64,000 nt of DNA, from positions 3,658,001-3,722,000 of the forward strand of contig NZ_CP039371.1 of the NCBI RefSeq assembly GCF_005080685.1, written 5' to 3'. This DNA comes from Pseudomonas putida (lineage in GTDB: Bacteria > Pseudomonadota > Gammaproteobacteria > Pseudomonadales > Pseudomonadaceae). Below the pieces are notes generated by a model, which had not been told where the DNA came from, made no database searches, and saw only the letters and a program-made list of their open reading frames with translations. The position numbers and the translations under genes are program-made. Of this stretch, positions 1-64,000 are shown piece by piece (position 1 is the stretch's first letter; the number at the start of each line of letters is the position of its first letter).

Positions 1-639
1 AATCGAGATACGTGGTCGTTTGCCGTTGTAGCGTCGCACCGAATGCATCAGCCACGACGGAAACATGATGAAGGTTCCGCTCGCAGGCGCAACCGTGCTG
101 CTGAAGCCGGCCGTCAAGCACCCTTCGATACGCATCCTTAGGTCGGGATTGTAGGCCGAAGGCATCATCCCTCGCGGGTCGGGAAACTCCAGGTCGCCGC
201 CTACCGCCGGATCTTCCTGGCGGCCACCGTCGTCCACCCAGTACACACCAGACCAATAGGCACCCGGGTGGCCATGCAGGTCGTTGGAGTCGCCTGCGAA
301 ATTGACATTCGCCCAAGCATTGTGGCGCCACTCGAACGTAGGCTCGATGAAGCCATGTTCGGCACTGTGGACGGCGGTCAACTGGCTGGCGAAATTGCGC
401 CCAAAGGCCAGCAGCGCTTGTGCAGCCTCACCACCCCACTCGGTGAAGTCGGCGGTTGATTGCCAGCCGCCTTGGTTGCTGTGCGAAGCCCCCCGATCCA
501 CCTCCATGCGCTTGGCAATGACCTCGCGAAGCTGGTTGTTCAGCGTTGCTGCCTGGGGGTGAACGATGCTGGCGACGGGCGTGACGAAAAACTTGTGGAT
601 CTGGATGCTTTCTGGATCCAACTCTGAATGCGCTTGCAT
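1..639 (-). CDS. Putative 2OG-Fe(II) oxygenase (TIGR02466-like), 3' end outside window
   Basis: An open frame of 213 codons runs off the left edge without a stop. The product carries the pattern of the TIGR02466 2-oxoglutarate/Fe(II) oxygenase-like family: HGHPG at residues 122-126, GDLEFPDPR at 148-156, and PSWLMHSVRRY near 194-204, with H199 as likely distal iron ligand and Arg 208/210 as candidate 2-oxoglutarate binders. Three in-frame ATGs (651, 645, 639) are possible; 639 has a GAGG six to seven bases upstream. It is divergent from a TonB-dependent siderophore receptor, so a link to iron supply is plausible, but the substrate is unknown. Family call is good; function is inference. Confidence 0.75.
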   Translation of the reverse strand, partial: MQAHSELDPESIQIHKFFVTPVASIVHPQAATLNNQLREVIAKRMEVDRGASHSNQGGWQSTADFTEWGGEAAQALLAFGRNFASQLTAVHSAEHGFIEPTFEWRHNAWANVNFAGDSNDLHGHPGAYWSGVYWVDDGGRQEDPAVGGDLEFPDPRGMMPSAYNPDLRMRIEGCLTAGFSSTVAPASGTFIMFPSWLMHSVRRYNGKRPRISI

Positions 640-792
640 CGACATCCTCATGGCTTCACGGCAAAGGCCGCGAACATAAACAGCAAATGTGCAGAAACCA
701 TGGAGACAGGCCCGCAGTAATCCCCGGCGGCACAGGCAATCGCCGCAGATGTGACGGGATGTGAAAAATTTGTCGAAATGCAATGTGCGTTT

Positions 793-811
793 GAGTTAGA
801 TTCTCATTCAG
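793..811. promoter_or_regulatory. Possible Fur box upstream of TonB receptor
   Basis: Read on the minus strand the site contains GAATGAGAATC (799-809). It matches about 11 of 19 positions of the Fur consensus, which is only moderate. It lies about 45 bases upstream of the receptor start, a sensible place for iron repression. Confidence 0.4.
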
Positions 812-855
812 ATTATTAAACACATTTCGTAACCATTTCCCTTTAGGAATTCTCC

Positions 856-2966
856 TTGAAACGTCATATCCCTGCCAGCCTCCTGCTGGTCGGCGCCTGC
901 AGCGCCCTGCCCATCGCTCATGCCGCCAACGACCTGACTCTGCCCGCCACCGAGATCGTCGGTACCAACGAAAGCGTCGATGGTGTCAGCCAGGGATACG
1001 AGGGCAAGGCATCGTCCACCACCACCAAGCTGGGCCTGACCGACAAGCAGACGCCCCAGGCGGTGACCACCATCACCCGCCAGCAGCTCGACGACTTCAA
1101 GATCAACGGTATCAAGGACGCCCTGCGCGCAGCACCATCGGTGACCGTGGAGCAGACTGAGTCCGATCGTACCGAGTTCACCTCGCGCGGCTTCGACATC
1201 AACACCTTCGAGTACGACGGCATGGGCATGCCCTTCGTCGGTACCGTGCTGGTAGGCGAACTGGACCTGGCCGAGTACGAGCAGGTGGACATCCTGCACG
1301 GTGCCAACGGTTTGATGAGCGGCGCCGGTAACCCGTCCGCCACGGTCAACTTCGTGCGCAAACGCCCGACCGAAACCTTCCAGGCGCAGGTCAACACCAG
1401 CGTAGGCTCCTGGGACAACCGCCGCGTCGATGTCGACCTTTCCGGCCGTTGACCGACAGCGGCAATGTGCGCGGTCGCTTCATCTATGCCCACGACAAAG
1501 GCAATTCGTGGATGGACCGCTACAGCCACGAGCGCAACATCGCCGCCGGCTTGCTGGCCATCGACGTGACCGACGCCGACACCGTGACCGTGGGTTTCTC
1601 CCAGCACAACAGCGACTCCAACGGCAGTACCTGGGGCAACCTGCCGCTGGCCGACAGCGCTGGCAATGCCATCCACTACAGCAGCCGCAGCAGCAACATC
1701 GGCCAGCCGTGGACCTACTGGAACCTGCATACCCAGCGCGCCTTCGTCGAGCTCAAGCATGATTTCGGCAACGACTGGCACGCCACCCTCACAGCGTCCG
1801 GCGTGCAGGAAAAGCAGAATACCAACATGCTCTATGTCGACTCGGTCACCGATGACGTCGCGGATGCCTACGCCAACCACACCCGCAGCGAAGCTCACCA
1901 ACTGCTGGGCGAGGCCAAGGTGCAAGGCCCGTTCAGCCTGTTTGGCCGCGAGCATCAACTGACTTTCGGTGCCGCATATGGCCGCACCCATCAGAAAGGC
2001 CAGGAGTACGACACCGACCTGGTCAACGGCAGCTTCTTCCAAACGTCGTGGTCGGACATCCTGGCAGGCAAAACCCCAATGCCATCGTTTGGCGCTACCA
2101 ACGAAGCGCTGTCGCAGAATTTCCAGGATACGCAGAAGAGCGTATTCGCCGGCGCCCGCTTCAGCCTGGCCGACGACCTGCACTGGATTGCCGGTGCGCG
2201 CATGCTCAGCGCCGACGGCAAGGGCGACAGCTACGGCGCAGAACGCTCCACCCGCGAGCACGGCAAGGTCACGCCCTACACCGGCCTGGTCTATGACCTG
2301 AACGATGCCTGGAGCGTGTATGGCAGCTGGACCAAGATCTACAACCCGCAGTACAACGTGGCGGACATCTCCGGAAAACTCCTCGATCCGCTGGAAGGCA
2401 AGAGCATGGAGGTCGGTCTCAAGGGCAGCGTCATGGACGAACGCCTGCACGTGACCGCTGCACTGTTCAAGACCCAACAACGTAACGTCGCCGTGTATGG
2501 CGGCGTCGAGAACGGTCGCCAGTACTACACGGCCGACGAATTCAAGAGCCACGGTGTAGAACTGCAAGCCACCGGCGAGGTGATACCTGGCCTGGACCTG
2601 CTCGCCGGCTACACCTATGTGCGCATCGACAACGACGACGGCGACCGTGCACGCAAGTACGTACCGAGCCACGCCTTCCGCGGCATGGTCACCTATCGCC
2701 TGCCGGCCCTGCCGCAGATGAAGGTTGGCGCCCGACTGAGCTGGCAGACCAAGGTGGAAAACGACGACAACAGCGCCATCCACCAGAACGCCTACGGCCT
2801 GGTCGACCTGATGACCAGCTACGACATCGACAGCAACTGGAGCACGTCGCTGAACCTGAACAACGTCACCGACCGCAAATACCTGCTGTCGCTGTACAAC
2901 AATGCCACCACTGCCAGCTACGGCGCACCGCGTAACCTGACGGCCTCGGTGACCTGGAAGTATTGA
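856..2966 (+). pseudogene. TonB-dependent siderophore receptor, frameshifted
   Basis: This encodes an outer-membrane ferric-siderophore receptor of about 704 residues. It has a signal peptide (KRHIPASLLLVGACSALPIAHA), a plug domain with TPQAVTTITRQQLDD and GLMSGAGNPSATVNFVRKRP, and a beta-barrel ending in VTWKY with a terminal aromatic residue. Translation from TTG 856 stops at 1452 after DLSGR, and the barrel continues in another frame from about 1449 with LTDSGNVRGRF. Adding one C to the CC at 1446-1447 restores DLSGPLTDSG. There is no STN signalling domain, so it is an FhuE/FpvB-like receptor rather than a FecA-type transducer. The break may be a sequencing error because four other genes here show the same kind of lesion. 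Confidence 0.85.
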
Positions 2967-2983
2967 TCTCTACCCACTGATTC

Positions 2984-3008
2984 GCGGCGGGCCTCCCAGG
3001 CCTGCCGC
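2984..3008 (+). terminator. GC-rich hairpin after TonB receptor
   Basis: gcggcgggcct and aggcctgccgc pair around a CCC loop just after the receptor stop. No T-tract follows, so it is a terminator-like or 3'-protecting hairpin rather than a classical intrinsic terminator. Confidence 0.35.
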
Positions 3009-3172
3009 GCCCCTCCCCACCACATCTCCCTTCCCCCGCATCTTGGCACCCACAGGCGAGCCCTTGGCTCCCTCGGTCAAGCACCCGCCAATCCCCAGAC
3101 GTTAGCCTTCTGCCCACACAACAAGCTGTGTCTCGCACTCAGACAATTCTAAAAAATGCAGAGGTAGCGTCG

Positions 3173-4513
3173 ATGGCCTTCACACCCCGCAACAAGCGTT
3201 CGCTGTGCCTTGCCCTGAGTTGTACGGCACCCGTGCTGCTTGGCGCACCAAACGCCAACAGCCTGTCCCAGTATGACGACGGTGCCACGGTCATCGACGC
3301 CAAGCTGTCCGCCGCCTTTGGCGTATATGGCAGCCGTGAGTCCTATGCGCAAGCGCCGGATCGCAAATCGGGTTCGACGTCCTGGCAAGAAGCGGTGTTG
3401 CAATACGGGCTTGACCTCAAACACACCGATCAACACTCCACCAGCACCTACGCAGCCCTGAACTTGGTGTCCAGCGCCACGTTCGGCGACGGTGACTCAG
3501 CGGGCTGGACCCTGGGCGACGAACGCACCACCAAGATAGAGGACGCCTACATCGGCTGGACGTCGGGCAAGCGCCTGCCGATGCTCGGCAATGACGGTAT
3601 CGACCTGTCACTCGGGCGGCAGAACATCGTGATCGGGGACGGCTTCATCGTTTCCGGCGATGCCCTGAACTTCGGCAAGGGCCTGCTCGATGGCCATCTC
3701 GACCGTGGTGGCGCCTATTACCTCACAGGCCGCAAGGCATTCGACCAGACCGCGGTCATACGCCTGGGTGGCAAGGAGGGGCTGCGCGGCGACCTGATGT
3801 GGCTGAAATCGGATAACCGTGCCCAGGCAGAACCGGAAACGGCCGTCGCCACCCTGGAAAACGTTACGGCCCAGGGCACCGTCGGCCTGACCGCGCTGAA
3901 GGTGCTCGACACCGACAAGACCTTCGCCGAGCTGCTGTATCCAGAGCGTAAGGGCATGAAGATCTACAGCCTGCGCGCCCAGGGCAATGCCGGCGTACCG
4001 GGGTTGTTCCTGGCCGGTGAATACGCCACCGAACGCAAGCCGCGCAGCGATGAAAACGCCTGGTACCTGGAAGCGGGCTGGACCTTCGACGACCTGCGCT
4101 TCGCACCCAGGGTCAACTACCGCTACAGCCGCTTCTCGGAAGGCTACGACCCGCTCTTCTACGGCAATGGCCGGGAGCTGGGCACCTGGTTCCAGGGTGA
4201 AGTTGCCGGCAACTATGCAGGGCCGTTCAACAGCAACGCCAGCATCCAGCAAGTGGGCCTGAAGCTGGCTGTCAGCCCCACCTTCAATGCCGGGGCCATG
4301 CTGTTCAAGTTCGACACCTTGAACACCGCCACTCAGGACCTGAGCGCCAAGGAGCTCGATATCTATGGCGAATGGACGGTCAACGAGCATCTGCAGGTAC
4401 TGCCCCTGGTCGGCTTCTACAAGCCCGAGCACAGTGCCGAGCGAGGTGGCAGCCAGTTGGGCAGCGACCGGACCAACGTCTACGCCCAACTGCTCCTGGT
4501 GACCAACTTCTGA
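3173..4513 (+). CDS. Alginate-export/porin-like outer-membrane beta-barrel protein
   Basis: The product is about 446 residues with an N-terminal signal sequence (KRSLCLALSCTAPVLLGAPNA) and alternating beta-strand segments ending in LLLVTNF, with a terminal Phe as in outer-membrane porins. Segments such as SLGRQNIVIGDGF and PRVNYRYSRFSEGYDPLFYG resemble the alginate-export (AlgE-type) porin family. A start at ATG 3173 is preferred over GTG 3128 because an AGAGG lies about eight bases upstream and the signal peptide then begins correctly. It is followed 106 bases later by an APC permease, so it probably gives outer-membrane entry for the substrate of that transporter. The substrate is unknown. 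Confidence 0.7.
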   Translation: MAFTPRNKRSLCLALSCTAPVLLGAPNANSLSQYDDGATVIDAKLSAAFGVYGSRESYAQAPDRKSGSTSWQEAVLQYGLDLKHTDQHSTSTYAALNLVSSATFGDGDSAGWTLGDERTTKIEDAYIGWTSGKRLPMLGNDGIDLSLGRQNIVIGDGFIVSGDALNFGKGLLDGHLDRGGAYYLTGRKAFDQTAVIRLGGKEGLRGDLMWLKSDNRAQAEPETAVATLENVTAQGTVGLTALKVLDTDKTFAELLYPERKGMKIYSLRAQGNAGVPGLFLAGEYATERKPRSDENAWYLEAGWTFDDLRFAPRVNYRYSRFSEGYDPLFYGNGRELGTWFQGEVAGNYAGPFNSNASIQQVGLKLAVSPTFNAGAMLFKFDTLNTATQDLSAKELDIYGEWTVNEHLQVLPLVGFYKPEHSAERGGSQLGSDRTNVYAQLLLVTNF

Positions 4514-4619
4514 TGCCGCTTGGCACCGATTTACAACCGGTGGTCGCTGTAGGTCATTTCCTGCCGGGCCCTGGTATGAACTAAATGTAACCGCCTTACA
4601 CTTTCCAAGGATTTCTGTC

Positions 4620-6050
4620 GTGGCCAACAACGAAAACAATGCCCCGCACCTATCCCAGACCCTGCGCTGGACCGATGCCTTCGCCCTGTCGATGGCCGTA
4701 TCAGGGTCTATCTTCGCCTCGTTCGGCTACGCCCTCGGTGCCTTGGGGCCGATCGGCGCCCTGCTCATCTGGGTCGGGTCGGCGGCGATAGGCGCGTGCC
4801 AGAACTGGATCTTCCTCGAGGTCAGCGCGATGTTTCCGGACAAACCGGGCGGTATCGCCATGATCGCCACCGAAGGCTGGAAGCGACGCTGCACCCTGGT
4901 GGGCCCCATCGCTTCGTTCGGCTACTGGCTGGGATGGTCGGCGGTGCTGTCCATCGTGGGCGTCAGTGCCGGCTCGCTGATCCAGGCGCAGTGGTTCGCC
5001 GATCAGACCTGGAGCTACTCGTTGGGCTCGGTGAGCATCGGCCTCGTCCAGTTCATCGGTGCCGGTTTGATCGTGGTGTTCTGGCAGTTCAACCGCCTCG
5101 GGGTGCAACTGGCGGCGTCGGTGTCCAAGTACATGGGCGTACTGCTGCTGATCCCGATCCTGGTACTGGCGTTCGCGCCCTTGTACAGCGAGGCCTGGAG
5201 CTTCGCCCACTTCAAGAGCGCCTGGCAACAGCTCCCAGCGCTGGACTGGAGCACGGGCCGTCCCGCGCTGATGTGGCTGTTCCTGATTGCCTGGAGCGCC
5301 TATGGCACCGAGATGTGCGCCGCCTTCGGCCCCGAATACCGAAGCAAGAAAGACATGCGCCTGGCCCTGGTGACTTCCGGCCTGTACACCGTTGCCGTGT
5401 TCGCCGCGGTGGCGTTCGCCCTCGGCGGCCTGGTGGACCAACAAGCGGCGATCGACAACCCCAACGGTTTCTTCATCGGCGCCTTCGACGTGCTGCTGGG
5501 CAACCAGTACAGCAGCTTCTTCGTCGGCACGCTGCTGGTCGGCCTGTTCATGGGCTTGAACGCCTCCCTGGCCGATGGCTCGCGGGCACTCTACGGCATG
5601 GCCCTGGATGGCCTGACCATCCGCCAGCTGGGCGTGCTGAACAAGCACCAGGTACCGGGCCGCTGCATGACCGTGGCAGTGGTACTGAACATCGCCATGA
5701 TCTTCCTGCTGTCTTCGCCGCTGGCCATCCTGGTCACGGCGAACATCGGCTACGTGGCCTCGATTTTCTTCGCCCTGACAGGCTTCCTGTGGCTGCGCAA
5801 AGACGCTGCCAGCGCCGTCCGCCCAGTAAGACTGGGGCGCGGCTGGGTACCCATCGGCTGGGCCTTGAGTCTGTTGACCGGGCTGATCGTGCTGGTCGGC
5901 GCCGCCTCGACCGAGCTCGCCGGTTACGGCGGCAACAAGGAGTTGTTGATCGGTCTCGGCATCCTCTTGTTGTCGGTGGTGCTCTTCGGCCTGCGCAAGC
6001 TCCAGGACCGCCACCACTCGACCAACCCGACCACCCCGCATAACGCCTGA
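4620..6050 (+). CDS. APC-family amino acid/amine permease
   Basis: This is an inner-membrane secondary transporter of 476 residues with about twelve hydrophobic segments and the N-terminal APC hallmark (LSMAVSGSIFASFGYALGAL, then a GGIAMIATEGW segment). Translation begins at GTG 4620 after AAGGA. It lies between a porin gene and remnants of a PuuB-like FAD amine oxidoreductase operon, so amines or amino acids are likely substrates. It is itself intact although the downstream catabolic genes are degraded. Confidence 0.8.
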   Translation: MANNENNAPHLSQTLRWTDAFALSMAVSGSIFASFGYALGALGPIGALLIWVGSAAIGACQNWIFLEVSAMFPDKPGGIAMIATEGWKRRCTLVGPIASFGYWLGWSAVLSIVGVSAGSLIQAQWFADQTWSYSLGSVSIGLVQFIGAGLIVVFWQFNRLGVQLAASVSKYMGVLLLIPILVLAFAPLYSEAWSFAHFKSAWQQLPALDWSTGRPALMWLFLIAWSAYGTEMCAAFGPEYRSKKDMRLALVTSGLYTVAVFAAVAFALGGLVDQQAAIDNPNGFFIGAFDVLLGNQYSSFFVGTLLVGLFMGLNASLADGSRALYGMALDGLTIRQLGVLNKHQVPGRCMTVAVVLNIAMIFLLSSPLAILVTANIGYVASIFFALTGFLWLRKDAASAVRPVRLGRGWVPIGWALSLLTGLIVLVGAASTELAGYGGNKELLIGLGILLLSVVLFGLRKLQDRHHSTNPTTPHNA

Positions 6051-6095
6051 GCCTGACGCTGCAGTGCGCTCCAAATACCGCAAAAACGATGAGGG

Positions 6096-6266
6096 ATGAA
6101 TACCATGGCTCTAACTTCCAACGCCGACACCGTGTATGTATTCCACGATCACGCCTCGCTCCGCTGGTCTACCGACCAGGCCGGCGACCACCCTCGTGCA
6201 GCCCTTCAACTCGCGCCTCAGTGTGCTCAACACCACCACCTATCCCGAGGACCTGGCCAAGGGCTG
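6096..6266 (+). pseudogene. Unidentified gene remnant
   Basis: An ATG at 6096 opens a frame beginning MNTMALTSNADTVYVF. After about 30 codons the natural-looking continuation is in another frame, ending RLSVLNTTTYPEDLAKG and a TGA at 6264-6266. It appears to be the two ends of a gene fused by an internal deletion, as in the FAD oxidoreductase immediately downstream. I do not recognise the parent gene. The interval 6051-6323 holds nothing else that I can support. Confidence 0.35.
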
Positions 6267-6323
6267 AGCACAGGGTACTGAGTCCAGAACGCATCACTCG
6301 ATAATTCTAAAAAAGGCCACATC

Positions 6324-6882
6324 ATGCTGTCCGTCGAAAATCCGAGCACCTATTACACCGCCACCCGCAAGTACGACCTCAAGTTTCCCGACTTCGAAGC
6401 TGACATCGACGCCGAGGTGGTGGTCATCGGTGGCGGTTTCTCCGGCGTCAGTACCGCCCTGGAGCTCGCCGAGCGCGGAGTGACCGACACCGTGCTACTG
6501 GAAGCGCGCTACCTGGGGTTCGGCGGCTCGGGGCGCAATGGCGGCCACGTCATGGCGGGCATCGGTCATGACCTGGAACGCATTCGCAAGAGCGTCGGCC
6601 GGCCCGATGGAATGCACGGCCAACCTGTTCCCACAGGTCGGCACGCTGCCCGGGCAGCCCAATGCATTCTTCGTCCAGGGCTACTCCGGGTTTGGCGTGA
6701 CCCCAAGCCACGTGGTCTCACGGGTGGTCGCCGATGGCATGACCCAGGGCTCGCGGCATTGGGACGTGATGAGTTCGATCCCGCGCAAGCGCGTGATCGG
6801 CAAGGACAGCTGGCGCAACCTCATCTGCACCCTGGGCAAGGTCGCCCACCAGATCCAGGGCTACGGCAACGGCCGGCGCTGA
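6324..6882 (+). pseudogene. FAD-dependent oxidoreductase (PuuB-like), internal deletion
   Basis: The N-terminal part (6324 to about 6597) has the DAO-family dinucleotide motif VVIGGGFSGVSTALELAERG and FGGSGRNGGHVMAGIG, typical of gamma-glutamylputrescine oxidase-like enzymes. From about 6600 the frame changes and the C-terminal end of the same family appears: GPMECTANLFPQ, GTLPG, FFVQGYSGFGVTPSHVV. Intact homologues have about 430 residues, while only about 90 plus 90 remain here. Roughly 250 codons from the middle are therefore missing, with a frameshift at the junction. This is a real deletion rather than an indel error. The encoded enzyme cannot be functional. Confidence 0.85.
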
Positions 6883-6913
6883 GCACGATAAACCACCAAC
6901 ACGAGGCAACAGC

Positions 6914-7300
6914 ATGACAAGCCAACTGCATGCAGCCCTGCGCGAGCGCCTGGACGTGCTCGAACAGTGCTGGCTCGCCGCCGATGCACCGGCGATCGTC
7001 GAGCAGCTCTATACCGAGCAGACGCAAATCACCGGCCCCGGCGAGGCGCCGGTCTACCAGGGCACCCGGCAACTGACCGAATTGGTCGGCGCACTCATCG
7101 CCGACACCGTCAAAGCGACGCTCCGGATCGACCACGTCCAGCCCCTGGCGCAAGACGCCGCCTACAGCTGGGTGACCTGGTACGTGCAGCCCAGGGAGGG
7201 CGAGCCGTTCAAGATGAAGTCGCTGTTCGTCTGGGAACGCAAGGCCGAAGGCTGGCGGCTACAGGCCGACCTGTACGCCGAAGGCGAAATTCACCTCTGA
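6914..7300 (+). CDS. NTF2-like (SnoaL/DUF4440-type) protein
   Basis: This 128-residue protein has the cone-shaped NTF2-like pattern: helix LDVLEQCWLAADAPAIVEQLY, then strands ending YSWVTWYVQPREG, FKMKSLFVWERKAEGWRLQADLY. A GAGG seven bases before ATG 6914 supports the start. It sits 31 bases after the broken FAD oxidoreductase and before a cupin gene, so it belonged to the same catabolic operon. Small NTF2-like proteins may be enzymes or ligand-binding subunits, and nothing here fixes the reaction. Confidence 0.65.
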   Translation: MTSQLHAALRERLDVLEQCWLAADAPAIVEQLYTEQTQITGPGEAPVYQGTRQLTELVGALIADTVKATLRIDHVQPLAQDAAYSWVTWYVQPREGEPFKMKSLFVWERKAEGWRLQADLYAEGEIHL

Positions 7301-7414
7301 CCCCACGCCCCCTGGCAGGCTGGTCTAACGCCTTGGCACGCCAGGACAAGACAGCAAGCGAGCCGCAAGGGCCCAATGAAAGAACCTCAACTTCCTCTTT
7401 TCTGGAGTACTGCC

Positions 7415-7780
7415 ATGACCCTCACCGCCATCCAGCCGGGCGTGCAATTGACCGACCTCGACGCCTGGGGAACCGTTGCCGACCTGGGCTCGACCATTCT
7501 CGAAGGCGAAGTGAAAGCCTTTGGTCGGCTGACCCACGGCGCACCCACCGATGCGGTCAGCAGTGGCTATTTCGGCACCACCCGCGGCAAGTTCCGCATG
7601 ACCTACCCATTCGACGAACAGGCGGTGATCGTCACCGGCGAGATCCAGCTGACCGACGAATCCACTGGCCAGGCGACCCGCTACAAGGCCGGTGATACCT
7701 GGTTCGTGACCAAGGGCACGCCAGTGCTCTGGGAAGTCCTGAGCGAGTCGTTCGTCAAGCACTACCTGGCGGTTGCCTGA
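7415..7780 (+). CDS. Cupin-domain protein (DUF861/EutQ-like)
   Basis: The 121-residue protein is a single cupin of the DUF861/Cupin_3 type, with FRMTYPFDEQAVIVTGEIQLTD, YKAGDTWFVTKGT and WEVLSESFVKHYLAV. These proteins occur beside amine and ureide catabolic genes. ATG 7415 is chosen because GGAG lies eight bases upstream. It is the last gene of the partly decayed amine operon and is followed by the AraC regulator gene. Confidence 0.7.
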   Translation: MTLTAIQPGVQLTDLDAWGTVADLGSTILEGEVKAFGRLTHGAPTDAVSSGYFGTTRGKFRMTYPFDEQAVIVTGEIQLTDESTGQATRYKAGDTWFVTKGTPVLWEVLSESFVKHYLAVA

Positions 7781-8002
7781 CCTTTCTCCTGCGCAGCCGC
7801 TCGCCCCGGCTGCAGCATCCCGAAGCAATATCATCCCCGCTCGCCCCGCCCCACTAGACCATTGCCACCCAGATGATTAACATGTTACCAAAGTATTCCG
7901 CCAACGCGGGAGAACTGGCCCGTCGCCACGGGAATGGCCGCGGATTGGCACACACAGATGCAGCCAGGCTGCTGGCATCTGAGCACACTACAAAGGTGCG
8001 TC

Positions 8003-8986
8003 ATGAATCAACTCCAGACGTTTGGCGACCGTTTGCAGGGCTCCGTCGGCTATCAGTTGTGGGAGTCGACGCTGGCCGAGCAGTGCGGCGCATTCCACCC
8101 CGAACCGCCGGTCAGCCAGGGCATCGAAAGCTTTCAAGGGGCGATCTGTCCGGCCCAGCCCGGCTTCGGCGCGAAGATCGCCAGCAATTCTTCGCACATC
8201 CACCGCAGTGCCAAGGACATCAAGCGCGACGGTCACGACTTCTTCTACCTGGTCCACCAGCTGTCGGGAAGTGCCGTGATGGAGCACTGCGGCACCCAGA
8301 CCGTCATCGGCCCGGGCGACCTGGTACTGCTCGACAGCGCGCGGCCCAGCGACTTCTATTTTTCTGGCCTCTCCGAACAGATCTCTTTGGTCATCCCGCG
8401 CCACAAGCTCGATAGCAGCCAGCCCAACAGCCGCCTGCTGCTTAACCAGAAGCTCTGCGCCAACACACGCATAGGCGCCATCGCAGGCTTCATCACCCAA
8501 CAGTTTTTCGAGGACACCGGCCCCGCTGCGGATTGCGAGGCAGTCATGGAGGCGCTGATTGGCGTGATCCGGCCAAGCTTCGTCTGCCGGCCGGACGACG
8601 CCCCCACGTCCTACCAGGCCCAGGTGCAGAAGTCGTTCTTCGAAAAAGCCCAGCGCTACATCGAGGCCAGGCTGGGCAACTTCGAACTGACCCCCGACCT
8701 GATCGCCAGCGACCTTGGCACCTCCAAGCGCACCCTGCACCGGGCATTCGCCCAACAGGGGCTGTCGATCGGCAAGTACATCCTAGAACGCAGGCTGGAC
8801 CGCTGCGCGGCGGCCTTCGACCGCGAGACCGACCTGCAGAAGATCTCCGCCGTGGCGTTTGCCTGGGGCTTCAACGACGTCAGCCATTTTTCCCGCGCCT
8901 TCAAGAATCGCTTTGGCGTGTCACCCAGAGGGTTCAAGAACAGGAATGGCGGCCAACTGGTCACCGCTCTCCCAGCCTCCTCCTAG
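8003..8986 (+). CDS. AraC-family regulator, FeaR-like
   Basis: The 327-residue protein has an N-terminal AraC-binding-like sensor domain (about 20-190) and a C-terminal AraC helix-turn-helix pair (about 220-315, with DLGTSKRTLHRAFAQQG and AFAWGFNDVSHFSRAFKNRFGVSP). Domain architecture matches FeaR-type regulators of amine catabolism. The start at 8003 has AAAGG upstream. It follows the amine-oxidase remnants in the same direction and probably regulated them. Its last 66 bases overlap the 3' end of the convergent efflux lipoprotein gene. Confidence 0.85.
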   Translation: MNQLQTFGDRLQGSVGYQLWESTLAEQCGAFHPEPPVSQGIESFQGAICPAQPGFGAKIASNSSHIHRSAKDIKRDGHDFFYLVHQLSGSAVMEHCGTQTVIGPGDLVLLDSARPSDFYFSGLSEQISLVIPRHKLDSSQPNSRLLLNQKLCANTRIGAIAGFITQQFFEDTGPAADCEAVMEALIGVIRPSFVCRPDDAPTSYQAQVQKSFFEKAQRYIEARLGNFELTPDLIASDLGTSKRTLHRAFAQQGLSIGKYILERRLDRCAAAFDRETDLQKISAVAFAWGFNDVSHFSRAFKNRFGVSPRGFKNRNGGQLVTALPASS

Positions 8987-10369
8987 TGCCGCCATCAGGC
9001 CAATGCAGGCATCGAGCTGCTGAGTCTGCAGGGCTTGCAGCTTACGCCGCTCCTGCAACGCATCGAGCTGCGCGGTCAGCACGTCGAGCAAGCTCACCGC
9101 GCCTTGTCGATAGCTGTGCAAGGCAATCTGCTCGGCACTGCCAGCGGCATCCGCTGCCTGCTCCACGTCCGCGGCTTCACGCGCCAGGTCGCGCACCTGT
9201 GCCAGGTTGTCCTCGACCTCGCGCACGGCCAGCAGGACCTTGCCGTGGTACTGCGCCGCCGCAGCTTCGAACTCGGCCTTGGCCCTGCTTTCATCGGCAG
9301 ACCGGCGACCACCATCGAACACCGGTAGCTGCAACACCGGCCCCACCGCCCAGAACCGATTGGCGGCGGCCAGCAGGTTGCCGCTGCCCTGGGTCTGCCC
9401 GCCCAGCAACCCAACCAGGCCAAAATCCGGGTACCAGGCGGCACGCGCCACACCGACACTGGCATTGGCGGCGAACACGCGGCGTTCGGCAGCCGCCACA
9501 TCGGGACGGCGCAACAACAGCTTGCCGGGTAGCTCGGCAGGTATCTGGGGCAGGTTGACCGGCGTCGGGTCCGACGACAGGGCGAACTGGCCCGGCAGGC
9601 TGCCTACCAGCTCGGCGATGGCATGCTGTGCCAGGGTGCGCTGGGCGATCACGTCATCCGCCGCCGCCTTGGCCTCCGACAACCTGGCCGTAGCCCGGTC
9701 GAGGTCCAATTCGGAAGCGATGTTGCCGTTGTAGCGTTCCTGGATCAGCGTCAGCAGGCGTGCCCGGTCTGCCACCGCGCTATCGAGCAACTGGCGCTGG
9801 GCATCCAGGCCCCGGGCACGCACGTACAACACCGCCAGCTGGCGCTGCAGGCTCAGGCGTGCAGCGGCCAGGTCGTCCCGCGAGGCCTGCGCGGTCGCAT
9901 CACCGGCAGCCACCTGGTTGCGCAGGCGCCCCCACAGGTCCAGGTCGAAGTCCAGGCTCAAGCCGGCGGTGTCACTGTCGTAGATCGAAGGCTGGGTATC
10001 GCCACGCAGCGGCCTGCGATCCGACTGGCGCTGGCGCAGTGGCGTCGCACTCGCCGTCGCCTGGGGCCAGAGCCCGCCGTGCAGGCCCTGGGCATAGGCG
10101 GCTGCCGCATCGTAATGGGCCAGCGCGGCAGCGAGCGTCGGGTTGCAAGCCGCCAGTTGCGCCTGCAGTGCATCGAGGCGCGGGTCATGGAACAGCGTCC
10201 ACCACTGCGCAGGCAGTTGCGTGTCTGCGCCAACCTGCTGCCAGGCACCCACCCGTTCACCATAGTGACTGGGCAGCGCCACCACCGGCGCGTTGTACTG
10301 CGGCGCCAGCGAGCAACCTTGCAAAACCAGGCACAGCATCAGACCAACACGCTTAGACCGACGGCGCAT
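8921..10369 (-). CDS. Outer-membrane efflux lipoprotein, NodT family
   Basis: This is the TolC-like channel of a tripartite RND pump. The lipobox LVLQGC near residue 18 is followed by SLAPQYNAPVV, the usual NodT start, and two OEP repeats (with LDLDLWGRLRNQVAA and PVFDGGRRSADESRAKAEFEAA). ATG 10369 is preferred over GTG 10375 because GGGAGG lies just upstream. It overlaps the end of the membrane-fusion gene by 17 bases, so the operon order is permease, fusion protein, channel. The C-terminus extends about 15 residues beyond the conserved LGGGW and overlaps the convergent AraC gene. Confidence 0.9.
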   Translation of the reverse strand: MRRRSKRVGLMLCLVLQGCSLAPQYNAPVVALPSHYGERVGAWQQVGADTQLPAQWWTLFHDPRLDALQAQLAACNPTLAAALAHYDAAAAYAQGLHGGLWPQATASATPLRQRQSDRRPLRGDTQPSIYDSDTAGLSLDFDLDLWGRLRNQVAAGDATAQASRDDLAAARLSLQRQLAVLYVRARGLDAQRQLLDSAVADRARLLTLIQERYNGNIASELDLDRATARLSEAKAAADDVIAQRTLAQHAIAELVGSLPGQFALSSDPTPVNLPQIPAELPGKLLLRRPDVAAAERRVFAANASVGVARAAWYPDFGLVGLLGGQTQGSGNLLAAANRFWAVGPVLQLPVFDGGRRSADESRAKAEFEAAAAQYHGKVLLAVREVEDNLAQVRDLAREAADVEQAADAAGSAEQIALHSYRQGAVSLLDVLTAQLDALQERRKLQALQTQQLDACIGLMAALGGGWESGDQLAAIPVLEPSG

Positions 10370-11519
10370 GAGCACCTCCCGGGGTCACGCTGCGCACCGC
10401 GTCATTGTCGCGCAAGGCATCGGGCGGGTTGTCCACCACCTCGTCACGCAAGCCCAGGCCACGGTCGACTATCAATTTGCTGCCCAGGTCCTGGGCGATG
10501 TGGATGCTGCGCAGGTGCGCGCGGCTTTGTGCATCGAGCACCGCCACCTGCGGGCCCTGAGCCCTGAAGATCAAGGCGCTGGAAGGAATGCTGACGGCAT
10601 TGGGGTCGGCGCGCAGCATGATGCTTGCACTGGCATAATCGCCTGGCAGCAAGGCGCCGGCAGCGTTATCCACGGCGTACTGGGCGAGCAAGGTGCCCGA
10701 GCCCTGGTCAACGGCGGTGGAGGTACCGAGCAACGCGGCGGTGTAGTGCTGGCCGGGGCGCTCCGGCACCGACAACTGCACCCGCATGCCGGGCAGTATC
10801 TGGCTGGCGTAGTTCTGCGGTACCGGCACGTACAAGCGCAGACGGCGGTTGTCGGCGATGTCGAACAGCGAGGTGGCATTGTCGCTGTCGGCCTTGATCA
10901 GCTGGCCGACCTGCGCATGGCGGGCGGTGATGGTCCCGGTGAACGGCGCGCGGATGACCTTGTACGCCGCCAGGTCCTTCAGCCTTGCATAATCGGCCTC
11001 GGCCGCCTGGGCATCGGCGCCCGCTACGGCGGCGGCAGCCACCTTCTCATCGACTTCCTGGCGCGATACCGAATGGCTGGCGAACAAGTGCTGCCAGCGC
11101 TGGGAGGTACTTTCCGCCAGCGCCGCACTGGCCTGGTGTTGCGCCAGTCGCGCCTTGGCCTGGGCCAGTTGTTGGTCCAGTTCGGGGCTGTCGATTTCAG
11201 CGAGTGGTTGGCCGGCCAGGACCTGCGTGCCGATGTCCACCTGCCAGTGCTTGAGGTAGCCACTGACGCGTGCATTGACCTTCGCCATGTTCCAGGCTTG
11301 CAGGTGGGCCGGCAGGCTCAGGGTTTCGCCAGCGGCATTCATCATCGGACTGATGGTGACCACGGCAGGCAACGCCCTGCCCTCGGTCCAGGCCTGAACA
11401 TCCGCGGCCTGGCGCTGCCGTGCATGCACACCGAACACCACGACCAATGCGGCCAGGCACAAGCCGGCGCCGCCCACGAGTTTCAGACGTCGGCGATCAG
11501 GGACGAATTGGCTAGGCAT
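10353..11519 (-). CDS. RND efflux periplasmic adaptor (membrane fusion protein)
   Basis: This 388-residue HlyD/AcrA-type adaptor links the inner-membrane pump to the outer-membrane channel. It has an N-terminal membrane anchor (LVGGAGLCLAALVVVFGVHA), lipoyl half-motifs (MAKVNARVSGYLKHWQVDIG and VIRAPFTGTITARHAQVGQLIK), a coiled-coil hairpin between them, and a beta-barrel with LRLYVPVPQNYA. Start at 11519 has GGAG about nine bases upstream. The first 8 bases overlap the stop of the permease gene. Confidence 0.9.
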   Translation of the reverse strand: MPSQFVPDRRRLKLVGGAGLCLAALVVVFGVHARQRQAADVQAWTEGRALPAVVTISPMMNAAGETLSLPAHLQAWNMAKVNARVSGYLKHWQVDIGTQVLAGQPLAEIDSPELDQQLAQAKARLAQHQASAALAESTSQRWQHLFASHSVSRQEVDEKVAAAAVAGADAQAAEADYARLKDLAAYKVIRAPFTGTITARHAQVGQLIKADSDNATSLFDIADNRRLRLYVPVPQNYASQILPGMRVQLSVPERPGQHYTAALLGTSTAVDQGSGTLLAQYAVDNAAGALLPGDYASASIMLRADPNAVSIPSSALIFRAQGPQVAVLDAQSRAHLRSIHIAQDLGSKLIVDRGLGLRDEVVDNPPDALRDNDAVRSVTPGGAHAPSV

Positions 11520-14500
11520 GCAGGTTTTCTCCAACGACAGCGTGAGGGGTTGAGCGGCGGTGGGCCAGGCTGAACACGACCGGTACGAACAGCAGGGTCG
11601 CGGTGGTGGCGACGATCAGGCCGCCGATCACCGCCCGGCCCAGGGGCGCGTTCTGCTCCTGGGACAGGGCCAGCGGCAACATGCCGATGATCATCGCCAG
11701 GGCGGTCATCAGCACCGGCCGGAAACGAGTGAAGCCGGCTTCCATCGCAGCCTTGATGGCATCGCCGTGCTCGGCCAGGCGTTCGCGACAGAAGCTGACT
11801 ACCAGCACCGAGTTGGCAGTGGCCACCCCCATGCACAGGATCGCCCCGGTCAGCGCCGGCACCGATAGCGTGGTGCCAGTGACGAACAGGATCCAGACGA
11901 TGCCGGCCAGCGCGGCGGGCAGCGCGGTGATGATGACGAACGGGTCGATCCAGGACTGGAAGTTGACCACGATCAGCAGGTAGATCAGCACCACGGCGCA
12001 CAGCAGGCCCAGGCCCAAGCCATGGAAGGCTTCATGCAGCGCGGTGATCTGCCCGTGCAGGCTCACGGTGGCGCCTTTGGGACGCAGGTGCGCGGTATCG
12101 TCGATCACGCGCTGAATGTCTGCGGCGATGCCGCCCAGGTCGCGGACCTGGACGTTGGCGTACAGGTCCAATGTCGGCGTGATGTTGTAGTGGCTGACCA
12201 CATCGGCGGTGTTGGTCCGCGCCAGGCTGGCGATGCCGCCGAGCACCGCGGTATGGCCGGTGCTGCCGGTGATCGGCAGTGCTTCGAGCTGGGCGATGCT
12301 GCTCATGCGGTACTGTGGCGTCGAGCCGACCACCGAGTACGACACGCCATTGGCCGGGTTGAGCCAATAGGTCGGCGCGGTTTGCGAAGTGCCGGCCAGG
12401 GAGGCGCCGAGGCTTGCGGTGACGTCACGTTCGGTGATGCCCAGCTCGGCAGCACGCTTGCGGTCGACATTGACCTGCAGCGACGGGTAGTTCTCGGACT
12501 GCTGCAGGCGCAGGTCGGCAATGCCTGGAATGTGCTGCAGGCGGCGCATGACTTGCGCGGCATAGGCACGGTTGGCGGCATCGTTGGGCCCGGAAATCTT
12601 CACGTCCAGCGGTGCCGGCGAGCCGAAGTTGAGGATCTGGCTGCTGATGTCCGCCGGCAGGAAGGCGAAAGTAGTGCCCGGGAAGCTATCCGGCAGCACT
12701 TCACGCAGGCGCTTCACATACTCGGCAGTCGCACCATGGCCGGCCTTGAGCGAGACCTGGATGTCGCCATCCTGTGGCCCGACCGTGCCACTGGTGTTGT
12801 AGGCCATGTCGATGCCGCTGATGGGCAGGCCTATGTTGTCGATGATCGACTCGACTTCATTGGCCGGCAGCACCTCGCGGATGCGGCTCTCGATGCGGTC
12901 GAAGGCCGCGGCGCTTTCTTCGATGCGCGTGCCCAACGGCAGGCGCACATGCAAGGCCATCGCACCGGCGTCGGTTTCCGGGAAAAAATCTTCACCGAGG
13001 GTGGGCAGCAAGGCGAAGCTGGCCAGCACGCACGCCAGGAAGCCGAGCAGAAACCCACGTCGATTGGCCAGCGCCAACGCCAGCAGCCCCTGGTAGCCGT
13101 CACGCAGCCGGGCAAACCCCACCTCGAAGCCCGCTTGCAGACGTACCAATGGATTGACCGACTTGTCGCCTTCGTGGTGATTGAGGTAAGCGTCCTCGGG
13201 ATGCCGGCCCTCGCCCTGCTCCACCCGGTGCGGCTTGAGCAGGAACATGGCCAGGGTCGGCACCAAGGTACGCGACAGAATAAAAGAGCTCCCCATGGCG
13301 AACATCACTGCCAATGCCATGGGCCGGAACAGGTATCCGGCGATGCCCTGGAGCATGAACATCGGAACGAACACAACGCAGATGCATAACAAGGCCACGA
13401 ACGCAGGACCGACGATCTGCCTGGCGCCATCGAGGATCGACTGCCTGACCGACTTGCCCTGTTCCAGGTGCCAGTTGATGTTTTCGATGGTCACCGTTGC
13501 GTCGTCGACCAGGATGCCCACGGCCAGGGCCAGCCCGCCTAGGGTCATCACGTTGAGGGTCTGGCCGCTCAGCGCCAGCAAGGCGATGGCCGACAACACC
13601 GCCAGGGGAATCGACGCGGCGATGATCACCGTCGAGCGCCAGCTGCCGAGAAACAGCAGGATCATGGCGCTGGTCAGCAAGGCGGCGATGATGCCTTCGC
13701 GGGCGACACTGCCGACCGATTCCTTGACCACGGTCGAGGCGTCGCCAAGCAGCGAGGTCTTGAGCTCGGGTGGCAGGGTCTCGTCGATGCGTGGCAGCAT
13801 GTCGCGGATGCCGCCGACGATCGACAGCGTCGAGTTGTTGCCGTTCTTCAACGCCGGCATCAGCACCGCACGGCGGCCGTCGACGCGCACGATGTTGGTC
13901 TGTGGCGGCGCCCCATCGCGGACATGCGCCACCTGCCCGACGGTGATCTGGGCGCCGTCGACGATCTTGACCGGCAACTCGTTGAGCTGGTCGATGGCGG
14001 TCGGGCTGTTGTTCAACAGTATGGTGAATTCATTGCGGCCGATCTTCGCCGTGCCCACCGGGATGATCTGGTTCTGCGCAGCCAGCGCATTGGCCACATC
14101 CTCGGCGGACAGGCCCTTGGCGGCCAGGGCCTGGGGGTCGAGGTCAAGGGTGATCTGGCGCTGCTTGCCGCCCATGGGCGTCGGCATCGACAGCCCCGGT
14201 ACCGAGGTCAGCGGCAAGCGAATGCTGTTCTGTACCAGGTCGCGGATCCGCGCCTCGGACAGCGTCGGGCTGGAGAACGCCATCTGCAGAATCGGCACGG
14301 TCGAGGCGCTGTAGTTGAGGATCAGCGGCGGCGTGATGCCTGCAGGCATTTGCTTGAGCACGGTCTGCGAGACTGCGGTGACCTGGGCATTGGCAGTGCG
14401 GATATCGACACTGGGTTGGAAGAATATCTTGACGATGCCCATGCCTGGCAACGACTGCGACTCGATATGTTCGATGTCGTTTACTGTCGTACTCAAGGCG

Positions 14501-14709
14501 CGTTCGTAGGTATAGATGACCCGGCCGGACATGGCATCCGGCGCCAAGCCCGCGTATTGCCAAACCACAGCAATGACCGGTATGCCGATATCGGGAAATA
14601 CATCACTTGGCGTGCGTACCGCCGCCAGCGGCCCCACAATACAAATCACGATCGCCAACACCAGGAAAGTGTATGGCTTGTGCAATGCCGTTTTTACCAG
14701 ACCGAGCAT
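11512..14709 (-). CDS. RND efflux permease (HAE-type)
   Basis: This is a proton-driven inner-membrane efflux pump subunit of about 1065 residues, normal for AcrB/MdtB-like transporters. It shows the usual N-terminal membrane helix (KTALHKPYTFLVLAIVICIVGPLAAV), the periplasmic porter repeat, and the TM4 relay segment GLALAVGILVDDATVTIENI with paired Asp residues. The second half repeats the layout with GVATANSVLVVSFCRERL. ATG 14709 is chosen because the protein then begins at the conserved helix; upstream codons to 14838 look non-coding. It is the first gene of a three-gene pump operon and diverges from a lipoprotein gene. The substrate is unknown. Confidence 0.9.
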   Translation of the reverse strand: MLGLVKTALHKPYTFLVLAIVICIVGPLAAVRTPSDVFPDIGIPVIAVVWQYAGLAPDAMSGRVIYTYERALSTTVNDIEHIESQSLPGMGIVKIFFQPSVDIRTANAQVTAVSQTVLKQMPAGITPPLILNYSASTVPILQMAFSSPTLSEARIRDLVQNSIRLPLTSVPGLSMPTPMGGKQRQITLDLDPQALAAKGLSAEDVANALAAQNQIIPVGTAKIGRNEFTILLNNSPTAIDQLNELPVKIVDGAQITVGQVAHVRDGAPPQTNIVRVDGRRAVLMPALKNGNNSTLSIVGGIRDMLPRIDETLPPELKTSLLGDASTVVKESVGSVAREGIIAALLTSAMILLFLGSWRSTVIIAASIPLAVLSAIALLALSGQTLNVMTLGGLALAVGILVDDATVTIENINWHLEQGKSVRQSILDGARQIVGPAFVALLCICVVFVPMFMLQGIAGYLFRPMALAVMFAMGSSFILSRTLVPTLAMFLLKPHRVEQGEGRHPEDAYLNHHEGDKSVNPLVRLQAGFEVGFARLRDGYQGLLALALANRRGFLLGFLACVLASFALLPTLGEDFFPETDAGAMALHVRLPLGTRIEESAAAFDRIESRIREVLPANEVESIIDNIGLPISGIDMAYNTSGTVGPQDGDIQVSLKAGHGATAEYVKRLREVLPDSFPGTTFAFLPADISSQILNFGSPAPLDVKISGPNDAANRAYAAQVMRRLQHIPGIADLRLQQSENYPSLQVNVDRKRAAELGITERDVTASLGASLAGTSQTAPTYWLNPANGVSYSVVGSTPQYRMSSIAQLEALPITGSTGHTAVLGGIASLARTNTADVVSHYNITPTLDLYANVQVRDLGGIAADIQRVIDDTAHLRPKGATVSLHGQITALHEAFHGLGLGLLCAVVLIYLLIVVNFQSWIDPFVIITALPAALAGIVWILFVTGTTLSVPALTGAILCMGVATANSVLVVSFCRERLAEHGDAIKAAMEAGFTRFRPVLMTALAMIIGMLPLALSQEQNAPLGRAVIGGLIVATTATLLFVPVVFSLAHRRSTPHAVVGENLHA

Positions 14710-14844
14710 GCGCGCCCCCGAAAGTTGAATCGGCGCAGTCTTCCACGGCCTTCCCAGCGCGTCGGTTAAACCTCCATTAAAGTAATTTAAGAAAAACGGC
14801 CGGGCATATTCACTTGAAGCGAAGCGACTGACTGGCATCCTATG

Positions 14845-14859
14845 CGAATCATTCGCAGC
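14845..14859. promoter_or_regulatory. Perfect inverted repeat in divergent promoter region
   Basis: TGCGAAT-C-ATTCGCA is a perfect 7-bp inverted repeat with one central base. It lies between the divergent RND operon and the lipoprotein gene, 19 bases before the latter's ATG. The AATCATT core recalls Fur or other dimeric repressor sites, but the regulator is unknown. Confidence 0.45.
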
Positions 14860-14878
14860 TGAAGTCTAAGGGGTCGTA

Positions 14879-15301
14879 ATGGGGGGCAAGATGCTTGCTA
14901 ACTGGGGCTTGGTGGTGCCGCTGGCGGGGGCACTTTTGATACTTGCAGGGTGTGCCGGGCCTATGCCCAAAGCCAGCCCTGACGAGGCCTGGGTAAGTTT
15001 ACGGGAAGAGCCGGCAACGACGTTGATGGCAGAAACGCTCGATGGCAAACGGCTGGACGATGGGCGCTTCTTCGAGGTGCCCGCGGGCAAGCACAGGCTG
15101 GGAGCGACCCTGTTCGTCGAGGGCGACGGTGATAGTAATGGCGAGATCTGCAACGCCTCGGTCGCCTATGACACGTTCAAGGCGGGTGGGCACTACACAT
15201 TGGTGGAAAGTAGCTTAGGGCAGACTTATACATTGACCCTTTACAATAAAGCCAATAAAGAACTTGCGCAGACTTCGGAAACTAGTTGCATGGCGGGGTA
15301 A
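14879..15301 (+). CDS. Small lipoprotein
   Basis: The 140-residue product has a lipoprotein signal peptide with lipobox LAGC (LVVPLAGALLILAGCAGP), then a compact domain of about 110 residues containing LDDGRFFEVPAGKHRLGATLFVEG and CNASVAYDTFKAGGHYTLVES. The PAGKHRL-type segment resembles small bacterial surface proteins with a PEGA-like or beta-sandwich fold, but I do not recognise a named family. Starts at 14879 or 14891 are possible. Its last 31 bases form the beginning of the 360-bp unit present three times downstream, so its 3' end exists in three copies. Confidence 0.65.
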   Translation: MGGKMLANWGLVVPLAGALLILAGCAGPMPKASPDEAWVSLREEPATTLMAETLDGKRLDDGRFFEVPAGKHRLGATLFVEGDGDSNGEICNASVAYDTFKAGGHYTLVESSLGQTYTLTLYNKANKELAQTSETSCMAG

Positions 15302-16350
15302 TCGTTTTTCTGCTAACCCTGAAAGTTCTTTCGCCATGACGGTGCCATCCAACGTAAAAACCGGACCGGCCTCTTCGCGGGCAAGCCCCCTGTCCCAGAA
15401 AAAACATAACTCATTGATTTAGCGGGGATCTGTGGGAGCGGGCTTGTCCCGCGAACACCGGCGAAGCCGGTGCCATCCACCGCGTCGCCCCATTCGCGGG
15501 ACAAGTCGGGGCGCCGAACCGCCGCTCCCACAGTGGCCACAGTTCTCTGCGCGACAGCGCAGCCCAGAAGGGCTGGGTGATCTCCCACAGGACCAACGCA
15601 GCACATGCAGGTTGCGATATCCCTGTGGGAGACTTCGGAAACTAGTTGCATGGCGGGATAATCGTTTTTCTGCTAACCCTGAAAGTTCTTTCGCCATGAC
15701 GGTGCCATCCAACGTAAAAACCGGACCGGCCTCTTCGCGGGCAAGCCCCCTGTCATAGAAAAAACATAACTCATTGATTTAGCGGGGATCTGTGGGAGCG
15801 GGCTTGTCCCGCGAACACCGGCGAAGCCGGTGCCATCCACCGCGTCGCCCCATTCGCGGGACAAGTCGGGGCGCCGAACCGCCGCTCCCACAGTGGCCAC
15901 AGTTCTCTGCGCGACAGCGCAGCCCAGAAGGGCTGGGTGATCTCCCACAGGATCAACGCAGCACATGCAGGCGGCGATATCCCTGTGGGAGACTTCGGAA
16001 ACTAGTTGCATGGCGGGGTAATCGTTTTTCTGCTAACCCTGAAAGTTCTTTCGCCATGACGGTGCCATCCAACGTAAAAACAGGACCGGCCTCTTCGCGG
16101 GCAAGCCCCCTGTCATAGAAAAAACATAACTCATTGATTTAGCGGGGATCTGTGGGAGCGGGCTTGTCCCGCGAACACCGGCGAAGCCGGTGCCATCCAC
16201 CGCGTCGCCCCATTCGCGGGACAAGTCGGGGCGCCGAACCGCCGCTCCCACAGTGGCCACAGTTCTCTGCGCGACAGCGCAGCCCAGAAGGGCTGGGTGA
16301 TCTCCCACAGGATCAACGCAGCACATGCAGGCGGCGATATCCCTGTGGGA
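15271..16350. repeat. Three tandem copies of a 360-bp REP-containing unit
   Basis: Copies occupy 15271-15630, 15631-15990 and 15991-16350 with exact 360-base spacing and only a few substitutions, for example ccc/cat near 15393/15753/16113. Each begins with the last 31 bases of the lipoprotein gene (gacttcggaaactagttgc) and contains a long REP-type hairpin: tgtgggagcgggcttgtcccgcgaa pairs with ttcgcgggacaagtcg and ccgctcccaca. Copies 2 and 3 share variants absent from copy 1. After copy 3 the REP continues uninterrupted (16350-16380), giving the ancestral right flank. The 1.1-kb stretch has no credible gene and separates two convergent transcripts. Confidence 0.95.
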
Positions 16351-16390
16351 GCGGGCTTGCCCGCGAAGAGGACACCGCGGCACGAACGGG

Positions 16391-17005
16391 TCAGGACGTC
16401 AGCGCCTGCTGGCGCACTGGGGCTTCATAGCGATGCGGCTGCTGCCAGGCCAAGGTTTGCTGGACACCCACCGCGGCATCCAGCACCTTCTGCGTCCAGC
16501 TTTCGTCCTTCGGGCACACCACGACCACGCGGAAACCGTGATCGTCGCCTTCGATGCGCACGCCCTCGGAGTCATCGACGTGCAGGTCGATATCGAACGC
16601 CGGAGGGTATTTGGACGGCCCCTTCGCAAAGCCCTGCTCGTTCAGCACATGCTGGTGCCGATCGCTGTTGACCACGCCATCCACACGAATGCCGTACAGC
16701 ATCAACCAGCGCCGGATGTACGCCGGGGTGCGCCCGGACGAGGTATAGATCCAGACACTGCAGCCCTGGCGGCGCAGGTCGCGAATCAGCGAACGGGTAC
16801 CGACCCGCAGCGGCTCGCCCAGCCAACGGTGGACGAACTCGGGCAGCTTGCTGTCTTCAGCGGCGCTGTGCTCCGGCAAGCAGGCGAGCGTGTCGTCGAT
16901 ATCGAACGAAATGCGCATTCTCGGCCGCGTGAACGCGCGCCCCAAGGTTTGCCACGCCTGCTGCGTGGAAGGTCGCCAGTGATTGAGCATCGGATAGCGG
17001 GCCAT
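16391..17005 (-). CDS. HAD-superfamily phosphatase-like protein
   Basis: A 204-residue protein with all HAD motifs: DIDDT at 35-39 (nucleophile D35, acid/base D37), motif II YTSSGR at 87-92, lysines at 128 and 132 as motif III candidates, and acidic motif IV DLHVDDS at 140-146. A small hydrolase removing phosphate or nucleotide phosphate is expected. The start codon overlaps the Fic-like gene stop as ATGA, so the two are translationally coupled. The pair lies at the end of the pstSCAB operon where phoU is usual. ATG 16918, just before the DIDDT motif, is a less likely alternative start. Confidence 0.75.
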   Translation of the reverse strand: MARYPMLNHWRPSTQQAWQTLGRAFTRPRMRISFDIDDTLACLPEHSAAEDSKLPEFVHRWLGEPLRVGTRSLIRDLRRQGCSVWIYTSSGRTPAYIRRWLMLYGIRVDGVVNSDRHQHVLNEQGFAKGPSKYPPAFDIDLHVDDSEGVRIEGDDHGFRVVVVCPKDESWTQKVLDAAVGVQQTLAWQQPHRYEAPVRQQALTS

Positions 17006-17703
17006 CAGTGGCTCCCCTGGTAGATAGGTTGTGGTGTGCCACTGAGGAAGAACGCCTTCGGTTCAGGCGCCTGCGCTTCGAGGAATGCCGCATATTTCTT
17101 CTTGATCTTGGGCAATTCGTACAAGGCTTTGACGCCATGCTTGGCGGAATTTCGAATGACCGAGGACGGATTGAAGTAACCCTCGGCGTTGTCCAGCGAG
17201 AGTACGAACGGTGGCAGCCCTGCTCTCATCAACAGGTAGCTGACGATCAACGAGCCGGTGCGATTGTTGCCTTCGATGAACAGCTGCGGTTTGCTCAGGA
17301 TTCGCACATACACCCCCGCCGCGCGCTTCCACACCGAATCACTGCGGTACGAGCAGTACCAGTTGTACAGGTCCTTGATGCCGCCTTCGACGTTGTTGAA
17401 GAAGTGCGCCTCGGTGGCGGCCAGGTGCTGGGCGAACTCCTGCCGGCGTGCCGGGTCGCGACCGCACAGCACCGTGGCATTGAGTTCGAGCATCAGGTTC
17501 ACCTGCTGCAGCTCGAAAAGATCGATGCCCCGCGCCACGTAGTCGTCTATCAGGGCATAGCCCTCGACCACATTCAACAGCACCTCGTCGGTGAACGGAT
17601 CACGCGGTTCGGTGAAGTGCCGGCTGAGTTCGGCGAAACGGCTCTGCACCTCACGCAGTGCGCGTTCTACCGCAGACAGATCAAGACGACGCGTTACAGG
17701 CAT
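17005..17703 (-). CDS. Fic/DOC-family protein with altered catalytic motif
   Basis: The 232-residue protein has a Fic core at about residues 95-165. The Fic motif HPFx(D/E)GNxRxxR appears as QLFIEGNNRTGS at 140-151: E144, G145, N146, R148 and G150 are kept, but the catalytic His is Gln140 and the last Arg is Ser151. Canonical AMPylation would need that His, so the protein either uses another chemistry or has lost activity. It begins 52 bases after pstB in the same direction, and its stop overlaps the HAD gene start. Conservation of the nucleotide-binding residues argues against random decay. Confidence 0.75.
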   Translation of the reverse strand: MPVTRRLDLSAVERALREVQSRFAELSRHFTEPRDPFTDEVLLNVVEGYALIDDYVARGIDLFELQQVNLMLELNATVLCGRDPARRQEFAQHLAATEAHFFNNVEGGIKDLYNWYCSYRSDSVWKRAAGVYVRILSKPQLFIEGNNRTGSLIVSYLLMRAGLPPFVLSLDNAEGYFNPSSVIRNSAKHGVKALYELPKIKKKYAAFLEAQAPEPKAFFLSGTPQPIYQGSH

Positions 17704-17755
17704 TGGCGATCCCGAAACAAACTGAAAAATAAAACCACCCCGAGCGAGCCACGGC

Positions 17756-18574
17756 TCAGCTGAATTTGCCGCTGATGTAGTCGCTGGTCAGTTGCTCGCG
17801 GGGGTTCTCGAATATCTGCGTGGTCGCGCCCATCTCGACCAAGTAGCCGGTACGGGTCCCCTGGGAAATATCGACCGAGAAGAAGGCAGTGGTGTCGGCG
17901 ACACGGATCGCCTGCTGCATGTTGTGGGTCACCAGGGCGATGGTGTAGTCCTTCTTCAACTCGACCATCAGCTCTTCGACGCGGCGGGTGGCGATGGGGT
18001 CCAAGGCCGAGCATGGCTCGTCGAGCAACAGCACTTCCGGCTCGGTGGCGATGGCGCGGGCAATGCACAGGCGCTGCTGCTGGCCACCGGACAGCGACAG
18101 GCCGCTGACCTTGAGCTTGTCCTTGACTTCATCCCACAGCGCGGCCCCTTGCAGGGCGTGCTTGACGCGATCACCCAGATCGCCCTTGTAGCGGTTCAGG
18201 CGCAGGCCGAAGGCGACGTTGTCGAAGATGCTCATCGAGAACGGGTTCGGCTGCTGGAACACCATGCCGATGTAGCGGCGCACCACCACCGGATCGACGC
18301 CCTTGCCATACACATCCTGGCCCAGGAAGTGCACGTGGCCTTCGAAACGGAAGCCCTTCACCAGGTCGTTCATGCGGTTCAGGCTACGCAGCACGGTACT
18401 CTTGCCGCAGCCCGACGGGCCGATGAAGCCGGTGATCTTGTTCTTCTCGATCGGTACATGGCTGTCACGCACGGCCATGAAGTTGCCGTAGAAAATCTTG
18501 TCCAGCTTGCAGTCCATGACTACAGGTGTTTGGCTGATCATCGGAGCGGCTCGTTGCGCAGTGGATACGTTCAA
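17756..18574 (-). CDS. pstB: Phosphate ABC transporter ATPase PstB
   Basis: A 272-residue ATP-binding subunit of the high-affinity phosphate importer. Walker [10 protein letters not shown] at 52-60, Q-loop [15 protein letters not shown], signature LSGGQQQR, Walker [14 protein letters not shown] and H-loop VTHNMQQA are all present. The [12 protein letters not shown] and [10 protein letters not shown] segments are PstB-like. It follows pstA by 18 bases. It is followed by the Fic-like gene rather than phoU. Confidence 0.93.
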
Positions 18575-18592
18575 GTTCAGATGCTCCCTGTC

Positions 18593-19486
18593 TTAGTACT
18601 TGGGCTTGCCGAAGATACGGCTGATGACGTTCACCACCAGCACGATCATCACCAGCACCAGCGAGGCCGCCCAGGCGAGCTCCAGCTGGTTGTCGAACGG
18701 CATGCCAGAGAAGTTGTAGATAAGTACGGCAAGCGAGGCCGTGGGGTTCATGACGGCCAGGCTGCCGTCATGGTAGATCCAGTAGTTGCTGAACAGCGCA
18801 GTGAACAGCAGCGGCGCGGTTTCGCCCGCGGCGCGCGCCACGGCCAGCATGACGCCGGTGAGAATTGCCGGCATGCCGGTTGGCAGGACGATCTTCCAGA
18901 TCACCTGGGCGCGGGTGCAGCCCATGCCGTAGGCGGCATCTTTCATGATCTTGGGCACCATCTTCATGGCTTCCTCGGCGGTCAGCACGACGATCGGCAG
19001 CATCAGCACGGCCAGGGCCACGCCACCGGCTGGGGCCGAGTAGGTGCCGGTAGTCATCACCACCAGGGCGTAGGCGAACACACCCGCCAGAATCGATGGC
19101 AGGCCGGTGAGCATCTTGGCAGCGAAGCGCGCGGCGTTGGCCAGCTTGCTGTCGGGGCCAAGTTCGGCCAGGAACACCGCCGCCAGGATACCGACCGGCA
19201 CGGCGATGGCTGCGGCGATGCCGACCATCACGAAGGTGCCGGCCATGGCGTTGCCGAAACCGCCACCCATCTCGAAGCCGGTAGGCGGCAGCTCGGTGAA
19301 CACCTCGAGGCTAAGACGCGCACCGCCGCGAGTGATCAGCATGTACAACACCGAGATCAGCGGCACGCTGGCCAGCAGGGCAACGAGCCACACCATGCTG
19401 GTCAGGACCACGCTGCGCAGGGCTCGCCCTTCGAAGCGGCGCTGCAGGCTCGGCAAGGCGACGCCTGGGGTCGTGAGGTCGGTCAT
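18593..19486 (-). CDS. pstA: Phosphate ABC transporter permease PstA
   Basis: A 297-residue inner-membrane permease with six expected membrane segments and the EAA-type loop (EEAMKMVPKIMKDAAYGMGCTRAQVIWKIVLPTGMP). The N-terminal GGFGNAMAGTFVMVGIAAAIAVPVGILAAVFLAE matches PstA. Its ATG overlaps the pstC stop by one base (TAATG), so they are coupled. Confidence 0.92.
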   Translation of the reverse strand: MTDLTTPGVALPSLQRRFEGRALRSVVLTSMVWLVALLASVPLISVLYMLITRGGARLSLEVFTELPPTGFEMGGGFGNAMAGTFVMVGIAAAIAVPVGILAAVFLAELGPDSKLANAARFAAKMLTGLPSILAGVFAYALVVMTTGTYSAPAGGVALAVLMLPIVVLTAEEAMKMVPKIMKDAAYGMGCTRAQVIWKIVLPTGMPAILTGVMLAVARAAGETAPLLFTALFSNYWIYHDGSLAVMNPTASLAVLIYNFSGMPFDNQLELAWAASLVLVMIVLVVNVISRIFGKPKY

Positions 19487-20451
19487 TATTTGTTACCCCG
19501 CTGGGCGTAGAGCATGATCATCGAGCCAAACACGTTCACCAGCAGGGTGATGAACATCAGTACCAGCGCGGCGTACATGAGAATCTCCACCTCGTTCGGG
19601 CCGGCCTCCGGGAAGTTCAGGGCCAGCAACGCCGCCAGCGTGTTGGCTGGGGCGAACAAGGACAGGGAAATGGTATTGGCGTTGCCCACCAGCATGGCCA
19701 GGGCCATGGTTTCGCCCAGCGCACGGCCGAGGCCCAGCACCAGGGAGCCGAAAATACCGGTGGCAGCCGAGGGCACCATCACCTTGAGAATCGCTTCCCA
19801 GTGGGTGGTACCCATGCCGTAGGCCGCTTGCTTGGTTTTCATCGGTACGCTGGTGAGCGCATCCTGGGAAACGGCGGCGATGGTCGGCAGAATCATGATG
19901 GCGAGCACCAGTGCCGCTGGCAGCAGCCCAGGCCCGCTCAAGGAAGTGCTGAAAAACGGAATCCAGCCCAGCTCGCTGTTGAGCCATGCGGTCAACGGGC
20001 GAATCGCCGGGATCACGACATAGATGCCCCACAGGCCGTAGACCACGCTGGGGATGGCGGCGAGCAGCTCGACGATGGTGCGGAACACTGCAGCCAGCTT
20101 GGCGGGCAGGAAGTCCTGGGTAAGGAAGATGGCCATGCTGACGCCGAAGAAGCCTGCGATCAGCAGCGCGATGAAGGCGCTGTAAAGCGTGCCCCAGATC
20201 GCCGGCAGAATCCCGTATTTACCCTGGTTGACATCCCACACGCTGCCGAACAGCACGTCGAAGCCATGCTTTTCCATACCCGGAAGTGCCTTGCTCCCTA
20301 CTTCGAAGACCAATGCGACGACCAGGGCCAGCACCAGCACCACGCCGATACGTGCAAGCGCACGGAAGGTGCGATCGACCAAAAAGTCCTTGGCCGAGGG
20401 TGGCTGGCACGCTGAGTCGGGGTTATCCGGTATGGCAAAAGGTGTGTTCAT
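19486..20451 (-). CDS. pstC: Phosphate ABC transporter permease PstC
   Basis: A 321-residue permease partner of PstA. It has an N-terminal membrane helix (IGVVLVLALVVALVFEVGSKALPG), the PstC-typical GILPAIWGTLYSAFIALLIAGFFGVSMAIFLTQ, AAIPSVVYGLWGIYVV, and the cytoplasmic loop TKQAAYGMGTTHWEAILKVMVPSAATGI. It starts 73 bases after pstS and overlaps pstA. It lacks the long periplasmic insertion seen in some larger Pseudomonas PstC proteins. Confidence 0.92.
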   Translation of the reverse strand: MNTPFAIPDNPDSACQPPSAKDFLVDRTFRALARIGVVLVLALVVALVFEVGSKALPGMEKHGFDVLFGSVWDVNQGKYGILPAIWGTLYSAFIALLIAGFFGVSMAIFLTQDFLPAKLAAVFRTIVELLAAIPSVVYGLWGIYVVIPAIRPLTAWLNSELGWIPFFSTSLSGPGLLPAALVLAIMILPTIAAVSQDALTSVPMKTKQAAYGMGTTHWEAILKVMVPSAATGIFGSLVLGLGRALGETMALAMLVGNANTISLSLFAPANTLAALLALNFPEAGPNEVEILMYAALVLMFITLLVNVFGSMIMLYAQRGNK

Positions 20452-20524
20452 TGGCTAATTCCGGGACAAAGGTCAAATGCTCCCGACGCGGCTGTCACGC
20501 ACGTCGGGAGCGGTCAGGCAAGTG

Positions 20525-21550
20525 TTACTGGATGTTCTGAGCGGCTTTGCGCACTTCAGCGACAACCGACGGCGGCAGCGGGATGTAACCCATCGAGTCA
20601 GCGATCTTCTGACCTTCGGTCAGGCTGTACTCGACCATTTCACGCATGGCCTTGGCCTTGGCCGGGTTGCCGTTGTCCTTGCGGAAGATCATCCAGGTGT
20701 AGGTGGTGATCGGGTAGGACTTGGCACCATCCGGATCAGGCAGCCAGGCCACCAGGTTTTCCGGCATCTTCACCGCAGCCAGGGCCTCGGCACCGCTCTC
20801 GGCGTTCGGCACCACGTACTGGCCAGCCTTGTTCTGCAACTGGGCGAAGTCGACCTTGGCCAGCTTGGCGAAGCCGTATTCGATGTAGCCGATGGCACCT
20901 GGGGTCTGGCGCACGGTGGCGGTCACGCCATCGTTCTTCGGCGATTTGATGAACTTGTCGGTGGCAGGCCAGTTGACGGTGTTGCCCTCGCCCAGTGCTT
21001 GCTTGAAGGCCGGGTTGATGGTCGACAGGTGCTTGGTGAAGACTGCGGTGGTACCGCTGGAGTCGGCACGCACGACCACGGTGATCGGGGTGTCAGGCAG
21101 TTTCAGGTCCGGGTTGGCGGCGACGATCTGCGGGTCGTTCCATTGGGTGATCTTGCCCAGGAAGATGTTGGAGTACACATCACGTGGCAGTTTCAGACCT
21201 TTCGGGTTACCTGGAAGGTTGTAGGCCAGGACGATCTCGCCGGCAGTCATAGGCAGCAGTTGCACGCCTTCGCCGACCTTGGCGATTTCTTCGTCTTTCA
21301 TGGCCGAGTCACTGGCGGCGAAATCGACGGTCTTGTTCAGGAAGTCCTGAACACCCGCGCCGCTGCCCTTGGACTGGTAGTCGACGGTCACGCCAGCGGT
21401 ATTCTTGCTGAAATCCTTGAACCAGGTGAGGTAGATCGGTGCTGGGAAGCTGGCGCCGGAGCCGGTCAGGCGAACGTTCTCGGCAAAGGCGCCCGAGGCA
21501 CAGAGAGAGACCGAGACGGCGAGTGCAGCAGACTTCATCAGGCGTATCAT
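20525..21550 (-). CDS. pstS: Phosphate ABC transporter periplasmic binding protein PstS
   Basis: The 341-residue periplasmic phosphate receptor has a signal peptide (MKSAALAVSVSLCASGAFA) and the PstS ligand segments LTGSGASFPAPIYLTWF, DYQSKGSGAGVQDF, AASDSAM and VVVRADSSGTTAVF. ATG 21550 is chosen because GGAG lies eight bases upstream. A Pho box stands about 45 bases before the start, so it should be induced by PhoB under phosphate limitation. It is the first gene of pstSCAB-fic-HAD. Confidence 0.94.
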   Translation of the reverse strand: MIRLMKSAALAVSVSLCASGAFAENVRLTGSGASFPAPIYLTWFKDFSKNTAGVTVDYQSKGSGAGVQDFLNKTVDFAASDSAMKDEEIAKVGEGVQLLPMTAGEIVLAYNLPGNPKGLKLPRDVYSNIFLGKITQWNDPQIVAANPDLKLPDTPITVVVRADSSGTTAVFTKHLSTINPAFKQALGEGNTVNWPATDKFIKSPKNDGVTATVRQTPGAIGYIEYGFAKLAKVDFAQLQNKAGQYVVPNAESGAEALAAVKMPENLVAWLPDPDGAKSYPITTYTWMIFRKDNGNPAKAKAMREMVEYSLTEGQKIADSMGYIPLPPSVVAEVRKAAQNIQ

Positions 21551-21594
21551 CGAAAGAGCTCCATGTGTTGGCCGGAGCACTTTGCAATAGCTAT

Positions 21595-21612
21595 GTTACA
21601 GCTGTGTGACGA
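21595..21612 (-). promoter_or_regulatory. Pho box upstream of pstS
   Basis: Read on the minus strand the 18-mer TCGTCACACAGCTGTAAC matches the PhoB consensus CTGTCATAWAWCTGTYAC at most key positions, including the second CTGT and the AC end. It lies 45-62 bases upstream of the pstS ATG. Confidence 0.7.
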
Positions 21613-21676
21613 TTGAGTGGCAGAGCACGCGATAGAGCAACTTTCCGACTAATGCTTAGGCGGTGTGACGCCTTGA

Positions 21677-21698
21677 TGCAGCCCCCGAAGGGGCTGCA
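21677..21698. terminator. Perfect 9-bp hairpin between kup and pstS
   Basis: TGCAGCCCC-CGAA-GGGGCTGCA is a perfect stem with a four-base loop. It lies about 108 bases past the kup stop and upstream of pstS. No T-tract is visible on either strand, so it is a terminator-like hairpin only. Confidence 0.4.
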
Positions 21699-21805
21699 GG
21701 CCACGTTATTCAGCCTACCGACTCAAATACGGGCGCCCTTCCAGGCGTAAATCTAGCCCTGTACCGTTGGTAAGTGGCGCACACAGGCCATGTTTGGCAG
21801 CATGG

Positions 21806-23706
21806 TTACATCTCCACCTGCGTCCCCAACTCGATTACCCGGTTCAGCGGCAACTGGAAATACTTCAAATTGCTGTTGGCGTTCTTCAACAGGAACGCGA
21901 ACAGGTGCTCGCGCCAACGCGCCATGCCGATCCGCTTGCTTGCGATCACGGTTTCGCGGCTGAGGAAATAAGTGGTGCGCATGGGGCCGAAATCAAGATC
22001 GGCACGCGGGCAGCGGCTAAGCGCCAGGGGCACATCGGGCTCTTCCATGAAACCGAAATGCAGGCTCACACGGAAGAAGCCCTCGCCAAACGCCTCGACC
22101 TCGCAACGCCGCTCGGCGTTGACGCGAGGCTCGTCGGCGAACACCACGGTCAACAGCACCACCTGCTCATGCAACACCTGGTTGTGCAGCAGGTTGTGCA
22201 GCAGCGCATGGGGCACTGCCTCGGGCCTGGCGGACAGGAATACGGCCGTGCCGCTGACCCGGTGCGGTGGCTGGGCCTGAAGACTGGTAATGAACAGATC
22301 CAGTGGCAACGCGGTTTCGTCCAGGCGCTCGACGATGATCCGCCGACCGCGCTTCCAGGTGGTCATCATCACGAACAGCACCACTCCAGCGATCACCGGA
22401 AACGCCCCGCCCTGGATGATCTTCGGCGCGTTGGCGGCGAAGAACAGGCTGTCCACCAGCAAGAAACCCAACAGCAGCGGCACTGCCAGCCAGCGCGGCG
22501 CCTTCCACAGCAGCAATACCACCGCAGAGGCCAGCAGCGTGGTGATCAGCATGGTGCCGGTCACGGCAACGCCATAGGCCGCCGCCAGCGCGCCGGACGA
22601 CTCGAAACCGATCACCAGGAGCACCACGCCCAGCATCAGCATCCAGTTGACCATGCCGATGTAGATTTGCCCCTGCTCCTCGCTGGAGGTGTGCTGGATG
22701 AACATTCGCGGTACATAGCCTAGCTGGATGGCTTGCCGGGTGAGCGAGAACGCGCCGGAAATCACCGCCTGCGAGGCGATGATGGTCGCCAGTGTTGCCA
22801 GCGCGACCATGGGCAGCAGCGCCCATTGGGGTGCCAGCAGGTAGAACGGGTTGCGCACGGCGTCTGGGTTTTCGAGGATCAATGCGCCCTGACCGAAGTA
22901 GTTCAGCACCAGCCCCGGCAGCACCAGCAGGAACCAGGCGCGGGCGATGGGTTTGCGACCGAAGTGGCCCATGTCGGCGTACAGCGCTTCGGCACCGGTC
23001 AGCGCCAGCACCACGGCGCCGAGAATCGCCACGCCCATGCCTGGGTGCAGGATGAAGAACTTCACCGCCCACACTGGGCTGAGCGCCTGTAGCACCTGCG
23101 GATGCTGGACGATGCCATGGACACCCAGCGCGCCGAGCACCACGAACCAGAGCACCATGATCGGCCCGAACAGCCTGCCGATGCGTGCGGTCCCGTGACT
23201 CTGGATGAGAAACAGCGCCACCAGCAGCACCACGGCCAGCGGTACGACCCAATGGTCGATACCGTCGAACGCCAGTTGCAACCCCTCCACCGCCGACAGC
23301 ACCGAAACCGCCGGGGTGATCATGCTATCGCCATAGAACAGCGCAGCACCGAACAGGCCGAGCAACACCAGCACCTTGCCCAGGCGCTTGTGAGGAGCAG
23401 CTGCGCGATGGGCGAGTGCAGTCAACGCCATGATGCCGCCCTCGCCATTGTTGTCGGCACGCAGGATGAACAGCACGTACTTGATCGACACCACCCACAG
23501 CAGCGACCACACCACCAGGGACAGCACGCCGAGCACACCCGCGGTGTTGGCCTGGACGCCATAGTGGCCGGCGAACACTTCCTTGAGGGTGTAGAGCGGG
23601 CTGGTGCCGATGTCACCGTAGACCACGCCGACGGCGGCGACGAGCATGGCGGTGGCGGAGGTTTTCGCGGACTGAGGGGGGTGTGCTGCGACGGCGGACT
23701 GGCTCA
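21806..23706 (-). CDS. kup: Kup-family potassium transporter
   Basis: An inner-membrane potassium/proton symporter of about 633 residues. The N-terminal [21 protein letters not shown] and the following KEVFAGHYG are the Kup/HAK signature; twelve membrane helices precede a C-terminal cytosolic domain. GTG 23706 is preferred because AGAGAAG lies about six bases upstream and it gives the usual short N-terminal tail. Upstream codons to 23854 are unlike the family. Transcribed alone toward pst, separated by a hairpin. Confidence 0.9.
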
Positions 23707-23881
23707 CGAATGGCTTCTCTGGACTGACGGGCGTAGACGCGTGCCATCCCACGGCATCGCGGCGGTCAGTATCCCTACAGGCAGCCGGGCGGGTCGTAAA
23801 AAGAGCGTAAAAAATGCTGTTCTGTGATGTGGTTTGAGGCATGCGCCAGCACACGCCTCACACCCATACGTCATGAAACGC

Positions 23882-24667
23882 TCAGAACGTGCCGGGGTAG
23901 GCCCCGCCATCGATGAGCAGGTTCTGCCCGGTAATGAACCCACCCTGGGCACTGCAGAGAAACGCGCAGTACGCGCCGAACTCCTCGGGGTTGCCGAAAC
24001 GCGCGGCTGGAATCGCCTGGCGCCGAGCCTCGGTCGTCGCTTGCAGGTCGCCACTGGCCTGACTCGCGGCCTGCAACGTCTTCTGCAGGCGGGCGGTGTC
24101 GAAGGCGCCCGGCAGCAGGTTGTTGACCGTCACATTGCGCCCGGCCAGACGCTGTTGGCGGGCCAGCCCGGCGATGAAGCCGGTCAGGCCGCTGCGGGCA
24201 CCGTTGGACAACCCAAGGATATCGATCGGCGCCTTCACTGCGCCCGAGGTAATGTTCACCACCCGGCCAAAGCCGCGCTCGGCCATGCCGTCGACCACCG
24301 CCTTGATCAGTTCGATGGGCGTGAGCATGTTGGTGTCGAGCGCCTTGATCCACTCCTCCCGGCCCCAGTCGCGGAAATCGCCTGGGGGTGGGCCACCGGC
24401 GTTGTTGACCAGGATATCGACCTGCGGACACGCCGCCAGCAGGGCCTGGCGTACAGCGGGATCGGCCACGTCCCCCGCGACCGTGCGCACTTCGATGCCG
24501 GCAAAGCGGACTCGCAGTTGCGTGGCCGTCTGCTCCAAGGTGCTGGCGGTGCGGGCGTTGATGACCAGGTTGACCCCTTCCCCGCCCAAGGCCTCGGCGC
24601 AGCCCTTGCCCAGCCCTTGGCTGGCAGCGCAGACGATGGCCCAGCGGCCCTTGATACCTAGTTCCAT
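23882..24667 (-). CDS. SDR-family protein lacking the YxxxK pair
   Basis: A 261-residue Rossmann protein. The nucleotide-binding segment is AIVCAASQGLGKGCAEAL (10-27), with NNAGG (88-92) and active-site Ser141 (ITSG). The expected Tyr154 and Lys158 are Ser154 and Arg158 (LSNGAR), a substitution that occurs in a divergent group of 3-oxoacyl-ACP-reductase-like SDRs. Ordinary SDR chemistry is doubtful. The C-terminus FITGQNLLIDGGAYPGTF is normal. AAGGAG precedes the ATG. It appears monocistronic. Confidence 0.85.
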   Translation of the reverse strand: MELGIKGRWAIVCAASQGLGKGCAEALGGEGVNLVINARTASTLEQTATQLRVRFAGIEVRTVAGDVADPAVRQALLAACPQVDILVNNAGGPPPGDFRDWGREEWIKALDTNMLTPIELIKAVVDGMAERGFGRVVNITSGAVKAPIDILGLSNGARSGLTGFIAGLARQQRLAGRNVTVNNLLPGAFDTARLQKTLQAASQASGDLQATTEARRQAIPAARFGNPEEFGAYCAFLCSAQGGFITGQNLLIDGGAYPGTF

Positions 24668-24744
24668 GATTGGCTCCTTGTTGGGTGGATGTGGTTGACA
24701 CTAACACGGAAGCAAGGGGCCTTTGACGCGGATGAAACGGGGTT

Positions 24745-24996
24745 TCAGTGGGTCTTGTTCATACCCAGCTCCATGTCGTCGATCAGCGCCTTGGCCATTT
24801 CGCTGAGGATGCGGGCGGCGCTGCCGGCCTTGCGGTCGTTTTCCATCTCGGCTTCGGTGGTGAGGTGGCGGATGCAGCCGAGCAGGATCGAGAGTTGGCT
24901 GAAGGCGTGGTCGAAGGGGATGCCGGGTTGCAGGCGGAACAGGTCGAAGGTTTCGATGCCGGCGGTGGTGGCGTGGGTGGGGTCAGTGGTTGCCAT
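24745..24996 (-). CDS. DUF3077-like small protein
   Basis: An 83-residue protein with FRLQPGIPFDHAFSQLSILLGCIRHLTTEAEME and a C-terminal helix SAARILSEMAKALIDDMELGM. This layout matches small DUF3077 proteins that are common and multi-copy in Pseudomonas. The start at 24996 follows GAGGGAA about eleven bases upstream; in-frame codons to 25068 translate REP DNA. Function is unknown. It precedes another small protein of similar size. Confidence 0.6.
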   Translation of the reverse strand: MATTDPTHATTAGIETFDLFRLQPGIPFDHAFSQLSILLGCIRHLTTEAEMENDRKAGSAARILSEMAKALIDDMELGMNKTH

Positions 24997-25045
24997 GGGG
25001 TCAGTTCCCTCAATTCGGTGGTGGATGGCACCGGCGGAGCCGGTG

Positions 25046-25135
25046 TTCGCGGGCAAGCCCGCTCCCACAGGTACAGCGCCAAATTCGAAATCAACACAAA
25101 TCCTGTAGGAGCGGGCTTGCCCGCGAAGAGGCCGG
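25046..25135. repeat. Inverted pair of P. putida-type REPs
   Basis: 25046-25070 (ttcgcgggcaagcccgctcc...) and 25103-25135 (cctgtaggagcgggcttgcc...) are REP palindromes in opposite orientation about 30 bases apart, lying between the two small-protein genes. Confidence 0.85.
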
Positions 25136-25146
25136 TTAGGCCACTA

Positions 25147-25440
25147 TCAATGCAGAAATGGATTGCGCTCGAGCGCCGAAGCCAGGGCATCCGCCTGGGC
25201 CCAAGCGATCTGCATGGAGCGCAGGCCATTAATCATTGATTCACGCATGCCTTCTTCCTCGATGCTATCGAGTGTGCGACGGCTGTGGTTGTAGGCGAGC
25301 ATCAGATAATGAGTGATGTTCAGCACTACATGCTCCATCGGCACAAGCCGTTCGATGATGGCGTTACTGAGGGTTGTACCGTCGGGGAGATCGTAGAAAT
25401 GCGGTGGGTCGGGAACGATTGTCTTCATTTTCGGCACCAT
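25147..25440 (-). CDS. Small conserved Pseudomonas-type protein
   Basis: A protein of 93-97 residues (starts at 25440 or 25428), with DLPDGTTLSNAIIERLVPMEHVVLNITHYLMLAYNHSR and a C-terminal helix SMINGLRSMQIAWAQADALASALERNPF. It resembles the family of short helical proteins that accompany DUF3077 genes in Pseudomonas (DUF6124-like), but assignment is uncertain. No good ribosome-binding site is visible at either start. A strongly folded sequence lies 54-159 bases upstream and may control it. Confidence 0.55.
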   Translation of the reverse strand: MVPKMKTIVPDPPHFYDLPDGTTLSNAIIERLVPMEHVVLNITHYLMLAYNHSRRTLDSIEEEGMRESMINGLRSMQIAWAQADALASALERNPFLH

Positions 25441-25493
25441 ATTAGTCGTGTGCCACCCATCCGTTTCCACACATTGGGGTGACAACTGCACAC

Positions 25494-25599
25494 GGGGTGG
25501 AAAACCAGGCATATGGCGAACCCGGTAGGCTCGAAAGCCTCCCGCATGCAGCTGTCGTAACGACGCTCGCCATATCTACTGCCAGGGTTTCCACACCCC
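25494..25599 (-). promoter_or_regulatory. Structured leader or ncRNA candidate upstream of small gene
   Basis: Arms 25494-25519 (ggggtggaaaacc...) and 25567-25599 (...ggtttccacacccc) are imperfectly complementary, including atatggcga with tcgccatat. The enclosed part folds into AGGCT-CGAA-AGCCT (25527-25540) and GTCG-TAA-CGAC (25554-25564). A three-way branched RNA of about 106 bases results. It lies 54 bases upstream of the small gene. The rest of 25441-25848 holds no supported gene. Confidence 0.5.
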
Positions 25600-25848
25600 G
25601 ATCGCTGAATTGCCAGCGACCGGGACAGCCTAAGGAGCCATGTTTCCCTGCACAATCAGACGCGTGCCGACGCGATCCGTAGGGTATTTCGCCAACCCTG
25701 GAACCGCCAGCACAAGCGCGTAGGATACTTCTGAAAAAATAGGGAAGATGGATGACGCAACACCGCCAACCACACCGACACCACCAAGCGCGAGCGGCGC
25801 TAGACCTTACCGCTACTACAAACCGCTCGCCTAACACCTCCAAGCCCC

Positions 25849-28236
25849 TCAAAAACCCAATGTCGCCGACAACAAATACGTCCGCGGCGTCGACAACGTC
25901 AGCCCCGGCTCACTGTCATCCGATGCCCCCGCCGAAGCCCAGTAACGCTCATCCAGCACATTCTCGACGCTGGCGCGCAAAGTCACCTCGGTAGCATCGA
26001 CCTTGAAGGCATATCGCGCCCCCAGGTCGAACCTTTCCCAGCCATCGATCTGCTTGCTGTTGTCCTGATCCAGGTACTGCGAACTCGAATGGATACCACG
26101 CGCCGTCAGGGTCAGCCCGTTCACGCCAGGCACATCCCATTCGGCACCGAGGTTGACGTTGTACTCAGGTGTCGCCGGGGCGCGGTTGCCATCGTAGGCA
26201 CCGCCCACGGTATCGGTCAGTTCGCTGTCGATGTACATCACCCCGCCCAGCACGCGCACGCCCCCTAGCGGCTCACCGAACACGCTCAGCTCGATACCGC
26301 GGTTGTCACGCTTACCATTGGGGCCGAACACGCGGGTCCCGGGATTGGTCTCGTAGGCAGGCTGGCGGATACGGAAGGCGCTGGCAGTGAACGCCACGCG
26401 GCCCAGGTCGTACTTGGCCCCGACTTCGACCTGGCGGCTGGTGAAGGGTGGGAAGATCTGGTCTTCGTTGATCGACGTCGACGGGGCAATCTTGCCCTGG
26501 CTCAGGCCTTCCATGTAGTTGGCATAGAGCGACAGCTGGTCGGTGACCTTGAGCAGCACCCCGCCCGACGGCGAGAGCTTTTCCTCGTCATAGGCCGTGT
26601 CGCCCTTCACCCCATCGCTCCAGTCATCCACCTGGACCCGCTGCCAACGCGCCCCCAGGGTCAGCAGCAGGCGGTCGTCGAAAAAGCCCAGGGTGTCGGC
26701 CAGGGCGAGGCCGGAAAAGCGGTTCTCGGTGTACACCTGCGCATCGATGCGCGTCGGGGTGCCGGGGGTGGGCGTGGTCACCGGGTCGTACAGGTTGCTG
26801 GGCGCCGACGCGTAGCGCGCGCCGCCGTTGGTGAAGTCCATGTAGAAGTAGCTGGCGGCAAGGTTCAACTCATGACTGACAGGCCCGGTATGAAACCACT
26901 TGCGCAACCCGGCCATGGCGGTGCGGACATTCTCGTCCCGGGTGAAATCACGCGGTTGTACCGTGAAATCGCCGGCATCGTTGATGATCGACACGTTGTG
27001 ACGCAGAAAGTCATGGTTGCTCTTGCGTGCGCCGACCGCGCCGTAGGCCAGCAGCGACTCGCTGATATCGTACTCGGCGTTCAGCGCGCCGAAGGTGTCG
27101 TCGGTGCGCGCCTTGCTCCAGGCCTGGGCATAGTTGCGTCGCACATCGTCGGCGTTCGGCACCTTGGCATTGGCGCCAACCAGCACCCGCTCTTGCGGCG
27201 CATCGGTGTCGCGCTCGGTATGCCCCACATCAGCCGAAAGCCGCAGGCGCTCGCCACGAAAATCGAGCCCCAGCACCGCCATCTCGCGGTCCACGCTCTG
27301 GTGGTCCCATTCGGTATCGCCCGATTGCTTGACGCCGTTGAAGCGCACGCCGAACTGGTCGCCTTCGCCAAAACGACGGCCGATGTCCACCGCGCCTCCC
27401 ACCTGGCTCCCCGATGCAAAGCTGCCGGTGAACTCGGTAAGCGGTTTGTCGCCCGCCCGCTTGGGCACCACGTTGATGCCGCCCCCGACGCTACCGCGTG
27501 GCGAGATGCCATTGATCAGCTGGCTGGGGCCCTTGATGATGTCGACTCGGTCGGCCATTTCCATGTCGATGGAATAGGTCGGCAAGATGCCGTACAAGCC
27601 GTTGTATGACACATCGCTGTTGAACAGGCTGAAGCCGCGGATGGTGAATTGCTCGAAGCGGCCACCGGCGGGATTGGTGGCGCGTACCGAGGGGTCGCTG
27701 GCGATCAGGTCGCCCAGGGTGCGGGCCTGCTGGTTCTTGACCACGTCGCTGGTGTAGGTGGTCATGCTGAACGGGGTGTCCATGAAGTCCCGCGACCCCA
27801 GCAGCCCCTGCGAGCCCTTGCGGGCGACCTGGCCGCCGGCGTACGGCTGGCCATCGTTGTCCTGCGGCTGGCCGCCGACGATGCTGGTGGGCGCGATCTC
27901 CAGGGCATTGGCGCCCTCGGCAGCAGGCACCAGCGTGAACGCCCCCTCGCCGACCGGCTGCAGCTGCAAGCCGCTGCCCTGGAGCAACAGCAGGAAGCCT
28001 TCATCGATGCGGTAACTGCCCGACAACCCGCCGCTCTGCCGGCCACTCACCAGCGCCGGGTCGAGCGACAGGCTGACGCCGGCCTGGTCGGCGAACCGGG
28101 TCAAGGCCGCGCCCAAGCTGCCGGAGGGTACTTGGTAGCTGCGTCGGGCGCTTTCGTCGGCCCAGGTGGGTACATTCAGGAACAGGCTCATGGCAAACCC
28201 GATGTGCATCAGGCGGCAAGACTTTACTGCGGGCAT
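25849..28236 (-). CDS. TonB-dependent siderophore receptor with STN signalling domain
   Basis: A 795-residue outer-membrane receptor-transducer. After a signal peptide comes an STN domain (about 30-95, YQVPSGSLGAALTRFADQAGVSLSLDPAL), a plug domain (QARTLGDLIASDPSV, FEQFTIRGF, VDIIKGPSQLINGISPRGSVGGGINVVPKRA) and a beta-barrel ending SATLGF. The STN domain passes ligand binding to the FecR-type anti-sigma factor encoded immediately upstream. Start 28236 has AGGAGC about eight bases before. The ferric ligand is unknown. Confidence 0.92.
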   Translation of the reverse strand: MPAVKSCRLMHIGFAMSLFLNVPTWADESARRSYQVPSGSLGAALTRFADQAGVSLSLDPALVSGRQSGGLSGSYRIDEGFLLLLQGSGLQLQPVGEGAFTLVPAAEGANALEIAPTSIVGGQPQDNDGQPYAGGQVARKGSQGLLGSRDFMDTPFSMTTYTSDVVKNQQARTLGDLIASDPSVRATNPAGGRFEQFTIRGFSLFNSDVSYNGLYGILPTYSIDMEMADRVDIIKGPSQLINGISPRGSVGGGINVVPKRAGDKPLTEFTGSFASGSQVGGAVDIGRRFGEGDQFGVRFNGVKQSGDTEWDHQSVDREMAVLGLDFRGERLRLSADVGHTERDTDAPQERVLVGANAKVPNADDVRRNYAQAWSKARTDDTFGALNAEYDISESLLAYGAVGARKSNHDFLRHNVSIINDAGDFTVQPRDFTRDENVRTAMAGLRKWFHTGPVSHELNLAASYFYMDFTNGGARYASAPSNLYDPVTTPTPGTPTRIDAQVYTENRFSGLALADTLGFFDDRLLLTLGARWQRVQVDDWSDGVKGDTAYDEEKLSPSGGVLLKVTDQLSLYANYMEGLSQGKIAPSTSINEDQIFPPFTSRQVEVGAKYDLGRVAFTASAFRIRQPAYETNPGTRVFGPNGKRDNRGIELSVFGEPLGGVRVLGGVMYIDSELTDTVGGAYDGNRAPATPEYNVNLGAEWDVPGVNGLTLTARGIHSSSQYLDQDNSKQIDGWERFDLGARYAFKVDATEVTLRASVENVLDERYWASAGASDDSEPGLTLSTPRTYLLSATLGF

Positions 28237-28301
28237 TGAAAAAAGCTCCTCTGATTTTCCTCTACCGGTAATGACCGGCGAGCGAAAAAAAGGGGACAGC
28301 C

Positions 28302-29246
28302 TCAAGCATGATGTTCTCGCGGCACCAGGGTGACCCAGTAACGTGTACGCGTATTCACCTCCAGCGGCAGGCTGGCAGCGAGCAGCGTGAGGACCCGGTC
28401 GGTGTCGTCCAGGCGGAAAGTACCGGTGACGCGTAGGGCCTCCAGCGCCGACGACCAGCGCAGCACCCCAGGGCGATAGCGGCGCAGCTCACGCAGCAGA
28501 TCGCCCAGGGGCCGGTCGTCCAGGCGCAGCGCACCCTCGCGCCAGCCAAGGGTCCATTCGTCCAGGCCGCGAACCGCACCTGCGCCTTCTGCGTAGAGCC
28601 GAGCCTGCTGACCAGCGCTTAGCACCAGGGCACCACCGCGCAACGGCTGCAGGCTGGCCGAGCCCTTGACCACCGACACCCGGCAAGCCTCGTCGAACAG
28701 GCGCAGGCAGACGTCGCCGAAAGCGACCGCTACCTGGCCGAAAGGCACCTCGATCGCCAGGCCCAGGCTGCCGGGCAGACTCACCGCCACTTCGCCTCGC
28801 AGCAGTTTTAGCCGGCGCGCCGCCAGGTCGATGTCGACCGCGCTGTCGGTGTTCAAGGCAAGCAAGGTGCCGTCTGCCAGGGCCAACTGCCTACGCTCCC
28901 CTACCCCCGTGCGTACATCGGCCGTCCAGGTTTCCAGCGGCAACTGCCGCGCCAGCATCCAGCCGGTGGGGAGCACTGCCGCGACAGCCAGCGCCTGCTT
29001 GAGCAGTGCTCGGCGGCTGGCCTGCGGGCGATCGAGGGTGGCCAGAGCCAACTCGCTGGGCAATTGGGAAAACCGCTGACGCAGTTGCATTGCCTTCTGC
29101 CAGGCCTGCTCGTGCGTGGCATCGCTGGCCCGCCACTGCGCCAGACGTTGCAGCTCGCTGTCACCGGCCTTGCCAGACTCCACCAGCGCCAGCCAGCGTG
29201 CGGCGGCGCGCACCACCTCGCGGGTATTGCCGTTGGCGATGGACAT
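28302..29246 (-). CDS. FecR-family anti-sigma factor/sensor
   Basis: A 314-residue inner-membrane regulator. The N-terminal cytoplasmic part has the DUF4880-like anti-sigma segment (AARWLALVESGKAGDSELQRLAQWRASDATHEQAWQKA), one membrane segment near residues 90-110, and a periplasmic FecR domain (WTADVRTGVGERRQLALADGTLLALNTDSAVDID). The C-terminal LPLEVNTRTRYWVTLVPREHHA receives the signal from the receptor. ATG overlaps the sigma-factor stop (ATGA), so production is coupled. Confidence 0.92.
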   Translation of the reverse strand: MSIANGNTREVVRAAARWLALVESGKAGDSELQRLAQWRASDATHEQAWQKAMQLRQRFSQLPSELALATLDRPQASRRALLKQALAVAAVLPTGWMLARQLPLETWTADVRTGVGERRQLALADGTLLALNTDSAVDIDLAARRLKLLRGEVAVSLPGSLGLAIEVPFGQVAVAFGDVCLRLFDEACRVSVVKGSASLQPLRGGALVLSAGQQARLYAEGAGAVRGLDEWTLGWREGALRLDDRPLGDLLRELRRYRPGVLRWSSALEALRVTGTFRLDDTDRVLTLLAASLPLEVNTRTRYWVTLVPREHHA

Positions 29247-29755
29247 CACAGCTCCGCCAGCAGGCAATGCTCGTAGGCCTGCGCCATGTAGCGTTTGACC
29301 GTGCGTTCGGACACTGCCAGGCGCGCGGCGATCTCGCAGTAGCCCAGGCCTTCCAGCTGGCTCCAGAGAAACGCCTTGCGCACCGGGGCCTTGAGGCCGT
29401 CGAGCAACGCGTCGAGCGCTTGCAGGGTTTCCAGCAGTATCCAGCGCTGTTCAGGCGACGGCAGGCTCTGCTCGGGTAGCTGCGCCAAGGCTTCCAGGTA
29501 GGCCTGCTCCAGGCTGCGCCGCTGGTGAAAGTTGCTCAGCAGCCGCTTGCCCACGGTCAGCAGGTAAGCCCGAGGCTCACGGATGTCAGCCAGTGACTGG
29601 TGGCTGGCGAGCACCTTGAGGAAGGTGTCCTGGCTGAGGTCGGCGGCATCCCAGGCGTTGCCCAGACGGCGGCGCAGCCAGGTTTCCAGCCAGCCGCGGT
29701 GGTCGCGATAGAGGGCTGGCAGGCTGTGCTCCTGGGACGGCGCGGCTTCGGTCAT
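29246..29755 (-). CDS. FecI-like ECF sigma factor
   Basis: A 169-residue extracytoplasmic-function sigma factor. Region 2 is at about 13-85 (LYRDHRGWLETWLRRRLGNAWDAADLSQDTFLKVLA) and region 4 at about 110-165 (AFLWSQLEGLGYCEIAARLAVSERTVKRYMAQAYEHCL). It heads the sigma/anti-sigma/receptor operon and should transcribe the receptor gene. A 9-bp inverted repeat lies just upstream. Confidence 0.92.
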   Translation of the reverse strand: MTEAAPSQEHSLPALYRDHRGWLETWLRRRLGNAWDAADLSQDTFLKVLASHQSLADIREPRAYLLTVGKRLLSNFHQRRSLEQAYLEALAQLPEQSLPSPEQRWILLETLQALDALLDGLKAPVRKAFLWSQLEGLGYCEIAARLAVSERTVKRYMAQAYEHCLLAEL

Positions 29756-29773
29756 GGGGAAGGCTCTGCGGCA

Positions 29774-29804
29774 ACGTAAATAGGAGTGATTCTAATTTAC
29801 GTTA
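29774..29804. promoter_or_regulatory. Inverted repeat upstream of fecI-like gene
   Basis: AACGTAAAT (29774-29782) and ATTTACGTT (29796-29804) are perfect inverted 9-mers, 13 bases apart, ending about 19 bases before the sigma-factor ATG. The central AT-rich part resembles a weak Fur site on the minus strand. A repressor operator is likely. Confidence 0.5.
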
Positions 29805-29838
29805 GGCGGCAGATCCAAGGGGTTTGTGCAAAAACCCG

Positions 29839-30210
29839 CTACATGGCCTCACGCAGCTGCGCCAGGCGCGTGAGCAGGCGCTGCACATAGCCTTTGGCAA
29901 TCATCGTGCCCCAATGCCCGTCGCAGAAGCGCTCGCCTCTCACGTAGTAGGTCACCAGGCTCTGCAACTGCGCAAGGCTCGCTTGCTCGATGGCGCCAGG
30001 TTCGCTGACCAGGCGATCTGCGGTGGGACGATAATCGATGTCGAGCCAGCAATCCTTGCGGGCTTGTTCGTAGAAGTCGTCGACCACCTTGGCGTAGATC
30101 GGCCAAGGGTGCGGTTCCTTGAAGGTGTAGGCCTCGATGGGCACCCCGTTGGGGTATAGCTGCGGCAGAAAGCCTATCAGCGCGTCGATATCGGCCGGGG
30201 TGGGGAGCAT
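29839..30210 (-). CDS. DUF6508-like protein
   Basis: A 123-residue protein beginning MLPTPADIDALIGFLPQLYPNG and containing YVRGERFCDGHWGTMIAKGYVQRLLTRL, the pattern of DUF6508 proteins of unknown role. ATG 30210 is chosen over 30240 because AAGGAA lies about eight bases upstream. It is followed, in the same direction on the minus strand, by the sigma operon with no shared overlap. Confidence 0.65.
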   Translation of the reverse strand: MLPTPADIDALIGFLPQLYPNGVPIEAYTFKEPHPWPIYAKVVDDFYEQARKDCWLDIDYRPTADRLVSEPGAIEQASLAQLQSLVTYYVRGERFCDGHWGTMIAKGYVQRLLTRLAQLREAM

Positions 30211-30266
30211 GACGAGTTCCTTGTCGTTTACCAGGGGCACAGTCTACACACAGGATGCTGGGGTGG

Positions 30267-30758
30267 TTAAAGCGCCATGACCATTTCGTGCCAGGCCATG
30301 CCACCGTGGTCCGAGGGCGACGGCTGCACGTACTGATAGCCAAGCTTGCGATACAACTCGACATGCCGTTCCTTGCACATCAGGTGAATAGTGGCCTTGC
30401 CCTGGGCGTGCATGCGGGCGATGAACTCAGTCATCAGTCGCTTGGCGTACCCCTTGCCCTGGTGCGCCGGGTCGACGACCACCGACATGATCACCACGTT
30501 CGGCGCCAGCGGATCATGGCCGATCAGTTCCTTGAAGGCCTCGTCGGACATCACCACTTCGTGGGCGCAGCCACTGTTGATGAAACCGACGATGGTGCCC
30601 TCGGTTTCGAGGAGGAGGAAACCCTCGGGATACTGGGCGATCCGGGTACGGATCTTTTCCAGGGTGGCGGCTTCGTCACCCTCGTAGGCGCCGATTTCGA
30701 TGGCGTAGCAGCGCTCGGCGTCCTGGTCGATGGGGTGGCGAAATGAGGTGTTGCTCAT
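30267..30758 (-). CDS. GNAT-family N-acetyltransferase
   Basis: A 163-residue acetyltransferase with the acetyl-CoA pyrophosphate-binding motif VVVDPAHQGKGYAKRLM (about 101-117) preceded by the VIMSVVVDP strand, and a C-terminal segment ELYRKLGYQYVQPSPSDHGGMAWHEMVMAL typical of arylalkylamine-type GNATs. The acceptor is unknown. It precedes the DUF6508 gene by 56 bases and may be co-transcribed. Confidence 0.85.
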   Translation of the reverse strand: MSNTSFRHPIDQDAERCYAIEIGAYEGDEAATLEKIRTRIAQYPEGFLLLETEGTIVGFINSGCAHEVVMSDEAFKELIGHDPLAPNVVIMSVVVDPAHQGKGYAKRLMTEFIARMHAQGKATIHLMCKERHVELYRKLGYQYVQPSPSDHGGMAWHEMVMAL

Positions 30759-30857
30759 GGAATGGCTCCGGCAGGATGAGTGGCTAGAGGACTATGGTAA
30801 ATGACGCGATGCCTGATCGCGGTGCATTCTTGCCGGTGGTTTTGTGCTGCCTGGGCT

Positions 30858-31020
30858 GGCCTCTTCGCGGGCAAGCCCGCTCCTACAACAGGTACGGCGC
30901 GGTGACTGTGGCCGGGTATGCCTGCAAGGGCCTCTTCGCGGGTAAACCCGCTCCTACAGGAGACCTGGCGAGTTTCATAGCCTTGGGGGGCCTGCAGGAG
31001 CCGGCTTGCCGGCCATGAGG
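30858..31020. repeat. Cluster of three REP elements
   Basis: REPs at 30858-30887 and 30929-30960 (ggcctcttcgcggg...cccgctcctaca) lie in one orientation and 30992-31020 (ctgcaggagccggcttgcc...) in the opposite. The last lies within the 3' end of the AraC gene and supplies its final codons. Confidence 0.8.
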
Positions 31021-31784
31021 CCTGCCCGCAGGCGGTACTGCCCAGGCGTCATGCCAAGGTGTTTGCGAAACGCGCTGCCCATGTGCGACTGGTGCGCAAA
31101 GCCCGCCTCCAGGGCAAGGCTGGCCAGGTCCTGATCGGTGTGCTCGATCAAATGCCGAGCCGCTTGCAGCCTCACCTGAACGAGGTACGCATGCGGCGTG
31201 AGGCCGATGGCCTGGGTGAAGTCGCGCAGGAACCGAAGCGCGTTGTGCCCGTAGGTATTGGCCAACTGATCCAGGCTGAGCGGCAGATGATGCTCGTCGC
31301 CTATCTGGTCCAGCACCCGGACAACTGCCTTGGGCTGGACCTTCGGCTGCGCCTCTGGAGCCCTGGCCTGCGCGAGGAAGGCCATTGCCGCCTCCTCCAG
31401 CGCCAACCGATCGGTTTCGCACGCAAGCAGCAGACGTCGAAGCCCCATCGCTTGCTGCAAGGCCTGTCGCTGCCCACCGGCCTGGACACGCTGAGCGGTA
31501 ACCGGCAGCAGTTGCTGGGCCAGCGCCGCCTCCAGACGCAGCACCAGGTATTCACCGCCACGGGCGGACTCGGAAAACACCTCGACGCCCACCGGCGTCT
31601 GCGCCAGCACGCCGGCGAAGGTGTCGAAGTCCGCACGGCGGTCCGAGTCGATCGCATGCACGCCTCGCTGGCGCTCCAGGGTGATGCCCAACGAATGCCA
31701 GCGCACCGGGTCGCGGGCACTGTAAGCCATGCGCGGCAGAAGCTGCAGGCAGAGCTTGTCACCCAGCAGGTGCTGGCTCAGCAT
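30975..31784 (-). CDS. AraC-family transcriptional regulator
   Basis: A 269-residue regulator with an N-terminal ligand/dimer part and a C-terminal AraC DNA-binding domain (about 165-255: LDQLANTYGHNALRFLRDFTQAIG and LASLALEAGFAHQSHMGSAFRKHLGMTPGQYR). ATG 31784 is chosen because AGGAAA lies about nine bases upstream. It is divergent from the Asp/Glu racemase gene, a probable target. The last 15 residues (AGLMAGKPAPAGPPRL) are encoded by a REP palindrome. Confidence 0.85.
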   Translation of the reverse strand: MLSQHLLGDKLCLQLLPRMAYSARDPVRWHSLGITLERQRGVHAIDSDRRADFDTFAGVLAQTPVGVEVFSESARGGEYLVLRLEAALAQQLLPVTAQRVQAGGQRQALQQAMGLRRLLLACETDRLALEEAAMAFLAQARAPEAQPKVQPKAVVRVLDQIGDEHHLPLSLDQLANTYGHNALRFLRDFTQAIGLTPHAYLVQVRLQAARHLIEHTDQDLASLALEAGFAHQSHMGSAFRKHLGMTPGQYRLRAGLMAGKPAPAGPPRL

Positions 31785-31862
31785 CTGAAATTTCCTGATA
31801 GACCGTCGTCTGCTTGCACCGGACACTTCCTGGTGAACGATTGACCAAAACGGGAGCACCAC

Positions 31863-32555
31863 ATGCGCACCATCGGCCTTATCGGCGGCATGAGCTGGGA
31901 GTCCAGCGCCGAATACTATCGCCTCATCAACCAACAGGTGCGTGACCGCCTGGGGCCCCTGCGGTCGGCGCAAACGCTAATCTACAGCGTCGACTTCGGG
32001 CCTGTCGAGCAAGCCCAGCATGCCGGGCGCTGGGAAGATGCCGCCGCGGTTCTGCTGGATGCGGCGCGGCGCCTGGAAGCCGGTGGCGCCGATTGCGTGG
32101 TGCTCTGCACCAACACCATGCACAAGGTCGCGGCGCAGATTCAAGCGGCGGTCGGCATTCCTTTCCTGCACATTGCCGACCCGGCAGGCCAAGCGGCACG
32201 CAAGGCCGGGGCGACGAAGGTCGGCCTGCTCGGTACCGCCTTCACCATGGAAGAAGATTTTCTCAAGAGCCGCCTGCGTCCCCTGGGGCTGGATGTCCTG
32301 GTGCCGGACGCCACCGAGCGGCAGACGGTGCATCGGATCATCTACCAGGAGTTGTGCGTGGGCGTTATCGACGAGGCATCGCGCAAGGCCTATCAAGCCA
32401 TCATCGAATCGCTCGCCGCTCGCGGCGCCCAGGCGATCATTCTCGGCTGTACCGAAATCGGCCTGCTGATCAAGCCCGAGCACAGCTCCATCCCCTTGCT
32501 CGATACCACCGAGCTGCACGCCCGAGCAGCGGTAGCCTTCGCCCTCGGCGACTGA
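31863..32555 (+). CDS. Aspartate/glutamate racemase family protein
   Basis: A 230-residue cofactor-independent racemase of the YgeA/aspartate racemase type. The catalytic cysteine pair lies in VLCTNTMH (about Cys82) and ILGCTEIG (about Cys194). N-terminal IGLIGGMSWESSAEYY is characteristic. GGAG precedes the ATG. Divergent from an AraC regulator. Physiological substrate (D-Asp, D-Glu or another amino acid) cannot be told. Confidence 0.9.
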   Translation: MRTIGLIGGMSWESSAEYYRLINQQVRDRLGPLRSAQTLIYSVDFGPVEQAQHAGRWEDAAAVLLDAARRLEAGGADCVVLCTNTMHKVAAQIQAAVGIPFLHIADPAGQAARKAGATKVGLLGTAFTMEEDFLKSRLRPLGLDVLVPDATERQTVHRIIYQELCVGVIDEASRKAYQAIIESLAARGAQAIILGCTEIGLLIKPEHSSIPLLDTTELHARAAVAFALGD

Positions 32556-32565
32556 GCGAAACCGG

Positions 32566-33222
32566 CTAACCGGTGCGGCGCTCGAATATCGCCCCTTCCA
32601 CGCCGATCACCTCACCCGAGCGGGTGTACATGCCCACGCCGGTTTCCCACACCCGCTTGATCTGCCCGCCCGCGCAGCGGATGCGGTACTCGAGCTGATA
32701 CGGCTCGCGCTTGAGCAGCGCGCATTGCACGCAGTACCAGATGTAGTCGGCATATTCTTCGAGGATCAGCGAGCCGAAGCTGCGCGATGCCGTGCCCCCT
32801 GCCAGGTAATCGGCGGGGTAACCCGTCAGGGCCAGGCAGCCTGCGCTGACATAGTCCATCGACCAGGCCCGGTCGTTGCCACCTCGGTAGATCAGCCCGG
32901 GCAGGTCATCCAGCAGCCCCTGCATGAACGGATTCGGTGCGTGGTCGGCCCCGGGCGCGCTTTCGCTGTGCAGCGGCCGCTGTTCGCTCACACGCCAGGC
33001 AGACCCCGTGCTATGGATTCGGGTAGCCAGCTCCAGGCGCGAGCTGAGGCGAAACTTGCGCAGCAGGTTGCGTACGTAGATCTTCACCGTGCCGTCGCTG
33101 ATGCCCAGCTCGCGGGCGATCTGCTTGTTGCTGTAGCCGGCTGTCAGCAGGGCCAGGGTCTGGCCTTCGCGGTCGGTCAGGTCCTCCCAGACATGGGCGT
33201 GTGCCGTTGCGGTTGAAAGCAT
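32566..33222 (-). CDS. LuxR-type HTH regulator with C-terminal PAS domain
   Basis: A 218-residue protein with the HTH first: LuxR/GerE domain at about 10-70 (LTDREGQTLALLTAGYSNKQIARELGISDGTVKIYVRNLLRKF), then a PAS-like domain at about 95-215 (LPGLIYRGGNDRAWSMDYVSAGCLALTGYP, YRIRCAGGQIKRVWETGVGMY). This is the reverse of the usual sensor-HTH order. ATG 33222 has AGAGG about ten bases upstream. Divergent from the dimethylamine demethylase cluster and probably its regulator. A short hairpin ACCGG-CTAA-CCGGT overlaps its stop next to the convergent racemase. Confidence 0.85.
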   Translation of the reverse strand: MLSTATAHAHVWEDLTDREGQTLALLTAGYSNKQIARELGISDGTVKIYVRNLLRKFRLSSRLELATRIHSTGSAWRVSEQRPLHSESAPGADHAPNPFMQGLLDDLPGLIYRGGNDRAWSMDYVSAGCLALTGYPADYLAGGTASRSFGSLILEEYADYIWYCVQCALLKREPYQLEYRIRCAGGQIKRVWETGVGMYTRSGEVIGVEGAIFERRTG

Positions 33223-33305
33223 CCCTGTTGTCCTCTTCGCGGGTCGCGCCGGGCAGGCACTGATCGACAGCAACAAACGTGCCTTCGGCGGTGGACTACC
33301 CCAAA

Positions 33306-33370
33306 GGGCATATGCCCGATAGCGGATTGAGTGATATTTCCTACTGGGAAAGTATATTCCCCAACAGGAA
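33306..33370. promoter_or_regulatory. Two palindromic operator candidates of the dimethylamine operon
   Basis: GGGCATATGCCC (33306-33317) is a perfect 12-bp palindrome. TTCCTACTGGGAA (33338-33350) and TTCCCCAACAGGAA (33357-33370) are near-perfect inverted repeats around AGTATA. Both lie between the LuxR-PAS gene and the demethylase operon; the second is within 55 bases of the first ATG. Confidence 0.5.
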
Positions 33371-33390
33371 TAGAACTCCGCGAGGATCAT

Positions 33391-33918
33391 ATGTCCAGCG
33401 TCGCTCCCTACCCACCCACCAGCGTGCCGCTTTACCCCGTAGCAGAGCCCTATCCGCCAACCCCGCATTACCTTCTGGTCACCCAGGACGACGCGGTCGA
33501 AACCCTGCAGCGCTTGGTGGTAGAACTGAGCGATACCCGCATCGATCACCTACAGCTGAGCGGCATTACCGACCCAAGCGCACTGCAGCAGGCGTTGAGC
33601 GAGCGCTTGGCGCACGCATGCGTTGGCCTTCGCCTGGTCCTGGAAGGTGACGAAGCGTTCGTCTGGTCGCTGCATGCCCTGGCGCGCAAGGCGGGAATGC
33701 AGCCCGACGAGATCCGCATCGTCAGGCGCCCTGACGGCTGCCGACAGGTGTTCTGCGTGCACTGCGCAAACTGCCAGGCAACTCGCCTCGCCGGGCCGAT
33801 AGCATGTGCCCACTGCGGGGTGGTACTGGAGGTGCGCCAGCACTTCTCGCGGCGGCTAGGCGCCTATCTGGGCGTGTGCGCCGACCCCGACCAGCCGCGT
33901 CGGGAGCCACGACCATGA
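33391..33918 (+). CDS. Dimethylamine monooxygenase subunit DmmA-like protein
   Basis: A 175-residue protein with a variable N-terminal domain (YLLVTQDDAVETLQRLVVEL to about residue 120) and a C-terminal zinc-ribbon-like CVHCANCQ...CAHCG (about 130-155). Small proteins of this type accompany heme-dependent dimethylamine demethylases. GAGG precedes the ATG. The stop overlaps the reductase start (ATGA). Role in the complex is inferred from context only. Confidence 0.65.
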   Translation: MSSVAPYPPTSVPLYPVAEPYPPTPHYLLVTQDDAVETLQRLVVELSDTRIDHLQLSGITDPSALQQALSERLAHACVGLRLVLEGDEAFVWSLHALARKAGMQPDEIRIVRRPDGCRQVFCVHCANCQATRLAGPIACAHCGVVLEVRQHFSRRLGAYLGVCADPDQPRREPRP

Positions 33919-34843
33919 ACGCCACCCTTGATGTCCGCGTCGCTGCGACGCGCTTGCTGACGCCGGAAATCCGCGAGTTCAGCCTGCTGGCAGTGGAAGG
34001 CTCGCTCCCCGGTTTCTCTGCCGGCAGCCACGTGCAGGTGCATTTGCCCAATGGTCGGTGCAACGCCTATTCGCTGGTGGGAGACCCTGCGGCCAATGGC
34101 CCCTACCGGATCGCGGTGCGCTACCAAGAGGCTTCACGAGGCGGCTCGCGCTACCTGCATCAGCATCTGCGGGTCGGCGACACCCTGCGCATCACCCCAC
34201 CGGCCAATGCCTTCTCGTTGCAGCGCCAAGCCGGCCAGCACCTGCTACTGGCAGCCGGCATCGGTATCACACCGTTCAAGGCCTACCTCTTCGAATTGTT
34301 GCGCGCCGGGGCTGACTTCGAACTGCACTACGCCTACCGAGCGGGTGCCAGCGATGCCTATCTGGACGAACTGCGCGATGCGCTCGGCAAGCGACTGCAT
34401 GCCTACCCCAGCGGCGAACGCCGGCTCGATATCGCCCAGGTGTTGCAGCGCCGCCCGTTGGGCACCCATGTGTATGCCTGCGGGCCGCGAACATTGCTGG
34501 CCGATCTGCAGACCCAGGCCGGTCGCCTGGGCTGGAGCCCAAGCCGGGTGCACTGGGAAGCGTTTGCCGGGCCGAGCCCGGCCAGCCCTTCGCTGCCGAA
34601 CTGGTACGCAGCGCCAAGCGGCTGCACGTGGCAGCCGACGAGAGCTTGCTAGAAGCCCTCGAACGGCTCGGGGTGGAAGTGCCCAACCTGTGCCGCGGCG
34701 GGGTCTGCGGGCAGTGCCAGACGCACTGGCTGGCAGGCGACGTGGAACATCGCGACCTGTATCTCACCACCGAACAGCGCAAGACCCACCTCATGCCCTG
34801 CGTATCGCGCGGCTGCGGCCGCCCGCTCCTGCTCGACCTCTGA
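33915..34843 (+). pseudogene. Ferredoxin/flavin reductase subunit of dimethylamine demethylase, frameshifted
   Basis: A phthalate-dioxygenase-reductase-like protein of about 309 residues. The flavin domain has NAYSLVGDP; the NAD(P)H domain has GQHLLLAAGIGITPFKAY and VYACGPRTLL; the C-terminal plant-type [2Fe-2S] domain has CRGGVCGQC. The first frame runs on past HWEAFAGPSPA to stop at 34652, while the ferredoxin part continues in another frame. Adding one C to CCC at 34577-34579 restores SPGQPFAAELVRSAKRLHV. It delivers electrons to the heme subunit. The break may be an indel error. Confidence 0.8.
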
Positions 34844-34857
34844 ACGGAGACCTACCC

Positions 34858-35874
34858 ATGTCCCTGACCTTCACGCCGAAGCAAACCTTCCGCGACGACT
34901 TCACGTTCCGTAACAGCCCGGCCGCCATCGCCCGCTTTCCGTTCCCCTTCCCGGAGGACCAGTACCTGTACTCGGTCAACCTGGAACCTGCTGTGCCCCG
35001 CGACCCGGGCTCGGTGTTCGAGCACCTGTTCGACGTCGATGAACACTATCTCTCGGAAATGGCCGAGCGGGCGCAGGTGCTGGAACGCGACCCGCAACGC
35101 TGCCTGGTGATGCCGCACATGGCCCAAGCCACCTGGGACACCCTGGAGCTGCTGATGACACGCCTAGCGCAAGACTACCCCACGGTGTTCCGCCTGTCCC
35201 GCCAGGGCGCTGCCTGGCACTGGCAGAACCTGGCATTGGGCATCGACCAGCATTTCACCTTTGGCGAGCCCGAAAGCCTGCCCTGCGAACCGCTGGAGTA
35301 CATCACCCGACAGGTACAGGGCGACTTCGCCCTGCTCGACCAGCGCGACAACGACCTGTTCATGGATGCGGGCATGGTCACCTGCCCCGCCGACTGGTCG
35401 CTGCGTTTCGACGCCGGCATGAGCTTCAAGCAGTGGCACTCGCCGGTCCCCATGGCCCACCAGTTGGGGGTATTCGACCGAGCCCTGAAGTACCTGCTCA
35501 ACCTCCAGGTCGCGCAGCCCGTGCGCCGCCTGAACTGGACCCTGACCATCAATCCCCGGCTCGACACCTCGCCGGAAACCTTCCACGAATGGGGCAGCGA
35601 GCGCGGTACGGTCACCGCCAGCAATGCCGGCGAACGGGTCCACCTGCGCGTGGAGCTGCAATTGATGCTGCGCCTGGCGCGCTCCAATGCCGTGCTGTTC
35701 GGCATTCGCACCTACCTGATCAGACTCGACGAACTGGCCACCCAGCGCGCCTGGGCGCAACGCCTGCACCGGGTGATCCGCGACCTCCCCGACCCCATCG
35801 CCGACTACAAGGGCATCACCCGCTACCGCCAGGCTCTCATCGAATGGCTACGCCCGTTCGACTGCAGCGCCTGA
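34858..35874 (+). CDS. Heme-dependent oxidative N-demethylase catalytic subunit (DUF3445, HODM alpha)
   Basis: A 338-residue protein of the DUF3445 family, whose characterised member from P. mendocina uses a heme-bearing PAS-fold domain to oxidise dimethylamine to methylamine and formaldehyde. Features include DDFTFRNSPAAIARFPFPFPEDQYLYSVNLEP at the start, CPADWSLRFDAGMSF, INPRLDTSPETFHEWGSERG and ITRYRQALIEWLRPF. GGAG precedes ATG 34858. It lies between the reductase and a GcvT-like gene, the expected set of partners. Substrate is inferred from family and cluster composition. Confidence 0.85.
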   Translation: MSLTFTPKQTFRDDFTFRNSPAAIARFPFPFPEDQYLYSVNLEPAVPRDPGSVFEHLFDVDEHYLSEMAERAQVLERDPQRCLVMPHMAQATWDTLELLMTRLAQDYPTVFRLSRQGAAWHWQNLALGIDQHFTFGEPESLPCEPLEYITRQVQGDFALLDQRDNDLFMDAGMVTCPADWSLRFDAGMSFKQWHSPVPMAHQLGVFDRALKYLLNLQVAQPVRRLNWTLTINPRLDTSPETFHEWGSERGTVTASNAGERVHLRVELQLMLRLARSNAVLFGIRTYLIRLDELATQRAWAQRLHRVIRDLPDPIADYKGITRYRQALIEWLRPFDCSA

Positions 35875-35910
35875 CACCTCGTCATCCACTCGCCAACAAG
35901 AGGAATCTCC

Positions 35911-37034
35911 ATGGCCAACTCCTGGCGCATCAGTGCCCTGCGTGACCGCCACCTGGCGCTCGGCTCCCAGCTCGAAGACTGGAACGGCATGGGCACTGCG
36001 TGGACCTACCACAGCGACCTTGCCGACCACCATGAAGCCATCCGCACCCACGCCGGCCTGATGGACGTTTCCGGGCTGAAGAAGGTGCACTACGTGGGGC
36101 CCCACGCCGAGAGCCTGCTGGACCAGGCCACCACCCGCGACCTGGGCAAGCTCTACCCAGGCAAGTCGGTGTATGCCTGCATGCTCGACGACGACGGCAG
36201 GTTCATCGACGATTGCATCATCTACCGCACCGGCCCCAACGCCTTCATGGTGGTGCACGGTGCGGGCAGTGGCCACGAAGTGCTGGTGCGCTCGGCCCAG
36301 GGTCGCCAGGTGGCGGTGTTGTTCGACGACGACCTGCACGACCTGTCGCTGCAGGGCCCCAGGGCCGTGGATTTTCTCGCCGAGCATGTGCCGGGGATCC
36401 GTGACCTGCCCTACTTCCATCACCTGCAGACGCGGTTGTTCGAGCGACCGGTGATGATCTCGCGCACCGGCTACACCGGCGAACGCGGCTACGAGATCTT
36501 CTGCAAGGCCGCCGACGCGCCCATCATCTGGGATGGCATCCTCGCGCAGGGCAAGGCCCACGGCATCATCCCCTGCGCGTTCACCGCCCTGGATTGGCTG
36601 CGAGTCGAGAGCTACCTGTTCCCTACGACAACTCGCAGATGTACCCCTTCGCCGGCGAGAAGGCGGGTGATACGTTGTGGGAGCTGGGGCTCGACTTCAC
36701 GGTATCGCCCGGCAAGCTGGAGTTCCGGGGCGCCGGCGAGCATCGGCGACTCGAGGGCCGGGAGCGCTTCAAGATCTTTGGCGTACTGCTCGATGGCAAC
36801 ACCGCCGCCGAAGCCGGCGACACCCTGTGGTACCAGGGTCGCCAGGTCGGCGTGATCACCTGCGCCATGTACTCGCGCCTGACCGGAAAGTCGATGGCCA
36901 TCGCCCGGCTCGATCCCTGTGCCGCCGAGCAGGGGTTGCCACTGACGGTAAGGGGCAGCCTGCAGGTCGAAGCCATCGCACATACCCTGCCGTTCGACGA
37001 CCCACAGAAGCACAAGCGCACAGCCAAGGGCTAA
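35911..37034 (+). pseudogene. GcvT-like aminomethyltransferase subunit, frameshifted
   Basis: A tetrahydrofolate-dependent GcvT-family protein of about 374 residues, expected to trap formaldehyde from demethylation as methylene-THF. The N-terminal part has HAGLMDVSGLKKV, DCIIYRTGPNAFMVV and SRTGYTGERGYEIF. After VESYLF the frame changes; the remainder (YDNSQMYPFAGEKAGDTLWE, VSPGKLEFRG, GVITCAMYSRLTGKSMAIARL) is in another frame to 37034. Adding one C to CCC at 36621-36623 restores LFPYDNSQ. Probably an indel error like the neighbours. Last gene of the operon, followed by a REP. Confidence 0.8.
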
Positions 37035-37061
37035 GCCTCCCCACGCCAGCAAGCTTCGGCC

Positions 37062-37093
37062 CCTGTAGGAGCCGGCTTGCCGGCGATGAGGCC
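37062..37093. repeat. REP element
   Basis: A P. putida-type REP (cctgtaggagccggcttgcc, then ggcgatgaggcc) follows the GcvT-like gene and probably marks the 3' end of its mRNA. Confidence 0.75.
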
Positions 37094-37154
37094 CACACAG
37101 ACACCGACAACCCTCCCCGGAAAACCGCATCGATTAAAATCACTTTTCCGCATA

Positions 37155-37169
37155 TTAGGTTATGCCTAA
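37155..37169. promoter_or_regulatory. Inverted repeat upstream of SsuABC-like operon
   Basis: TTAGG-TTATG-CCTAA has perfect 5-bp arms with 5-base spacing, the spacing of LysR-type sites (T-N11-A). It lies about 140 bases upstream of the binding-protein gene. The regulator is not encoded next to it. Confidence 0.4.
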
Positions 37170-37306
37170 ATTGAATTTCACTCAAAGAAGGAAAGCCTCT
37201 AGCTTAAGCGCCCATAGCGTTTGGTTCTGAACAGGAACCTCACCGCCAGACGCGCACGCTACCCGACCACGTGGTGCCTGCCCCCTTTGATCGCAATGGA
37301 GGCGCC

Positions 37307-38377
37307 ATGCCCATATCCTCGTTAAGCCGTCGTCAACTCCTCGCCCTGGCAGGCACCGCGTCGGCAGCCGCTTTCGCCAGCCGTTTCGCCTTCGCCGACC
37401 ACGATCACGGCGCCCATGCCGGCCACACCACACAGCCGGTAGGCAGTGGGCTGGACCTGGAAAGCACGCGCTGGGTGCTGCCCGAGCCGCGCAAGATCAA
37501 GCTGGCGACCAACCTCAATGCCGTGTGCCTCGCGCCGGTGGCGGTGGCCGACAGCCAGGGCATCTTCAAGCGCCATAACCTGGACGTGGAGTTCGTCAAC
37601 TTCGGCAACTCCACCGAGGTGCTGCTCGAGTCCATGGCCACCGGCAAGGCAGACGCCGCCACCGGCATGGCCCTGCGCTGGCTCAAGGCGTTGGAACAGG
37701 GTTTCGATGTCAAACTCACCGCCGGCACCCACGGCGGCTGCTTGCGCCTGCTGACCCTGGACAACGGCCCGAAATCCTTCGAGGCCTTGAAAGGTGCGAC
37801 CATCGGCGTCACCGACATGGCCGCGGCGGACAAGAACTTCTTTTCCCTGATGCTCAAGCGCCATGGCGTCGACCCACTGCGCGACGTGACCTGGCGGGTC
37901 TACCCGATCGACCTGCTCAGCGTTGCCCTGCAGAAAGGCGAGATCCAGGCCGCCAGCGGTTCGGACCCGCTCATGTACCGGGTCAAGCAGCAACCGGGCT
38001 TCGCCGAACTGGCCACCAACATGGTCGAGGAATACGCCAACATGAGCTGCTGCGTGGTCGGCGTCAGCGGCAAGCTGGCGCGCGACGACACGCCAGTGGC
38101 GGCGGCCATCACCCATTCGATCCTGCAGGCGCACGCCTGGGCCTCGCGCAACCCCGAGGCGGTGGCCGAGGAGTTTCTCAAGTTCGCGGTCAATACCTCG
38201 CGCGAGGAAGTGCATGCCATCCTCACCGAGCACACCCATGGTTACTACTCGGTGGGCAACACCTTCGTGAAGGAGATCGCCGTCTATGCCCGGGACCTGA
38301 AGAACATCGAGGTGCTGCGCCCACGCACCGACCCGCTGGCGTTCGCGGAGGATGTCCATGCCGACGTATTCGCTTGA
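37307..38377 (+). CDS. ABC transporter substrate-binding protein (NMT1/SsuA-like), Tat-exported
   Basis: A 356-residue binding protein with a twin-arginine signal (SRRQLLALAGTASAAAF) and then a His-rich stretch ADHDHGAHAGH before the folded domain. The core has PRKIKLATNLNAVCLAPVAVADSQGIFKRHNLDVEFVNFG and FEALKGATIGVTDM, typical of nitrate/sulfonate/taurine NMT1-like proteins. ATG 37307 has GGAGG four to five bases upstream. The gene overlaps the permease gene. The His-rich linker could bind metal, but may be just a flexible tail. Confidence 0.8.
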   Translation: MPISSLSRRQLLALAGTASAAAFASRFAFADHDHGAHAGHTTQPVGSGLDLESTRWVLPEPRKIKLATNLNAVCLAPVAVADSQGIFKRHNLDVEFVNFGNSTEVLLESMATGKADAATGMALRWLKALEQGFDVKLTAGTHGGCLRLLTLDNGPKSFEALKGATIGVTDMAAADKNFFSLMLKRHGVDPLRDVTWRVYPIDLLSVALQKGEIQAASGSDPLMYRVKQQPGFAELATNMVEEYANMSCCVVGVSGKLARDDTPVAAAITHSILQAHAWASRNPEAVAEEFLKFAVNTSREEVHAILTEHTHGYYSVGNTFVKEIAVYARDLKNIEVLRPRTDPLAFAEDVHADVFA

Positions 38378-39353
38378 GCAAACCCAGCCCAAGGTCGCAC
38401 CCGCTGCAGCCATCTGGCGAGCGGGCCTGCTGGCGGCACTGGCGTGGATAGCCCTGGGCCTTTTCACCGAACTGTACCCAGATGGCGGCAAGCCATGGCC
38501 GTACACCTTCGAGCTGGCCGTTGCAGCGGCTGTGGTGGGCGTGTTGCTGGCGCTGATCGCCCTGCTGCCAGGGCCGTTCGCCCGCCTCGTGCAACGCCTG
38601 CGCCCCGCTGGTGCGTGGCTGGCGGCGTTGCCGGTATTGTTGGGCGCCTGGCTGCTGGTGACGGCCAAGGTGGTGCTGTTGCCGGTGCCGTTCTTCGCCC
38701 CGCCCCAGGCGCTGATCGAAGTCTTCCTCGACGACTGGCCACGCCTGGGCGAAAGCCTGCTGCATTCGCTGTGGTTGCTGATCAACGGCGTGGTGCTCGG
38801 AGGCAGCGCCGGTTTCATCGCCGGGGTGGCCATTGGCTGGTCGCACCGGATCGGCTACTGGGTGCACCCGGTGCTGCGGATTCTTGGCCCGGTGCCATCC
38901 ACGGCGCTGCTGCCGATCTGCTTTTTCTTCTTTCCCTCCAGCTGGAGCGCCAGCGTCTTCCTGATCGCCCTGGCGACCTGGTTCCCGGTCACCGTGCTGA
39001 CCTGGTCGGGCGTCGCCAGTGTCGACAAGGCCTACTACGAGGTGGCGCGAACGTTAGGTGCCAGCTCGCGTTTCCTGGTCTTGCGGGTGGCTATTCCCGC
39101 CGCGCTGCCGCATGTCTTCGTCGGCCTGTTCATGGGCTTGGGCGCGTCGTTCTCGGTGCTGGTGGTGGCCGAGATGATGGGCGTCAAGGCAGGGCTCGGC
39201 TGGTACCTGCAATGGGCCCAGGGCTGGGCGGCCTACGCCAACATGTACGCCGCGCTGTTGGTGATGGCCCTGCTCTGCTCGGGCCTGATCACCTTGTTGT
39301 TCATCGTCCGCGACCGGGTGTTGTCCTGGCAGAAAGGAGCCGTCAAATGGTAA
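38358..39353 (+). CDS. ABC transporter permease (SsuC/TauC-like)
   Basis: A 331-residue permease longer than the usual 260 residues because of two extra N-terminal membrane segments. The core has FAPPQALIEVFLDDWPRLGESLLHSLW, SVDKAYYEVARTLGASSRFLVLRVAIPAALPHVFVGL as EAA loop, and MMGVKAGLGWYLQWAQGW. ATG 38358 is six bases from GGAGG, better than ATG 38352. The start overlaps the binding-protein gene by 20 bases. Confidence 0.85.
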   Translation: MPTYSLEQTQPKVAPAAAIWRAGLLAALAWIALGLFTELYPDGGKPWPYTFELAVAAAVVGVLLALIALLPGPFARLVQRLRPAGAWLAALPVLLGAWLLVTAKVVLLPVPFFAPPQALIEVFLDDWPRLGESLLHSLWLLINGVVLGGSAGFIAGVAIGWSHRIGYWVHPVLRILGPVPSTALLPICFFFFPSSWSASVFLIALATWFPVTVLTWSGVASVDKAYYEVARTLGASSRFLVLRVAIPAALPHVFVGLFMGLGASFSVLVVAEMMGVKAGLGWYLQWAQGWAAYANMYAALLVMALLCSGLITLLFIVRDRVLSWQKGAVKW

Positions 39354-40138
39354 GTCCCGCCCACGCCACCGTGCCCCGTGAAAGTGGCATGGCCCTGGAC
39401 ATTCGTGGCCTGAGCCATGCCTTCGACCTGGGCGACAAGCGCCTGCCGGTGCTCGACAACGTCGACCTGCAGTTGCAGCCTGGGGAAAGCGTCGGGCTGC
39501 TCGGCCCATCCGGCTGCGGCAAGTCCACCCTGCTGCGCCTGGTTGCCGGCCTGGAAGGCCTCCAGCACGGCCATTTGCTGGCGGACGGCGGCGCGATCGA
39601 CGGCCCGCACCATTCGCGGGTGCTGGTGTTCCAGGATCCCACGCTCTACCCCTGGCGCAGCGTGTGGGACAACGTCGCCCTCGGCTTGCAGGCCCGGGGT
39701 CAACTGAAGACGCAACGGGCGCGGGTCGACGAGACGTTGCGCAAGGTCGGCTTGCTGGAGTTTCGCGATGCTTACCCGCGACAGCTTTCAGGCGGCATGG
39801 CACAGCGCGCGGCGCTGGCCCGGGCGCTGATCAACGAGCCGCGCCTGCTGCTGCTCGACGAACCGCTCGGCAAGCTCGACTCACTGACGCGGATCGCTAT
39901 GCAGAGCGAGTTGATCCGTTTGTGGCAGCAACAGGCCTACAGTTCGTTGCTGGTGACTCATGATGTGGAGGAAGCACTGTTGCTGTGTGACCGGGTGCTG
40001 GTGTTCTCGGCCCGACCGGCGCGGGTGTTGGCCGAGTTGAAGGTCGAGCGACCGTATCCGCGGCGGCGGGATGACCCGCGGCTGCTGGAGTTGCGCCAGC
40101 ATGCGCTGGAACTGTTGGGTCAGGGGACGGATTGGTGA
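39347..40138 (+). CDS. ABC transporter ATPase (SsuB/TauB-like)
   Basis: A 263-residue ATPase with Walker [11 protein letters not shown]-loop FQDPTLYPWRSV, signature LSGGMAQR, Walker B LLLLDEPLGKLDS and H-loop VTHDVEEA. The start at 39347 follows AAAGGAG and overlaps the permease stop. The PLYPW-type Q-loop matches nitrate/sulfonate/taurine importers. Substrate is unknown; the position after a dimethylamine cluster could mean an amine or sulfonate source of nitrogen or sulfur. Confidence 0.88.
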   Translation: MVSPAHATVPRESGMALDIRGLSHAFDLGDKRLPVLDNVDLQLQPGESVGLLGPSGCGKSTLLRLVAGLEGLQHGHLLADGGAIDGPHHSRVLVFQDPTLYPWRSVWDNVALGLQARGQLKTQRARVDETLRKVGLLEFRDAYPRQLSGGMAQRAALARALINEPRLLLLDEPLGKLDSLTRIAMQSELIRLWQQQAYSSLLVTHDVEEALLLCDRVLVFSARPARVLAELKVERPYPRRRDDPRLLELRQHALELLGQGTDW

Positions 40139-40140
40139 GG

Positions 40141-40512
40141 GTGCGCGCTGGAGAGTTGCGGGGGCGCGGATATCGAGCGCCCCCCGCGCGGCGCATCGCC
40201 AAGCGTGCGCTGAAGAGGTGTGGTGCCGCACACATCGAGCGCCGCCCGCGCGGCGCATCGCGACGCAAGGCCGCTCCCACAATTGTTGCAACGTGCCACT
40301 GTCTGTCAGGCCATGGTTGTTCGCCTTTGGGGGCACCACGGAATATCGGGGTGCACCCTACGCCAACACAAATATCGCGCCGGGCCCACCAGGCTGACAA
40401 CCATGGCCTATCAGACATAATTGGCCTGAAACAAATGTGGGAGCGGCCTTGCGTCGCGATGCGCCGCGCGGGCGGCGCTCGATATCCGCGCCCCCGCAAC
40501 TCTCCAGCGCAC
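40141..40512. repeat. Nested palindrome (composite inverted-repeat element)
   Basis: Outer arms 40141-40198 and 40457-40512 are inverted copies with one mismatch and a 2-base difference. Inner arms 40234-40281 and 40436-40483 are perfect over 48 bases and end in the REP-like ccgctcccaca / tgtgggagcgg. A core pair tgtctgtcaggccatggttgt (40300-40320) and acaaccatggcctatcagaca (40397-40417) is nearly perfect. The element has no credible gene. The remaining 40513-40723 region is plain intergenic sequence before the next operon. Confidence 0.9.
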
Positions 40513-40723
40513 ACCGAGCGACACACCGCAAATCCCAAGCGCCGCCGCACCACTTTGGCCGACCGCCCGCCCCAAAACCGCACATGCATCCATTCCATTC
40601 ACCCCTCCAAAGCCACGCGCCCCCCCAGCCAACCCCTTTACCACGGGCCTCGGCACAATAATCTGACCACTTGGCCATGTTTTTGCTTCGAGGCTGCTCA
40701 ACCCCTCCACGTCGAGCAGCCTC

Positions 40724-42265
40724 ATGTCCGAATTCCCCTCGTCCCTGCGCCTGGAACTGCGCGCCATTACCAAGCGCTACCCAGGCACGCTGGCCAACGA
40801 CCGCATCGACCTGCGCATCGCCCCTGGTGAAATCCATGCCCTGCTCGGCGAGAACGGCGCGGGCAAAAGCACCTTGATGAAGATCATCTACGGCGTCACC
40901 GCGCCCGACGCCGGCCAGGTGCTGTGGGAAGGCCAACCCGTGCAGGTACGCGACCCCGCCCAGGCCCGCAACCTGGGGATCGGCATGGTGTTCCAGCACT
41001 TCTCCCTGTTCGAGACCCTGACCGTGGCGGAAAACATCGCCCTGGCCCTGGGCCGCGAAGCCGGTACGCCCCGGCAACTGGCGCCCCGCATCCGCGAGGT
41101 TTCGCAGCGCTACGGCATGGGCCTTGCGCCCGAGCGCCTGGTGCACAGCCTGTCGATCGGCGAGCGTCAGCGCGTGGAAATCGTTCGCTGCCTGATGCAG
41201 GACATCAAGCTGCTGATCCTCGATGAACCCACCTCGGTGCTGACCCCGCAGGAGGTCGACGAGCTGTTCGTCATCTTGCGCGCGCTGGCCGCCGAGGGCT
41301 GCAGCATCATGTTCATCAGCCACAAGCTCAACGAAGTCCGCGCCCTCTGCCACAGCGCCACCGTGCTGCGCGCCGGTCGTGTTTCCGGCGACTGCGTGCC
41401 GGCCCATTGCAGCGACCTGGAGCTGGCGCGCTTGATGGTCGGCGACGCCGAAGGGCTGGAGGCCAGCTACGCGAAAAGTGCCGGTGGTTTGCCACGCCTG
41501 CGTGTAGACGACCTCAGCTGGCGCAACAAAGACCCATTCGGGACCTCGTTCGAGCATCTGCGCCTGGAAGTGCGCAGCGGCGAGATCGTCGGTATCGCCG
41601 GGGTCGCCGGCAATGGCCAGGACGAGCTGTTGGCGCTGCTCAGCGGTGAAGCTCGCCTGCCCACCAGCGAACGCGAGCGTATCACCCTGGACAACCAACC
41701 CATGGCCCACCTGCACCCCGATGCCCGTCGCGCCCTGGGCCTGGCCTTCGTCCCTGCGGAGCGCCTGGGCCATGGCGCCGTGCCGGACATGACCCTCGCC
41801 GACAACGCCCTGCTCACCGCCTTCCAGCAAGGTCTGGTCAGCTGGGGGCTGATCCGTTCGGGCAAGGTGCAGGCCCTGGCCGAGCAGATCATCCAGCGCT
41901 TCGCGGTGAAAACGCCCGACGCTCAGGCCACAGCGCGCAGCCTCTCCGGCGGCAACCTGCAAAAATTCATCCTTGGCCGCGAGATCCTGCAGAACCCCAA
42001 GCTGCTGGTCGCCGCCCACCCCACCTGGGGCGTCGACGTCGGCGCCGCCGCGGCCATCCACCGTGCCTTGATCGCCTTGCGCGACGCCGGCGCCGCGATC
42101 CTGGTGATCTCCGAAGACCTCGATGAGCTGTTCCAGATCAGCGACCGCATCGGTGCACTGTGCAGCGGGCGCCTTTCGCCGCTCAAGGCCACCGCCCAGA
42201 CCCATACCGTGGAGGTCGGCGGCTGGATGGCCGGCCAGTTCGACGCCCCGCAAGACGCCGCCTGA
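40724..42265 (+). CDS. ABC transporter duplicated ATPase (nucleoside/BMP type)
   Basis: A 513-residue protein with two fused nucleotide-binding domains. The first has Walker A GENGAGKST, signature LSIGERQR and LLILDEPTSVLTPQE; the second has signature LSGGNLQK but degenerate Walker A (GVAGNGQDE) and Walker B (LLVAAHPTWGVDVGA). This layout is typical of YufO/NupA-like BMP-type importers rather than sugar RbsA. It starts the operon ATPase-permease-permease-BMP-oxygenase. Confidence 0.9.
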   Translation: MSEFPSSLRLELRAITKRYPGTLANDRIDLRIAPGEIHALLGENGAGKSTLMKIIYGVTAPDAGQVLWEGQPVQVRDPAQARNLGIGMVFQHFSLFETLTVAENIALALGREAGTPRQLAPRIREVSQRYGMGLAPERLVHSLSIGERQRVEIVRCLMQDIKLLILDEPTSVLTPQEVDELFVILRALAAEGCSIMFISHKLNEVRALCHSATVLRAGRVSGDCVPAHCSDLELARLMVGDAEGLEASYAKSAGGLPRLRVDDLSWRNKDPFGTSFEHLRLEVRSGEIVGIAGVAGNGQDELLALLSGEARLPTSERERITLDNQPMAHLHPDARRALGLAFVPAERLGHGAVPDMTLADNALLTAFQQGLVSWGLIRSGKVQALAEQIIQRFAVKTPDAQATARSLSGGNLQKFILGREILQNPKLLVAAHPTWGVDVGAAAAIHRALIALRDAGAAILVISEDLDELFQISDRIGALCSGRLSPLKATAQTHTVEVGGWMAGQFDAPQDAA

Positions 42266-42277
42266 CGAGAGCCCGCC

Positions 42278-43378
42278 ATGTTGTTATCCCTCGAACCCCG
42301 TATCCAGCAATCGCGCGCCATGTTGCTGCTGTCCCCGCTGCTCGCCGGCCTGCTGACCCTGGTCAGCGGCGCCCTGCTGTTCAGCGCCCTGGGCCATGAC
42401 CCGCTGCTGACCTTCCATACCTTGCTGATCGAGCCGATCAGCGATTTCTACGGCCTCTGTGAACTGCTGCTCAAGGCGTTGCCGATCCTGCTCTGCGCCT
42501 TCGGGCTGGCCGTGGCCTACCAGGCGCGCATCTGGAACATCGGCGCCGAGGGCCAACTGTTGATCGGCGCCCTGGCCGGCAGTGCCCTGGCAATTCAGAT
42601 CATCGACTGGGAAAGCCACTGGGCGCTGCTCTGGGTGCTGGCTGCCGGCACCCTCGCCGGCGCCCTGTGGGGAGCGCTTGCAGCCTGGCTGCGGACGCAC
42701 TTCAACGCCAACGAAATCCTCACCACCATCATGCTCAACTACATCGCCTTGAACCTGCTGTTGTACTTCGTGCATGGCCCGCTGAAGGACCCGGACGGCT
42801 TCAGCTTCCCGCAGTCGGCGATGTTCGGCGACGCCAGCCGCCTGCCGGCATTGTTCGAGGATGGCAGGTTGCATGTCGGCCTGTATTTCGTGCTGCTGGC
42901 CCTGGTGGCGGCGTGGGTATTGCTGCACAAGAGCTTCCTGGGTTTCCAGATCAAGGTACTAGGGCTCGACCAACGCGCCGCCGGCTTCGTTGGCTTTCGC
43001 GAAAAACGCCTGGTCTGGCTGGCGCTGTTGATCAGCGGCGGCCTGGCGGGCCTGGCTGGGGTCTGCGAGGTCAGCGGGCCGATAGGCCAACTGGTGCCGC
43101 AGGTCTCTCCTGGCTACGGCTATGCGGCGATCACCGTGGCCTTTCTCGGGCGCCTGAACCCGCTCGGCATCCTGGTGGCGGGGCTGCTGATGGCGCTGCT
43201 CTACCTGGGTGGCGAGAACGCGCAGATGAGCCTCAACCTGCCGCAGTCGCTGACCGGCCTGTTCCAGGGAATGATGCTGTTCTACCTGCTCGCCTGCGAC
43301 GTGCTGATCCTCTACCGGCCGCGCCTGAAACTGCACTGGCGCCGCCGTGCGCCGCTGGCGGAAACCGCCAGCGCCTGA
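42278..43378 (+). CDS. ABC transporter permease (nucleoside type), subunit 1
   Basis: A 366-residue permease of the BPD_transp_2 family with many hydrophobic helices. It has RIWNIGAEGQLLIGALAGSALAI, the conserved feature of nucleoside/autoinducer-type permeases, and GLAGLAGVCEVSGPIGQLVPQVSPGYGYAAITVAFLGRLNPLGI. It begins 12 bases after the ATPase stop. Confidence 0.88.
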   Translation: MLLSLEPRIQQSRAMLLLSPLLAGLLTLVSGALLFSALGHDPLLTFHTLLIEPISDFYGLCELLLKALPILLCAFGLAVAYQARIWNIGAEGQLLIGALAGSALAIQIIDWESHWALLWVLAAGTLAGALWGALAAWLRTHFNANEILTTIMLNYIALNLLLYFVHGPLKDPDGFSFPQSAMFGDASRLPALFEDGRLHVGLYFVLLALVAAWVLLHKSFLGFQIKVLGLDQRAAGFVGFREKRLVWLALLISGGLAGLAGVCEVSGPIGQLVPQVSPGYGYAAITVAFLGRLNPLGILVAGLLMALLYLGGENAQMSLNLPQSLTGLFQGMMLFYLLACDVLILYRPRLKLHWRRRAPLAETASA

Positions 43379-43434
43379 CCCCCTGACCTACTCGTTTGCC
43401 TGCCGCCAGGGGCGCGCAGGCTGAGGCTTCGACT

Positions 43435-44361
43435 ATGGATCTCGATCTGCTGGGCAACATCCTCTACGCCATGGTGCGCTGCGGCACGCCACTCTTGCTG
43501 GTCGCCCTCGGCGAACTGATCTGCGAAAAGAGCGGCGTACTCAACCTCGGCCAGGAAGGCATGATGCTGTTCGGTGCGGTGGTGGGCTTCATCGCCGCCT
43601 ATGCCACCGGCAACCTGTGGCTCGGCGTGCTGATGGCGTGCCTGGCCGGCATGCTGCTGTCGGGGCTGTTCGCCCTGGTGGCGCTCGGCTGCCAGGCCAA
43701 CCAGGTGGCCACCGGTCTTGCCCTGACCATCTTCGGCGTGGGCCTGTCGTCCTTCGTCGGCACCGCCTGGGTCGGCAAACCGTTGACCGGCTTCGAGCCG
43801 GTGGCGTTCCCTGTGCTGGCGGACCTGCCCATCGTCGGTCACATGCTATTCAACCAGGACGTGCTGGTCTACCTGTCCTTCGCGCTGTTCGCGCTGGTTG
43901 CCTGGGTGCTGCTGAAAAGCCGGATCGGCCTGGTGCTGCAAGCTGTGGGCGAAAACCCCGATGCCGCCAGTGCCATGGGCCTGCCAGTGCTGCGCGTGCG
44001 CACCCTGGCAGTGCTGTTCGGCGGTGCCATGGCCGGGCTGGCGGGTGGTTATCTGTCGCTGGCCTACACGCCGATGTGGGCCGAGAACATGACTGCCGGG
44101 CGCGGCTGGATCGCACTGGCGCTGGTGGTGTTCGCCAGCTGGCGGGTGTTCCGGCTGCTGCTCGGTGCCTACCTGTTCGGCCTGGCCAGCATTCTCCACC
44201 TGGTGGCCCAGGGCATTGGTGTGAGCTTCCCGGCCAACCTGCTGGCGATGCTGCCCTACGTGGCGACGATCCTGGTGCTGGTGGTGCTGTCGCGTGATGC
44301 GATCAAGACCCGCCTGTACGCGCCGGTGTCGCTCGGCCAGCCGTGGAAGGCCGGGCGTTGA
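43435..44361 (+). CDS. ABC transporter permease (nucleoside type), subunit 2
   Basis: A 308-residue permease partner. It has CEKSGVLNLGQEGMMLFGAVVGF near the N-terminus and GLPVLRVRTLAVLFGGAMAGLAGGYLSLAYTPMWAENMTAGRGWIALALVVF. ATG 43435 is supported by GAGG eight bases upstream; upstream codons from 43396 lack family features. Transcribed with the preceding permease. Confidence 0.88.
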   Translation: MDLDLLGNILYAMVRCGTPLLLVALGELICEKSGVLNLGQEGMMLFGAVVGFIAAYATGNLWLGVLMACLAGMLLSGLFALVALGCQANQVATGLALTIFGVGLSSFVGTAWVGKPLTGFEPVAFPVLADLPIVGHMLFNQDVLVYLSFALFALVAWVLLKSRIGLVLQAVGENPDAASAMGLPVLRVRTLAVLFGGAMAGLAGGYLSLAYTPMWAENMTAGRGWIALALVVFASWRVFRLLLGAYLFGLASILHLVAQGIGVSFPANLLAMLPYVATILVLVVLSRDAIKTRLYAPVSLGQPWKAGR

Positions 44362-44378
44362 TCAGGGGTTGATGCTAC

Positions 44379-44462
44379 CGGCCCTTTCGCCGGCAAGCCG
44401 GCTCCTACAGGTGTTGCGCAATTGCGTGAACGGTGTAGGAGCCGGCTTGCCGGCGATAGGGC
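44379..44462. repeat. Inverted pair of REPs
   Basis: ccggccctttcgccggcaag (from about 44379) and gtgtaggagccggcttgcc (from 44433) form opposed REPs between the permease and BMP genes. The rest of 44362-44647 has no supported gene. Confidence 0.8.
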
Positions 44463-44647
44463 CAGTCGCAACTGCGCACCAGCCAGGTGCAACCACTCGA
44501 GCACCGCGCACCACGCCTGCTCCACCGCGCCCAGGCCAAACCGCCGGCAACCCGCGAAACGTAGTTTTTTGCCCACCTGGTCAGCTTTTTGCAATACCCG
44601 TACAGCCCGACACGGCCACAACAAAAGACCTACAGGAGCCACCCCTG

Positions 44648-45730
44648 ATGCATCGGAAAAAAACCAAGAATCTGCTACGCATCCTGGCCGTCGCCATCGG
44701 CCTCACCAGCGCGCTGTGCGCCTGCGCCGCCGACCCGTTGAAGGTCGGTTTCGTCTACATCGGCCCAATCGGCGACCACGGCTGGACCTACCAGCATGAA
44801 CAGGGTCGCCAGGCCCTGATCAAGCAGTTCGGCGACAAGGTCGAGACCAGCTTCGTCGAGAACGTGCCTGAAGGCGCCGACGCCGAGCGCGTGCTGCGCA
44901 ACATGGCCAAGGGCGGCTACGACCTGGTCTTCGCCACTTCGTTCGGCTACATGAACCCCGCCGCCAAGGTCGCCAAGCAATTCCCCAAGGTCACCTTCGA
45001 ACACGCCACCGGCTACAAGCAGGACAAGAACCTTGGCACTTATCTCGCCACCTCCTACGAGGGCCGCTACGTCGGCGGCTATCTCGCGGCGAAGATGACC
45101 AAGACCAAGAAGATCGGCTACGTCGCCTCGTTCCCGATCCCGGAAGTGCTCCGCGATATCAACGCCATCCAGCTGGCCCTGGACAAGTACAACCCCGGCA
45201 CCGAGATCAAGGTGGTGTGGGTCAACTCCTGGTTCGACCCAGGCAAGGAAGCCGATGCTGCCAATGCCTTGATCGACCAGGGCGTCGATGTGCTGTTCCA
45301 GCACACCGATAGCCCGGCACCGATCCAGACCGCCGAGCGTCGCGGCATCTACGCGGTCGGCTACGCCTCGGACATGGCTCACTTCGGGCCGAAAGCGGTG
45401 CTGACCTCGATCGTCAACAACTGGGGCCCGCACTACATCAAGAGCACCCAGGCGGTCATGGATGGCACCTGGAAATCCCAGGACTACTGGGGCGGCCTGG
45501 CCGAAGGCACCGTCGAGCTGCCGATCAGCGACCTGGTCCCGGCCGACGTGAAAAGCGGTGCCGAGCAGATCATCGCGAGCATCAAGGACGGCTCGTTCCA
45601 CCCGTTCACCGGCCCCATCCTCGACCAGAGCGGTGCGGTGCGCATCGCCGATGGCGTCGTGGCCAGCAACGCCGAGCTGGCCGGCATGAACTACTACGTC
45701 AAAGGCGTCACCGCGCAACTGCCCAAGTGA
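44648..45730 (+). CDS. BMP-family ABC substrate-binding protein
   Basis: A 360-residue periplasmic protein of the basic membrane protein (PnrA-like) family that binds nucleosides or purines. It has a signal peptide (LLRILAVAIGLTSALCACAA), then VGFVYIGPIGDHGWTYQHEQGRQAL, FATSFGYMNPA, VDVLFQHTDSPAPIQTAERRGIYAVGY. GGAG precedes ATG 44648. Separated from the permease genes by REPs, so its mRNA level may be set independently. Confidence 0.9.
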   Translation: MHRKKTKNLLRILAVAIGLTSALCACAADPLKVGFVYIGPIGDHGWTYQHEQGRQALIKQFGDKVETSFVENVPEGADAERVLRNMAKGGYDLVFATSFGYMNPAAKVAKQFPKVTFEHATGYKQDKNLGTYLATSYEGRYVGGYLAAKMTKTKKIGYVASFPIPEVLRDINAIQLALDKYNPGTEIKVVWVNSWFDPGKEADAANALIDQGVDVLFQHTDSPAPIQTAERRGIYAVGYASDMAHFGPKAVLTSIVNNWGPHYIKSTQAVMDGTWKSQDYWGGLAEGTVELPISDLVPADVKSGAEQIIASIKDGSFHPFTGPILDQSGAVRIADGVVASNAELAGMNYYVKGVTAQLPK

Positions 45731-45743
45731 CCCGGAGCCCGTC

Positions 45744-46709
45744 ATGAACAGCCTGCCGATCATCGACATCGCCCCGCTCTACCAAGACGATCCCGCCGCC
45801 CGCCACGCCGTGGCGCGGCAGATCGACGCCGCCTGCCGGCAATGGGGCTTCTACTACATCAAGGGGCACCCGATCGCGGCCACGCGCATCGCCCAGTTGC
45901 AAGCGGTGGCACAAGATTTCTTCGCCCGCCCGGCCGAAGAGAAACTGCGCATCGACATCACCCAGAGCATGCACCATCGCGGTTACGGCGCCATCGCCAC
46001 CGAGCAGCTCGACCCCAACCGGCCGAGCGACCTCAAGGAAACCTTCGACATGGGTTTGCACATGAGCGCCGAACACCCCGACGTGCTTGCGGCAAAACCC
46101 CTGCGCGGCCCCAACCGCCACCCGGCGATCGCCGGGTGGGAGGCCCTGATGCAACAGCACTACCAGGACATGCATGAGCTGTCGCTGACTCTGCTGCGGG
46201 CGATGGCCGAGGCATTGGGCATCGAGCCGGACTTCTTCGACCAGCGCTTCGCCGAGCCGATCAGTGTGTTCCGCATGATCCACTATCCACCACGCCAGAC
46301 CGCCAGCAGCGCCGAACAGCAAGGGGCCGGCGCGCATACCGACTATGGCTGCGTGACGTTGTTGTACCAGGACAACGCAGGTGGTTTGCAGGTGCGCAGC
46401 GTGGACGGCGAATGGATCGACGCCCCCCCCATCGAAGGCACCTACGTGGTCAACATCGGCGACATGATGGCGCGCTGGAGCAACGATCGCTACAAGTCCA
46501 CGCCGCACCGGGTGATCAGCCCGCTGGGTGTCGATCGTTACTCGATGCCGTTCTTCGCCGAACCGCACCCCGACACCGAGATCAGCTGCCTGCCCAACTG
46601 CTCCAGCAGCGACAACCCGCCGAAGTACCCGCCCGTATCGTGCAGCGCCTACATGCTGTCGCGGTTTGCCGAGACCTATGCCTACCGGCGCGAGGAGTCG
46701 CTGGCCTGA
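45744..46709 (+). CDS. Isopenicillin-N-synthase-like 2OG-Fe(II) dioxygenase
   Basis: A 321-residue non-heme iron dioxygenase. The N-terminal DIOX_N domain starts LPIIDIAPLYQDDPAARHAVARQID. The iron/2OG motif is HTDYG (about 199-203), then TPHRVISP (about 258-265) with the distal His and the 2OG-binding Arg-x-Ser. It starts 13 bases after the BMP gene, so it likely acts on the imported compound. Purine or related N-heterocycle hydroxylation is an attractive guess, but the family is broad. Confidence 0.88.
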   Translation: MNSLPIIDIAPLYQDDPAARHAVARQIDAACRQWGFYYIKGHPIAATRIAQLQAVAQDFFARPAEEKLRIDITQSMHHRGYGAIATEQLDPNRPSDLKETFDMGLHMSAEHPDVLAAKPLRGPNRHPAIAGWEALMQQHYQDMHELSLTLLRAMAEALGIEPDFFDQRFAEPISVFRMIHYPPRQTASSAEQQGAGAHTDYGCVTLLYQDNAGGLQVRSVDGEWIDAPPIEGTYVVNIGDMMARWSNDRYKSTPHRVISPLGVDRYSMPFFAEPHPDTEISCLPNCSSSDNPPKYPPVSCSAYMLSRFAETYAYRREESLA

Positions 46710-46735
46710 ACCGCTGCGCCGGTTGCCGCCGCGGT

Positions 46736-47410
46736 TCAGGAAACTTCCGCTACCGGCACTGGCGCCTTGGCGCGCAAACCGATCGCCTCGACCTGACCAC
46801 AGGCGATCGCCATTCCCACCAGCGCAGGCAGGCTTTCAGCCTGCATGCGCTTCATCACCCGGCCGCGATAGAGGTCGATGGTCTTGACGCTGACGTCGAG
46901 GCGCTCGGCGATTTCGCGGTTGCTCAAGCCCTGCACCAATGGGATGAACACGTCCCGCTCACGCGGCGTAAGGCTGTCGATTCGCTGCTGCACCTGGGCC
47001 TGTTCCGTTGCTCCGATGTAGGAGTTCCCCGCCCGCTGCAAAGCCGCCTGCACGCTATCGAGCAGCAACTGGTCGTTGTAGGGTTTCTCGATGAAGTCGC
47101 AGGCGCCGGCCTTGAACGCGCGTACCACGATCGGCACATCGGCATGACCACTGACGAAAATCACCGGCAGCTCGAGCCCGCGCTTGCGCAAGGCATCCTG
47201 CACGGCCAACCCGCCCATGCCGGGCATCCGCACATCGAGCAATACGCAGGCCGGGCCGCTGGGCTCCAGGGCATCGAGAAACGCCTGGCCATGGGTGAAC
47301 GGCACAGCCTCCAGGCCGACCGATTCCAGCAGCCAGACCGTCGAATCGAGCATGCCCTGGTCGTCATCGACCACATACACCTTCGTCTTCAGCACCGCTT
47401 CTCTCCCCAT
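46736..47410 (-). CDS. FixJ/NarL-type response regulator
   Basis: A 224-residue response regulator: receiver domain (about 9-125) with acidic DDD at 15-17, phosphoacceptor D59 (VLLDVRMPG) and Lys near 109 (IEKPYND), then a LuxR HTH (about 150-215: LTPRERDVFIPLVQGLSNREIAERLDVSVKTIDLYRGRVMKRM). Its ATG overlaps the kinase stop (ATGA). Likely target is the divergent acyl-CoA ligase operon. Confidence 0.92.
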   Translation of the reverse strand: MGREAVLKTKVYVVDDDQGMLDSTVWLLESVGLEAVPFTHGQAFLDALEPSGPACVLLDVRMPGMGGLAVQDALRKRGLELPVIFVSGHADVPIVVRAFKAGACDFIEKPYNDQLLLDSVQAALQRAGNSYIGATEQAQVQQRIDSLTPRERDVFIPLVQGLSNREIAERLDVSVKTIDLYRGRVMKRMQAESLPALVGMAIACGQVEAIGLRAKAPVPVAEVS

Positions 47411-49206
47411 CAGTTGTTCACCGGCAACCGGCAGCACAGCACCAGCCCACCCTGCGCGCCACTGCGTGCGCGCAGGCTGCCGCCAAAGCCTTCGACGATG
47501 CTCCGGCTCATCGACAGGCCCAGGCCCAAGCCCTCGGGTTTGCTGGTGATGAACGGAGTGAAGATCTCATCGAGACGCTCGGCCGGTACCCCTGGTCCTT
47601 GATCCGTCACCTCGATCTCCAGCCAATCGCCCTGGCGCTCGGCGCCGAGCAGGATACAGGAGGGTTGGTTGGCGTGCTGCTCGCGGTTGGCGTCGATGGC
47701 ATTGCGCAACAGGTTGATCAGCACCTGCTCCAGCAACACCCGGTCGGCATAGACCGCTGGCAGGCCCGCGGCCATGTACAGCTCGACCGCCACCTGGTCG
47801 CGGGCCGCTTCCCAGGCACACAAGCGCACCGCCTCGCTGGCCACTTCGGCCACGTCCAGCGCCTGCAGCCGGCGCGGCCCCTTGCGCAGGAAGGCGCGCA
47901 GCCGGCGAATCACCTCGGCGGCATGGGTGGCCTGTTCACTGATGCGCTGCAGACCTTGGCCGATGCGCTCGCGGGCCTTGGGCTCGTGGTCCAGGCCGAG
48001 CAGGTAGCGCTGGCTGGCGGCGGCATAATTGGCCACCGCCGCCAGCGGCTGGTTGATCTCGTGGGCGATGCCCGAGGCCAGCTCGCCCAGGGTTACCAGC
48101 CGTGCGGTGTGGGCCAGTTCGTCCTGGTGTCGACGCTGCTGGCGCTCACGCAGTTCATGCTCGGTCATGTCGCGCGCCACCAGCGAGTAATAGCGTTCAC
48201 CGCCAGCGGAGCGATGGGCCAGCAGTACCAGGGAAACCGGAAACGCGGCGCCCTCGCGCCAGGGTTGCAAGCGTGCTTCGGCCTGCCACACGCCGTTGCG
48301 CTCTGCGCAATCCCAGCCCTCCTGCGCAAGAGCCTGGCGGGTGCTTTCATCGAGCAGCGAGGCCAGTTCCGGCAGCGCCTCCAGCCCTTCGAGAGCCAGG
48401 GCACGGCGGGCCGAGGCATTGAGGTAGCTCAGTCGGCCCTGGCGGTCGCTGAACAGCACCAGGTCGGTGTTGGCCTCGACCACTTCGGCCAGGCGCCGGC
48501 GGTTTTCCTGGGCCTCGACCCGCACGCTGATGTCACGCGACACGCTGATGATTTCCACCACCGCGCCGGTGTAGGTTTCGCGAATGGCCCGGCTGGCGAT
48601 CTCGAACCAACGGTAGTGTCCATCGGCGTGGCGTACCCGGCACGTCATGGTGTGATAGCCATCCTGGGCCAGGGCCGCTGCCGCCAGCAACAGTGGCTGG
48701 CCGCAGTCGTCCGGATGCAGGAGCGCCTGCACCGGCTGGTCGCGCAATTGCTCAGGCCACAGCCCCAACAAGCGGAACGCCGCGGGCGATGCATCGAGGA
48801 AGTGGCCCTTGGGGCTGTGGCGGGAGATCAGGTCGGTGGTGTTTTCGGTGATCAACCGGTACAGCCGTCGGGCGCGGCTGGCTTCCCGGCTACTGCGGCG
48901 CTCCTCGCTGGCATCGCGACAACGTACCAGGGCCTGCTGCCTGGCTGAATCGGGAATGTAGGTCCACAACAAGATGCGCTCGCCGACCTCGATTTCGACC
49001 TCTTCGATGGCTCGCCCCTGGTGCAGGCAAGCGTGCACCAACGCAACGTGATTGCCTGGCAGGCAGCGTTGCAGGCTGCCTACGCCAGACATCAGGGCCT
49101 GCAGCGCGGCATTCTGGCCCAGCGGCTGGGCGTCGGCAGCCACCAGCAGACTGGGCTGTGGATCCTTGTCCAGCAAGGCAAAGACGTTCATTTCCAGGGT
49201 ACCCAT
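47410..49206 (-). CDS. PAS-domain sensor histidine kinase
   Basis: A 598-residue soluble-looking kinase with no clear membrane segment. PAS-type domains lie at about 115-230 (ENTTDLISRHSPKGHFLDASPAAFRLLG) and 240-350. The phosphoacceptor is H382 in GELASGIAHEINQPLAAV, followed by an ATPase domain with INLLRNAIDAN, VTDQGPGVP and GLGLGLSMSRSIVEGFGG. The architecture is FixL/DctB-like. Start is uncertain between 49206 and 49191; neither has a strong ribosome site. It probably senses a carbon-source-linked signal. Confidence 0.9.
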   Translation of the reverse strand: MGTLEMNVFALLDKDPQPSLLVAADAQPLGQNAALQALMSGVGSLQRCLPGNHVALVHACLHQGRAIEEVEIEVGERILLWTYIPDSARQQALVRCRDASEERRSSREASRARRLYRLITENTTDLISRHSPKGHFLDASPAAFRLLGLWPEQLRDQPVQALLHPDDCGQPLLLAAAALAQDGYHTMTCRVRHADGHYRWFEIASRAIRETYTGAVVEIISVSRDISVRVEAQENRRRLAEVVEANTDLVLFSDRQGRLSYLNASARRALALEGLEALPELASLLDESTRQALAQEGWDCAERNGVWQAEARLQPWREGAAFPVSLVLLAHRSAGGERYYSLVARDMTEHELRERQQRRHQDELAHTARLVTLGELASGIAHEINQPLAAVANYAAASQRYLLGLDHEPKARERIGQGLQRISEQATHAAEVIRRLRAFLRKGPRRLQALDVAEVASEAVRLCAWEAARDQVAVELYMAAGLPAVYADRVLLEQVLINLLRNAIDANREQHANQPSCILLGAERQGDWLEIEVTDQGPGVPAERLDEIFTPFITSKPEGLGLGLSMSRSIVEGFGGSLRARSGAQGGLVLCCRLPVNN

Positions 49207-49227
49207 CTGATCAGATCTAGTAGTTCT

Positions 49228-49243
49228 ACCATATTGCTATGGT
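49228..49243. promoter_or_regulatory. Inverted repeat between kinase and acyl-CoA ligase
   Basis: ACCATA-TTGC-TATGGT is a perfect 6-bp inverted repeat, 150 bases upstream of the ligase ATG and 22 bases upstream of the kinase start. It is a candidate site for the response regulator or a repressor of the two-component genes. Confidence 0.4.
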
Positions 49244-49392
49244 CTATCTTCCAGCTAATATGGGCCATCGCGTAAAAATGCGACAGGGGAACGGCCCGCG
49301 CCATTGGCCACCCCAACCCTAATCAGAGCTAACAATCAGCCACCGGGGATCAAGCGCACTGGCTGCGCCTGCCTCCCAAACAGGACTATCGC

Positions 49393-51015
49393 ATGTCTAT
49401 CTTCTCCCAGGGCCTGATGCCCGCGCCTGTCAATCACGTTGCCCTCACGCCCCTGAGCTTCATCGAACGCACCGCCGCCGTCTATGGCGACTATCCAGCC
49501 GTGATCCATGGCTCCATTCGCCGCAACTGGCGCCAGACCTACGAGCGCTGCCGGCGCCTGGCCAGCGCCCTGGCCGGTCGTGGTATCGGCCGTGGCGATA
49601 CCGTGGCGGTGATGCTGCCGAACATTCCCGAAATGCTCGAAGCACACTTCGGCGTACCGATGATCGGCGCCGTGCTCAATACCCTGAACGTGCGCCTGGA
49701 TGCCGAGGCGATCGCCTTCATGCTCCAGCACGGTGAGGCCAAGGTGCTGATCAGCGACCGTGAGTTCCACGGCGTGATCCGTGACGCCCTGGGCCTACTC
49801 GAACACCCGCCGCTGGTGATCGATGTCGATGACCCCGAATACGGCGAAGGCCAGTCGGTCAGCGACCTCGACTACGAGGCCTTGCTTGCCGAGGGCGACC
49901 CTGAGTTCGCCTGGGAGTGGCCCGATGACGAGTGGCAGGCGATCTCCCTCAACTACACCTCGGGCACCACCGGCAATCCCAAGGGCGTGGTCTATCACCA
50001 CCGCGGCGCCTACCTCAACGCCATCGGCAACCAGATGACCTGGGGCATGGGCCACCATCCGGTCTACCTGTGGACCCTGCCGATGTTCCACTGCAACGGC
50101 TGGTGCTACCCCTGGACCATCACCGCTCAGGCCGGCATCCATGTGTTCCTGCGCCGGGTCGACCCGCAGAAGATCCTCACCCTGATCCGCGAGCATCGCG
50201 TCAGCCACCTGTGCGGCGCACCGATCGTGCTCAACGCCCTGGTCAACATGCCCGACAGCGCCAAGGCCGCCATCGAGCACCCGGTGCAGGCCATGGTCGC
50301 CGGTGCCGCCCCCCCGGCCAAGGTGATCGGCGCCGTGGAGGAAATGGGCATCAAGGTCACCCACACCTATGGCCTGACCGAGGTATATGGGCCGGTCACC
50401 GTCTGCGCCTGGCATGAGGAGTGGGACGAGCTGCAGCTGGAGGAACGTGCGCGCATCAAGTCGCGCCAGGGCGTGCGCTACCCGACCCTTGACGGCCTGA
50501 TGGTCGCCGACCCGCAAACCCTGCAACCGGTTGCGCAGGACGGCAACACCCTGGGTGAGATCTTCATGCGTGGCAACACGGTGATGAAGGGCTACCTGAA
50601 AAACCCCGAAGCTACCGCCGAAGCCTTCCGCGGCGGCTGGTTCCACACCGGCGACCTGGCCGTGTGGCACGCCGATGGCTATGTCGAGATCAAGGATCGG
50701 CTCAAGGACATCATCATTTCCGGCGGCGAGAACATCTCGACCATCGAGGTCGAGGACACCCTCTACAAGCACCCGGCGGTGCTCGAAGCCGCCGTGGTGG
50801 CGCGCCCGGACGAAAAATGGGGCGAGACACCCTGCGCCTTCGTCGCCCTCAAGCCTGGCCATGGCGCCACCCGCGAGAGCGATATCAGCACCTGGTGCCG
50901 TGAGCACCTGGCCGGCTTCAAGGTGCCGAAGACGGTGGTGTTCGGCGAATTGCCCAAGACCTCGACCGGCAAGATCCAGAAATTTCTCCTGCGCGACCGG
51001 GCCAAGGCCCTTTGA
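49393..51015 (+). CDS. Acyl-CoA ligase (AMP-binding; AlkK/DmdB-like)
   Basis: A 540-residue adenylate-forming enzyme activating a fatty or short-chain acid. The P-loop-like motif is YTSGTTGNPKG (about 187-197), then THTYGLTEVYGP (A5), WFHTGDLAV (A7) and the C-terminal catalytic Lys in KTSTGKIQK. Length and the GWCYPWT segment match the AlkK/DmdB group rather than FadD. AGGA precedes ATG. It is followed by an acyl-CoA dehydrogenase gene, so the two carry out the first steps of beta-oxidation of one substrate. Confidence 0.9.
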   Translation: MSIFSQGLMPAPVNHVALTPLSFIERTAAVYGDYPAVIHGSIRRNWRQTYERCRRLASALAGRGIGRGDTVAVMLPNIPEMLEAHFGVPMIGAVLNTLNVRLDAEAIAFMLQHGEAKVLISDREFHGVIRDALGLLEHPPLVIDVDDPEYGEGQSVSDLDYEALLAEGDPEFAWEWPDDEWQAISLNYTSGTTGNPKGVVYHHRGAYLNAIGNQMTWGMGHHPVYLWTLPMFHCNGWCYPWTITAQAGIHVFLRRVDPQKILTLIREHRVSHLCGAPIVLNALVNMPDSAKAAIEHPVQAMVAGAAPPAKVIGAVEEMGIKVTHTYGLTEVYGPVTVCAWHEEWDELQLEERARIKSRQGVRYPTLDGLMVADPQTLQPVAQDGNTLGEIFMRGNTVMKGYLKNPEATAEAFRGGWFHTGDLAVWHADGYVEIKDRLKDIIISGGENISTIEVEDTLYKHPAVLEAAVVARPDEKWGETPCAFVALKPGHGATRESDISTWCREHLAGFKVPKTVVFGELPKTSTGKIQKFLLRDRAKAL

Positions 51016-51030
51016 ACGGTGAGCACCCAC

Positions 51031-52800
<1,770 letters not shown>

Positions 52801-52802
52801 CG

Positions 52803-52917
52803 TGTGGGAGCGGCCTTGTGTCGCGATGGGGCGCGCAGCGGCCCCGGCAAATGCCGCGGCGCCGCTGCGATCCTGGGGCCGCTGCGCGCCCCATCGCGAC
52901 ACAAGGCCGCTCCCACA
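52803..52917. repeat. Perfect 43-bp inverted repeat
   Basis: Arms 52803-52845 (tgtgggagcggccttgtgtc...) and 52875-52917 are exact reverse complements over 43 bases, separated by 29 bases. It lies 3 bases past the dehydrogenase stop and 40 bases from the stop of the convergent porin, so it can end both transcripts. Confidence 0.95.
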
Positions 52918-52957
52918 TAGGCCGGACAACAGCCCACACCGAGCAGGCATTGACGCC

Positions 52958-54241
52958 TCAAAACTCGAACACATACCCCACGATCACCCGGTTTTCATCC
53001 GCCGCATCGGCAAAATTCGAGCGCATGCTCGCATTACGCCAGCGCAACGACACGTTCCTGAAGAGCCCCGACTGCACCACATAGGTGATGTCGGTGGTTC
53101 TTTCCCACTCCTCGCCCTCCCCGCCCCGCGCCGCCAGCGCTCGACCCTTGGTCGTGGCGATGCGCTGCGGGTCGACCTGGTCGCCCTTGACGTAGCGCAC
53201 GTTGAAGGTCAGCCCTGGCACGCCCAACGCGGCGAAGTTGTAGTCGTAGCGCAGCATCCAGGCCCGTTCGTTGGCCAGTGCGAAGGTGCTCACCTGCTGC
53301 TCGCTGAACAGGTAGGTATCGGTGCCGCCCACATAGGCGTAGGCCGTATCGCCGTCGATTTTCTGGTAGCCACCGCTGAACGTGTGCCCGGCCAGGCTAT
53401 AGCCAAAATGGGTGCTCAGGGTGCGGTTGTCGACCTCACCGAGCAACGCCCTGCCCTGCTCCCGGGCATTGAACCAGCGCCACTCGGTGAAGACTTCGCC
53501 AGGCCCTAGGCCGAGCTTGTACTTGAAGCCGACGAAATCGCGCCGGAACAGGTCTTCGAGCTGGCTGCTGTGCAGACTCAGGGTCAGGTTCTTCAGCGGC
53601 TGGTAGTCAGCGCCGGCGTAGTACAGGCGGTCACTGGTCACCGTCGCCGAATAGGCACCTTGCTGCGCCATGGCAGTAAGGTCCTCGAAGTCGGTGGAGT
53701 CGCGCAGCTTGGTCGCATCCACCTGCAACAGGGTCAGGGTTACATTGTCGAGGTCCTTGCTCACCCACTGCGCGCCATTGAACCACTGCGGGAACAGGCG
53801 GCTGTAGTTGGAGGCCAGCAATGGCAGCTGCGGGCTCAGCCCACCCACCCGCAACTCGCTCTGCGCCAGCCTTGCCTTGAGCGTGGCGACCGCCTTGCCG
53901 TAGTCGTCCACCGCGCGCTTGTCGCTGCCCCTGGGCAACAACCCGGTGCCACTGCGCTCGGGTGACGAGTCGAGCTTGATGCCGAGCATACCCACTGCAT
54001 CCAGACCAAGGCCAAGCACGCCATCGCTATAACCGGACTGCCACTTGAGCATGAAGCCCTGGGCCCACTCGCCACGTCGGCTCTGGGTGGCGGCATCGCC
54101 ATGGAAATCGCGGTCGAAGTAGAAGTTGCGCAGCTCCAGGCTGGCCTTGCCGTCCTCGACGAAGCCCGCCTGGGCCGACTGACAGACGCAGGAAAACACT
54201 GCGAGCATCAGCGATGCTCGCCGCGGTGGGAAGGTGTTCAT
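52958..54241 (-). CDS. OprD-family porin
   Basis: A 427-residue outer-membrane porin with signal peptide (LMLAVFSCVCQSAQA), then GFVEDGKASLELRNFYFDRDF typical of OprD, alternating strands and a C-terminal Phe (GYVFEF). It takes up small carboxylates or amino acids in Pseudomonas. GAGG precedes the ATG. Last gene of the operon MvaB-like lyase, CoA-transferase, LbH, MFS, porin, so it is probably the outer-membrane path for that substrate. Confidence 0.9.
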   Translation of the reverse strand: MNTFPPRRASLMLAVFSCVCQSAQAGFVEDGKASLELRNFYFDRDFHGDAATQSRRGEWAQGFMLKWQSGYSDGVLGLGLDAVGMLGIKLDSSPERSGTGLLPRGSDKRAVDDYGKAVATLKARLAQSELRVGGLSPQLPLLASNYSRLFPQWFNGAQWVSKDLDNVTLTLLQVDATKLRDSTDFEDLTAMAQQGAYSATVTSDRLYYAGADYQPLKNLTLSLHSSQLEDLFRRDFVGFKYKLGLGPGEVFTEWRWFNAREQGRALLGEVDNRTLSTHFGYSLAGHTFSGGYQKIDGDTAYAYVGGTDTYLFSEQQVSTFALANERAWMLRYDYNFAALGVPGLTFNVRYVKGDQVDPQRIATTKGRALAARGGEGEEWERTTDITYVVQSGLFRNVSLRWRNASMRSNFADAADENRVIVGYVFEF

Positions 54242-54292
54242 GGGTCGCCTCTATTGTTGTTCTTGTTGGAAAGCGCGGTTGGGCCGGACAAC

Positions 54293-55609
54293 TCAGCTCT
54301 TGGGGTTTTTCACGTAGCGCATCACCACCAGGCAAGCGATGAGAATCAGTGGAGCGATCGACAGCATGCCCATGTAGCTACTGCCGCTGAGGTCGTTGAT
54401 CTTGCCGACCATCACCGGCGCGACGATGCCGCTCAACTGCCCCACCGAGTTGATCGCGGCGGTGCCGGTGGCGATGGCCAGGCCCGAGAAAGTCGATTGG
54501 GGGATGGTCCAGAAGATCGGAATCGCGATGAAAGTGCCTGCCGTGGCCAGCACCAGCGCGGCCATCATCGCCCAGGACGAATCGGCATACAGGCAGGCCA
54601 GCAAGTAGCCAAGGGCCGAGGCCAACAGGCAGTACACCAGGTAACGCTTGCGCTCGCCGGTGCGGTCGGAGCGGCGGGTGATCGCCACCATGCCCAGGCA
54701 AGCCACGGCATACGGCAGCGCCGAGAGCATGCCGACCATCAGCATGTCCTGCACGCCCGACGACTTGATCAGGTGCGGCATCCAGAAATTCAGGCCGTAG
54801 GAAGCGGTCTTCACCACGTAGTAGATGAACGCCATGATCGCCACCTCGCGAGTCAGCAGCACCCGCCAGATCGAGCCGAGCACTGGTTTCTCCGTCCGCC
54901 GATCTTGCGCCAGGTTCTCGACCAGCCGGTCCTTTTCCTGGCGGCTCAGCCACCGGGCCGACTCGATGTCGCGGTCGAGCTTGAACAGCACCAGCACACC
55001 GAGCACCACGCACGGCAGGCCCGACATCAGGAACAGCCAGTGCCAACCGGCCAGGCCCAGCACGCCGTCCATGGTGCCCAGCAAGAAACCCGCCGCCGGC
55101 CCGCCCACGGCACCGGCCAGGGGTACGGCGAGGAACCACAACCCGTTCATCTTCGCCAGATGCTTCCTGGGAAACCAGCACGCCAGGTAGAACAGGATCG
55201 CCGGGCCGAAGCCGGCCTCCATCACGCCGATCAGAAAACGCAGGAAGTACAGGGTGTACTGGGTATAGGCGAACACCAGCGCCGCCGTGGCCAGCCCCCA
55301 CGACACCATGATCCGGCAGATCCAGGCCGGTGCCCCGTAACGCTTGAGCCCCAGGCTGCTCGGCACCTCGAACAACACGTAGCCGATGAAGAACATGCTC
55401 GCGGCCAGGCCGTAGGCGGCATCGCTGAGGCCGAGTTCGGCCTGCATCTGCGACTTGGCGAAGCTGATGTTGATGCGATCGAAATAGGAGAACAGGAAGC
55501 AGATGATGGCCAGCGGCATGATGCGCCAGGCCACGCGACGGTACAGCAGCAGTTCATTGATGTGGTCGTTGGCACGCTCGGGCGCCAGTTCACCGGTCAA
55601 GGCAACCAT
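54293..55609 (-). CDS. MFS transporter (anion:cation symporter type)
   Basis: A 438-residue transporter with twelve membrane segments. RINISFAKSQMQAELGLSDAAYGLAASMFFIGYVLFEVPSSLGLKRYGAPAWI is the hallmark of the ACS subfamily (phthalate/tartrate/hexuronate carriers). GGAG precedes the ATG. Its place between CoA-transferase and porin genes suggests import of a dicarboxylate or hydroxy-dicarboxylate. Confidence 0.9.
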   Translation of the reverse strand: MVALTGELAPERANDHINELLLYRRVAWRIMPLAIICFLFSYFDRINISFAKSQMQAELGLSDAAYGLAASMFFIGYVLFEVPSSLGLKRYGAPAWICRIMVSWGLATAALVFAYTQYTLYFLRFLIGVMEAGFGPAILFYLACWFPRKHLAKMNGLWFLAVPLAGAVGGPAAGFLLGTMDGVLGLAGWHWLFLMSGLPCVVLGVLVLFKLDRDIESARWLSRQEKDRLVENLAQDRRTEKPVLGSIWRVLLTREVAIMAFIYYVVKTASYGLNFWMPHLIKSSGVQDMLMVGMLSALPYAVACLGMVAITRRSDRTGERKRYLVYCLLASALGYLLACLYADSSWAMMAALVLATAGTFIAIPIFWTIPQSTFSGLAIATGTAAINSVGQLSGIVAPVMVGKINDLSGSSYMGMLSIAPLILIACLVVMRYVKNPKS

Positions 55610-55677
55610 GGTGGATCTCCATTCTTGTAATTATTGGAGAGCGGCGGCGCCCGGGTTGGGCGCCGCGTAGACAGGTA

Positions 55678-56202
55678 TCAGCTGATGCGCACGAGTTTTT
55701 CCTTGCAGGCCTGGCCCTTTCGCACATAGTCGGCGGCATTGGCGTGCAGGTTGGCGAGCGCTTCTGCGCTCAGCTCGCGCACGACCTTGGCTGGCACGCC
55801 GAGGATCAACGAATTGTCCGGGAACACCTTGCCTTCGGTGACGATGGCACCCGCACCGACCAGGCAGTTGCGACCGATCACCGCGCCATTGAGCACCACC
55901 GCCTGGATGCCGATCAACGTACCCTCGCCGATCGTGCAGCCATGCAGCATCGCCTGGTGGCCGATGCTCACGTTGGCGCCCACGGTCAGCGGGAAGCCTG
56001 GGTCGGCATGCAGCACCGCCCCCTCCTGCACATTGCTGTGCTGGCCGATGCGGATCGGCTCGTTGTCGCCACGCAGCACGGCCTGAGGCCATACGCTGGC
56101 CCCCTGCTCCAGGCTAACGGCGCCGATCACGGTCGCCTGCTCGGCCACGAAGGTTTCGGGATGGATATCCGGGGTCAGCGCGTCGTATCGATAGATCGCC
56201 AT
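55678..56202 (-). CDS. Left-handed beta-helix protein (gamma carbonic anhydrase/PaaY-like)
   Basis: A 174-residue hexapeptide-repeat protein. It has VLRGDNEPIRIGQHSNVQEGAVLHADPGFPLTVG, with the His ligand pattern of gamma-class carbonic anhydrase homologues (His near 65 and SIGHQAMLHG). In catabolic clusters such proteins are often thioesterases like PaaY rather than carbonic anhydrases. It abuts the CoA-transferase gene (next base), so a CoA-salvage role is plausible. Confidence 0.8.
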   Translation of the reverse strand: MAIYRYDALTPDIHPETFVAEQATVIGAVSLEQGASVWPQAVLRGDNEPIRIGQHSNVQEGAVLHADPGFPLTVGANVSIGHQAMLHGCTIGEGTLIGIQAVVLNGAVIGRNCLVGAGAIVTEGKVFPDNSLILGVPAKVVRELSAEALANLHANAADYVRKGQACKEKLVRIS

Positions 56203-57405
56203 TCAGCACGCTCCACTTGGCTGGTCATCGGTCCTGAGCACCCCGGCGGCGCACAGTTCAGCGATGTGTTCATCGCTGTAGCCAAGCTCACGCATCACCT
56301 TGCGGGTGTGCTCACCGATACGCGCAATCGGCCGGCGCGGTTGCAGGCGCTGGCCATCCAGCGACAGCGGCAGCAACGGCATGGGCGTGCTGCTGCCGTC
56401 CTCCAGATGCAGGTCGGCCATGCCGCCGCTTTCTCGCAAGTGCGGGTCGTCGAACAATTCTTCCGGGCGGCGGATCGGTGCGAACGGAATACCGTTGGCC
56501 TCGAGTTGCACTGCCAACTGCTGCGCATCGAGCGTGGCGAACACCTCGGCCAGGTGTGCCAGCAGGCGTGGCCGCTGCAGCACCCGGTCGTTGTTGGTGG
56601 CAAGCGAAGGGTCGTCCAGCAGCGCGGGCTGGTCCAGCAGCTGACACAGCGCATGCCATTGGCCTTCACCGGTGGCGGCGACGAACATCTGCTCACCGCC
56701 CTTGAACGTGAACACGTCATAGACCGACCAGGCACTGATCCGGTTGGGCATGGGCGCCGCCGCTTCGCCCGTGACCACGTACTGCTGCATGTGCTGGGCC
56801 GCCAGCAGCACGCAGTTCTCGTAGAGTGCGCTCTGCACTTGGCGGCCGACCCCGCTGGTGTTGCGCTCGTTGAGCGCTGCCAACACACCGATGGCGCCGA
56901 ACATCCCGCCCATGATGTCGTTGACCGAACTGCCGGCCCGCAGCGGCCGACCGACCGGCCCGGTCATGTAGGCAAGCCCTGCCATCATCTGTACCACTTC
57001 GTCCAGGGCCAGGCGGTTGTCGTACGGGCCGCTGAGAAAGCCCTTGTGCGAGGCATAGATCAGCTTCGGGTTGCGCTGACGCAGCGTGGCGTAGTCCAGG
57101 CCCAGCTTGTGCATTCGTCCAGGCTTGAAGTTCTCGATGAACACGTCGGCGGTATCGATCAGTTCCAGTACCGCATCGCGCCCCTGGGGCGTATCGACGT
57201 CGATGGCGATGCACTGCTTGTTGCGGTTGAAGGTACGGAAGAAGCCCGCCCCGGCGCCCAGCAGCCGGCGAGTACCGTCGCCCCGGGTGGGTTCGATCTT
57301 GATCACCTCGGCACCCAGGTCACCCAGGATCATGCCGCAGGTGGGGCCCATGACCATGTGCGAGATTTCGACGACACGAATGCCGTCCAGGGGGAGTCTG
57401 GACAT
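56203..57405 (-). CDS. Class III CoA-transferase (CaiB/BaiF)
   Basis: A 400-residue CoA-transferase. DGIRVVEISHMVMGPTCGMILGDLGAEVIKIEP starts the fold, and the catalytic Asp is D163 in SSVNDIMGGMFG. It activates a carboxylic acid by exchange with another CoA ester. Its start overlaps the lyase stop by one base. Together with a 3-hydroxy-3-methylglutaryl-CoA-lyase-like gene it suggests activation and cleavage of a 3-hydroxyacid such as 3-hydroxy-3-methylglutarate. Confidence 0.9.
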   Translation of the reverse strand: MSRLPLDGIRVVEISHMVMGPTCGMILGDLGAEVIKIEPTRGDGTRRLLGAGAGFFRTFNRNKQCIAIDVDTPQGRDAVLELIDTADVFIENFKPGRMHKLGLDYATLRQRNPKLIYASHKGFLSGPYDNRLALDEVVQMMAGLAYMTGPVGRPLRAGSSVNDIMGGMFGAIGVLAALNERNTSGVGRQVQSALYENCVLLAAQHMQQYVVTGEAAAPMPNRISAWSVYDVFTFKGGEQMFVAATGEGQWHALCQLLDQPALLDDPSLATNNDRVLQRPRLLAHLAEVFATLDAQQLAVQLEANGIPFAPIRRPEELFDDPHLRESGGMADLHLEDGSSTPMPLLPLSLDGQRLQPRRPIARIGEHTRKVMRELGYSDEHIAELCAAGVLRTDDQPSGAC

Positions 57406-58325
57406 TAGGCGATCCCTTGGAAGTTGAGAGGCAGGCCTGCGCGGGCGATGGCCCCGTAGAGGGGTTCTTCGGGCAAAGCGTCACGCAGCAATTGGCGTGA
57501 GGCGATCAACGCAGGCAGGTCGATGCCGGTGTGATACCCCATGGCTTGCAACATGAACACCAGGTCTTCGCTGACCGTGTTGCCCGAAGCGCCGGGGGCG
57601 AACGGGCAGCCGCCGAGGCCAGCAAGCGAGGAATCCAGCTCGCGGATACCCTGCTGCACCGCCACCAGGCTGTTGGCCAGCGCCAGGCCACGGGTGTCGT
57701 GAAAATGCGCGGCGCGCAGGCGCTCGCCGGCAATGGCGCGCACTGCCTGGATCACCGTCGCCACCTGGGCGGGATTGGCGTAGCCAGTGGTATCGCCAAG
57801 CGAAACCAGATCGCAACCGGCTTCCAGCACCTGACGGGTCAGTGCGCACAAATCGCTCAGCGGCACTTCGCCCTGGCGCGTGCAGCCAAAGGCCACCGAC
57901 ATGCCTGCGATCATCTGTACCTGATGACGGCCCGATTCGTCGCGCAGCTGGCACATGCGGCCAAGCGCCTCGACCATCTCCTGGGGCGTGCGACGCACGT
58001 TGGCCAGGCTATGGGCGGTACTCACCGATACCGGGGCGACGATGCGCTGGGCGCCGGACTCCAGCGCGTCCTGGGCACCGCGCAGGTTTGGCGCCAGCAC
58101 GGTGACCACCAGGTCGGGATAGGTCAGGGCGTGGGCGACCACCTGCTTGGCGTCGGCCATCTGTGGCAACAACCGGGCCGGCACGAACGAGGCGACTTCC
58201 ATATGGCGCACGCCAGCGGCGTAGGCGTTGTCGATCCAGCGTTGCTTGGCAGCGGTCGGCATCACCGTTTGCAGGCTTTGCAGACCATCACGCATGCCGA
58301 CTTCATTGATTGTTATTGTGTTCAT
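57405..58325 (-). CDS. Hydroxymethylglutaryl-CoA lyase-like enzyme
   Basis: A 306-residue TIM-barrel lyase. INEVGMRDGLQSL carries the conserved R12-D13, SLGDTTGYANPAQV and the metal-site HFHDTRGLALAN are present, and AGLGGCPFAPGASGN holds the HMG-CoA-lyase signature cysteine. It cleaves a 3-hydroxy-acyl-CoA to acetyl-CoA or pyruvate-type products. First gene of the lyase, CoA-transferase, LbH, MFS, porin operon. It may act on HMG-CoA or citramalyl-CoA. Confidence 0.88.
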   Translation of the reverse strand: MNTITINEVGMRDGLQSLQTVMPTAAKQRWIDNAYAAGVRHMEVASFVPARLLPQMADAKQVVAHALTYPDLVVTVLAPNLRGAQDALESGAQRIVAPVSVSTAHSLANVRRTPQEMVEALGRMCQLRDESGRHQVQMIAGMSVAFGCTRQGEVPLSDLCALTRQVLEAGCDLVSLGDTTGYANPAQVATVIQAVRAIAGERLRAAHFHDTRGLALANSLVAVQQGIRELDSSLAGLGGCPFAPGASGNTVSEDLVFMLQAMGYHTGIDLPALIASRQLLRDALPEEPLYGAIARAGLPLNFQGIA

Positions 58326-58435
58326 CGGGCTCTCTCTGGCTTGAAGCGTGCGGCCAGACTATGAGCTGGACGCCAGCCAGAAAAGACGTCTTTCACGGGC
58401 TGATCCATCGTCGATGGCGATGGATGGCAATGGCC

Positions 58436-59347
58436 TCAGGCGTGCGCTTGCCAGGCGGGTGCACGCCTGAGCAGGTGATCCAGCAAACGCCGCGCCGACA
58501 GGCTCAATGCATGACGATCACGCATGCAGATGACGAATTCACCCAGCGCCCAATCATCGGTCAAGGGAATGACCCGCAGGTCGAACAATTGCGCGTAACG
58601 CGCCACTGCCTCCTGCGGGAACACCGCCAGGCCCAGGCCGAACTGCACCAACCGAAAGGCAGCATCGAACGACGACACGTACGAACGAAAGCGCAACTCC
58701 TTGCCGGCAGCCTCGGCGCTCTGGCACATGAAATTATTGAGGGTGGCGAAGGCCGATAGCCCCAGGTGCTCGTATTCCAGCGTCTGGGAGAAGGCGATGC
58801 TGTTGCAGTCGGCCAGGGGGTGATCGGCCTTGACCACCACGGCCAGGTGGTCCTGCCGGTAGGGCACGAACTCCAGGTCGCCGATGGCCATGGACTTGCG
58901 ACAGATACCCAGGTCGGCACTGCCCTCGGCCACGCCGCGGACCACGTCTGGGCTGAATCGCTCCTCGATGTCCGCCTGGATCAACGGGTTTTGCAGCATG
59001 AAGGCCGACAGTTCCTCGGGTAGGAACTCCATGATCGAGGAAATGTTCGCCAGCACGCGCACATGCCCGCGAGCGCCTTCGGCGAACTCGCCCAGCTCGC
59101 TTTCCAGGCGTTCCATGGCCCGCGTCAGGCCTCGTGCATGGCGCAACAGAGCCAGCCCTGCCGGTGTCGGCTCGACCCCGCGCTTGCTGCGCTTGAGCAA
59201 CGGTGTGCCGAACCGCGCCTCGATGTCGGAAATGCGCTTGCTGATCGCCGACGGCGCCATGAACGCACGTTCGCTGGCAGCGGAGATGGTGCCCGCTTCG
59301 CAGACCACGACGAACAGGTGCAGTGACAGATGATCGAGAGGTTGCAT
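58436..59347 (-). CDS. LysR-family regulator
   Basis: A 303-residue LysR protein with N-terminal HTH (LHLFVVVCEAGTISAASERAFMAPSAISKRISDIEARFG) and an effector domain from about residue 90. ATG 59347 is the likely start by the family's usual length, although the ribosome site (CCGGAC) is weak. It lies upstream of, and in the same direction as, the HMG-CoA-lyase operon (111-base gap) and probably controls it. Confidence 0.9.
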   Translation of the reverse strand: MQPLDHLSLHLFVVVCEAGTISAASERAFMAPSAISKRISDIEARFGTPLLKRSKRGVEPTPAGLALLRHARGLTRAMERLESELGEFAEGARGHVRVLANISSIMEFLPEELSAFMLQNPLIQADIEERFSPDVVRGVAEGSADLGICRKSMAIGDLEFVPYRQDHLAVVVKADHPLADCNSIAFSQTLEYEHLGLSAFATLNNFMCQSAEAAGKELRFRSYVSSFDAAFRLVQFGLGLAVFPQEAVARYAQLFDLRVIPLTDDWALGEFVICMRDRHALSLSARRLLDHLLRRAPAWQAHA

Positions 59348-59427
59348 GGCGCTGTCCGGCAGGAAAACAGCCGCCAGCATAGATGACTGAACGAAGAAAT
59401 ACCCTATGCAGGTGCCACCCAGGAACT

Positions 59428-60374
59428 TCAGCGTTCCGCCCCGGCGGATGACCAAAATACGCCTTGTAGGCGTGATTGAAATTGGCAGGGTTGGCGTAGC
59501 CCATGCGGTAGGCGACCTGCGCGACCTGCCATTTACCCTGACGCAGCAGGGTTCGCGCCAGCTCCATGCGCTGGCGGCGCACGTACTGCAGCATCGACTG
59601 CCCGAACACCTGGTTGAAGGCGCGGCGCAGCGTGGTTTCGCCTACGCCCAGCTGCTGCGCCAGCGCCTGGCTACCGGGTGGCTCGGCCAGTTGCGCATCG
59701 AGCAGGCGGCGCGCCTCGTGGGCCAGGTCTCGTTGACCACGAATTGCCGGCGCAGGTACGCCAGGCTGGCGCTTGAGATGCTGGGCCAGCTCCACCAGTA
59801 CCGCCAGGCTCAGGCTTTCCTGGTTCAAGCGCTCCAGAGCACCTTGATAAGGCGAATGGTAGAGCCGCTGAAACAGGTTGCCCAAGGCCTGGCAGCGATG
59901 CAGTTCGGCGAACTGCACGCCGTCGGCGAGCAGGCCGAGCAACGGTTGCAGCGAGGAATCCTCTTCGGCGAGCTCATGCAGGTAGTCGCCGGCAATGCGC
60001 AACCCGGCCATGCGCACGTAGCTGCCGGCCGGTAGCTGGTCCACGGCCTCCATGCTTTCGCTCAGGCCCAAGGTATGAGGGGCTCCGGTGGTGTAGGCGT
60101 TGTGCCGGCCATCGACGCGGTGCTGCCACTGGCCTTTGAGCACCTGCACGATGCACAGGCTGCCGGGCAGGACTTTGTTGATGCGCAGCGGCTCGGGGAA
60201 CTGCAGGTCACAGTCGAAGTACTGCAGATGCGGGCGCACGGTGCGCGCCCGGTAATGGCCCACCGAGCTGCCGATGATCGCCCCTGTGCCGGCATCCAAC
60301 ACACCGGCCTGGTCGAGCTTTTCCGGTTGGTCGAAACGGAATTCCGCATCCAGGTATGGGTTCCACCCTTCCAT
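59428..60374 (-). pseudogene. AraC-family regulator, frameshifted near C-terminus
   Basis: A regulator of about 315 residues with an N-terminal sensor and a C-terminal AraC domain (LAQQLGVGETTLRRAFNQVFG, VAYRMGYANPANFNHAYKAYFGHPPG). As written it reads into the LysR gene to 58734 in a wrong frame. Adding one base to the CCCC at 59439-59442 gives HPPGAER and a TGA at 59428-59430, an ordinary AraC end. GAGAG precedes ATG 60374. The break probably reflects an indel error. It is divergent from the M48 cluster and may control it. Confidence 0.75.
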
Positions 60375-60545
60375 AGGTATTCTCTCGGGTGTGGTTTGCA
60401 AGGGTCGGAATGTTAACGCGAACACAATCCGAACGTCAGCGATTGTGACCACGGGCCTATTAGTTGTGTTCCGCAGCCACTGTGGTTGGCAGGTTGCCGC
60501 GTAGCCCCTTCAATGGCGCGTTTTCCCATTCAAGGAGCTACATCC

Positions 60546-60974
60546 ATGCTAACCATCCGCAAATGGGCCGCTGTCGTCGCCACCTCCCTGGCACTGCTGA
60601 GCGGCCTGTGCCACGCCGCCGAGCGCCCGCCAGTGGCCGACAAGGTGGTCGCCTACTCGGGCCAGCAAGGGGCCAAGGTCTGGACCTTGCGCATCGGCGA
60701 GCGCAGTGCCAATGAAGCGTTGGTGCAAGTGGGCGGGATCGACCACGACTGGGACATGCGCATCCAGAAGATGACCGTAGAGAAGACCTCCAAGGACACC
60801 CGCTACTCCACCACCGTCGACGGCAAGAAGTTCGTGGTGCTGGTCCTGCAGAACGGCTGGGGCACCCTGTACCTGCCCAACGAGACCCAGGACATCACCG
60901 TCGGCTACGACGAATACCTGTCCAATCAGGGCAATGCCCAGGCGTTCCTCACCGACTACCTGCAGGCCAACTGA
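60546..60974 (+). CDS. Secreted protein of unknown function, first gene of M48 cluster
   Basis: A 142-residue protein with signal peptide (WAAVVATSLALLSGLCHAAERP). The mature part has KVWTLRIGERSANEALVQVGGIDHDWDMRIQKM and FVVLVLQNGWGTLYLPNE, ending YDEYLSNQGNAQAFLTDYLQAN. I do not recognise a family. AAGGAG precedes ATG 60546. It is immediately followed by the peptidase gene (3-base gap), so they are co-transcribed. Confidence 0.65.
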   Translation: MLTIRKWAAVVATSLALLSGLCHAAERPPVADKVVAYSGQQGAKVWTLRIGERSANEALVQVGGIDHDWDMRIQKMTVEKTSKDTRYSTTVDGKKFVVLVLQNGWGTLYLPNETQDITVGYDEYLSNQGNAQAFLTDYLQAN

Positions 60975-60977
60975 ACC

Positions 60978-62425
60978 ATGGGGCGTTTGAAGCGGCTGGC
61001 CTGGGTGTTGGCCCTGCTGGTAGTGCCGCTGCTGCTGATGGGCTGGAGCAGCCTGCAAAGCTGGCGCGCGGACAGCGCGCTGGAAGAGGCGCAGATCATG
61101 CGCCAATGGCTGGCCAGCCCCAGTGACGCCCTGCTCGAACGACTGCCGCGCGAAGAACGCAAGCTGGTGATCGACGAAGACACCCGGCGCCAACGCTTCC
61201 AGCGCATCGTCGAACAGACCGATGCCGACCGCGGCGGGTTGCACCTGCGACAGGTGCTGGCCACGCTAAGCCATTGGCTGGCCATCGCCGCACTGCTGGC
61301 CGGGCCTGCCACCTGGCTGAAGCTGCGCGTGGATGCCTGGCGGGCGGTGCGCTCACGAGACTTCCTGCATGACCACCTGTCCCTCAGCTGGCGCGCCCTG
61401 AGCCAATGCCTGATGGTGCACACGGCATTGCTGATGGGTCGCTCGGGTTGGCGCTGCTTTATGAGTTGAGCTGGGCCCACAGTACCCCCCAGGCCGGAAC
61501 GCTGGCGATGCTGCTGATGTGCCTGCCGGTGGTGCCGGTACTGTACGTCGGCACTTTGCTCATCCTGCGCCTGCGTCAGCAATGGCTGGCGCTCGATGCG
61601 CCTTGCTCGACCTTTCTCGGCCGAACCTTGAGCCGCGCCGACGCCCCTGGTTTGTGGGCATGGGTCGAATCGCTGGCCAGGCCTACCGGCGCGCCAGTAC
61701 CCGATCACATCGTCGTGGGCATCGACCAATCGTTTTTCGTCACCAGCGTCGAGGTCATGCTGCAACCCTCCGGGCAACTGCTCAGCGGGCGCACCCTGTA
61801 CCTTCCGTTGACCTACCTGTCGTGCATGAGCCAGGACGAGGCGGCCTCGGTCATCGGCCACGAACTCGGGCATTTCAGCAGCCGTGACACCGAACGTGGC
61901 AGCGAGGTGGGCGCCCGCTTTCGCTTGATGTGCCTGCATTTCTCGGTCATCACCGGCGAAGGCACCCCACCTTCATGGCTCGAACGCCCGGCCATCTGGA
62001 TGGCCGAGCGCTTCCTGCACCACTTCCAGATCGCCGTGCAGCACTGGAGCCGCGCCCAGGAACTGGTGGCCGACAGGGCTGGTGCCCAAGTGGCTGGGCC
62101 ACGGCTGTTCTGCCAGGCACTGCTGCGCGTCATCGCCCTGGACGGCGCCATCGACGCCCTGCTGCACCAGCGCCAACGCAAGGACCTGATCCAGGCCCTG
62201 GCCGAGCACCTGCGCGTGCATCCACTGTGCTTGAGCGAGGAGGTGCTCGGCCGCGCCGTGCCACACCCGTTCGACAGCCACCCGCCGACCGCCCTGCGCC
62301 TGCAGCAGCTGGGCGTGATGCTGGACGCGCAACTGCTGGCCGAGGCCACCCGCCAGCCCACCGACTACGACCGCCACTGGTTCGGCCAACTGGCCAGCCC
62401 CAGCCCGGCGACCACTGCTACCTGA
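60978..62425 (+). pseudogene. M48-family membrane metallopeptidase, frameshifted
   Basis: A peptidase of about 480 residues. The N-terminal part has membrane segments (LAWVLALLVVPLLLMG, WLAIAALLAGPATWL), and after the break come further segments and the zinc site HELGH in SVIGHELGHFSSRDTE. In the first frame translation ends at 61469 after GRSGWRCFMS. The true continuation (SLGLALLYELSW) is one base out; adding one base to GGG at 61436-61438 restores it. Downstream parts include a C-terminal VADRAGAQVAG with the third ligand region. The lesion is probably an indel error. Confidence 0.8.
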
Positions 62426-62440
62426 CCCTGGAGTGCGCAC

Positions 62441-63112
62441 ATGAGCCGTCCTGAAGATCCATCGGCAAACTTGGCCGAGTCCCTGACCGGCGACTTCAAC
62501 GCCAACACCAGCGAGCAACTGCGCGCCGCCATCGAAGAGCGCGAGCAGATCCTGGCCAGCGTGCCGGAAGTCACCGAACTGACCGACAGCCGCAAGGTAC
62601 GCGGCATTCTGCTGATGTATTCGCTGTTCATGCTTGGTGTGGGCGCATTCTGCATCGGCGATAGCAAGGCCTGGCCGGCCGGGGTGATCTGCCTGGGCAT
62701 GGGCGTGTTCCTCGGCGCCGGTGTGTGGCTGCAGCGCGAAGCCGGCAAGCACCCCCTGCTGCGCTTGAGCCGTACGCACCTGTGGTTTCGCACGCTGGAC
62801 GCGGAAATCGACCTGCTGGACCTGACCCAGGCCAGGGTCAAGGACAGCCGCCAATTGCACATCACCCTCACCCTTCGCGAGGGCGCGCCGCTACCTGCCA
62901 GCCACAATCCGGTCGGGCCGATGATGCCCAAGGCCAAGGCCGAGCACAGCCGGCCCCCGCAGGTCCACCTGTCGATGTACGGCCTGGACCGCAACGGCAG
63001 CGTCCTGATTCCCCAGGAGGTGATGCACCTGATCCTCAGCCACTGCGACGCCGCCCGCGCCTACGCGGAACTGCAGGCGCTCAAGGCCCGCCAATCCGAC
63101 CGGCAGGCCTGA
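62441..63112 (+). CDS. Two-TM protein of unknown function, paralogue 1
   Basis: A 223-residue protein. After an N-terminal cytoplasmic part (ESLTGDFNANTSEQLRAAIEEREQI) come two membrane segments (GILLMYSLFMLGVGAFCIGD and GVICLGMGVFLGAGVWL), then a soluble domain (LSRTHLWFRTLDAEIDLLDLTQARVKD). It is similar in design to the next gene. It lies 15 bases after the M48 gene. No family recognised. Confidence 0.65.
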   Translation: MSRPEDPSANLAESLTGDFNANTSEQLRAAIEEREQILASVPEVTELTDSRKVRGILLMYSLFMLGVGAFCIGDSKAWPAGVICLGMGVFLGAGVWLQREAGKHPLLRLSRTHLWFRTLDAEIDLLDLTQARVKDSRQLHITLTLREGAPLPASHNPVGPMMPKAKAEHSRPPQVHLSMYGLDRNGSVLIPQEVMHLILSHCDAARAYAELQALKARQSDRQA

Positions 63113-63159
63113 ACCACCGCGCGCAGCTTGCGCGGTTATCCATCATTTCGGAGTACCCC

Positions 63160-63834
63160 ATGACCACCCTGCAACAACCAGACCCCTTGTCCTCGCTGAG
63201 CGAGTCCCTGAGCGCCGAATACGACCAGGTGCGGGACGCACAACAGGCGCGGGTCATCAGCGAGCTCAAGCGGGTCGTCGAGCGCGTACCGGCGATCAGG
63301 GCGTTCACCAACACCCGCCGCTACAAGCGCTATGGGCCATTGCTCGTCCTGGTGTCGGCGTGCCTGCTGGGCTGGGGCATCCACGTGGGGTCCACCGGCC
63401 TGACCGTGTGCGCCGCCCTGATGACGGCGGGTTTTGCCGTGATGACCTGGCAACATCGCAACGCCGGCACCCAGCCCTTCATGCGCCTGACCCGCAGCCA
63501 GCTGACGGTCGATTCGCTGAGTGCACCGGTCGATCTGCTGGATGTGATCGGCATCGAGGTCAAGGACGAAGGATTCATCATGCAGCAGCAACTGATCCTG
63601 CGCCCTGACGCCAACCTGCCCACCCACCGTGCCACGCTGCAGCTGTTTGGCAATCAGGCCATGGCACTTAAAAAGCCCCGCCCGCATATCCGCATTCTCT
63701 CTGCGGGGCTGATGTGCGAAGGCCGCAAGCTGGAGTGCGATGACGTGTACGCGCTGCTCGAAGCGCATTGCCAGGCGGCGCAGGCTCAGCAGGAGCTCGA
63801 TCGGTTGCTGCGCCAAGGCGCGAACGCACGCTAA
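63160..63834 (+). CDS. Two-TM protein of unknown function, paralogue 2
   Basis: A 224-residue protein with the same layout as the preceding gene: N-terminal region ending VVERVPAIRAFTNTRRYKR, two membrane segments (YGPLLVLVSACLLGWGIHVG and LTVCAALMTAGFAVMTW) and a C-terminal domain with LTRSQLTVDSLSAPVDLLDVIGIEVKDE, matching the LSRTHLWF...DLLDLTQARVKD part of its neighbour. GGAG precedes ATG 63160. Unknown function; last gene of the four-gene cluster. Its stop overlaps the stop of a convergent AraC gene by 4 bases. Confidence 0.65.
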   Translation: MTTLQQPDPLSSLSESLSAEYDQVRDAQQARVISELKRVVERVPAIRAFTNTRRYKRYGPLLVLVSACLLGWGIHVGSTGLTVCAALMTAGFAVMTWQHRNAGTQPFMRLTRSQLTVDSLSAPVDLLDVIGIEVKDEGFIMQQQLILRPDANLPTHRATLQLFGNQAMALKKPRPHIRILSAGLMCEGRKLECDDVYALLEAHCQAAQAQQELDRLLRQGANAR

Positions 63835-64000
63835 AGCACGCGCCGGGCATCCCGGCGCACGGCCTGGGGAGGCACGCCAAAACCCCGGATGAACACCTCG
63901 CGCAGGTGGCGACGGTCGCGAAACCCGGTTTCCTTCGCCACCACATCCAGGCTGTGGCGGCTCTGCTCGATCATCAGGCGGGCAGCCTCCAGGCGCAGGC
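63831..64000 (-). CDS. AraC-family regulator, C-terminal end (partial)
   Basis: The last 55 codons of a gene entering from the right edge read LRLEAARLMIEQSRHSLDVV and then AKETGFRDRRHLREVFIRGFGVPPQAVR, ending at a TAG at 63831-63833. This is the second helix-turn-helix of an AraC-type DNA-binding domain, in the style of GlxA/FtrA-like regulators. Nothing upstream is visible. Confidence 0.75.
   Translation of the reverse strand, partial: LRLEAARLMIEQSRHSLDVVAKETGFRDRRHLREVFIRGFGVPPQAVRRDARRVL

Follow-up and report, generated by a model that had tools for sequence, protein, structure and literature searches.

Where a classical pstSCAB operon carries phoU, one Pseudomonas phosphate-import operon instead carries a Fic-like gene, and we asked what this gene does there and whether the cell that holds it lacks PhoU. 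The operon lies in a 64,000-nucleotide stretch (hereafter the window; G000:C1:3658001-3722000) of a 6.61 Mb Pseudomonas genome, and its genes follow one another on the minus strand in the order pstS, pstC, pstA, pstB, the Fic-like gene and a gene for a HAD-fold phosphatase. The products of pstS (20525..21580; TIGR00975, 440.6 bits against a cut-off of 205), pstC (permease, 19486..20451; TIGR02138, 305.3 against 196.45), pstA (permease, 18593..19486; TIGR00974, 264.2 against 193.45) and pstB (ATPase, 17756..18574; TIGR00972, 387.4 against 343.2) all score above NCBIfam equivalog cut-offs within this one operon, identifying a PstSCAB importer with its phosphate-binding protein. The pstS reading frame is listed from a GTG, and by eye an ATG at 21550 is the likelier start.

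The Fic-like gene (17005..17703, minus strand, 232 aa) begins 52 bases after pstB (gap 17704..17755) in the same direction, exactly as an earlier note on this DNA had stated, and pstB-to-Fic spacing was at most 107 bases across 55 operons (53 Pseudomonas loci, the window and G316). The HAD gene (16391..17005, minus strand, 204 aa) overlaps it by a single base (TGATG), not by the ATGA given in that note; among the 49 of these 55 operons in which the junction was measurable, the overlap was one base in 36 and four bases in 9, with a gap in 4. A weak terminator-like hairpin (17759-17740) overlaps the space between pstB and the Fic-like gene. Three terminator-like hits were found in the region against a shuffle mean of 4.2, placing this hairpin within shuffle expectation. 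We rejected the idea that transcription surely ends after pstB, since the hairpin is no better than expected and the protein PPUBIRD1_3016 (see below) is induced along with PstB1. The genes flanking the window's operon are not conserved across loci, and a Kup-type K+ transporter gene (PF02705, 21806-23854) before pstS is likewise not a conserved neighbour. On the other side, a 360-base unit occurs in three tandem copies (15270-16351; 98% matches) that separate the HAD gene from a small lipoprotein-like gene (14879-15301), for which Pfam gave no match; inspected by eye, the unit contains REP-like palindromes and duplicates the terminal part of the lipoprotein-like gene.

We then considered whether the operon responds to phosphate. 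Upstream of pstS, a Pho-box-like site (21595..21612, minus strand) has 2 mismatches to the degenerate consensus CTGTMAYNNNNCTGTMAY; it is one of two such sites in the 64 kb window, and 16 of 2000 mononucleotide shuffles of its 200-base stretch did as well or better. The stricter CTGTCATNNNNCTGTCAT gave no site at up to 3 mismatches, and the best match upstream of pstS in the 55 operons carried 2 mismatches in 8, 3 in 22, 4 in 20 and 5 in 5. The Pho box named in the earlier note is plausible as a degenerate site, although the strict consensus is absent and the upstream matches vary. Published data exist for P. putida BIRD-1. There, low phosphate raised PPUBIRD1_3016, a conserved hypothetical protein, by log2 4.96, and the protein went undetected in a phoBR mutant; its tag adjoins those of pstB1 (3017), pstA1 (3018), pstC1 (3019) and pstS1 (3020) (PMC5082522). 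Gene order alone would make PPUBIRD1_3016 the Fic-like gene, and the low-phosphate co-expression proposed as a check is to that extent already in print (PMC5082522); the BIRD-1 table there has no protein under the tag expected for HAD (3015). The same source names this operon pst1 and describes it as not present in all Pseudomonas, with pst2 present in all. A P. putida KT2440 strain stripped of its Pit transporters could still grow in minimal medium with phosphate as long as either pst operon (PP_2656-PP_2659 or PP_5326-PP_5329) was intact, and deleting the two together abolished that growth (PMC9358898); the Fic-type operon is presumably PP_2656-PP_2659.

The window genome does encode PhoU. 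A protein with two domains over cut-off lies at G000:C1:6418268-6418834, behind another pstB whose product is 55% identical to the window PstB, and PhoU was found in 16 of 17 other genomes with a Fic-type operon, the exception (G661) being a draft metagenome assembly. With PhoU encoded elsewhere in the genome, the substitution of the Fic-like gene for phoU concerns one operon and not the cell. The earlier proposal that the pair replaces phoU therefore stands for the operon, from which phoU is missing and in which the Fic-like gene occupies its place beside a PstB of separate lineage, and falls for the further claim that PhoU function is absent. Two PstBs over the curated cut-off were present in every genome tested (14/14), one copy being Fic-linked in 13 of them; in the fourteenth (G664) a contig end truncates the Fic-linked copy, and the two PstBs counted are both additional to it. 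The other PstB adjoins PhoU in 14 of 18 genomes (the window genome and the 17 others), an arrangement not seen in G656, G658, G661 and G664. In a tree of 59 PstBs, which sampled 27 hand-picked Fic-linked loci (L096 dropping out because its sequence was too short) and 23 of the 25 other loci, all 26 Fic-linked sequences fell on one side of a single branch (support 100/100; length 1.17), while the 10 PhoU-linked sequences fell on the other side without forming one clade.

Is the Fic-like gene a stable companion of this Pst lineage? Using PstA as linkage marker, we found the window type (E up to 1e-80) in 38 of 149 Pseudomonas genomes, and the Fic-like gene in the same 38 (its frame split in one, G034). 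The other 111 had no Fic-like gene except for a remnant in G040, 38 residues with a stop, where PstA is absent. The link between Fic-like gene and PstA in Pseudomonas is far beyond chance. All 30 loci read together, the window included, show pstA, pstB, Fic and HAD on one strand in this order, and in the remaining 8 of the 38 genomes coordinates place Fic and PstA less than 2 kb apart on the same contig. Four PstA-anchored genomes from the class and phylum samples (G405, G316, G921 and G943) all carry the Fic-like gene, bringing the total to 42 of 42. PstA matches in the phylum sample (69 of 398 genomes) fall into two groups with a gap between them, the window type in 5 genomes at no less than 93% identity and the other 64 genomes at 37-43%. 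Elsewhere in the samples the Fic-like family is rare: the order yielded it in 3 of 194 genomes and the class in 2 of 321, counts that include the window's own genome.

A scan of named genomes returned 245 relatives, of which the best 80 were taken as loci, a sample weighted to Pseudomonas (53 loci) with 27 others that include Competibacteraceae, Thiocapsa, Methylocapsa, Defluviicoccus, Nitrosomonas, Propionivibrio and Desulfobacter; one contig labelled Phycisphaerales resembles Competibacter and may be misbinned. Among these best 80, pst genes adjoin the Fic-like gene in 79, and in the eightieth (L102) the contig begins about 180 bases before it. The Fic-like gene comes directly after pstB in all 53 Pseudomonas loci and precedes pstS in Desulfobacter. 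A Thiodictyon plasmid, one record among 72,556 plasmid records, holds the same pst-Fic set without HAD, and viral contigs yielded no close relatives of the Fic-like protein. The earlier note had suggested looking for conserved pairs and their tie to pst genes, and random placement of the Fic/HAD pair relative to pst is rejected by co-inheritance (38/38 Pseudomonas genomes) and adjacency (79/80 loci). A second Pst importer and a His-less Fic-fold accessory protein form a real, conserved partnership. Several observations accompany these loci. In loci from other genera, pstB and Fic are often separated by a second pstS-like gene whose identity to window PstS is about 41-49% (for example L047, L048, L061, L071, L107, L111 and L120), and the Thiocapsa and Nitrosomonas operons have a pyruvate kinase barrel-like gene in their vicinity (L107, L111, L116 and L121; PF00224 in L107 and L111). 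In the remnant genome G040, fragments of Fic and HAD sit side by side with no pst genes (L134), and G097 has a HAD gene with no pst or Fic in the 14 kb read (L133).

What kind of protein is this partner? The Fic-like protein is predicted to adopt a Fic fold, placing it in the Fic/Doc (Fido) superfamily (VIA-align being a second look at the top chains from Foldseek itself). Its PF02661 (Fic) score is 17.6 bits against a gathering cut-off of 24, and the PF00702 score of the HAD protein is 15.2 against 26.4; since the Pfam matches of both are sub-gathering, the case for a Fic protein is built on the predicted fold and on profile comparison. Its motif, Q140-L-F-I-E-G-N-N-R-T-G-S151, bears out the earlier description of Gln140 at the catalytic His position, Ser151 at that of the last Arg and a retained E-G-N-x-R-T-G. 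Fic AMPylators carry Hxxx[DE]GNGRxxR (PMC4454073). Among the 240 homologues listed, the catalytic position is Gln in 237, Glu in 3 and His in none, and a simple decay of a Fic enzyme was rejected, the Gln being kept over wide distances. E144, G145, N146 and R148 (positions 5, 6, 7 and 9) agree with the AMPylator motif in all 64 alignment rows; position 8 is His in 58 and Asn in 6, the window among the latter, and not the AMPylator Gly; no row (0/64) has Arg at position 12. With Gln at position 1 in 62 of 64 rows and Lys at position 8 in none (0/64), the family also departs from the motif of Doc clade D2. Three distant matches from the order and class searches (G180, G642 and G562) were set aside as canonical Fic proteins with His, outside the His-less family. 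In FicD, D367, N369 and R371 (motif positions 5, 7 and 9) hold the diphosphate and R374 (position 12) makes no contact; R374H/C retain ligand binding and R371S does not (PMC12974487).

Outside the motif, Arg34, Asn75, Gly81 and Trp125 are identical in 64 of 64 rows. One idea is that the invariant Arg34 might stand in space for the lost Arg; the Arg34 region lies outside what the profile alignment with class II Fic proteins covered. The inhibitory motif (S/T)xxxE(G/N) appeared among the Fic-like rows only as stray, differing matches (5/64; none in the window). Neither the Fic-like nor the HAD protein had a PhoU match (PF01895) listed at E up to 1. A PADLOC match and a Doc-like PHROG match of the Fic-like protein were weak and partial, and a profile match to the phycobilisome linker CpcN (residues 58-106) is a sum of weak repeats.

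The HAD protein keeps all four motifs (DxDxT, T, K, DD) on a HAD fold, as had been noted before, its D35, D37, T39, T88, K132, D144 and D145 being identical in 54 of 54 rows. In its model the best fold matches, MDP-1, L-2-haloacid dehalogenase, HDHD2 and Fcp1, are tied. Against solved structures it had no significant sequence match to natural phosphatases, the best hit (4.7e-4) being a designed repeat protein, and the [ST]xxxE[GN] antitoxin motif of a FicTA partner occurs in none of the 54 rows. All 38 Pseudomonas genomes that carry the Fic-like gene also carry HAD (the G002 copy having an in-frame stop), and beyond these the genus showed it as a lone copy in G097, a remnant in G040 and a weak match in G080. 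Across the best 80 of 245 relatives it is present at 67 loci, some misses being contig ends. We then searched ten genomes lacking HAD at the pst-Fic locus; with four positive controls recovered, 8 had none genome-wide, and G664 and G666 had matches on other contigs. The absence of the family from 8 of 10 such genomes means that HAD is a partner in some lineages and not a necessary eraser. The earlier picture of a modifier/eraser pair consequently lacks support as the core unit, with His in 0 of the 240 homologues listed and HAD gone from 8 of 10 genomes. Judged by its predicted fold and conserved residues, HAD is an accessory phosphatase retained in some lineages, and where both proteins are present (Pseudomonas, Competibacteraceae, Propionivibrio and Nitrosomonas) it may act with the Fic-like protein.

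Outside Pseudomonas, the neighbourhood often includes polyphosphate genes. PPK1, PPK2 or CHAD homologues occurred at 15 of 29 non-Pseudomonas Fic-type loci compared with 1 of 13 other pst loci from the same genome set (4 of these 13 controls having no PhoU match), a count that favours Fic-type loci because the queries were drawn from them (11/25 without the four query-giving loci) and that is not independent, the loci being related and 9 of the 15 Competibacteraceae-like. PPK1 lies between Fic and HAD in Competibacteraceae and before pstS in Methylocapsa; PPK2 lies before pstS in Thiocapsa and directly after Fic in Nitrosomonas; PPK1 and PPK2 homologues are both near the operon in Defluviicoccus; and Thiodictyon has a nearby CHAD protein, CHAD being a polyphosphate-binding domain. 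Position and orientation vary among the loci with PPK1 or PPK2 beside the operon (L048-L051, L054, L055, L057, L058, L060, L061, L071, L107, L111 and L116). In Pseudomonas, PPK2 and pstS are divergently oriented neighbours in 15 of the 53 loci from the best 80 of 245 relatives (for example L067) and, by eye, in 10 of 38 genus-sample genomes, with 2 to 4 PPK2 matches per genome. No polyphosphate neighbour was found in the window, in 38 of 53 Pseudomonas loci or in 14 of 29 others; in the window the K+ transporter gene stands at the PPK2 place before pstS, and the genome's PPK2 matches are far off. Given related loci and queries taken from Fic-type loci, we treat the polyphosphate association as a lead.

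Taken together, these observations suggest that the operon encodes a second Pst importer from a separate lineage, in which the slot of classical phoU is filled by a gene for a cytoplasmic accessory protein dedicated to this pump. We hold with high confidence that the Fic-like protein is a functional accessory of this Pst system. It would be unlike an ordinary AMPylator, the general-base His appearing as Gln, the position-8 Gly or Lys as His or Asn and the gamma-phosphate Arg gone, while the putative metal-binding Glu and the Asn and Arg expected to hold a diphosphate are kept invariant. Such a protein could sense phosphate and energy state by binding a ligand with a diphosphate group, be it ADP, pyrophosphate or the end of a polyphosphate chain, and could on that basis control PstB or the whole importer. 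The Fic-linked pump might thereby run apart from the PhoU-governed pump, perhaps feeding polyphosphate storage in some lineages. From sequence and predicted fold, a diphosphate-binding regulator appears the likeliest role. That the protein is a ligand-binding, non-AMPylating regulator of the importer we consider a nearly even prospect, the ligand, target and direction of control all being inferred. The fuller joint claim is decidedly more tentative: a Fic fold turned sensor would read diphosphate or polyphosphate and gate a dedicated Pst importer serving polyphosphate storage, and would constitute a further accessory class beside PhoU, PitR and NptA in several proteobacterial groups and Desulfobacteraceae.

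Alternatively, the Fic-like protein may be an active transferase with non-His chemistry, placing AMP, phosphate or another group on PstB, PhoR or another phosphate-response protein, with HAD removing the group where present. Its active-site Glu, Asn and Arg are invariant, the two genes overlap by one base (36) or four bases (9) at 45 of the 49 measurable junctions, and the HAD protein keeps its catalytic residues and has the protein phosphatases Fcp1 and Scp1 among its fold matches, although those matches are tied with many other HADs. Residual or other activity has been argued for His-less Fic/Doc proteins (PMC4454073), so that some catalysis may persist, and the position-8 His (58/64) could be a relocated catalytic residue, though the window has Asn there. 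The loss of the gamma-phosphate Arg, the absence of His from 240 of 240 homologues listed and the genome-wide absence of HAD from 8 of the 10 genomes without it at the locus make a transferase unlikely. Rather unlikely, too, is a primary role in polyphosphate, with the Fic-like protein sensing or binding the polymer or acting on polyphosphate kinases and the operon supplying phosphate for storage. The excess of PPK1, PPK2 and CHAD genes at Fic-type loci (15/29 against 1/13), the divergent PPK2 (15/53 loci; 10/38 genomes) and the placements of PPK1 between Fic and HAD in Competibacteraceae and of PPK2 next after Fic in Nitrosomonas all point this way. Set against them are the loci in which no such neighbour was found (the window, 38 of the 53 from Pseudomonas and 14 of the 29 from elsewhere), the relatedness and query bias of the loci counted (11/25 without query loci; 9/15 Competibacteraceae-like) and the 4 of 13 control loci without PhoU.

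The position of the gene also invites the reading that the Fic-like protein stands in for PhoU, joining the Pst complex to PhoR and helping to shut the Pho response. It occupies the phoU place, coexists with PhoU in a two-importer cell and has a precedent in the separate regulator-importer pairs described within one cell (PMC13170248), yet it has no PhoU sequence match, its listed fold is Fic, and PhoU itself is kept in 16 of 17 genomes tested and in the window's own, which leaves this reading a slim chance. A toxin-antitoxin or mobile-element remnant parked behind pst is barely credible: the Fic/Doc fold and the weak PADLOC and Doc-like PHROG matches are what one would cite for it, but the strict association of the Fic-like gene with a single Pst lineage across the samples, the lack of [ST]xxxE[GN] in 54 of 54 HAD rows and viral contigs without close relatives, with the single plasmid record among 72,556 lying within a pst operon, largely refute a toxin-antitoxin or defence origin. 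Overall, the observation in the earlier note is partly confirmed and its interpretation partly supported, with the diphosphate-binding regulator the role we prefer.

The Fic-type Pst gives bacteria of soil and water a second pump for phosphate uptake, one that may hold a new type of control component: a Pst lineage with a Fic-fold partner in every genome sampled, in which the phosphate-binding residues are kept and the catalytic base is dropped. If the Fic-like protein controls the importer, this would give a role to one group of His-less Fic proteins, a kind noted in 2015 without a function (PMC4454073), would help explain the two Pst systems of many Pseudomonas and may bear on phosphate storage in wastewater-plant organisms. 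A search of open-licence PMC papers found no Fic-Pst link in print, which does not prove absence.

Compared with known systems, the operon shares with classical pstSCAB-phoU the PstSCAB importer and a soluble accessory gene after pstB, and differs from it in lacking PhoU, in a PstB of separate clade and in the second PstB found in 14 of 14 genomes tested. MDP-1, Fcp1 and Scp1 are capless HAD phosphatases, and the modelled window HAD shares their HAD core and catalytic residues. From FICD, Fic-1 and the class II Fic AMPylators, the Fic-like protein differs in its Gln for the catalytic His, its His or Asn for Gly at position 8, the missing position-12 Arg and the lack of a conserved (S/T)xxxE(G/N) inhibitory motif. 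Doc clade D2 (Qx[FY]x[DE][GV]NKR; Khater and Mohanty 2015, PMC4454073) shares the Gln for catalytic His, with no function assigned there, and differs in having Lys at position 8 where the present family has His or Asn; the cited section gives no phosphate-transport link, and the comparison made here is with the published motif of its 45 sequences. Those accessory regulators of phosphate import that are known in bacteria carry a PhoU domain (PMC13170248). PitR and NptA-PhoU likewise place different accessory regulators with different phosphate importer families in one cell, and both are PhoU-domain proteins, whereas the accessory here has a Fic fold (PMC13170248).
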